Below, piece after piece: positions 1 through 22,886 of a stretch of 22,886 bases of DNA (position 1 is its first letter; each line of letters starts with the position of its first letter). The translations under genes were made by a program, and so were the position numbers. Source of the stretch: a virus; IMG/VR virus record IMGVR_UViG_3300043775_000535, positions 1 through 22,886 of that record. One strand, written 5' to 3'. Below the pieces are notes generated by a model. The model saw only the letters and a program-made list of their open reading frames with translations. It did no database searches and was not told the origin of the DNA.

Positions 1-277
1 TATTAGTTCCTGTAGTTCCATTCCAGTCACCTACCGCACCAAAGTCCTTCACATTGACTACATCAGCAAAACGATTAGCCAATGTCCTTGCCGTAGTCGA
101 TCCAGTTGCAAGAGCCGTAGCACTTGATGCGTTGCCAGACAATGTTCCACCAGTCACATTTCCTACAAAACTATTTGCCGTCACAACGCCAAGGTTGCTC
201 ACAGTCATCTGGTCAACGCCACCTACCCCGATGATTGCCTGTGTTCCGTCTGTGGATGCTTTAATGTTTGCGCTCAT
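1..277 (-). CDS. Tailspike/tail-fibre protein, N-terminal part (runs off left edge)
   Basis: The reading frame starts with ATG at 277 and stays open to the left edge, so only the first 92 residues are present. It begins MSANIKASTDGTQAIIGVGG and contains TGGTLSGNASSATALATGST, then NVKDFGAVGD. The last motif is the entry motif of the pectate-lyase-like (Pectate_lyase_3) right-handed beta-helix seen in many phage tailspikes. The same segment occurs in the 688-aa spike encoded at 553-2619, so the two are paralogues with a shared neck and different heads. Here the motif continues WNGTTGTN instead of the usual GVTDD. The gene lies 6 bp after the stop of the 84-aa gene and is probably co-transcribed. 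A receptor-binding or polysaccharide-degrading role is inferred from the family; no catalytic residues are visible in the fragment. Confidence 0.8.
   Translation of the reverse strand, partial: MSANIKASTDGTQAIIGVGGVDQMTVSNLGVVTANSFVGNVTGGTLSGNASSATALATGSTTARTLANRFADVVNVKDFGAVGDWNGTTGTN
29..157. repeat. Diverged direct repeat, copy 1 (tailspike neck module)
   Basis: About 130 bp encoding the GGTLSGNASSATALATG and DFGAVGD segments closely match 2127-2253 in the next tailspike gene, in the same orientation. Long identical runs include the stretches around gattagccaatgtccttgcc and gcgttgccagacaatgttcc. The copies differ by scattered point changes, so this is an older duplication or a repeatedly exchanged module. 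Confidence 0.85.
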
Positions 278-283
278 GGTGTA

Positions 284-538
284 TTAGCAATCTACTGCGT
301 CAGCGAATTCTGGCAAGGATTTAAGGTGAAGATATGCTTGCTTGATTGGGTTTTCTCCGTTGATGTCGTAGTCGCAAGAAAATTGCTTTTCATCAAACGA
401 TGGGAATGCTTGGTCAACATAAGACCTAATATTAAATAAAATTACATTTTTATTTTGTAATGATACATTTTCTACTCTATGATATGCGTCAATTGCATTA
501 AGTCCAATTTTTGTTTGTTTAGTTAGTTTAAGTGCCAT
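284..538 (-). CDS. Small tail-region protein, unknown function
   Basis: 84 residues, MALKLTKQTKIGLNAIDAYH... with no membrane segment or recognised motif. It sits between two tailspike genes, so a structural or chaperone role in the spike is plausible but not shown. The start is favoured by the leader AACTAAAATT directly before ATG, a pattern shared by many starts in this phage; there is no Shine-Dalgarno sequence. A TATAAT hexamer lies at 552-557 on the coding strand, overlapping the stop of the upstream tailspike gene, but its -35 is poor. The mixed composition and lack of repeats set it apart from the Gly/Thr-rich fibres around it. Confidence 0.75.
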   Translation of the reverse strand: MALKLTKQTKIGLNAIDAYHRVENVSLQNKNVILFNIRSYVDQAFPSFDEKQFSCDYDINGENPIKQAYLHLKSLPEFADAVDC

Positions 539-552
539 AATTTTAGTTGTTA

Positions 553-2619
553 TTATACTACTGTTCCGGTTGCATCAATCCATGATGTTCCGTTCCACCA
601 AATAGGTTTTCCATCAGCATCAAGTGTTGTGTCAAGATAAATTACTCCAGCATCATTAGAGGTAAGCGTTGGCCTTGATCCAGTGGTCGATATATTTGTT
701 GTATATTTATCAACTCTCCAAGTTCCCGAAGTTCCAGATGCTGTGCAAACATAACTTGATGCTTTTCCAATGTCTGGAAATGGAACATTTACTCTTGCTC
801 CTTTCAGCCATGTCCCAGTTACTGGGGGAGATGATTGAGTTAATCTTGATATAAAATATGTATTTGCTCCAGCATTTTGATATTGTTTTGTTATAAAAGA
901 TAACATTTGATTGTTATCTGCATAATTGTAATCAGCAAGATATTCTTCAATTATTCCATTTTGAGCATTTAATGCTGATAATTGTATAAAAATATTATTT
1001 GTAAAAGTATTCGTATATGAAGTTCCTTTTACTCTAATAAAACTTTTTGATATAGTTCCATTTCCAACATTAACAAATTTATTGTTATGAACTTTATTTA
1101 AATAACAATCACCATCAAGAATTAGACCATCATCATAGCATCCGTTTATTGAGTTATCATGGATATTGCAATTAGATGAATCATATAATATTCCCAAAGA
1201 ATTTATTATTGGTTCACCAAGTCCAACAGTTATATCATTGTCATGGATATTAAATCCACTAACATTTGCGACATTTATTAAATCACAAGTTGTCGATGTT
1301 CCAGCAGCACCAATATAATTAGATGCTATTTCAACTCCTGTAATATTTCTAATCGCAGTTGAAAATCCCCTTGCATATACACCATATCTTACACCATCAA
1401 AACAGTTAGCTATAATTTTAATAGCTCCCATTTTTTTGACATCATCTCCAGATGCGTCAGCCCTAATTTCGATTGCTCTTGTATTTGTGTCTACAATAGA
1501 AGTATCCACTGGAGTAAATGTATTTCTCAATAATAAGTTACTGGATGCAAATGGCCTTAAAAGAAATCCAGTTCCATTTGTATTTATGTAAAGATCATTA
1601 TGTTCATAATGAGAATCACCTCCTGTATTTGAATATGATATACATACATTTGCCCTAATGACATTTTTTAGAATATCATGGACTGCATACCCTTCATTGT
1701 AAATTCCTGTTACTACATTATAAATTGCATTTGATACAATCTTAACGTGCATTGCTTCTTTAATAAAAATTCCAATTCCAGCTAAATTATTTCCATCTAT
1801 TTTTAATCCATTGATTTCTGAATAGAAGTTTGCATATGTTCCAGCCCCAGATACAGTAGTTGGATTAAATTTAAATACAGACTCCATTACTGCTGTTGCT
1901 TTAATTGTTGCTCCAGCAGGAGAATATATTGTAAATTTTGCATTATCTGGCATGAAATGTATATCAGAACCAGATGCGCTGCTTGTTGTTACTGCTCCTT
2001 GTCTTATTAAAATTTGTGAAGAAACATTATATGTTCCATTTGGAAATAATAAATTCCTAATAAATGCCGTTGCACAGTAATTTACTGCATTTTGAATTGC
2101 TGTATAATCATCAGTAACTCCATCACCCACCGCACCAAAATCCAATACATTGACTACATCAGTAAACCGATTAGCCAATGTCCTTGCCGTAGTCGATCCG
2201 GTTGCGAGCGCAGTGGCACTCGATGCGTTGCCAGACAATGTTCCTCCAATAACACTACCTGTAAAAATAGCATTAGTTCCGTTGGTTCCGTTCTCCAAAA
2301 CTTTGCTTGTTCCATTGCTCGCAAATACATCACCAATCAAATTGCCCGTTGTATTTCCAGTGACATCGCCAGTAACATTTCCTGTTAAATTGCCAGTGAC
2401 ATTAGCCGTGATATTCCCTGTAATAGTCCCATTAAAGCCCTGTGGAAACGAGACAACGCCAGCATTACTCACACTCATCACATCCTGCGTAGTTGCTCCA
2501 GAATTGCCCCGTGCCAGCTTAATCGTGCCGTCTGGTGACGATGGCACTGCCAGCGTGAAGTTCTGCGTTGCTGTTCCTGATTGTCCGATCTGGACTGCGT
2601 TTGCTTTGATGAGACTCAT
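553..2619 (-). CDS. Tailspike protein with pectate-lyase-like beta-helix
   Basis: 688 residues. The N-terminal ~120 residues are a repetitive Gly/Asn/Thr/Val neck (repeated TGN-V-TGN units), followed by the GGTLSGNASSATALATG segment shared with the spike at 1-277. Around residues 155-175 comes NVLDFGAVGDGVTDDYTAIQ, the classic start of the Pectate_lyase_3 right-handed parallel beta-helix. The next ~350 residues show the Asn/Gly/Ile-rich rungs expected of a beta-helix (for example NVSGFNIHDNDI and CNIHDNSINGCYDDG). The C-terminus ends with the small module RPTLTSNDAGVIYLDTTLDADGKPIWWNGTSW, a common fibre cap. In this family the protein forms trimeric host-recognition spikes that often cut surface glycans; activity here is inferred. 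Its ATG overlaps the TGA of the 101-aa gene (ATGA), implying translational coupling. Confidence 0.93.
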   Translation of the reverse strand: MSLIKANAVQIGQSGTATQNFTLAVPSSPDGTIKLARGNSGATTQDVMSVSNAGVVSFPQGFNGTITGNITANVTGNLTGNVTGDVTGNTTGNLIGDVFASNGTSKVLENGTNGTNAIFTGSVIGGTLSGNASSATALATGSTTARTLANRFTDVVNVLDFGAVGDGVTDDYTAIQNAVNYCATAFIRNLLFPNGTYNVSSQILIRQGAVTTSSASGSDIHFMPDNAKFTIYSPAGATIKATAVMESVFKFNPTTVSGAGTYANFYSEINGLKIDGNNLAGIGIFIKEAMHVKIVSNAIYNVVTGIYNEGYAVHDILKNVIRANVCISYSNTGGDSHYEHNDLYINTNGTGFLLRPFASSNLLLRNTFTPVDTSIVDTNTRAIEIRADASGDDVKKMGAIKIIANCFDGVRYGVYARGFSTAIRNITGVEIASNYIGAAGTSTTCDLINVANVSGFNIHDNDITVGLGEPIINSLGILYDSSNCNIHDNSINGCYDDGLILDGDCYLNKVHNNKFVNVGNGTISKSFIRVKGTSYTNTFTNNIFIQLSALNAQNGIIEEYLADYNYADNNQMLSFITKQYQNAGANTYFISRLTQSSPPVTGTWLKGARVNVPFPDIGKASSYVCTASGTSGTWRVDKYTTNISTTGSRPTLTSNDAGVIYLDTTLDADGKPIWWNGTSWIDATGTVV
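2127..2253. repeat. Diverged direct repeat, copy 2 (tailspike neck module)
   Basis: Partner of the repeat at 29-157. It codes for the same neck segment and beta-helix entry motif in the 688-aa tailspike. Shared sequence at this junction would let fibre heads be swapped by homologous recombination. Confidence 0.85.
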
Positions 2620-2921
2620 ACGATTGTATATGTGCTACCTGCTGGTACTGTTAATGTGACTCCAGAATTTACTGTGATTGGCCCTGCTGACATTGCGTTG
2701 CGATCTTCTGTAATAGTATAGTCTGTTATCATTACTTGGTCATTCTCGTAGAATACTCCAAAGGTATTTCCACCAGTTGGTGCTTTGCCGCCAGTTGTGC
2801 CTCCAGCGGCCTCAACTGCGATACGGGCGTAGTAAGCTGCGCGATCAGCAATCGCATTCATTGCTGCCTCACTTGGGCCGCATGGATTGCATTTTGAACT
2901 TCTGGAATTTCCGCAACTCAT
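2616..2921 (-). CDS. Small Cys/Ala-rich fibre-associated protein
   Basis: 101 residues. The N-terminus MSCGNSRSSKCNPCGPSEAA is cysteine-rich and is followed by an Ala-rich helix with AAYYARIAVEAA. It resembles the N-termini of the 137-aa (2966-3379) and 246-aa (4492-5232) proteins, which have YARAAR at the same place. A short Gly-rich linker leads to a beta-rich C-terminus (TVNSGVTLTVPAGSTYTIV), a common small fibre cap. I infer that the shared N-terminus anchors these proteins to a common tail part. The dyad TATCGTTAACGATA ends 8 nt before the ATG, and a TTGACT box lies 10 nt further upstream. There is no Shine-Dalgarno. The stop overlaps the next start (ATGA). Confidence 0.82.
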   Translation of the reverse strand: MSCGNSRSSKCNPCGPSEAAMNAIADRAAYYARIAVEAAGGTTGGKAPTGGNTFGVFYENDQVMITDYTITEDRNAMSAGPITVNSGVTLTVPAGSTYTIV

Positions 2922-2929
2922 AATATATT

Positions 2930-2943
2930 TATCGTTAACGATA
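2930..2943 (-). promoter_or_regulatory. Dyad TATCGTTAACGATA upstream of the 101-aa gene
   Basis: A perfect 14-bp palindrome between the 137-aa gene and the 101-aa start. On the coding strand a TTGACT box (complement of 2954-2959) precedes it by exactly 10 nt, the same spacing as at 3385-3398. As DNA it could be a dimeric operator; as RNA it could form a 5-bp stem with loop UUAA. One of seven such sites in the window. Confidence 0.75.
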
Positions 2944-2965
2944 TTTTAGGTTAAGTCAAGTGTTT

Positions 2966-3379
2966 TTATGCCGTAGAAAGGGAAACTACAACTAGTATGC
3001 TTCCTAATGGAACAGTTGAAATTGTTAGTGTTCTTGGTGAAACATTGTTTATTGTATAGTTTGTTGGGGATTGAAGTATTCCATTGATAGCCACTAAATA
3101 CACTGCGGAATTTGTAGACCCAGTAGTGTTGCCTGTCAATGTCCAAGTTGTTGATGTTCCGTCTCCTGTAAATGTCCAAACATTTCCAGCGTTAGAAGCC
3201 GGAATAACACCAGTTGCTCCTTGCGGGCCTGTTGAACCTTGTTGACCAGTGGCTCCCGTTGCTCCGCTTGCTCCAATGGATTGTTGAGCAATACACGCAG
3301 ATTGAGCGGCAGCTTGCGCGAAATCTCTTGCGGCTCTTGCATATCCTGCAACTATAATAGTCTCATTGCAATTGCTCAT
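2966..3379 (-). CDS. Short collagen-like fibre protein
   Basis: 137 residues in three parts. Residues 1-35 (MSNCNETIIVAGYARAARDF...) match the Cys/Ala-rich N-terminus with YARAAR found in two neighbours. Residues ~36-58 are collagen-like Gly-X-Y repeats (GATGATGQQGSTGPQGATG). The rest (VWTFTGDGTSTTWTLTG ... YLVAINGILQSPTNYTIN ... VPLGSILVVVSL) is a beta-rich module seen at the tips of many phage fibres and resembling the middle of the 121-aa protein at 9202-9567. A fibre or adhesin role is inferred. The start lies 5 nt after the dyad 3385-3398, without a Shine-Dalgarno. Confidence 0.85.
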   Translation of the reverse strand: MSNCNETIIVAGYARAARDFAQAAAQSACIAQQSIGASGATGATGQQGSTGPQGATGVIPASNAGNVWTFTGDGTSTTWTLTGNTTGSTNSAVYLVAINGILQSPTNYTINNVSPRTLTISTVPLGSILVVVSLSTA

Positions 3380-3384
3380 AATTT

Positions 3385-3398
3385 TATCGTTAACGATA
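3385..3398 (-). promoter_or_regulatory. Dyad TATCGTTAACGATA upstream of the 137-aa gene
   Basis: A perfect 14-bp palindrome 5 nt before the ATG. A TTGACC box (complement of 3409-3414) precedes it by 10 nt on the coding strand. If a -10 element lies inside the palindrome (AACGAT after a 17-nt spacer), the transcript would begin at about the A of the ATG, a leaderless mRNA. That reading is inference; the palindrome itself is directly visible. Confidence 0.75.
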
Positions 3399-3410
3399 GT
3401 TTCATTTTGG

Positions 3411-3635
3411 TCAAGTATTATTTAAATCGTTATCAGGATTTTGACTGCCATTCAATTCAACTCTGATTATTTCTTCCTCGCATTCGTCTTTTGTGCCTAC
3501 AAATAATGTTGTTGGAGTCGCAATGGACTCGTCTGTTTTTTCGTAGAAAATAATTGTTTTATCTTCATATGCCAATTTCCATTTGCCTATAGAATCGTCG
3601 TATGACCAGCCATTTGCGCTTGGAGTAATGATCAT
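3411..3635 (-). CDS. Small tail-region protein, unknown
   Basis: 74 residues, beginning [20 protein letters not shown], acidic in its second half (TKDECEEEIIRVELNG). No recognised domain. The Trp-rich start (NGWSYDDSIGKWKLAYEDK) resembles short beta modules at fibre ends. Its ATG overlaps the stop of the PATR-repeat gene by 4 nt (ATGA), so it is probably translationally coupled and may be an accessory or cap for that protein. Confidence 0.7.
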   Translation of the reverse strand: MIITPSANGWSYDDSIGKWKLAYEDKTIIFYEKTDESIATPTTLFVGTKDECEEEIIRVELNGSQNPDNDLNNT

Positions 3636-4495
3636 GGGACAGTAACTGACAGGGTTGAGGTAGCCGAATTATAGGTCGCTGTTGTTCCAGCAGGGACGCC
3701 TGTCAAAGTTGCTACGCCCCAAGTGCCTGATGTTGAACCTTGAAAGAAGCGAAATGTTGTAACACCAGACGGAGGTGAAACATTGAACGAAACAGCAATG
3801 AATGAGCCAGCCGAGTTAAATGTTGCGGTCGCGGTTGATGCTCCAGTTGTTTGGAACGCTCGCAAGAGTCCAGTAATAATTGTTTGCCCTGTGTAGGTTA
3901 ATGTTCCAGACAGAATAAGGGTTCCGTTGCCCGATTTGGTCAAATTTCCGCCCCCTGCAATATTACCCGTAATCGTTATCGTGTTTGCTCCAAGAGTGCG
4001 AATCTGAATTGCAGTAGTTAATTGAAAGGCGTTAGGTAGGGTTACACTACTCCCTGTATCAATTCGTCCTACAGCGTTAGACACAGTAAGAAGTCCCGTT
4101 CCAAAAGCATTGCTTGATGTGTATAATATATAAGCACTTGTTCCTGCGGCAACATACGATGTTCCTCCAGAGTAAGTATTATTTCCACCTAGTGTTAAAA
4201 TTGCCGCTCCAGACTTTGTTAACGACCCCGCTCCGCTAATTACTCCGTTAAGCGTTGATGCTCCCGTAACGGAAAGCGTTCCAGAATTTATTTGCGTTGG
4301 CCCCGTGTAATTGCAAGTTCCCGAAAGCGTGAGCTGGCCCGAGCCATTTTTTACAAGCCCGATAGTCCCAGAAATAGCCGCAGAAATGCTGGTCGCGGCA
4401 TAAACCATAAAATGACGAAACAATACCGATGAGGATGCGATACATCTAACCACGCTTGCCCCAACATTTGCCGCACTAGAATCCGTTAATTTCAT
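3632..4495 (-). CDS. Autotransporter-associated beta-strand (PATR) repeat protein
   Basis: 287 residues. Three PATR-like units (the TIGR02601-type repeat) are visible: residues ~45-76 ([21 protein letters not shown]), ~90-118 ([21 protein letters not shown]) and ~182-211 ([21 protein letters not shown]). These usually sit in the passenger beta-helix of large bacterial autotransporters. Here there is no signal peptide and no beta-barrel, and the gene is locked between a collagen-like fibre gene (ATGA overlap at 4492-4495) and the 74-aa gene (ATGA overlap at 3632-3635). A role as a short beta-helical virion fibre is the simplest inference. The repeats may have been taken from a host surface protein. 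Confidence 0.82.
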
Positions 4496-5232
4496 CCTAC
4501 AATTACATAGAGGGTATTGACATTTGGAGTCCCAATTAACAGATATCCCGCCAGTGTAATTTGAACCATATTAGTCAACTGAGTTGCGCCTGTTAGACCA
4601 GTTATATCCGAAAGAATAATATTTGCAGGAGTAAATCCTGTCGCGCCCGTTGCTCCAGCATCACCTTGAATCCCAGTTGAGCCAGTTGCGCCTTGAGTTC
4701 CAATACCAGTAGCACCCGTCGCTCCAGTCGAACCATCTAAACCGATATAACCACTTGCTCCTGTAGCTCCTTGAACTCCTGTTGCTCCGTTAATGCCAGT
4801 CGCGCCCGTTGCCCCCAAACCTGTAGCTCCAGTGGTTCCAATTACTCCAGTTGCTCCTTGAACGCCAGTTGCGCCAGTCGCGCCAATACCAGTTGCGCCT
4901 GTAGCTCCAACGCCTGTGGCTCCTATTACGCCTGTTGCTCCGTTAATGCCAGTCGCGCCCGTTGCCCCCAAACCTGTAGCTCCAGTGGTTCCAATTACTC
5001 CAGTTGCTCCTTGTGGGCCAACCACGCCAGTCGCCCCAGTAGTCCCCGCTCCCGTGGCCCCAGTAGCTCCGATTGGCCCTGTCGCGCCAGTAGGCCCAGT
5101 CGCGCCTATCCTTGCGTTCTGTAATGCACAATACGCTCGTTGAGCAGCTTCAGCACTTTGCCTTGCTGCCCGTGCATAAGAGGCTGCGAGTACCGTTGAA
5201 CCGCTACATGGATCAGAACAAGAATTGCTCAT
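4492..5232 (-). CDS. Collagen-like tail fibre protein
   Basis: 246 residues. The N-terminus [30 protein letters not shown] belongs to the Cys/Ala-rich family shared with the 137-aa and 101-aa proteins. Residues ~42-195 are almost uninterrupted Gly-X-Y triplets, mostly Gly-Ala-Thr, able to form a trimeric collagen-type shaft. The C-terminal ~50 residues ([19 protein letters not shown] ... [13 protein letters not shown]) form a non-collagenous cap. The repeat includes an 83-bp perfect duplication at DNA level. The dyad TATCGTAAACGATA abuts the ATG directly. Its stop overlaps the PATR-repeat start. A fibre role is inferred from repeat type and location. Confidence 0.9.
4778..4860. repeat. 83-bp perfect direct repeat, copy 1
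   Basis: Identical to 4931-5013, offset by 153 bp (17 collagen triplets, so in frame). It codes for Gly-Ala-Thr-rich triplets. Perfect identity, when the surrounding triplets vary at synonymous positions, points to a recent duplication or gene conversion. Confidence 0.9.
4931..5013. repeat. 83-bp perfect direct repeat, copy 2
   Basis: Second copy of the 83-bp unit within the collagen-like gene. Slippage or recombination between the copies would change shaft length by 51 residues without breaking the frame. Confidence 0.9.
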
Positions 5233-5246
5233 TATCGTTTACGATA
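5233..5246 (-). promoter_or_regulatory. Dyad TATCGTAAACGATA abutting the collagen-fibre ATG
   Basis: On the coding strand TATCGTAAACGATA is followed at once by ATG. The arms TATCG and CGATA are perfect; the central pair is mismatched. The stop codon of the upstream lysis enzyme (TAA, complement of 5239-5241) lies inside the dyad. Confidence 0.72.
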
Positions 5247-5784
5247 GATTTTCCACTAATAAATAGGGGATTGTCTTTTGGTTGTATCTACTCATTTCTG
5301 AATAGACTAAATTGATGAATCCGTCCCATTGTGGGGGATAGATCGTTTGGCATCCCAGCGAGCTAGTCGTATTGTATCCACCCTTATGAATGTTGATTGC
5401 TATCCCCATAGAATCACCTTCACCATCTCTTGTAACAGGCACTTCCTCTTTTGGGTTAGCAGGTCGCAACGCAGGGTAGCCGCCTCCGGGTTTAGAGATA
5501 CCATGATTCCCCTTACGATAGCGATGAATGCCCGTTTTGAGTACCGCGATACCTTTCTTAAATACCGTTGGATCAGTGTTTGCATTAAACGTAGCATGGA
5601 CGCTTGGTGATAAAAGTATGATCGCATCATCGTAGATACCTCGGTCGTTCTTTCCTTTAACTCCCATAGTATCCATGTAGTACCCACGGATGCCTACTAA
5701 CGCAACACGATCAACGATTCCCGATTTGATTACCATCGAGAGCGTCTTCTCCTTTGCTTGCTGCGGTCTGGAGTTTGGAACCAT
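5239..5784 (-). CDS. Putative cell-wall enzyme (YkuD / L,D-transpeptidase-like), lysis
   Basis: 181 residues. Near the C-terminus is INIHKGGYNTTSSLGCQTIY, with His133 and Ser142-Leu-Gly-Cys145. This fits the H...S-x-G-C pattern of the YkuD (L,D-transpeptidase) fold, whose Cys is the nucleophile, though spacing and flanks are not canonical. The rest (RGYYMDTMGVKGKNDRGIYD, then NANTDP, then KPGGGYPALRPANP) resembles proteins I recall from other phages and is not otherwise assignable. There is no signal peptide. It directly follows two holin-like genes and a small lipoprotein; its ATG shares a base with the preceding TAA (TAATG). Context therefore supports a peptidoglycan-acting lysis protein. 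An unrelated peptidase is the alternative. Confidence 0.6.
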   Translation of the reverse strand: MVPNSRPQQAKEKTLSMVIKSGIVDRVALVGIRGYYMDTMGVKGKNDRGIYDDAIILLSPSVHATFNANTDPTVFKKGIAVLKTGIHRYRKGNHGISKPGGGYPALRPANPKEEVPVTRDGEGDSMGIAINIHKGGYNTTSSLGCQTIYPPQWDGFINLVYSEMSRYNQKTIPYLLVENLS

Positions 5785-5954
5785 TAGCCTTTACGGATGA
5801 CGTTGATTAATCCAACAAGTCCTAGTCCTGCGACGATGATGGACTCTTGAAGTTCTGGTTCCAGCTTCACTCCTACCGCCGTAGCGATTAGGATAATGCC
5901 GCGCCATGTGCTATTCTCACTCAGTCGTTGAAGTAGTATATTTACGATTTTCAT
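5784..5954 (-). CDS. Holin-like small membrane protein
   Basis: 56 residues, below the length of most gene-calling cutoffs. It starts MKIVNILLQRLSENSTWRGI and has two hydrophobic segments, IILIATAVGV (residues 20-29) and IIVAGLGLVGLINVI (39-53), joined by a short acidic turn and ending RKG. The STWRG...GLINV...RK layout is typical of small phage holin-like proteins. The start overlaps the lipoprotein stop (ATGA) and the stop overlaps the next ATG (TAATG). Position in the lysis cassette supports a holin role. Confidence 0.72.
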   Translation of the reverse strand: MKIVNILLQRLSENSTWRGIILIATAVGVKLEPELQESIIVAGLGLVGLINVIRKG

Positions 5955-6109
5955 TTCTTTGTTCCTTTCGGTTCTGGAAGCTCATAAGTGATCCTTCCAA
6001 AGTCTGTCTGTAGTGAAATTCCAAGTGTCTCGCATCCAGTCAAAAATGCCATTGCGAGAAATGCAAGCGAAATTAAAATAAGTCCAAGTGCTATTTTTTT
6101 TGGTTTCAT
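5951..6109 (-). CDS. Small lipoprotein of the lysis cassette (possible spanin component)
   Basis: 52 residues. A lysine start (MKPKKIALG) and a hydrophobic stretch lead to the lipobox Leu23-Thr24-Gly25-Cys26, so signal peptidase II would leave a lipid-anchored peptide of about 27 residues (CETLGISLQTDFGRITYELP...). Size and place resemble Rz1-type outer-membrane spanin subunits, but no partner Rz-like coiled coil is evident, so the spanin reading is inference. It is flanked by two holin-like genes with 4-nt overlaps on both sides. A spanin would imply a Gram-negative host. Confidence 0.7.
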   Translation of the reverse strand: MKPKKIALGLILISLAFLAMAFLTGCETLGISLQTDFGRITYELPEPKGTKK

Positions 6110-6282
6110 TGTTTACGAATTTTGTTAAACATATAAACTATCGTCATAATTCCTGCAATTAGAGAAACAAATAATCCTCCAAGCCGTAAACCGGCTTCAA
6201 TGTGTGGCATTAAGCTAATCATAAATCCAGTAAAACTGGTTGTAGTTCCAATAATTCCAGTAAATGTCGTGTTGTCGTTCAT
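6106..6282 (-). CDS. Holin-like small membrane protein
   Basis: 58 residues, MNDNTTFTGIIGTTTSFTGF..., with hydrophobic segments at about residues 9-27 and 35-52 (LGGLFVSLIAGIMTIVYMF) and a basic tail NKIRKQ. Two membrane spans and a positively charged end fit class II holins. The stop overlaps the lipoprotein start (ATGA at 6106-6109); the ATG lies 4 bp after the stop of the 81-aa gene. Two holin-like proteins in one cassette suggest a holin/antiholin pair, but which is which cannot be told. Confidence 0.7.
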   Translation of the reverse strand: MNDNTTFTGIIGTTTSFTGFMISLMPHIEAGLRLGGLFVSLIAGIMTIVYMFNKIRKQ

Positions 6283-6286
6283 CCGT

Positions 6287-6532
6287 TTACAATGTTATTG
6301 GTTTCCACTTTACTTCTACCCTATCATCAAACCACTCAAGGTAGCTTTCCCATTCCGTTTCTGTGCCGGGAGGTTCTGATTTGATTAGCTCTACAAGCGT
6401 AGGATCAACCCAATCTTCTGGCACTGGATATGGTCGAATGGTATCAATCCGTGGATTGCCTTCATCGTCCAGCACAACACTGGAAAGATACTTGTCTCCG
6501 TTTGGAAATATGAGTCCGTATGTTTTAAGCAT
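6287..6532 (-). CDS. Small acidic protein, unknown function
   Basis: 81 residues, beginning MLKTYGLIFPNGDKYLSSVV and rich in Asp, Glu, Pro and Trp (PEDWVDPTLVELIKSEPPGT; EWESYLEWFDDRVEV). No membrane segment or known motif. It sits 5 bp after the 473-aa fibre gene and 4 bp before the lysis cassette, so it could be a fibre-assembly protein or the first lysis-operon gene. Function not assigned. Confidence 0.72.
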   Translation of the reverse strand: MLKTYGLIFPNGDKYLSSVVLDDEGNPRIDTIRPYPVPEDWVDPTLVELIKSEPPGTETEWESYLEWFDDRVEVKWKPITL

Positions 6533-6537
6533 AATAA

Positions 6538-7959
6538 TTATGTTCCGTAAGCTACTTCTACTGCATCAACCGAAGCTACCCAACGCCATGTTTCAGCAGC
6601 GATACCTGTAACCAAGATGCGAAGCGTGTCATCAGTGTTATTTGCAGAAAGCGCAATCGTTGTTCCTGCGGCGTTATCGGTTCCAATAGTCACTGGAGCG
6701 TAAACTTGTGAAGAGGTTCCACCAACATTCTTCACGCAGTATTGGCGCAAGTAGTGAGCTACGGCAGTTCCATCTGACTTGCTTCCAGTAATGTTAATTG
6801 TGCAGGCAATGATCTTTCCAGATGGAATTCCAAGATAAGTTGTGGCTCCGTCAAGTGCCATCTCAACTCCAGTATTTGTAGTTGTCTTGCAACGAAGGAC
6901 GAACCTTGCGCGTTGGGCATCGCCTAATGTAGAAAATACGCCGCCTGAGTGAGCTTGCATACTGAAACGATTTGCCTCCGCTCTATACCCCGAAAGAATT
7001 CCCGATCCAGCACCCGAAGCGGTGTTTCCCAAAATATTTGGAGATTCTGATCCTCCTCCGCATACTACAGCACCTTGGTTGGAGGCGACATTGTTGCGCC
7101 CTCCGCCAATAAAAGCATAACCTGCTGAAGTTGAGTTGCTTCGCCCTCCAGTTACTACGCTTGCACCAAAACCGCCTCCAGCAGCCGAGTTAGCCCACCC
7201 TCCACCAACAACAGAATAAGAACCCCCATCAGCTTTATTGGATGTTCCTCCTCCGATAAAACATAATTGCCCAGCAACCTCATTCGCATTGCTGCGTGAT
7301 GTCTGCAAGTCAACAGCATTTGCGCCCCTTGCATTCCCGCCAGTTGTTGTTCCATCTGGTTTTGGCCCAAGAATGAATGCCCCCGTGCCTTTCGGTGTGA
7401 GGACGAGCGCGGAATTGGTTTCTGCGGTGTTCTCGGAGAGGGTAACATTTGAAGATACGCTATGACCCGTGAGCAGCGTTCCTGCGGTAATGTTGGTCGT
7501 GAAATTAATTGCTCCCCCGCCAATGCTGGTTTCGAGCTTGAATGTAGCTCCAGAAACATCACGGACGAAATAGTTGGTAGTGGTGTTGAGTCCAGTCCCA
7601 CCTGTGAGCGCGGTGAATCGAACGGGTTGACCATTGGCAAACGCAGAACCTGTAGCTGTGATAACATCTGTTCCTGCATCTCCAGTTATTCCTGTAATCG
7701 AAACAATCGTATCTTCGACAATAAGACCAGAATTTTGCAAAGTAGCTCCAGAGGTTCCATCCGCACGAAGGATAGAATTATCAACTGGGCCTGTGGTAAT
7801 ACTTCCACCAGCAAAGTTCCATACAATACCAGTTCCCGGGTGTCTGAAATAAATCTTTTGATCTGTATGGTTTACTGCACCTTCACCCAAAGCAAGATTT
7901 GCAGTTGTAGGAATATTCCCAGCAACAATTGATTTTTTTAATTTTATAACATTAGCCAT
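6538..7959 (-). CDS. Tail fibre with YadA-like glycine-rich head repeats
   Basis: 473 residues. Residues 1-50 (MANVIKLKKSIVAGNIPTTA ... GEGAVNHTDQKIYFRHPGTG) match the 'KR-S...G.VPTTADLALGELAVN...KLY' fibre start common in marine and freshwater phages. Residues ~85-165 form a beta module with repeated TGGTGL/TTNYFV. Residues ~235-310 hold a glycine-rich array (CFIGGGTSNKADGGSYSVVG, GGWANSAAG, TGGRSNSTSAGYAFIGGGRN), resembling the left-handed beta-roll of YadA/Hep_Hag trimeric adhesins. The C-terminus is a globular beta cap. It likely forms a trimeric receptor-binding fibre (inferred). The leader is a G/C hairpin (7978-8005), then ATAACTTACC, then TAAAATC-ATG, without a Shine-Dalgarno. Confidence 0.88.
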   Translation of the reverse strand: MANVIKLKKSIVAGNIPTTANLALGEGAVNHTDQKIYFRHPGTGIVWNFAGGSITTGPVDNSILRADGTSGATLQNSGLIVEDTIVSITGITGDAGTDVITATGSAFANGQPVRFTALTGGTGLNTTTNYFVRDVSGATFKLETSIGGGAINFTTNITAGTLLTGHSVSSNVTLSENTAETNSALVLTPKGTGAFILGPKPDGTTTGGNARGANAVDLQTSRSNANEVAGQLCFIGGGTSNKADGGSYSVVGGGWANSAAGGGFGASVVTGGRSNSTSAGYAFIGGGRNNVASNQGAVVCGGGSESPNILGNTASGAGSGILSGYRAEANRFSMQAHSGGVFSTLGDAQRARFVLRCKTTTNTGVEMALDGATTYLGIPSGKIIACTINITGSKSDGTAVAHYLRQYCVKNVGGTSSQVYAPVTIGTDNAAGTTIALSANNTDDTLRILVTGIAAETWRWVASVDAVEVAYGT

Positions 7960-7977
7960 GATTTTAGGTAAGTTATA

Positions 7978-8005
7978 GGGAGACGGGGTATTGACCCCGC
8001 CCCCC
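7978..8005 (-). other. G/C hairpin between fibre genes (weak terminator or leader element)
   Basis: Arms 7978-7988 and 7995-8005 pair at 9 of 11 positions around a 6-nt loop. In the transcription direction it is followed by TATAACTTACCTAAAATC and then ATG, with no clear T-run. The layout is the same as at 11119-11146 and 11801-11827. Confidence 0.6.
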
Positions 8006-8018
8006 TAACTTTTTGATT

Positions 8019-8936
8019 TTAGTAAGTTCCGCCGTCGATGGTTGTCTCAAGCGCGGTGATGCGGGATTCGTGATCCGCAACATCAGACTCAAGTTCAGTC
8101 AAACGTGCGCTGGCTGAAACAGCTTCCAAGGTTCCAATGCGATTGGAAAGGCTGGTGTCGGCAGTAGCACGGGTGCTTGCTTCTGCTGTAATGTTGCTTT
8201 GAAGAACACTATCAGCGGATTCGAGCGTGGAGACGGCAGCGGCGCGAGCGGAGGCTTCTGCGGAAACAGCGGCGGCGCGGGCTGACTCTTCAGCGTTGAT
8301 GTCGCTTTCGGCGGCAGTCACACGCGAGGCCAAGGCGTTCGCTGCGGTAACCACTCCGTCAATGCGTCCACCAAGAGCGGTGTCGGCAGTGGTGCGGTTG
8401 GTGACTTCGGTTGCGAGAGCGGCGTTGTTCGATGTAACGTATCCAGCAAATGCTTGATCGTTAGTGGTATCGACCGAATTAATGAGCGAGACGATTTCGG
8501 CAAAGCTATTTTTATCTGCCTCAGAAGCAGAAAGAATTGCGTCAACGTCACCCTCAACGGAGGTAACACGCACGTCGAGTGCCGAATCAGCGGCGGCAAG
8601 CGTGGATTGTGCAGCAGAGATAGCAATGCCACGGGCGGTTGCTTCGGCGGCGATGTCATCAGAAAGATCGCTCTCAGCATTTTGGGCGCGAGTTACTTCT
8701 GAGTTGATGCTGTTAGTAAGCGTTGTATCAGCCGATTGACGAGCCGAAGTTTCGGTCGCAACTGCGCTGGTCACAAATGTTTTCTTAGCGAAGACATTTT
8801 CACCACCAACTGCCAATACTCCCTCGGACGTTCCGATGAAGAGTGATTTGTTTAGTGTGTCCAAAGCCAACTCGCCAGTCTGGAGACTAACGGGTGATCC
8901 TGAGCCACGTTTGATTTTAATGATTGGATTACTCAT
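8019..8936 (-). CDS. Coiled-coil tail fibre protein
   Basis: 305 residues. The N-terminus MSNPIIKIKRGSGSPVSLQT ... GELALDTLNKSLFIGTSEG is the 'IKIKRG...GELAL...LFIG' head of many environmental phage fibres. From residue ~55 to the end it is a long Ala/Ser/Glu/Thr-rich helix with heptad-like repeats (AEATARG, AEASARAAAVSTLESADSVL, ITAEASTRATADTSLSNRI) ending ESRITALETTIDGGTY. It should form a trimeric coiled-coil rod, probably a fibre shaft or tip connector (inferred). The start is preceded by an A/T-only leader with three TAAAAT units and no Shine-Dalgarno. Confidence 0.88.
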   Translation of the reverse strand: MSNPIIKIKRGSGSPVSLQTGELALDTLNKSLFIGTSEGVLAVGGENVFAKKTFVTSAVATETSARQSADTTLTNSINSEVTRAQNAESDLSDDIAAEATARGIAISAAQSTLAAADSALDVRVTSVEGDVDAILSASEADKNSFAEIVSLINSVDTTNDQAFAGYVTSNNAALATEVTNRTTADTALGGRIDGVVTAANALASRVTAAESDINAEESARAAAVSAEASARAAAVSTLESADSVLQSNITAEASTRATADTSLSNRIGTLEAVSASARLTELESDVADHESRITALETTIDGGTY

Positions 8937-8962
8937 ATTTTATTTTATTTTATTTTTTTGGT

Positions 8963-9202
8963 TTACTCAAATTCGCCAGCATCAATAATTGATATTAATA
9001 ACGCATACGACTGAGAATCTGTTGACCATCGCCACGGCAGACCCGTATCAAGCGCGATGTAAAGTCTGTTATTTCTACCAGTATTAGGGAATGATCCTCT
9101 GTTTGGATATTCAACTATGTCTGATGAACTAACAGGAAGTATGATTTGTTTAGATGTAAAATCTAAAGTATCAGAAAATTGATTTGATGTGAGTCTTGTC
9201 AT
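8963..9202 (-). CDS. Small fibre module protein
   Basis: 79 residues. The C-terminal half (FPNTGRNNRLYIALDTGLPW-RWS-TDSQSYALL) is the short 'FP-TG...LYI...W.W....Y' beta module that often caps phage fibres. The N-terminus MTRLTSNQFSDTLDFTSKQI has no recognised motif. The ATG overlaps the TAA of the 121-aa gene by one base (TAATG), so the two are coupled. Probably a fibre accessory. Confidence 0.75.
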   Translation of the reverse strand: MTRLTSNQFSDTLDFTSKQIILPVSSSDIVEYPNRGSFPNTGRNNRLYIALDTGLPWRWSTDSQSYALLISIIDAGEFE

Positions 9203-9567
9203 TAGAAACTTCCTCCATCTACTTCGCTTGTATTTGTCAATGCTCCAATTTGTTCTGCTGTAAATGTTACAGATGATGGAAGCAAGATCAGTCTCGTAAT
9301 GACGATTTTATCGCCAATCGGTAATGCGGCATTCAATACCACTTCGTTGTTAGGTATGTCAAGAGTATAATCACTACCCGGTTCTTGTGAAACACCATTA
9401 ATAAAAACAAAAACACTACTTGGCCCATCCGATGCAGTCAGTGTTCCGGGCGCAATAAATTCAAACTGAACATCATTCCCATCATATCTGGTTGTCTGAA
9501 AGTTTATCAGACCAGTAGATGAAGTGATATCCAGCTTCCCTGTAAATGGATTGAATTTAAAAGCCAT
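9202..9567 (-). CDS. Tail fibre protein with FNPFTG N-terminal motif
   Basis: 121 residues. It starts MAFKFNPFTGKLDITSSTG, nearly the same as the next gene upstream (MSFKFNPFTGNLDISGTSGG). The middle (VQFEFIAPGTLTASDG ... VFVFINGVSQEPGSDYTLDI ... ALPIGDKIVITRL) is the 'NG..Q.P...Y' beta module also found in the 137-aa collagen-like protein. The shared N-terminus suggests that both FNPFTG proteins dock at the same place on the virion. ATG is preceded by GGTATAAT; no Shine-Dalgarno. Confidence 0.82.
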   Translation of the reverse strand: MAFKFNPFTGKLDITSSTGLINFQTTRYDGNDVQFEFIAPGTLTASDGPSSVFVFINGVSQEPGSDYTLDIPNNEVVLNAALPIGDKIVITRLILLPSSVTFTAEQIGALTNTSEVDGGSF

Positions 9568-9591
9568 ATTATACCTTAGAGATTTCTATTT

Positions 9592-10554
9592 CTAATCTAC
9601 GAATGATGCTGTTACTCTTCCTCGTTGTAAAGAAATAGAATGGGTTGATGAGTGATTAGCGACAAATAAAGCTACTTCATCATTTGGAGCCATGGTAATC
9701 ATCCAGTTTGTTACAAGTTTTGCAAAGTTATGACTGCCTGTTAAGTTGCGGCATTCTGTTTCTGCAATTGATGTTCCGTTTTTTGCCATTCTAATTCCAA
9801 GTGTTTCGTTGTTTTGTGAACTTGCGTCCATGCTTGAATAGATTTTTAATACTCTTGTTGCTGCTGATGTATTTTTTACTGCAAATAAATCAGTTGTTCC
9901 AAGTGCCATTCCAACTGCTGTAGTAGCGTCAAGCGTTGCTGTTAACCCCGTTGATTGATATGTTCCGGCTGTTGCAATTGTAATTGTTCCAGAAGTCATT
10001 TTGGAGACTTGCCCACGAATTGCAGTTGTAGTTATTGCTGCCGTAGTTTGAATCGTTCCATCGTTAAATTTAACACCAGTCGAATCTAATTTTAATCCTA
10101 CTGTTGCGTCAGGCGCAGTCCCAATTCCAACTCGTCCAGAAGTTGATACAATAAAAGCTGTTGCGTCTGGTGTAGTCTGATCTTCTACACGCAATGCCTC
10201 TCCTCCTCCAGCTTGCGTTATGCGAAGTGCTGGGGCAGAATCTCCAGTTGGAGATACAGTGCTAATTATTTGAGGGACAAGAAATGTATTCGTGTCATTT
10301 TTGTAAGCAAAAATATAAGGCTCACCTGTTTGTCCTTTAAAAAAAATATTGTTACCAGAAGCAAAAACATCCCCTGCAACTGTTGTTGTAGGCGAAACTC
10401 CATTACCTAAATTTAATGGAACTGAAGACGAGGTTGAAGCAGGCAAATTCAACTTTCCAGTCATCGTGTCGCCAGATTTTAAAACATATTGAGGGCCACC
10501 ACTTGTTCCAGAAATGTCAAGATTTCCTGTAAATGGATTGAATTTGAATGACAT
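9592..10554 (-). CDS. Tail fibre protein with FNPFTG N-terminal motif
   Basis: 320 residues. Residues 1-15 hold the KFNPFTGNLDI motif. Residues ~20-45 (YVLKSGDTMTGKLNLP) are the 'KSGDTMTG.L' unit known from many phage fibres. The middle has beta repeats ending in SGRVGIGTAPDATVGLKLDS, an 'RVGIGT' unit typical of fibre and peptidase_S74-type regions, though no S74 domain follows. The C-terminal ~130 residues (TSGTITIATAGTYQSTGLTA ... SISLQRGRVTASF) form a globular beta head. Receptor binding is inferred. The start lies 1 bp after the 88-aa stop codon, which is itself preceded by a CDS led by the dyad at 10831-10844. Confidence 0.83.
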   Translation of the reverse strand: MSFKFNPFTGNLDISGTSGGPQYVLKSGDTMTGKLNLPASTSSSVPLNLGNGVSPTTTVAGDVFASGNNIFFKGQTGEPYIFAYKNDTNTFLVPQIISTVSPTGDSAPALRITQAGGGEALRVEDQTTPDATAFIVSTSGRVGIGTAPDATVGLKLDSTGVKFNDGTIQTTAAITTTAIRGQVSKMTSGTITIATAGTYQSTGLTATLDATTAVGMALGTTDLFAVKNTSAATRVLKIYSSMDASSQNNETLGIRMAKNGTSIAETECRNLTGSHNFAKLVTNWMITMAPNDEVALFVANHSSTHSISLQRGRVTASFVD

Positions 10555-10555
10555 T

Positions 10556-10822
10556 TTACGGGTAAGATGCCGTTATGTTTACCAAATTTGTATCATCAAC
10601 TGTTGGAGGTTGTGTAGCATACTCAAGTGTCAGCGTTGCTACCAAACTTCCCACATTTAAGTATTCAACAGTTTCAATATTATTTGTTGAACCATAATAA
10701 CTGATTTCAATTTCATCATAGGCAGGAATATCAAATCCTGCGATCTGTTTTAGAGACTCGTAGATATTAAAGTTCTGCTGATCTGGAGCTAGATCAGTAA
10801 AGCAGGGTTGTGAGATTGCCAT
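10556..10822 (-). CDS. Small virion-region protein with CF repeat unit
   Basis: 88 residues. Residues 7-36 (CFTDLAPDQQNFNIYESLKQ-IAGFDIPAYD) align with the 30-residue CF repeat of the 84-aa neighbour: CF at the start, an aromatic about 10 residues later, and a Gly about 22 residues in. The rest is beta-rich (EIEISYYGSTNNIETVEYLN ... LVATLTLEYAT). Function unknown; a head-tail or fibre-connector role is possible from its place. The dyad TATCGTTAACGATA lies 8 nt before the ATG. Confidence 0.75.
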   Translation of the reverse strand: MAISQPCFTDLAPDQQNFNIYESLKQIAGFDIPAYDEIEISYYGSTNNIETVEYLNVGSLVATLTLEYATQPPTVDDTNLVNITASYP

Positions 10823-10830
10823 AAGATTGT

Positions 10831-10844
10831 TATCGTTAACGATA
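10831..10844 (-). promoter_or_regulatory. Dyad TATCGTTAACGATA upstream of the 88-aa gene
   Basis: Perfect palindrome in the short gap between the 84-aa stop (10846) and the 88-aa start (10822). There is no TTGAC box at the spacing seen for the 2930 and 3385 sites, so the dyad rather than a full promoter is what recurs. Confidence 0.72.
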
Positions 10845-10845
10845 A

Positions 10846-11100
10846 TTAAAGCGCAGCAGCAACAGCTTGATTGAGAACAAAGAGTTGTTGGTCTTCGGTT
10901 GTTTGTACAAAGCAGTTTTCAGTTACTGGGGTAAGTCCACCGATTGTAGCAAAGGCTAGATAAAATTGATAAAGCCTAGAAGCGTCACTAGCTGCATCAA
11001 AGCAACCAAAAGTAATTGGAGTAATGCCAGCGGCAGCAGACACCGTAATGAGAAGTGGATAGAATTTATCGCGGTAAGGTAAAGATGTAAAGCAAGCCAT
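10846..11100 (-). CDS. Small protein of three tandem 30-residue CF repeats
   Basis: 84 residues from ATG at 11100; an upstream in-frame ATG at 11148 would read through a hairpin and is less likely. Three repeats start at Cys3, Cys33 and Cys63: CFTSLPYRDKFYPLLITVSA then AAGITPIT, CFDAASDASRLYQFYLAFAT then IGGLTPVT, and CFVQTTEDQQLFVLNQAVAA. The period is exactly 30. The unit is CF-x8-aromatic/Leu-...-Ala-...-G-[IL]-TP-[IV]-T. The helices are probably amphipathic. No family is recognised. The leader is hairpin 11119-11146, then ATAACCTTTTTTAAAATT before ATG. Probably a minor virion protein. Confidence 0.78.
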   Translation of the reverse strand: MACFTSLPYRDKFYPLLITVSAAAGITPITFGCFDAASDASRLYQFYLAFATIGGLTPVTENCFVQTTEDQQLFVLNQAVAAAL

Positions 11101-11118
11101 AATTTTAAAAAAGGTTAT

Positions 11119-11146
11119 GGGCAGGGAGGGATTGACCTCCCCACCC
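11119..11146 (-). terminator. Imperfect G/C hairpin with T-run before the 84-aa gene
   Basis: Arms 11119-11129 and 11136-11146 pair at 9 of 11 positions with a small CA/AC internal loop. In the transcription direction it is followed by ATAACC and six Ts, then AAAATT-ATG. It may be a partial terminator that lowers expression downstream of the 204-aa gene, or a leader hairpin. Confidence 0.55.
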
Positions 11147-11163
11147 AATAATTGGGGAATGGG

Positions 11164-11778
11164 TTAGTAGTAGATACCAACAACGTAGGCATTCACATAA
11201 AGTGCGCCAACACGTCCAGCAGTATCTGCACCAGAAACTACGTCAACACCAGCATTTGCATAGGTGAAGGTAGTCGAATCAACAACGATGATTTCAGCTT
11301 GAACGTCATTGAACGTAGTGTCGGTCATGCTGGCAATCGTGATCGTGTCGCCCGTGGAGAAACCATGAGCAGCACCAGTTACGATTGTAGCAACGCCCGA
11401 AGTACGGGAACGAGTTGCAGTAGCTTGTCCAGCACCAACAGTTGATTTCAACAAACGGAGTTTTCTAGAACCAGTGATAACGTAGGGGTTAGCGGCAATC
11501 GTAAGTGGATTGTAGCGGCCTTGGTTATCAAGAGCGTCAGTGACGGTGAGTGAAGCTGTGATGTTTTCGCCAGTGGTTCCGTTGTCAACGATCACAATTG
11601 GATCGGTGGCAGTGGTTCCGCGAGCGTAGGCAGTCTCTAGAACGATGCTAGTTGGAAAGAACTTGGTGTCTTGGTCGTTGAGAACCAAGAGATCAGCGTC
11701 TCCAGCAGCGAGGAGGTTAACGGCAACCGGGCCAAACAAGTTAACGCGGTCGTATGCGAGTGGTCGTGAATTAGACAT
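11164..11778 (-). CDS. Probable head decoration-like protein
   Basis: 204 residues immediately downstream of the probable major capsid gene, the usual place for a decoration protein. Residues 1-40 (MSNSRPLAYDRVNLFGPVAV...) have no known motif. Residues ~125-190 (ATRSRTSGVATIVTGAAHGF-STGDTITIASM ... TFNDVQAEIIVVDSTTFTYA) form the beta module 'GVAT..T...HG...GDT.T......FNG......V..TTFTY' that recurs in phage decoration and fibre proteins. Trimeric or Ig-like capsid decoration is inferred; a minor tail protein is the alternative. It is preceded by hairpin 11801-11827 and an ATAACCTTAAATAAAATATA leader. Confidence 0.65.
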   Translation of the reverse strand: MSNSRPLAYDRVNLFGPVAVNLLAAGDADLLVLNDQDTKFFPTSIVLETAYARGTTATDPIVIVDNGTTGENITASLTVTDALDNQGRYNPLTIAANPYVITGSRKLRLLKSTVGAGQATATRSRTSGVATIVTGAAHGFSTGDTITIASMTDTTFNDVQAEIIVVDSTTFTYANAGVDVVSGADTAGRVGALYVNAYVVGIYY

Positions 11779-11800
11779 ATTATATTTTATTTAAGGTTAT

Positions 11801-11827
11801 GGGGAGAGGCTTTAATAGCCCCTCCCC
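11801..11827 (-). other. G/C hairpin between capsid and decoration-like genes
   Basis: Arms 11801-11811 and 11817-11827 pair at 10 of 11 positions around loop TTAAT. In the transcription direction ATAACCTTAAATAAAAT follows rather than a T-run, so it is a weak terminator at most. A processing or stabilising hairpin between two highly expressed genes is also possible. Confidence 0.6.
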
Positions 11828-11836
11828 TTATTTAAC

Positions 11837-13246
11837 TTAGGAAGGCACAACAATGTCACCTACACCAGCGCAGCTATAGCAATCCTGATTGTTCTCAGGA
11901 ACGATATAGGTCTGCACTTCGCAGCAGGAACCGTAGAGGTTCTTGCTCTTAGGCATACGATGCAAGAAGCTGTGCATGATGGTTGGGTCTTTTACCTGTG
12001 CGGCAAGACGGAACTGGGCTTGATAGAAGCCCGTTTTGCGCCAGCGGTTGCACTCCCAATCTGGGTTCTTCCATTCCCAATCACCAGCGTAGTTCTGGGT
12101 CATTTGTTGGGCTTGGCCGTATCCAGTCGAGGAAGGCATCGTCCATTTCACCATGGCTTTGTTAACCATAGCAACCGAGATACCGAAATCGGCATTGCGG
12201 TAAGCGCGGTTAGGAATGTAAGCGCAACCTTGCTCAAGAACAGTCTTGATGTAGCGAGGAACGCGAACGAGGCGAGGCCATGTTGCAGGATCAGCTTCGT
12301 TGAAAGCTGGAAGCGAGGCGTTGAATGCCGTGTCAGCGTTGAAACGAGCGGAGTTGATGTCGTAACCGAAGGCGTAGTCGCCGATGATACGATTGATGCC
12401 GAGTTTCAAACGAGTAAGACGCTCATCGAAATCGGTGTTTGCATCCCAGTAACCGTTGTTGCGCTTGGCTTGGAAGTAAAGCGCACGGCCAACTTGTGGG
12501 TCAGGGATAACGATGTCGAGCAAAGGCTGACCAGTCGCATCTTGGAGATCAAGGCGGAAAGCGTCATCTTCGTCTTGGAGGTCAACGAGTGCATCGTCGA
12601 GCATATCAAGCGAGAGATAAGCGATCTTACCAAGGTCAGCAGCGGCGATCTTAACGCGAAGTGCGCAGAGGTCATAACCAGCTTCGTTGTTGATGGTATG
12701 CTCAGGTACGAACCATGCGCCATCGTCAACGAGGCCGCAATAAGTTCCGTCATCCGTAGTGATGCCCATCCATTTGTGTCCAGAACCACCGATGTAGTTG
12801 GAACGAAGGAACTCTTCGTGGACGTTCTTGGTGATACGAGCATTCGACTCTTCAAACTGAAGGATTTCTTCAGCAGGGAACAAGCGGTAGAGCAAGCTCT
12901 CAACGCAAATCCAGTCAGTGGTCATTTCCTTACGGAGCAATTCAAAAGTGTAGGACTCAGTGCCGGGGCGTTGAATCACTTCTGGTTTGCTATCGCAAGA
13001 ATCAGTCTCGCAGTAGGTGTCAGTGATCTGACGGAAAGGTGTGCAAGGATCGTGGAATCCACGTCCGAAACGGAATGCTTTCTGTTCAGTTGTATGGTTA
13101 AGAGGCCATGCTTGCTCCTCGAAACGGGTGAAATATGCAGAGTTCGTTACGAGTTTCTTAACATAGAGGTCGTTGAAATATTCGCGGCCCTCGCGGAAGA
13201 AACTGTCAATCTCAGCACAACTATTGAAGTAGAGTTGATCGCTCAT
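11837..13246 (-). CDS. Probable major capsid protein
   Basis: 469 residues from ATG at 13246. That start was chosen over an in-frame ATG at 13282 because it has the A-rich leader TAAATAAAATAAAATCA used by its neighbours, and the longer version would run through a perfect hairpin. The N-terminus is MSDQLYFNSCAEIDSFFREG. No motif is diagnostic. The assignment rests on length, on its place right after portal and coiled-coil scaffold, on a dedicated promoter and leader, and on codon use unlike a minor gene. It has about 13 cysteines, many in pairs (CETDSC, SCCEV, CYSCAG), unusual for a capsid protein. A long open frame on the opposite strand here is judged a shadow. Confidence 0.75.
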   Translation of the reverse strand: MSDQLYFNSCAEIDSFFREGREYFNDLYVKKLVTNSAYFTRFEEQAWPLNHTTEQKAFRFGRGFHDPCTPFRQITDTYCETDSCDSKPEVIQRPGTESYTFELLRKEMTTDWICVESLLYRLFPAEEILQFEESNARITKNVHEEFLRSNYIGGSGHKWMGITTDDGTYCGLVDDGAWFVPEHTINNEAGYDLCALRVKIAAADLGKIAYLSLDMLDDALVDLQDEDDAFRLDLQDATGQPLLDIVIPDPQVGRALYFQAKRNNGYWDANTDFDERLTRLKLGINRIIGDYAFGYDINSARFNADTAFNASLPAFNEADPATWPRLVRVPRYIKTVLEQGCAYIPNRAYRNADFGISVAMVNKAMVKWTMPSSTGYGQAQQMTQNYAGDWEWKNPDWECNRWRKTGFYQAQFRLAAQVKDPTIMHSFLHRMPKSKNLYGSCCEVQTYIVPENNQDCYSCAGVGDIVVPS

Positions 13247-13263
13247 TGATTTTATTTTATTTA

Positions 13264-13294
13264 GTTTAGTTTGGTTTTGCACCGCAAACTAAAC
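13264..13294 (-). other. Perfect 10-bp stem-loop in the capsid gene leader
   Basis: GTTTAGTTTG (13264-13273) pairs perfectly with CAAACTAAAC (13285-13294) around an 11-nt loop. It ends about 17 nt before the capsid ATG, separated by an A/T-only spacer. Such 5' hairpins often stabilise mRNA or expose a start site; no function is shown here. Confidence 0.7.
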
Positions 13295-13297
13295 CAT

Positions 13298-13328
13298 GAG
13301 GAATAGCAAGCGAGTGCTTGGTTTCCTC
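13298..13328 (-). other. Nested stem-loop in the capsid gene leader
   Basis: Outer arms GAGGAA (13298-13303) and TTCCTC (13323-13328) enclose inner arms CAAGC (13307-13311) and GCTTG (13316-13320) with a 4-nt loop. A further CTGG/CCAG stem lies at 13331-13345. Together with the 13264-13294 hairpin, most of the capsid leader can fold. Confidence 0.6.
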
Positions 13329-13423
13329 TGCTGGACTCAACCCAGAGTTTTTATCTGTCCAGAAATCGTTTTTAATGCGAGGTCGATAACTCGCCAACCA
13401 GAGTGCGGTTGAATCCCTAATAT

Positions 13424-13437
13424 TATCGTAAACGATA
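13424..13437 (-). promoter_or_regulatory. Dyad TATCG-N4-CGATA in the capsid leader
   Basis: Coding strand TATCGTTTACGATA, extended by flanking AT to an 18-bp dyad with a mismatched centre. It lies about 178 nt before the capsid ATG and about 16-29 nt after the predicted transcription start of the promoter at 13460-13487, so it would be transcribed if that promoter is used. Confidence 0.7.
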
Positions 13438-13459
13438 ATTTCGGCTATCTCTTACACGC

Positions 13460-13487
13460 AAGATAATGATCTTAATTAATGTGTCAA
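13460..13487 (-). promoter_or_regulatory. Predicted sigma70-type promoter for the capsid gene
   Basis: On the coding strand TTGACA (complement of 13482-13487), a 16-nt spacer, and TATCTT (complement of 13460-13465). It lies just beyond the strong terminator that ends the portal-scaffold unit, giving the capsid gene its own transcript with a leader of about 200 nt. Confidence 0.6.
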
Positions 13488-13498
13488 GAGATTATTTT

Positions 13499-13537
13499 AA
13501 AAAAAAGTTGGGGGAGGTAGCGCAATCTACCTCCCCC
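13499..13537 (-). terminator. Rho-independent terminator after the scaffold gene
   Basis: GGGGGAGGTAG (13510-13520) and CTACCTCCCCC (13527-13537) form a perfect 11-bp stem with loop CGCAAT. In the leftward direction it is followed by CAAC and eight Ts (13506-13499). It lies 28 bp after the scaffold stop and separates scaffold from capsid transcription. Confidence 0.88.
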
Positions 13538-13565
13538 TTATGACAACCAGAATTAGGAATGTGGG

Positions 13566-14849
13566 CTATGCTGTCAACCGATTTTGCGGCGAGAACCTTG
13601 CGATCTTCGCTGCCAGTCCCTCTGTCATGCTCATTCTTGGCTTCTGGGAATCCGATGTACTAGGAGATGAAGTCATGCGGGATGATCCCTTTAGCTGGGC
13701 AATGTAATCATCCTTTTCTTTCACCATCTCTTGGTAGGCTTTTAACTGAGCTTGAATCTTCTGATATGCCCGGCCTTGATGAATCAAGCGGTTCATATCT
13801 TCTACAGATGCTTGCTCACTGCTCTGCTGTGTTGCTGAAAGTGCAATAGCCTCATCGCGGCTAATATCATACTTGATACCTTTTTCTTTCATGTAATCAG
13901 CAACAGCGTCTGGCACTGATGTAGCATTGTCGATCTCTTGCTGGGTATTCTTGTAGCTTTCGCGCCACTGGTTCAGATACTTGTTCCGACCCTCTTGCTC
14001 TTTTTGTTTAGTGGTGTGAATGATGTTCTGCTTGGTTTCTTCAAAGTTGACGAGAGCGGCGTGATGCCCTTGAGTTGCTTTGATGAAGCTGTTGACTTGT
14101 TCCGCGAACTGGTACTGCTTGAATTGCGAGAGCGAGTTCGTGATTTCTTCAAACGCCTGATCTCGATCTGTCTCTGCTGCTATACGATCTTCTTCGGATG
14201 TCGCATTGAAGATGGAGGCGTTTGCATTAACCGCACGGGAGAATGTTGAAAGAAGCGTTGGATCATTCGATAGCAACTGTCTCGCAGTATCATAAGTATT
14301 CTTGATGGGTTCAAGATAAGTCTTTTTGAAATCTGGATTGCTAGTAATATCATGGAAGTCCAACTTACTACGCAAGTCTTTGATCTGTTCTGAGAGTTGT
14401 TGTTCAACTTCATTCTTCTCTTGGCTCGCTTTGTTAAGCTGTTCTTGGTAGTGGTTGGTTTCTTTTGTTGATGTTGATTCGGCAACCAATCGCTCAAGTT
14501 CTTGGATTTTGGTTTCAAACTTTGGAACCTCGTCTCGCTTGTACTTTTCAAGTTCTTCTTTGAGCTTGCGGTTCTCTTCGATTTGCCTTTCAACGAAACC
14601 TTTTTTCTTGCCCGTTCTATCGGATGTGATTTCAGCTTCGGTGACTCCTGTTGGTTCTTCTGGTGGTTCTTCATTGTGTCTTTGCATTCCCAGCATTGGA
14701 TCACCCATGTTTGTTCCACTAGGCTTTCCATCGTCGGTTTGTTGTTTGCTGAACTTCTTTAGGAAGTCAGATGTATTACCTTTGATCGGAACTTGGGGTT
14801 TATCCTGTAGTTCCTTGATTACTGCTGCTGTGTCGTTTGTGTCTGCCAT
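13566..14849 (-). CDS. Probable capsid scaffolding protein
   Basis: 427 residues, very hydrophilic. Residues ~80-170 (GFVERQIEENRKLKEELEKY ... EIQELERLVAES ... NEVEQQLSEQIKDLRSKLDF) are strongly predicted coiled coil by heptad reading. The N-terminal 70 residues are Pro/Gly/Asp-rich. Residues 350-385 are a second helical stretch (QAQLKAYQEMVKEKDDYIAQ). The C-terminus MTEGLAAKIARFSPQNRLTA could be a basic capsid-binding helix like those of known scaffolds. Place between portal and capsid and composition give the call; no protease motif is seen. The start is preceded by an A-rich leader, CTAATTT-ATG, 3 bp after the 81-aa stop. Confidence 0.82.
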   Translation of the reverse strand: MADTNDTAAVIKELQDKPQVPIKGNTSDFLKKFSKQQTDDGKPSGTNMGDPMLGMQRHNEEPPEEPTGVTEAEITSDRTGKKKGFVERQIEENRKLKEELEKYKRDEVPKFETKIQELERLVAESTSTKETNHYQEQLNKASQEKNEVEQQLSEQIKDLRSKLDFHDITSNPDFKKTYLEPIKNTYDTARQLLSNDPTLLSTFSRAVNANASIFNATSEEDRIAAETDRDQAFEEITNSLSQFKQYQFAEQVNSFIKATQGHHAALVNFEETKQNIIHTTKQKEQEGRNKYLNQWRESYKNTQQEIDNATSVPDAVADYMKEKGIKYDISRDEAIALSATQQSSEQASVEDMNRLIHQGRAYQKIQAQLKAYQEMVKEKDDYIAQLKGSSRMTSSPSTSDSQKPRMSMTEGLAAKIARFSPQNRLTA

Positions 14850-14852
14850 AAA

Positions 14853-15098
14853 TTAGTTTTCGTCGAGGTCTGGGTCAATCGTACTGTCTTTTGTCTCTTT
14901 ATTTCTTGAAGAAGATTTTGTTTTTTTAAACTCTCCTTGTTCCTCTGTTCCAATAGCATCAATAGTTTTGATTGCATGGATTAGTGTGGTTACTCCGTCT
15001 GGTGGGTTTACGTTTAGCAGTAGGTATGCTTGTAGTTTGTTCCAATCTTCGTGTGCTGTAATGGCAGCGCATAGTGATTTTACTTTTTCTGTGGTCAT
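14853..15098 (-). CDS. Small protein between portal and scaffold, unknown
   Basis: 81 residues. Residues 1-55 (MTTEKVKSLCAAITAHEDWN...) look helical; the tail is highly charged (KTKSSSRNKETKDSTIDPDL-DEN). The ATG overlaps the portal stop by 4 nt (ATGA), and the scaffold starts 3 bp after its end, so it is expressed with both. A head-assembly role is inferred from position only. Confidence 0.75.
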   Translation of the reverse strand: MTTEKVKSLCAAITAHEDWNKLQAYLLLNVNPPDGVTTLIHAIKTIDAIGTEEQGEFKKTKSSSRNKETKDSTIDPDLDEN

Positions 15099-17563
15099 TG
15101 TTGCATTGGTGTTATGTTAGTCTCCATCTCAACTTCCTCAACTTCGGTAGCTTCTGGCTGGCCGGGAGTCTCTGGTTGTTCGTTTGGTTCTGGAGTCTCG
15201 CCCTGCATAGCTGCCATCTTCGCCTTTTCCTTTTGGATTTCTTGGCGAGCTTTGGCTTTCTGTAGGGCAAGTTGAGTAATACCTTGTTCCTTGCGCTGCT
15301 CTGTACGTTGAGCGTGGCTGATGGAAGATTTGCCAATCGCAATGTCGGCAAGTTGTTGTTTGGTATCGATCTCGATACCAGATTTGGCAGCGAGATATTG
15401 AAGTTTGATATCTTCTTCGGAATTTGGCTGACCTTGCTTCTGAGCTTCGGCTTGAGCGAGTTCTTGGTACACAGACTGAATTTGATCTGCCATCCCTTGA
15501 GCTTCTTGCATTCCCTGCATGAATTGCTTGAGGAAATCCTTTTTAGACTCATCCTTGCTGATGTACTCAACGTGAGCCATGATGTGACCACCTTTGAATT
15601 TAACCGAGCGCATTGCCAATGATAGATCAGCAATGTCTGGTTGACCTTCTTGAATAGATTGTGCGTTCATCTGCAATTGCATCATCATATCCTGCAAGTG
15701 ACCAACAGCGTGTTCGATATGAGGATCAGTTGGCAATACAGGGAAGTTCTGCGGATTAACAAACGCATCAGTCATTCCTGCATTTTCAAACCCAATCACA
15801 CGATTAACGTCAGTGATCTTAGGTATCTTTGTATTACGATACCTAGATACGTTGTCACGTCCAGATAGGGCAGCAATAGCGTCTTTAACAGCGTTCTCTT
15901 GCCCTTCGTTGGCTGGTGTGATAGCTGTGATCTGGAGTAGCTTCTCAGCCGTGATTAGCTTGAATGACGGGCTACCAGCACCATTGATAAGGTTAGAACG
16001 GATGCTAGTGATATTCTTCCACTGAGCAGCTTCTTTGGGTGTTCCCAGTTCTTCTAGGATTTCGTAGAACTTCTTAACGTATTCATACCCATCATCGCTG
16101 GACTTAGCATTTACGAAGCGTTTGTAGAGTTGTTTGAAGTACAATGTTTGACACTCATTGAAACGACGAATCTGTGTTCCAGAGAGTTTGGCTGATTCCG
16201 CCGCATCAAGTTCTGCTTCTCCTTTGGTGCGTTGTTTGCCGCCGCCAGTAGGTGCATTGATACGATACTGACCCATGCCCCTATACATATCTCCCATGAA
16301 GAACTGCATGAAGCTCATGCTCTCTGCTACTGGGAGTTGGAATCGGTTCTGAATGAACTTAGCCCCATCTGGAAGTACGCTGATTGGCAACCATTCCATC
16401 TGTTTTAACATCTTAGTTGCATCTGGCCCTTGTCCTTCGATCATTAACATGGAGTTAAGTCGAACAGCATCAACGAGGCTATTCATTGTGAAGTCGTACT
16501 GGCGGCAAGCAACGAAAGCGGATTCGGCTTGGCTCTTGATGTCTTGGAATAGACCAGAACCAACTGAATCAGTTAGCATATACATGATCTCATCCCATGA
16601 GTTAAATGCACCAGTCTTGAGCATCATAAACCCGTGTTGGGTTCTAATGTCATCTTCGCTGATCTTTCCTGCCCCTTTTACATTGGAGTTAATGTAGTCA
16701 GCGATTGGTTGGTAATCTTGAAGAACAATAGCCTTACTGATCTTGCCATCAAACTCTCTCCAGAATACTTCGTAGAGATCAATCTTTTGGTTTACAGAAA
16801 GTGACCAGTTGAATCCTGATTCGCTGATGGTACGGAAGAAGTCTTCGCGGGTCTTTCTGTGGTTATTGAATGAGCGGTGGAAACGGATAGCGTCAATAGC
16901 TGCGTCTACATTCCAGCCCATCGCTTCAGCAGCAGCGCGGTTTTCGATCTTCTTATACAACTCGTAAGGAGTCAGGCGGACACGGCGCACAAACTCTTCA
17001 AGGTTACAGAAGTCGATACGAATATCATCTGGGAAAAGGAGATCAGATAAGAAAACGTGTTCTGGCATCCATCCTAGCGGACTATCCCACATTCCAATAC
17101 CTTTTCCGTACAAGAGCATTTCTTCTAGGTCTTGCTCTGTATTATAAAGATAGCCGGGCCATTCGCGGATTGCTTGGTCGAATGCCGTGGCAATGTTCTC
17201 AGAGTTGACAAGGCGTTCCTTCTCATTACCAAACTTGCTTTTGATTGTGCAGCAAGCCTGACGCTCAGTAATTACATCGTAGTAACTGGACTTTTGGTTA
17301 TCAACGATAAATCCAAGTTGTCCATAGTTAACATCTGATTGCCAAGGTAATCGCTTTTCGGCAAGTCTGCTGTACCCTGTCGGGGGAAACATTTTGTAAG
17401 CCTTGTAAATACGAATGCGTTTATTCTCGCGTCCGATGTTGGCTTGCCTCAAGTGGTTGGCGATATTCCAAGCGTGATTTGCGTTGGAGATTCGTGTTGC
17501 TGGCGGCTTGCCATCTTGATCTAGAGTTGCTAGTGAAAAGTTGTCTTGTCCTATTGATAGCAT
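15095..17563 (-). CDS. Portal protein
   Basis: 822 residues. The N-terminal ~500 residues have the composition of a portal wing/stem region (KRLPWQSDVNYGQLGFIVDN, YNTEQDLEEMLLYGKGIGMW, FPDDIRIDFCNLEEFVRRVR, FMGDMYRGMGQYRINAPTGG). Residues ~640-800 are a long Gln/Ala/Glu/Lys-rich coiled coil (FLKQFMQGMQEAQGMADQIQ ... ALQKAKARQEIQKEKAKMAA), ending in a Pro/Glu-rich tail. The length and long helical C-terminus resemble the large portals of P22-like and related podoviruses more than the ~500-aa portals of most siphoviruses. It would form the dodecameric DNA channel and bind the terminase. The dyad TATCGTAAACGATA lies 7 nt before the ATG. It is the best portal candidate by size, neighbours and motifs. 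Confidence 0.85.
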   Translation of the reverse strand: MLSIGQDNFSLATLDQDGKPPATRISNANHAWNIANHLRQANIGRENKRIRIYKAYKMFPPTGYSRLAEKRLPWQSDVNYGQLGFIVDNQKSSYYDVITERQACCTIKSKFGNEKERLVNSENIATAFDQAIREWPGYLYNTEQDLEEMLLYGKGIGMWDSPLGWMPEHVFLSDLLFPDDIRIDFCNLEEFVRRVRLTPYELYKKIENRAAAEAMGWNVDAAIDAIRFHRSFNNHRKTREDFFRTISESGFNWSLSVNQKIDLYEVFWREFDGKISKAIVLQDYQPIADYINSNVKGAGKISEDDIRTQHGFMMLKTGAFNSWDEIMYMLTDSVGSGLFQDIKSQAESAFVACRQYDFTMNSLVDAVRLNSMLMIEGQGPDATKMLKQMEWLPISVLPDGAKFIQNRFQLPVAESMSFMQFFMGDMYRGMGQYRINAPTGGGKQRTKGEAELDAAESAKLSGTQIRRFNECQTLYFKQLYKRFVNAKSSDDGYEYVKKFYEILEELGTPKEAAQWKNITSIRSNLINGAGSPSFKLITAEKLLQITAITPANEGQENAVKDAIAALSGRDNVSRYRNTKIPKITDVNRVIGFENAGMTDAFVNPQNFPVLPTDPHIEHAVGHLQDMMMQLQMNAQSIQEGQPDIADLSLAMRSVKFKGGHIMAHVEYISKDESKKDFLKQFMQGMQEAQGMADQIQSVYQELAQAEAQKQGQPNSEEDIKLQYLAAKSGIEIDTKQQLADIAIGKSSISHAQRTEQRKEQGITQLALQKAKARQEIQKEKAKMAAMQGETPEPNEQPETPGQPEATEVEEVEMETNITPMQQ

Positions 17564-17570
17564 AATATTT

Positions 17571-17584
17571 TATCGTTTACGATA
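17571..17584 (-). promoter_or_regulatory. Dyad TATCGTAAACGATA upstream of the portal gene
   Basis: Arms TATCG and CGATA are perfect with centre TAAA. It ends 7 nt before the portal ATG (17563), and the TAA stop of the 129-aa gene (complement of 17577-17579) lies inside it, as at 5233-5246. No -35-like box precedes it at the 2930/3385 spacing. Confidence 0.72.
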
Positions 17585-17966
17585 ACGAGTTAAGCGCATT
17601 CCTGCGGCGATTGCAAGAAGAACATCCCCTTGCTTTATGTTCAAATTTAGTTCCAAGAACCTTGTCAGCTACTCTCGCTACAGTATGAATTGCTTGGGCT
17701 ATATTATCTCCCAATCCATCAGCGTACCAGCAACGATCACTTGGTTGGCGTTGGCAGATTTGATCTTCTACAATTTGTTCAATGTTTTCTGGAACTTCTA
17801 CACCATTAGAACGGCAATCTTTTTGGATGTTTGAAATCAAGCTGCTCCATGTGCTTCCATACACAATAGCTGGGAATGTGAGTTTATCACGCTTGATCTC
17901 GTATTTGTAGTACCACCCACCGACTGGAGCTAGGTTTCTATTTTTGAGTTTCATCTTGCCTTTCAT
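17577..17966 (-). CDS. CxxC protein upstream of portal, unknown
   Basis: 129 residues from ATG at 17966; the in-frame ATG at 17954 is an alternative. It holds GGWYYKYEIKRDKLTFPAIV near the N-terminus, VEDQICQRQPSDRCWYADG in the middle, and a C-terminal KARGCSSCNRRRNALNSL with a CxxC pair that could bind metal. The pattern 'GGW.Y...I.......S...L...I...R..NG......IE..VEDQIC' recalls small proteins next to terminase and portal genes in other phages, but I cannot name a function. It diverges from the terminase with only 24 bp between. Confidence 0.75.
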   Translation of the reverse strand: MKGKMKLKNRNLAPVGGWYYKYEIKRDKLTFPAIVYGSTWSSLISNIQKDCRSNGVEVPENIEQIVEDQICQRQPSDRCWYADGLGDNIAQAIHTVARVADKVLGTKFEHKARGCSSCNRRRNALNSLS

Positions 17967-17990
17967 CTAAAAATATATTTTATTATTGAT
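17967..17990. promoter_or_regulatory. Divergent intergenic region, 129-aa gene / terminase
   Basis: Only 24 A/T-rich bp separate the two starts. A leftward TTGACA (complement of 17992-17997) overlaps the terminase ATG, with TATTTT at 17970-17975 after a 16-nt spacer. This would start transcription near the 129-aa ATG. A rightward promoter for the terminase is not convincing (TTGCCT with an A/T-rich -10). Both transcripts would have almost no leader. Confidence 0.4.
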
Positions 17991-19844
17991 ATGTCAAGAA
18001 TTTTTTCTGGAAACACAGGCATCCAAAAGTACGGTATCAAATTCCCTGAGAACATGGACGAGCTAGGTATAGAGCTATACTGCTACGCTATAAGCAAAGG
18101 AGAATACGGGAGAGATTACTGCAATAAGCACAATATAAATCTTTCAGATTTTAAATTACTCACTCCATACGAACATTTCTTGAAGGCAGTAAAACTCCAA
18201 TGGCCAACTGAAGTTTCTATTGTCAATCGAGGTTATACCAATACTCAGTTGTTGAGAACTCTGGAAGAACTCTGCAACAATGATGACATCTGTTTGGCTG
18301 GCGCGGCTTCGATGGGAAAGTCGTTCCCAGTTGGTCTTTGGGTCTATCTTGACTGGTGTTCTGCCCCGCATTGCACTTCATCTTGGGTTGCCACTACTAC
18401 TCTTGGTGCGTCCGAAGATCGTATTTGGGGTATCATTTCTAAGTTGTGGAAGTCCGCTGCTGTTCAATTTGGGAAGTTAATCGACTATCGCCACATGATC
18501 GTTTGGGGCGGTGGGTCGAACGATGAGGATAAGGACTATCGCAATGCTATCAAAGCTCTTGCATTCCAGTCTGGTAATGAGGGTCAGAAGGCCATTGATA
18601 CTACCCGTGGTCGTAAGAATGATCGGATTCGACTAGCTCTTGATGAGTTGCCAGAAATGGAACTAGGAGCTATAACTGCCCGTGTTAACTTGTCAGCTAA
18701 CAATGATGTAGTCTTTATTGGTATTGGAAACCCATCTGCTGGTGACAATCCTCACACTCGCTGGGCTATGCCTAAAGGTGCTTCTAACTTTGATACTGTC
18801 AGTCCAGAGATGGATAAGTGGGAGACGGAGACTGGAGTTTGCTTGTTTTACAATGGTATGCGCTCACCAAACTTTGCCGCGCCAGAGCATGAACCATCCC
18901 CGTTCCCGTTCTTAATGGATCGCAAGAAACAAGAAGTCATGCTCAAACAATGTTATGGTGATGAGAATGCGATTGACTATGTTCGTAACGCTATTGGCTG
19001 GTGGCCCAAATCTGGATTTGCCCAGACCATTTTAACTGCTGATCTGATTCGTAACGCTGATACCGACGAAGAACCACTCTGGGATTCAGAAGGTTTCCAC
19101 AAGGTTGCTGGATTCGATACGGCCTTTACAGTAGGTGGAGATAGGTGTGTGCTTACTGTAGCTAAACTGGGTTACATTCGCGGGACTCGCAATCGTGTTA
19201 TGTGGTTGGAGAAACAGAAAGTCATTCAGTTATCTGCCCGTGAAGCTGCTGAGTTTGAAGTTGGTCTAGCTAAGGAAGTAGTCGAGCTATGCCGGGCTTC
19301 TGGAGTTCAGCCTACCAAATTTGGTATGGACGTATCGGGTGATGGTGGTCGAGTCGCGCAAGCTATCATACGCGAGTGGTTGAGATATGATGCCAGTGGT
19401 CACTCTATCGCGCTCATTTCTTCTATGGGTAAACCTACTGAGCGTATGGCAGCAGAGGTTGATAAACGCCCGTGTAAGGATGTTTATGATAGATTGGTAT
19501 CAGAGTATTATTACTCTTGTTATCATGCATTCAAGAGCCGTACTCTTTTTGGTGTTGATCCATCTTCTGAATTAGCAAGAGAGCTTTGTCTTCGTAGATA
19601 TACAATTAAAAATAAAAAGATTTCAATTGAAACAAAAGATGATCTTAAAGGAAGAACTGGTTATTCTCCTGATTTAAGTGATAGTCTAATATATGCATTA
19701 GAAATGGCTAGAAGAAGTGGTTTGGTGTTTATCGGAACCGATAAAGCTGTTCCAACTAACCGATTCTGGGCTAGAGAAGAAAAGCCAGTCGAATCCTTCT
19801 CAGATGATGATAGCTATTCTTCTGATGAGAATGGTGACTGGTGA
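17991..19844 (+). CDS. terL: Terminase large subunit
   Basis: 617 residues with both enzymatic domains. ATPase: Walker A-like GAASMGKS (104-111), Walker B-like IRLALDE (213-219, Asp218-Glu219), and a coupling motif GIGNPSAGDNPHTRW (245-258). Nuclease (RNase H fold): GFDTAFTVGGD with Asp376, GMDVSGDGG with Asp447, and SPDLSDSLIYAL with Asp561/Asp564, giving the expected acidic triad. It pumps DNA into the prohead through the portal and cuts concatemers. No small-terminase gene is recognised in the window. It is on the opposite strand from portal and all other structural genes, which is unusual. The C-terminus is Asp/Ser-rich (SFSDDDSYSSDENGDW). The next gene is convergent, 29 bp away, without an obvious terminator. 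Confidence 0.93.
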   Translation: MSRIFSGNTGIQKYGIKFPENMDELGIELYCYAISKGEYGRDYCNKHNINLSDFKLLTPYEHFLKAVKLQWPTEVSIVNRGYTNTQLLRTLEELCNNDDICLAGAASMGKSFPVGLWVYLDWCSAPHCTSSWVATTTLGASEDRIWGIISKLWKSAAVQFGKLIDYRHMIVWGGGSNDEDKDYRNAIKALAFQSGNEGQKAIDTTRGRKNDRIRLALDELPEMELGAITARVNLSANNDVVFIGIGNPSAGDNPHTRWAMPKGASNFDTVSPEMDKWETETGVCLFYNGMRSPNFAAPEHEPSPFPFLMDRKKQEVMLKQCYGDENAIDYVRNAIGWWPKSGFAQTILTADLIRNADTDEEPLWDSEGFHKVAGFDTAFTVGGDRCVLTVAKLGYIRGTRNRVMWLEKQKVIQLSAREAAEFEVGLAKEVVELCRASGVQPTKFGMDVSGDGGRVAQAIIREWLRYDASGHSIALISSMGKPTERMAAEVDKRPCKDVYDRLVSEYYYSCYHAFKSRTLFGVDPSSELARELCLRRYTIKNKKISIETKDDLKGRTGYSPDLSDSLIYALEMARRSGLVFIGTDKAVPTNRFWAREEKPVESFSDDDSYSSDENGDW

Positions 19845-19873
19845 TTGCACATAGCCAGCACATACGGATACCT

Positions 19874-20101
19874 TTAATCCAGAATGCCTTGAAGCTCTAG
19901 CGTGTTTGCCACTTCCTCTGGGATAACTATACGAACGAACTTGCGTCCATCATGGAAACCTAGCGTTTCAATGGTTCTGATGTCAGCTTTCTTTACCCAG
20001 CATTGATTGAACTGCTGTTGGAAAAGAATCTTAACTTGGTTTTCATCGACATGGTAGCCCTCGCAGATGATGCGGGATTCAAACGTATTATTTGTAGTCA
20101 T
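19874..20101 (-). CDS. Small protein, unknown function
   Basis: 75 residues, MTTNNTFESRIICEGYHVDE..., ending EEVANTLELQGILD. Mixed alpha/beta composition, no known motif. It starts within the 3' end of the HNH gene (14-nt overlap, different frame), so it is translated from the same leftward early mRNA. Confidence 0.65.
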   Translation of the reverse strand: MTTNNTFESRIICEGYHVDENQVKILFQQQFNQCWVKKADIRTIETLGFHDGRKFVRIVIPEEVANTLELQGILD

Positions 20102-20387
20102 AAATTATATATCCATTCTCTCTTGCCCATCCTACTTCGTGGTGGACATGGTTGTGGCAGGCGCGGCAAAGAACCATGAATGAGGACTTGTCACATAGGA
20201 ACTTGCCCCTTCCTTTCTTATGGTGTAAATCCATTCCCTGCCCATTACATATCTCGCACTGGTAGTTTTTCTCTTCAAAGTATTCTGCTTTAACTTTTTC
20301 GTAGTCAGCATTCTTGTTTTTCCTTGATCCAGATAAACTCTTTAACCTTGCCCCCGTTTTTTTGAAACCTTTTTTTCTACTAAGCAT
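20088..20387 (-). CDS. HNH endonuclease
   Basis: 99 residues. A basic N-terminus (MLSRKKGFKKTGARLKSLSG) is followed by CEIC (Cys44, Cys47), the DLHHKKGRG core (Asp53, His55, His56), and CRACHNHVHH (Cys74, Cys77, His78, Asn79, His80, His82), a standard zinc-bound HNH/beta-beta-alpha metal site. Free-standing HNH proteins next to terminases can assist genome cleavage during packaging; others are homing-type nickases. Position 250 bp from the terminase end favours the first reading, but it is on the other strand with the regulator, so the role is not settled. Confidence 0.88.
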   Translation of the reverse strand: MLSRKKGFKKTGARLKSLSGSRKNKNADYEKVKAEYFEEKNYQCEICNGQGMDLHHKKGRGKFLCDKSSFMVLCRACHNHVHHEVGWARENGYIIYDYK

Positions 20388-20566
20388 TGATAGTAGTTTG
20401 TTAGTTCTTGAAGTCCGATGGCGGCCAACTCCAATGAGTCGTACTCTGGCTTGAGACTGTCTGGGAAAGGCTTTCCTCGTTCGTGCATGGTACTGGGGTT
20501 ACTGGCAGAGTAGGGACTGACTCGGACGTAGTACTTGCCGTTTTCGATTTCGAGGAAGGTGTGCAT
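20342..20566 (-). CDS. Small protein overlapping regulator and HNH genes
   Basis: 74 residues, MHTFLEIENGKYYVRVSPYS..., ending in a Lys-rich tail. The N-terminal half reads like a small beta domain. It overlaps the HNH start by 46 nt and the 3' part of the Xre-type gene by 166 nt, in another frame. An in-frame stop lies four codons before its ATG, so it is a separate start, not a frameshift product. Its residue pattern is more protein-like than the regulator's C-terminal tail in the same stretch, so it may be the main coding frame there. Confidence 0.6.
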   Translation of the reverse strand: MHTFLEIENGKYYVRVSPYSASNPSTMHERGKPFPDSLKPEYDSLELAAIGLQELTNYYQCLVEKKVSKKRGQG

Positions 20567-20808
20567 AGTTCGATCACTTTATCTACTTGTTCTTTCTTCA
20601 GAATGCTCTTTGAGTTTACTTCAATCTGGTTGATTAACGATCCAGTAACGCCGATCTTGTCACCTAGTTCCCTGACTGTCATTCCTAGCTTCTTGCGGGT
20701 TTCCCGAAGCTGATTAGCAAAGGTCTTGCGTCCAATAGAACGAATGTAGCGAGACTGCTCATAGGCAGTCATGCAGGATTCGTAGGCTTCGTATAATGGA
20801 TGCTTCAT
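20401..20808 (-). CDS. Xre-family helix-turn-helix regulator
   Basis: 135 residues. Residues ~30-80 are an HTH_3 (Cro/CI-like) domain: FANQLRETRKKLGMTVRELG-DKIGVTGSLINQIE, then SILKKEQVDKVIELC. The first 28 residues are a helical extension with Tyr/Met. After residue 82 the sequence is Ser/Thr/Pro-rich low complexity and overlaps the 74-aa gene. Its promoter shares a -35 dyad with the divergent 125-aa gene, and the predicted start site lies about 2 nt before ATG, so the mRNA is likely leaderless, like lambda cI from PRM. It probably represses the rightward early promoter and itself; it is also a candidate binder of the TATCG-N4-CGATA sites (inference). Confidence 0.85.
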   Translation of the reverse strand: MKHPLYEAYESCMTAYEQSRYIRSIGRKTFANQLRETRKKLGMTVRELGDKIGVTGSLINQIEVNSKSILKKEQVDKVIELCTPSSKSKTASTTSESVPTLPVTPVPCTNEESLSQTVSSQSTTHWSWPPSDFKN

Positions 20809-20816
20809 TTCAATTA

Positions 20817-20845
20817 AAAGTAAACCAATCCTATTGACAAGTCAA
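20817..20845 (-). promoter_or_regulatory. Leftward promoter of the Xre regulator
   Basis: Coding strand TTGACT (complement of 20840-20845), a 17-nt spacer, and TACTTT (complement of 20817-20822). The predicted start at about 20810 is 2 nt before the ATG at 20808. Confidence 0.68.
20834..20845. promoter_or_regulatory. Overlapping -35 dyad TTGACAAGTCAA (possible operator)
   Basis: TTGAC-AA-GTCAA is a 12-bp dyad with a mismatched centre. Its left half is the rightward -35 (TTGACA) and its right half the leftward -35 (TTGACT). A dimer bound here would cover both promoters, so it is a natural operator for the adjacent Xre regulator. Confidence 0.6.
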
Positions 20846-20862
20846 CACTTTTTTGATAGTCT
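20834..20862 (+). promoter_or_regulatory. Rightward early promoter for the 125-aa gene
   Basis: TTGACA at 20834-20839, a 17-nt spacer, and TAGTCT at 20857-20862. The predicted start at about 20869 is about 2 nt before the ATG at 20871. The -10 is weak by match, but the -35 is perfect and the spacing ideal. Confidence 0.55.
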
Positions 20863-20870
20863 ATTTACTT

Positions 20871-21248
20871 ATGGATAACACTAACAAAAACAACGCAGTA
20901 GATAAAGAAGCAGAGCGTATGCTTGCCGCAATCAGGCAAACAGTTCTGATTACAAATATGTCTCTAGCTGCTGCACTAAATACTGGGTTCCTTGCACAAT
21001 ATGAATCTGACCAAGGCATATGTAACATGGCACTCAAACCCAACAATACTGCTGTTGTTGCAACCACCGCCGCGACTGGGCTAACAATCTACCAATCGAA
21101 CTTCTTCATCAAGGATGAGGCTATCGGAGAACAACGCTACATCTACAAATGCGAGAATGAAGATGACGCTGATGAAATTTGGGACAAGATCAATGACCAG
21201 ATGTATCAATGGTCGCGGAATGAAATTAAGTCTGTTAGTTTAGAGTGA
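20871..21248 (+). CDS. Early protein, unknown function
   Basis: 125 residues from ATG at 20871. An in-frame TTG at 20853 lies inside the promoter and is rejected. The start is MDNTNKNNAVDKEAERMLAA; the middle is helical (IRQTVLITNMSLAAALNTGF), and the C-terminal ~45 residues are acidic (YKCENEDDADEIWDKINDQM). No known family. It is the first gene of the rightward early unit and diverges from the Xre regulator, the place of cro- or N-like genes in lambdoid phages, though it shows no HTH. The dyad TATCGTTACCGATA begins 2 nt after its stop. Confidence 0.75.
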   Translation: MDNTNKNNAVDKEAERMLAAIRQTVLITNMSLAAALNTGFLAQYESDQGICNMALKPNNTAVVATTAATGLTIYQSNFFIKDEAIGEQRYIYKCENEDDADEIWDKINDQMYQWSRNEIKSVSLE

Positions 21249-21249
21249 C

Positions 21250-21263
21250 TATCGTTACCGATA
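21250..21263 (+). promoter_or_regulatory. Dyad TATCG-N4-CGATA at the head of the replication operon
   Basis: TATCGTTACCGATA, the only copy read on the plus strand. The arms TATCG/CGATA are intact while the centre (TTAC) breaks the inner pairing. The change falls in the centre only, consistent with a 5-bp stem or half-site being what is conserved. It is followed by AAAAATATTG, much like the sequence after the portal copy, but no gene begins here. Confidence 0.62.
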
Positions 21264-21282
21264 AAAATATTGTAAAAAAGAT

Positions 21283-21311
21283 TTGACACTATCACTAGAT
21301 GTAGTAGTGTC
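21283..21311 (+). promoter_or_regulatory. Candidate promoter inside an inverted repeat
   Basis: TTGACA (21283-21288), 16-nt spacer, TAGTGT (21305-21310). The two boxes lie within a perfect 7-bp inverted repeat GACACTA (21285-21291) / TAGTGTC (21305-21311). This could be an operator over a promoter for the replication genes, or an RNA stem that happens to look like a promoter. Confidence 0.45.
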
Positions 21312-21316
21312 TGTCT

Positions 21317-21353
21317 TGTACGAGCAATCGTGCCTTCGGGGTGAGAGCCGAAG
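21317..21353 (+). ncRNA. Two short hairpins in the replication-operon leader
   Basis: GTACGA-GCAA-TCGTGC (21318-21333) makes a 6-bp stem (one G-U pair) closed by a GNRA-type GCAA loop. Directly after, CTTCGG-GGTGAGAG-CCGAAG (21334-21353) makes a 6-bp stem. Neither has a T-run, so they are not terminators. They form the 5' part of a leader that ends in the three-way junction at 21389-21455. No known riboswitch family is recognised. Confidence 0.45.
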
Positions 21354-21386
21354 AAAAGTCAGGAGTTAAATTAACAAATAAAATAT

Positions 21387-21464
21387 ATGATCCCTTGTGG
21401 TGGTAAACCACTCTCATGCGTCAGTTGCCGCTTCCTGTCGCCATCACAAGGGATCGCCTTTTAA
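21387..21464 (+). CDS. Possible 25-residue leader peptide with CxxC
   Basis: ATG at 21387 to TAA at 21462-21464 would encode MIPCGGKPLSCVSCRFLSPS followed by QGIAF. It has three cysteines, two in a CVSC pair. The AGGAG at 21361-21365 is 21 nt before the ATG, too far for normal use, but the A-rich leader AACAAATAAAATAT just before ATG matches other starts here. The stop is 2 nt before the next ATG (21467), so reading it would reinitiate downstream. The whole ORF overlaps the three-way-junction fold, so it may be an attenuator peptide or chance. Confidence 0.35.
   Translation: MIPCGGKPLSCVSCRFLSPSQGIAF
21389..21455 (+). ncRNA. Potential three-way-junction RNA before the replication genes
   Basis: P1: GATCCCTTGTG (21389-21399) with CACAAGGGATC (21445-21455), 11 perfect pairs. 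P2: GTGG/CCAC (21400-21403, 21408-21411) with loop TAAA. P3: GCGTCAG (21418-21424) with CTGTCGC (21435-21441), 6 of 7 pairs. The junction is closed by TCTCAT and CAT. It ends 11 nt before the next gene's ATG. P1 is followed by GCCTTTTAAA, only four Ts. It may be a regulatory leader (cis element) or a small RNA; no family match is recognised by eye. Confidence 0.5.
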
Positions 21465-21466
21465 AT

Positions 21467-21781
21467 ATGAAAAGATATGACGATTGCCCAATAATGTTAA
21501 AAAATGGGATAATGATTAAACGCAAAATAATTCGCATCGGTGGATTGACTCCGTTGCAGCAAACATTATTAGCATATATTGAAAATTGGGATAGAGGGTG
21601 CGTAAATGATAAGGATTATTTAGCATTTATTTTTAATGTATCAAAAAAACGTATAAATTTGGCATTAGATATTTTAGCAGCTCAAAAATTTATCTATGCT
21701 GAAAAGAATTGCGATGAAGTAAAAATATTCTGCAACGTAAATTACATCAATGATGTTTATGGAAAGGGAATTGAAGTATGA
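21467..21781 (+). CDS. Small winged-helix-like replication-module protein
   Basis: 104 residues from ATG at 21467 (MKRYDDCPIMLKNGIMIKRK...). An in-frame ATG at 21416 would add 17 residues but lies inside the three-way-junction fold. Residues ~25-80 (LTPLQQTLLAYIENWDRGCV-NDKDYLAFIFNV-SKKRINLALDILAAQKFIYA) fit a small winged helix with a recognition helix SKKRINLALDIL. It probably binds DNA or partners the O-like protein. The stop overlaps the next start by 4 nt (ATGA). Short and without a firm family, so the role is inferred from context. Confidence 0.72.
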   Translation: MKRYDDCPIMLKNGIMIKRKIIRIGGLTPLQQTLLAYIENWDRGCVNDKDYLAFIFNVSKKRINLALDILAAQKFIYAEKNCDEVKIFCNVNYINDVYGKGIEV

Positions 21782-22506
21782 ACGAAAAGAATGAACGTAT
21801 TTTTCGCGGTGTTTGGGTTCCTGTAGAAATATGGGAATCTCAATCTTTGTCGTGGATGGAGAAATGTTTATGGGCAGAAATTAGTTCACTTGGAACTGAG
21901 GAAAAGCCATGTTTTGCAAGCAATGGTTATCTTGCAAAAATGTTTCACAGCACAGAGTCAAGTATTTCAAATATGATTTCAAAATTAAGGTCATTAAAGA
22001 TGATTAAACAAATTTCATATGATGGTAGAAATAGAAAGATTCTTGCTGTTCTACCAAACATGACTTCATCCACAGGTGAAGTCAGAGTTCACTCACAGGT
22101 GAAGTCTGACTCAACCCACAAGTGCAATCAGACTCAATCTGTAGATGAACTCAGACTCAACCCACAGGTGAACATAGATACTAGGGTAGATACTAGTAGA
22201 GATACTAAAGGAGAATTATCTCTTAATCTCTTAAATTTTCAGCAACGAGCAAACCAACTTCTCGGAAGACGCGATACTACAAACTGGACACCGAAAGAAA
22301 TAAAGGCAGCTAAACCCAACCTAGATACTTGTGAAGAAGACTGGAAGTTACTCGAAACATTCTATTCCAAACGAAGCGAAAAAGACGTTTACACTCGCCG
22401 TTCAATGGAAACGCTACTTAACAACTGGTTTGGCGAGATAGACAAGGCTCGCTCTTATAAAGAGCGTGAGAATGGTATAGGTTTTATTAACAATAATACA
22501 TTTTAA
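21778..22506 (+). CDS. O-like replication initiator (winged helix)
   Basis: 242 residues. Residues ~22-92 (LSWMEKCLWAEISSLG ... ASNGYLAKMFHSTESSISNM ... SKLRSLKMIKQISYDGRNRK) match the HTH_36-type winged helix of phage O-like and DnaD/DnaT-like replication proteins. Residues 98-136 are encoded by five 23-bp iterons and look low in structure (Ser/Thr/Val/Asp); DTRVDTSRDTKG (134-145) is encoded by three 12-bp repeats. The C-terminal ~80 residues (FQQRANQLLGRRDTTNWTPK ... RRSMETLLNNWFGEIDKARS) resemble the helicase-interacting tail. As in lambda, the initiator gene carries its own origin. A DnaB-type helicase gene follows 16 bp later. Confidence 0.85.
   Translation: MNEKNERIFRGVWVPVEIWESQSLSWMEKCLWAEISSLGTEEKPCFASNGYLAKMFHSTESSISNMISKLRSLKMIKQISYDGRNRKILAVLPNMTSSTGEVRVHSQVKSDSTHKCNQTQSVDELRLNPQVNIDTRVDTSRDTKGELSLNLLNFQQRANQLLGRRDTTNWTPKEIKAAKPNLDTCEEDWKLLETFYSKRSEKDVYTRRSMETLLNNWFGEIDKARSYKERENGIGFINNNTF
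22071..22185. repeat. Five 23-bp iterons, probable replication origin
   Basis: Units begin at 22071, 22094, 22117, 22140 and 22163, exactly 23 bp apart. The core is CACAGGTGAA (variants CACAAGTGCA, TGTAGATGAA), followed by a spacer with TCAGACTCAA in the middle units. Because 23 is not a multiple of 3 the encoded protein is not repetitive, so selection is at DNA level. The array lies in the O-like initiator gene, as the lambda iterons lie in gene O, and would bind that initiator. Confidence 0.88.
22177..22212. repeat. Three 12-bp tandem repeats beside the iterons
   Basis: GATACTAGGGTA, GATACTAGTAGA and GATACTAAAGGA run head to tail, overlapping the last iteron's tail. They share GATACTA at each start. 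The period is in frame and gives DTRV-DTSR-DTKG. They join the iterons to the A/T-rich stretch. Confidence 0.8.
22213..22240. other. A/T-rich stretch with 8-bp tandem repeat (possible unwinding element)
   Basis: Next to the 12-bp repeats lies an A/T-rich stretch with two copies of ATCTCTTA in tandem (22218-22225, 22226-22233), then AATTTT. Order iterons, short repeats, A/T-rich region matches the lambda origin, where the A/T-rich part opens first. Confidence 0.6.
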
Positions 22507-22522
22507 TAACAAAATCCTTCTA

Positions 22523-22886
22523 ATGAAAAAGACACCACTAATGAAAGTAGTCCCAATAGCCACCAAAAGCGAAGCGGCAGCGTTAGCTTTAATCGCAATA
22601 GACAGAAACATCCTCGCGCAACAAACGTGGGAGGTGGATTATTTCGCCCTGCCGCCCCACAGGAAGGTTTTTACCGCACTCCAAGGGGTTCACCAGCGGA
22701 CAGGGGCTTGTTGCCCGTTTTCTGCCATTGCTGAGTTAGAAGCTACAGGCGAGATCGAAGCGGCTGGAGGAGAGAACGAAGTCCATGAGATTCTTTCTAC
22801 CATGAAGATTGCTTCTGGGAAGGTCTGTCAAGATATGGCGGATGATTACCGCAAGCAGTTAGTCAGAAACAAAGGATACCGCGATG
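22523..22886 (+). CDS. dnaB-like: DnaB-type replicative helicase, N-terminal part (runs off right edge)
   Basis: From ATG at 22523 to the right edge, 121 codons and open. After a short tail (MKKTPLMKVVPIATKSEAAA) come LALIAIDRNILAQQTWEVDY-FALPPHRKVFTALQGVHQRT ... SAIAELEATGEIEAAGGENE-VHEILS. This follows the DnaB N-terminal domain pattern 'E..LLG.LL.D.......V....DF....HR.IF.A...L...G.......LA..LE..G....GG..YL..L'. The ATPase domain lies beyond the window. The second in-frame ATG at 22541 is a possible start. It sits 16 bp after the O-like gene, the usual initiator-helicase order. Confidence 0.82.
   Translation, partial: MKKTPLMKVVPIATKSEAAALALIAIDRNILAQQTWEVDYFALPPHRKVFTALQGVHQRTGACCPFSAIAELEATGEIEAAGGENEVHEILSTMKIASGKVCQDMADDYRKQLVRNKGYRD

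Follow-up and report, generated by a model that had tools for sequence, protein, structure and literature searches.

The viral DNA considered here comprises positions 1 to 22,886 of IMG/VR record IMGVR_UViG_3300043775_000535 (this whole 22,886-nucleotide stretch is 'the window' below), and it contains a repeat array within the linker-coding part of a gene for a replication initiator. Going by its sequence, the array is very probably the theta-replication origin of a phage, placed inside the gene of its own initiator, and we infer both that the initiator binds it and that it is active as an origin. Such an intragenic origin with its encoded initiator had been proposed in the initial annotation, and the proposal has gained from the constraint on the array, the design shared by relatives, PHROG matches, a RepA/DnaD-like fold and a DnaB-type neighbour. 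As in other intragenic iteron origins of phages, at least three direct repeats, about two helical turns apart, are inside an initiator gene and constrained as DNA. Repeats inside the initiator gene serve as origin in TP901-1 and Tuc2009, whose initiators bind the repeats in their own genes (PMC8965321), in SPP1 gene 38 (PMC6316719), in lambda and Stx phages (PMC7466680) and in pSK41 (PMC5703833). By analogy with lambda, P22 and staphylococcal plasmids, the array is best regarded as a clear new example of a known arrangement and not as a new kind of system.

The repeats and their symmetry

Five iterons of the plus strand, at an exact 23-bp spacing, have unit starts at 22062, 22085, 22108, 22131 and 22154. 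The cores quoted in the initial annotation, together with their exact period, were located just where it had placed them (22071, 22094, 22117, 22140 and 22163), the weakest being the fourth, TGTAGATGAA, and as the full 23-bp unit begins 9 bases 5′ of that core, the iteron array is 22062–22173. Three 12-mers and tandem 8-mers had also been claimed on the 3′ side and are there: AGATACTAnnnn starts at 22176, 22188 and 22200 (22176–22211, plus strand), and the octamer ATCTCTTA is in tandem at 22218–22225 and 22226–22233, within an A/T-rich stretch of the same strand at 22213–22242. TRF gave period 23 with 4.5 copies at 22070–22172, period 12 at 22174–22214 and period 8, as two copies of ATCTCTTA, at 22218–22234. 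Over 40 bases starting at 22200, A+T is 0.78, as against 0.50–0.60 across the iterons, and such an adjoining A/T-rich region is as expected of intragenic iteron origins, the unwinding itself being putative. The 12-mers are the probable start of the unwinding region, and 22213–22242 is a candidate duplex-unwinding element.

The best units of the window are interrupted dyads of the form GACTTCAC-N6-GTGAAGTC, units 3–5 being less symmetrical, and in the window and relatives alike the dyads are centred within the units. At locus L022 the arms are 9 bp, at L024 10 of 11 bases pair, and the L023 core, TTCACGCATGCGTGAA, is a perfect palindrome. A weight matrix built from the unit picks out the array on the plus strand, and on the minus strand it also scores units 1, 2 and 4. 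As the units are dyads and score on both strands, it is likely that one initiator dimer would occupy each.

Is this the sole origin? SPP1 has a distant oriR in addition to oriL in gene 38 (PMC6316719), and the array could be one of two origins, or a control locus that titrates the initiator, with a second origin outside what is a 22.9-kb record. However, the weight matrix found no other array in the window, where the next best site is far lower, and one array with no second in each of two 53–55 kb relatives (records that may be incomplete), so that this alternative is very unlikely. A cumulative GC-skew minimum had been predicted at the array, and this failed: in three 51–55 kb relatives, in which no terminal repeats were found, neither minimum nor maximum falls there. 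The skew of these relatives, which appears to track gene orientation, does not speak for a single origin at the array, and GC skew was rejected as an origin marker.

Constraint on the array as DNA

Does the periodicity belong to the DNA or to the protein that it encodes? The initial annotation held that the period is out of frame and the repeat kept as DNA, and codon phases, shuffles and synonymous differences agree on this. Successive units have codon phases 2, 1, 0, 2, 1, and the 23-bp repeat is thus out of frame. When the protein was kept and synonymous codons redrawn, identity at lag 23, which in the array is 63/88, was 39.0 ± 4.0 (maximum 53, n = 2000), and, over lags of 15–30, the highest-scoring 90-base window reached 64, as against maxima of 53 (1000 such shuffles) and 45 (300 dinucleotide shuffles of the initiator gene). 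Seven distinct, close and gap-free 242-aa alleles (the window, L005, L006, L015, L016, L017 and L019) differ by 0.389 per synonymous site in the N-domain and by 0.307 in the C-domain, but by 0.073 in the iterons and 0.051 in the 12-mer/8-mer stretch; synonymous change is about five-fold lower over the array than in the N-domain, and pN/pS, which is 0.03 in the N-domain, takes values of about 1 and 2.5 in the array. From the low synonymous difference in the iterons and the 12/8-mers it follows that the array is kept as DNA: over it, DNA is held constant while the protein drifts.

Could the repeat instead be a by-product of a low-complexity linker that was expanded by slippage, with no function as DNA? 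The linker is disordered in the AlphaFold model (pLDDT below 50 over residues 96–143) and tolerates amino-acid change, but with the period out of frame, a periodicity never reached by synonymous shuffles, and conserved sites that are the synonymous ones, hardly any likelihood attaches to slippage.

The initiator and its neighbours

The initiator gene (21778–22506, plus strand) is an open reading frame of 242 aa, and its product has a winged-helix N-domain (residues ~9–104), the disordered linker and a helical C-domain. It matches two PHROGs of replication initiation proteins, 2880 (E 3e-11, residues 14–126) and 270 (E 5e-11, residues 5–140), both matches spanning N-domain and linker. The O-like PHROGs 678 and 345 match only at 1e-3 and 5e-3, and Phage_rep_O (PF04492), which matches lambda O at 6e-36 and P22 gp18 at 7e-38, gave no match to it at E 0.1; the protein would thus work in the manner of ori-lambda without belonging to that family. 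A coronavirus-spike Pfam match (E 0.007, under the cut-off) was dismissed as chance.

The AlphaFold model (pTM 0.38) is good for residues 11–90. In comparison with PDB structures, the N-domains of staphylococcal plasmid RepA (4pql, 4pt7, 4pta and 5kbj) match over residues 9–106 with Z 9.0–9.6, those of DnaD with 8.3–8.4, and MarR-type and other winged helices also with 8–9, while a profile search of PDB sequences returned only weak matches, to MarR-type and similar regulators. As modelled, the fold of the N-domain is a winged helix. Since many other winged helices score close by, the link to RepA/DnaD is suggestive only. The C-terminal domain (22234–22503, plus strand) is exchangeable between relatives and is presumed to contact the helicase.

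The next gene (22523–22886, plus strand; PF00772 5e-7) is that of a DnaB-type replicative helicase, cut by the window end and 410 aa in relatives, and the full-length helicase of relative L010 (6729–7961) matches PF03796 at 3e-31 and phrog_19 at 3e-56. A DnaB-like helicase gene is 3′ of the initiator gene in L010, L015, L019, L022 and L024, as seen by eye and, in L010, identified. At L007 a methyltransferase-like gene (6025–6750, by eye) sits between the initiator and helicase genes. Upstream, a small gene (21467–21781, or 21416–21781, plus strand; phrog_270 E 0.019) overlaps the initiator start, and from its weak 22% identity to the initiator N-domain it is possibly a duplicated DNA-binding, or second winged-helix, domain.

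What stays and what changes in relatives

A first scan of viral contigs gave 24 loci. Close relatives retain five units, about two to three can be recognised in L022 and L024, and L023, L025 and L026 have another core (GCATGAGTGAACCCAGACTTCAC) with the spacing still 23 bp; the first ATAGATACTA of the 12-mers is found in most close and intermediate relatives. Across relatives the 22–24-bp spacing stays while iteron sequence, copy number and C-terminal domain vary. N-domain scans extended the set to prophages or contigs of Halomonas/Vreelandella, Pseudomonas, Endozoicomonas and Clostridia, and to phage records of Pseudomonas, Oceanospirillum, Lactococcus, Staphylococcus, Leptospira and Bacteroides. 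Linker repeats of 22–24 bp, often followed by ~12-bp repeats, are in most homologues (phages or prophages of Pseudomonas, Halomonas, Oceanospirillum, Endozoicomonas, Clostridia and Staphylococcus), and no array was detectable in the N-domain homologues of Leptospira LE1 and Bacteroides C3_41T2LP. Synonymous shuffling singles out the period at L019, L022, L023, L024, L052, L060, L068, L073, L074 and L076. It does not do so at L065 and L070, and the signal is weak at L058 and L066; the TRF units of these four are a mixture of 22 and 23 bp, to which a test at one fixed lag is blind. The 24-bp repeat of Staphylococcus SAP3 is in frame, with a marginal result.

The L022 and L024 N-domains are 77–78% identical to that of the window, with C-terminal parts that are unrelated beyond the array, i.e., the array stays with the N-domain where the C-domain is swapped. 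Such linkage of initiator and site, combined with an effector domain that can be exchanged, is what one expects of a lambdoid-type origin module.

A stand-alone 97-aa winged-helix gene is present at L051, L053 (there truncated by the contig end) and L054–L056. Two 23-bp dyads (AAACCTATAGGTTT) overlap or follow its stop codon, its neighbours are glycosyltransferase-like and not replication genes, and no helicase gene is nearby, so such a pair could also be a repressor and its operator. Might the repeats of the window then be operators through which the winged-helix protein represses or times its own gene or that of the helicase, with the origin elsewhere? MarR-type repressors have the same fold class, and the dyads just described show that 23-bp sites can accompany a winged-helix gene with no replication gene adjoining. 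However, all five sites of the window are mid-gene, the only nearby promoter-like match is on the opposite strand (22242–22215) in a region whose total is near shuffle expectation, the array is unique with none comparable near the operon's upstream leader, and the protein families and adjoining genes are replicative. Operators in place of an origin are therefore unlikely; a double role, origin plus operator, is possible.

Comparison with known systems

In P22 a rep_origin is annotated inside the O-like gene 18, with the DnaB-like gene 12 next, and the arrangement is like that of the window: the origin is in the initiator gene, and ~24-bp repeats are followed by shorter repeats, a tandem octamer and a DnaB-like helicase gene, which in P22 overlaps the end of the initiator gene. 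Gp18 is a Phage_rep_O member whereas the window protein is unmatched, and the repeat sequences differ. The O genes of lambda and Stx phages also have dyad iterons in mid-gene and then an A/T-rich region, but with iterons of CCCTCAAAACGAGGG type and a protein of the O family. In these phages the downstream gene is that of the helicase loader P, not of a helicase. Their iteron copy number is 4–6 (PMC7466680). The initial annotation had the iterons of the window differing from those of lambda in length as well as in sequence. The difference in sequence stands, whereas that in length was rejected, for the starts of the annotated lambda iterons are 20, 24 and 23 bp apart and the spacing in the window is thus ordinary.

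RepA (RepA_N) of pSK41/pTZ2162 is the best structural match to the N-domain; at the level of sequence, the PDB profile search did not match it to the window protein, and these Firmicutes plasmids differ in using the host helicase and in having four Rep boxes. In pSK41 the ori is centrally within rep and the protein part that it encodes is a dispensable linker, and in the chimeric Rep of pPR9, compared with pSK41, N-domain and origin were exchanged as one piece for a phage-type HTH_36 domain (PMC5703833). Among lactococcal phages, TP901-1 ORF13 and Tuc2009 Rep2009 are replisome organizers that, as proposed for the window, bind repeats within their own gene, and the Tuc2009 record carries the note 'contains origin of replication'; their repeat units, however, are 11–15 bp (TRF). 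Orf269/235 of phi31/ul36 share the N-domain of the window (34% over 90 aa), whereas the C-domains of the lactococcal initiators are others (DnaB_2, Rep_Org_C). Gp49 of Pseudomonas phage Skulduggery, Oceanospirillum GJ44 and Halomonas prophages have a related N-domain with 22–23-bp linker iterons and, in most, ~12–14-bp linker repeats, but differ in iteron sequences and C-domains, and in some gammaproteobacterial relatives the next gene is for a DnaC or AAA-family protein.

The tandem octamer

The slot of the octamer is occupied by two copies of ACCCCCTT in L023, L025 and L026 and by two of TACCCCCT in P22 gene 18. At the linker end, ACCCCCTT or a near form is in P22 gene 18 (L090), L023/L025/L026 and L068, and also in about 38 viral-contig initiator genes among L095–L168. 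Counted by exact-pattern sampling, with some duplicate phages and few alternative patterns, ACCCCCTTACCCCCTT is in 106 stretches of the viral collection as against 15 for a composition-matched tandem octamer; 44 of 80 fetched matches are in reading frames of at least 150 aa (30 read as TPLPP and 14, in another phase, as NPLTPL), in comparison with 2 of 19 for a shuffled octamer and 8 of 81 for a synonymous TPLPP pattern. None of those 8 control frames, when scanned, matches an initiator family, two being primase-helicases. The ACCCCCTTACCCCCTT proteins (n = 38) include 14 of PHROG 270, 9 of the O-like PHROG 678 and 11 of the primosomal PHROG 9327, and their Pfam domains are DUF1376 (8), HTH_36 (4), Phage_rep_O (3) and Lin1244_N (2). 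A tandem repeat of 20–26 or 42–48 bp is at most 260 bp upstream of 11 of the 80 matches, versus 2 of 356 positions drawn at random from these loci.

The slot in the window carries ATCTCTTA, not ACCCCCTTACCCCCTT, and among newly fetched viral loci ATCTCTTAATCTCTTAA, the octamer of the window, is in no long reading frame outside the window's relatives, so its exact sequence looks private to the group. A literature search for the octamer sequence found nothing related, as judged by title. It is conceivable, if somewhat doubtful, that the tandem octamer makes up a third DNA module in intragenic phage origins, common to initiators with different N-domain families (O-type, HTH_36, DUF1376 and Lin1244-type, with ACCCCCTTACCCCCTT in their linkers), and the helicase-primase might use it as a strand-specific site of entry or priming.

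A possible course of initiation

How would the array work as an origin? The initiator, probably dimeric, would bind each dyad via its winged helix, and five units 23 bp apart could assemble a nucleoprotein complex, wrapped or bent, whose strain would open the adjoining A/T-rich 12-mers and 8-mers on the 3′ side. The C-domain would then recruit the phage's own DnaB-type helicase, with the host replisome following. The linker being disordered, a site within it costs little, and this position would keep initiator and site linked during exchange of replication modules. The uncultivated phage group gains a precise candidate origin and initiator, and its relatives provide a comparative series, with spacing and order constant and iteron sequence, copy number and C-domain varying, in which the rule 'N-domain travels with its iterons, C-domain with the helicase' becomes testable. 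For metagenomic contigs in which GC skew fails, the sharp drop in synonymous change offers a simple means of locating phage origins.

The leader and a structural gene

Upstream of the initiator operon, a leader (21331–21462) has two conserved hairpins and is shared with L005, L006, L007, L010, L015–L017 and L019, its first part also with L025. For the stretch enclosing the long hairpin (GATCCCTTGTGG...CCACAAGGGATC, then a T-run) the folding z is −4.6, and in relatives six of the predicted pairs are changed on both sides; Rfam gave no match in the window, leader included. It is a candidate structured leader RNA or attenuator. Elsewhere in the window, on the minus strand (4492–5232 and 3632–4495), one structural gene has collagen-like GATGATG repeats, and the gene next to it has autotransporter-passenger-like repeats (SGxLxKxG...).
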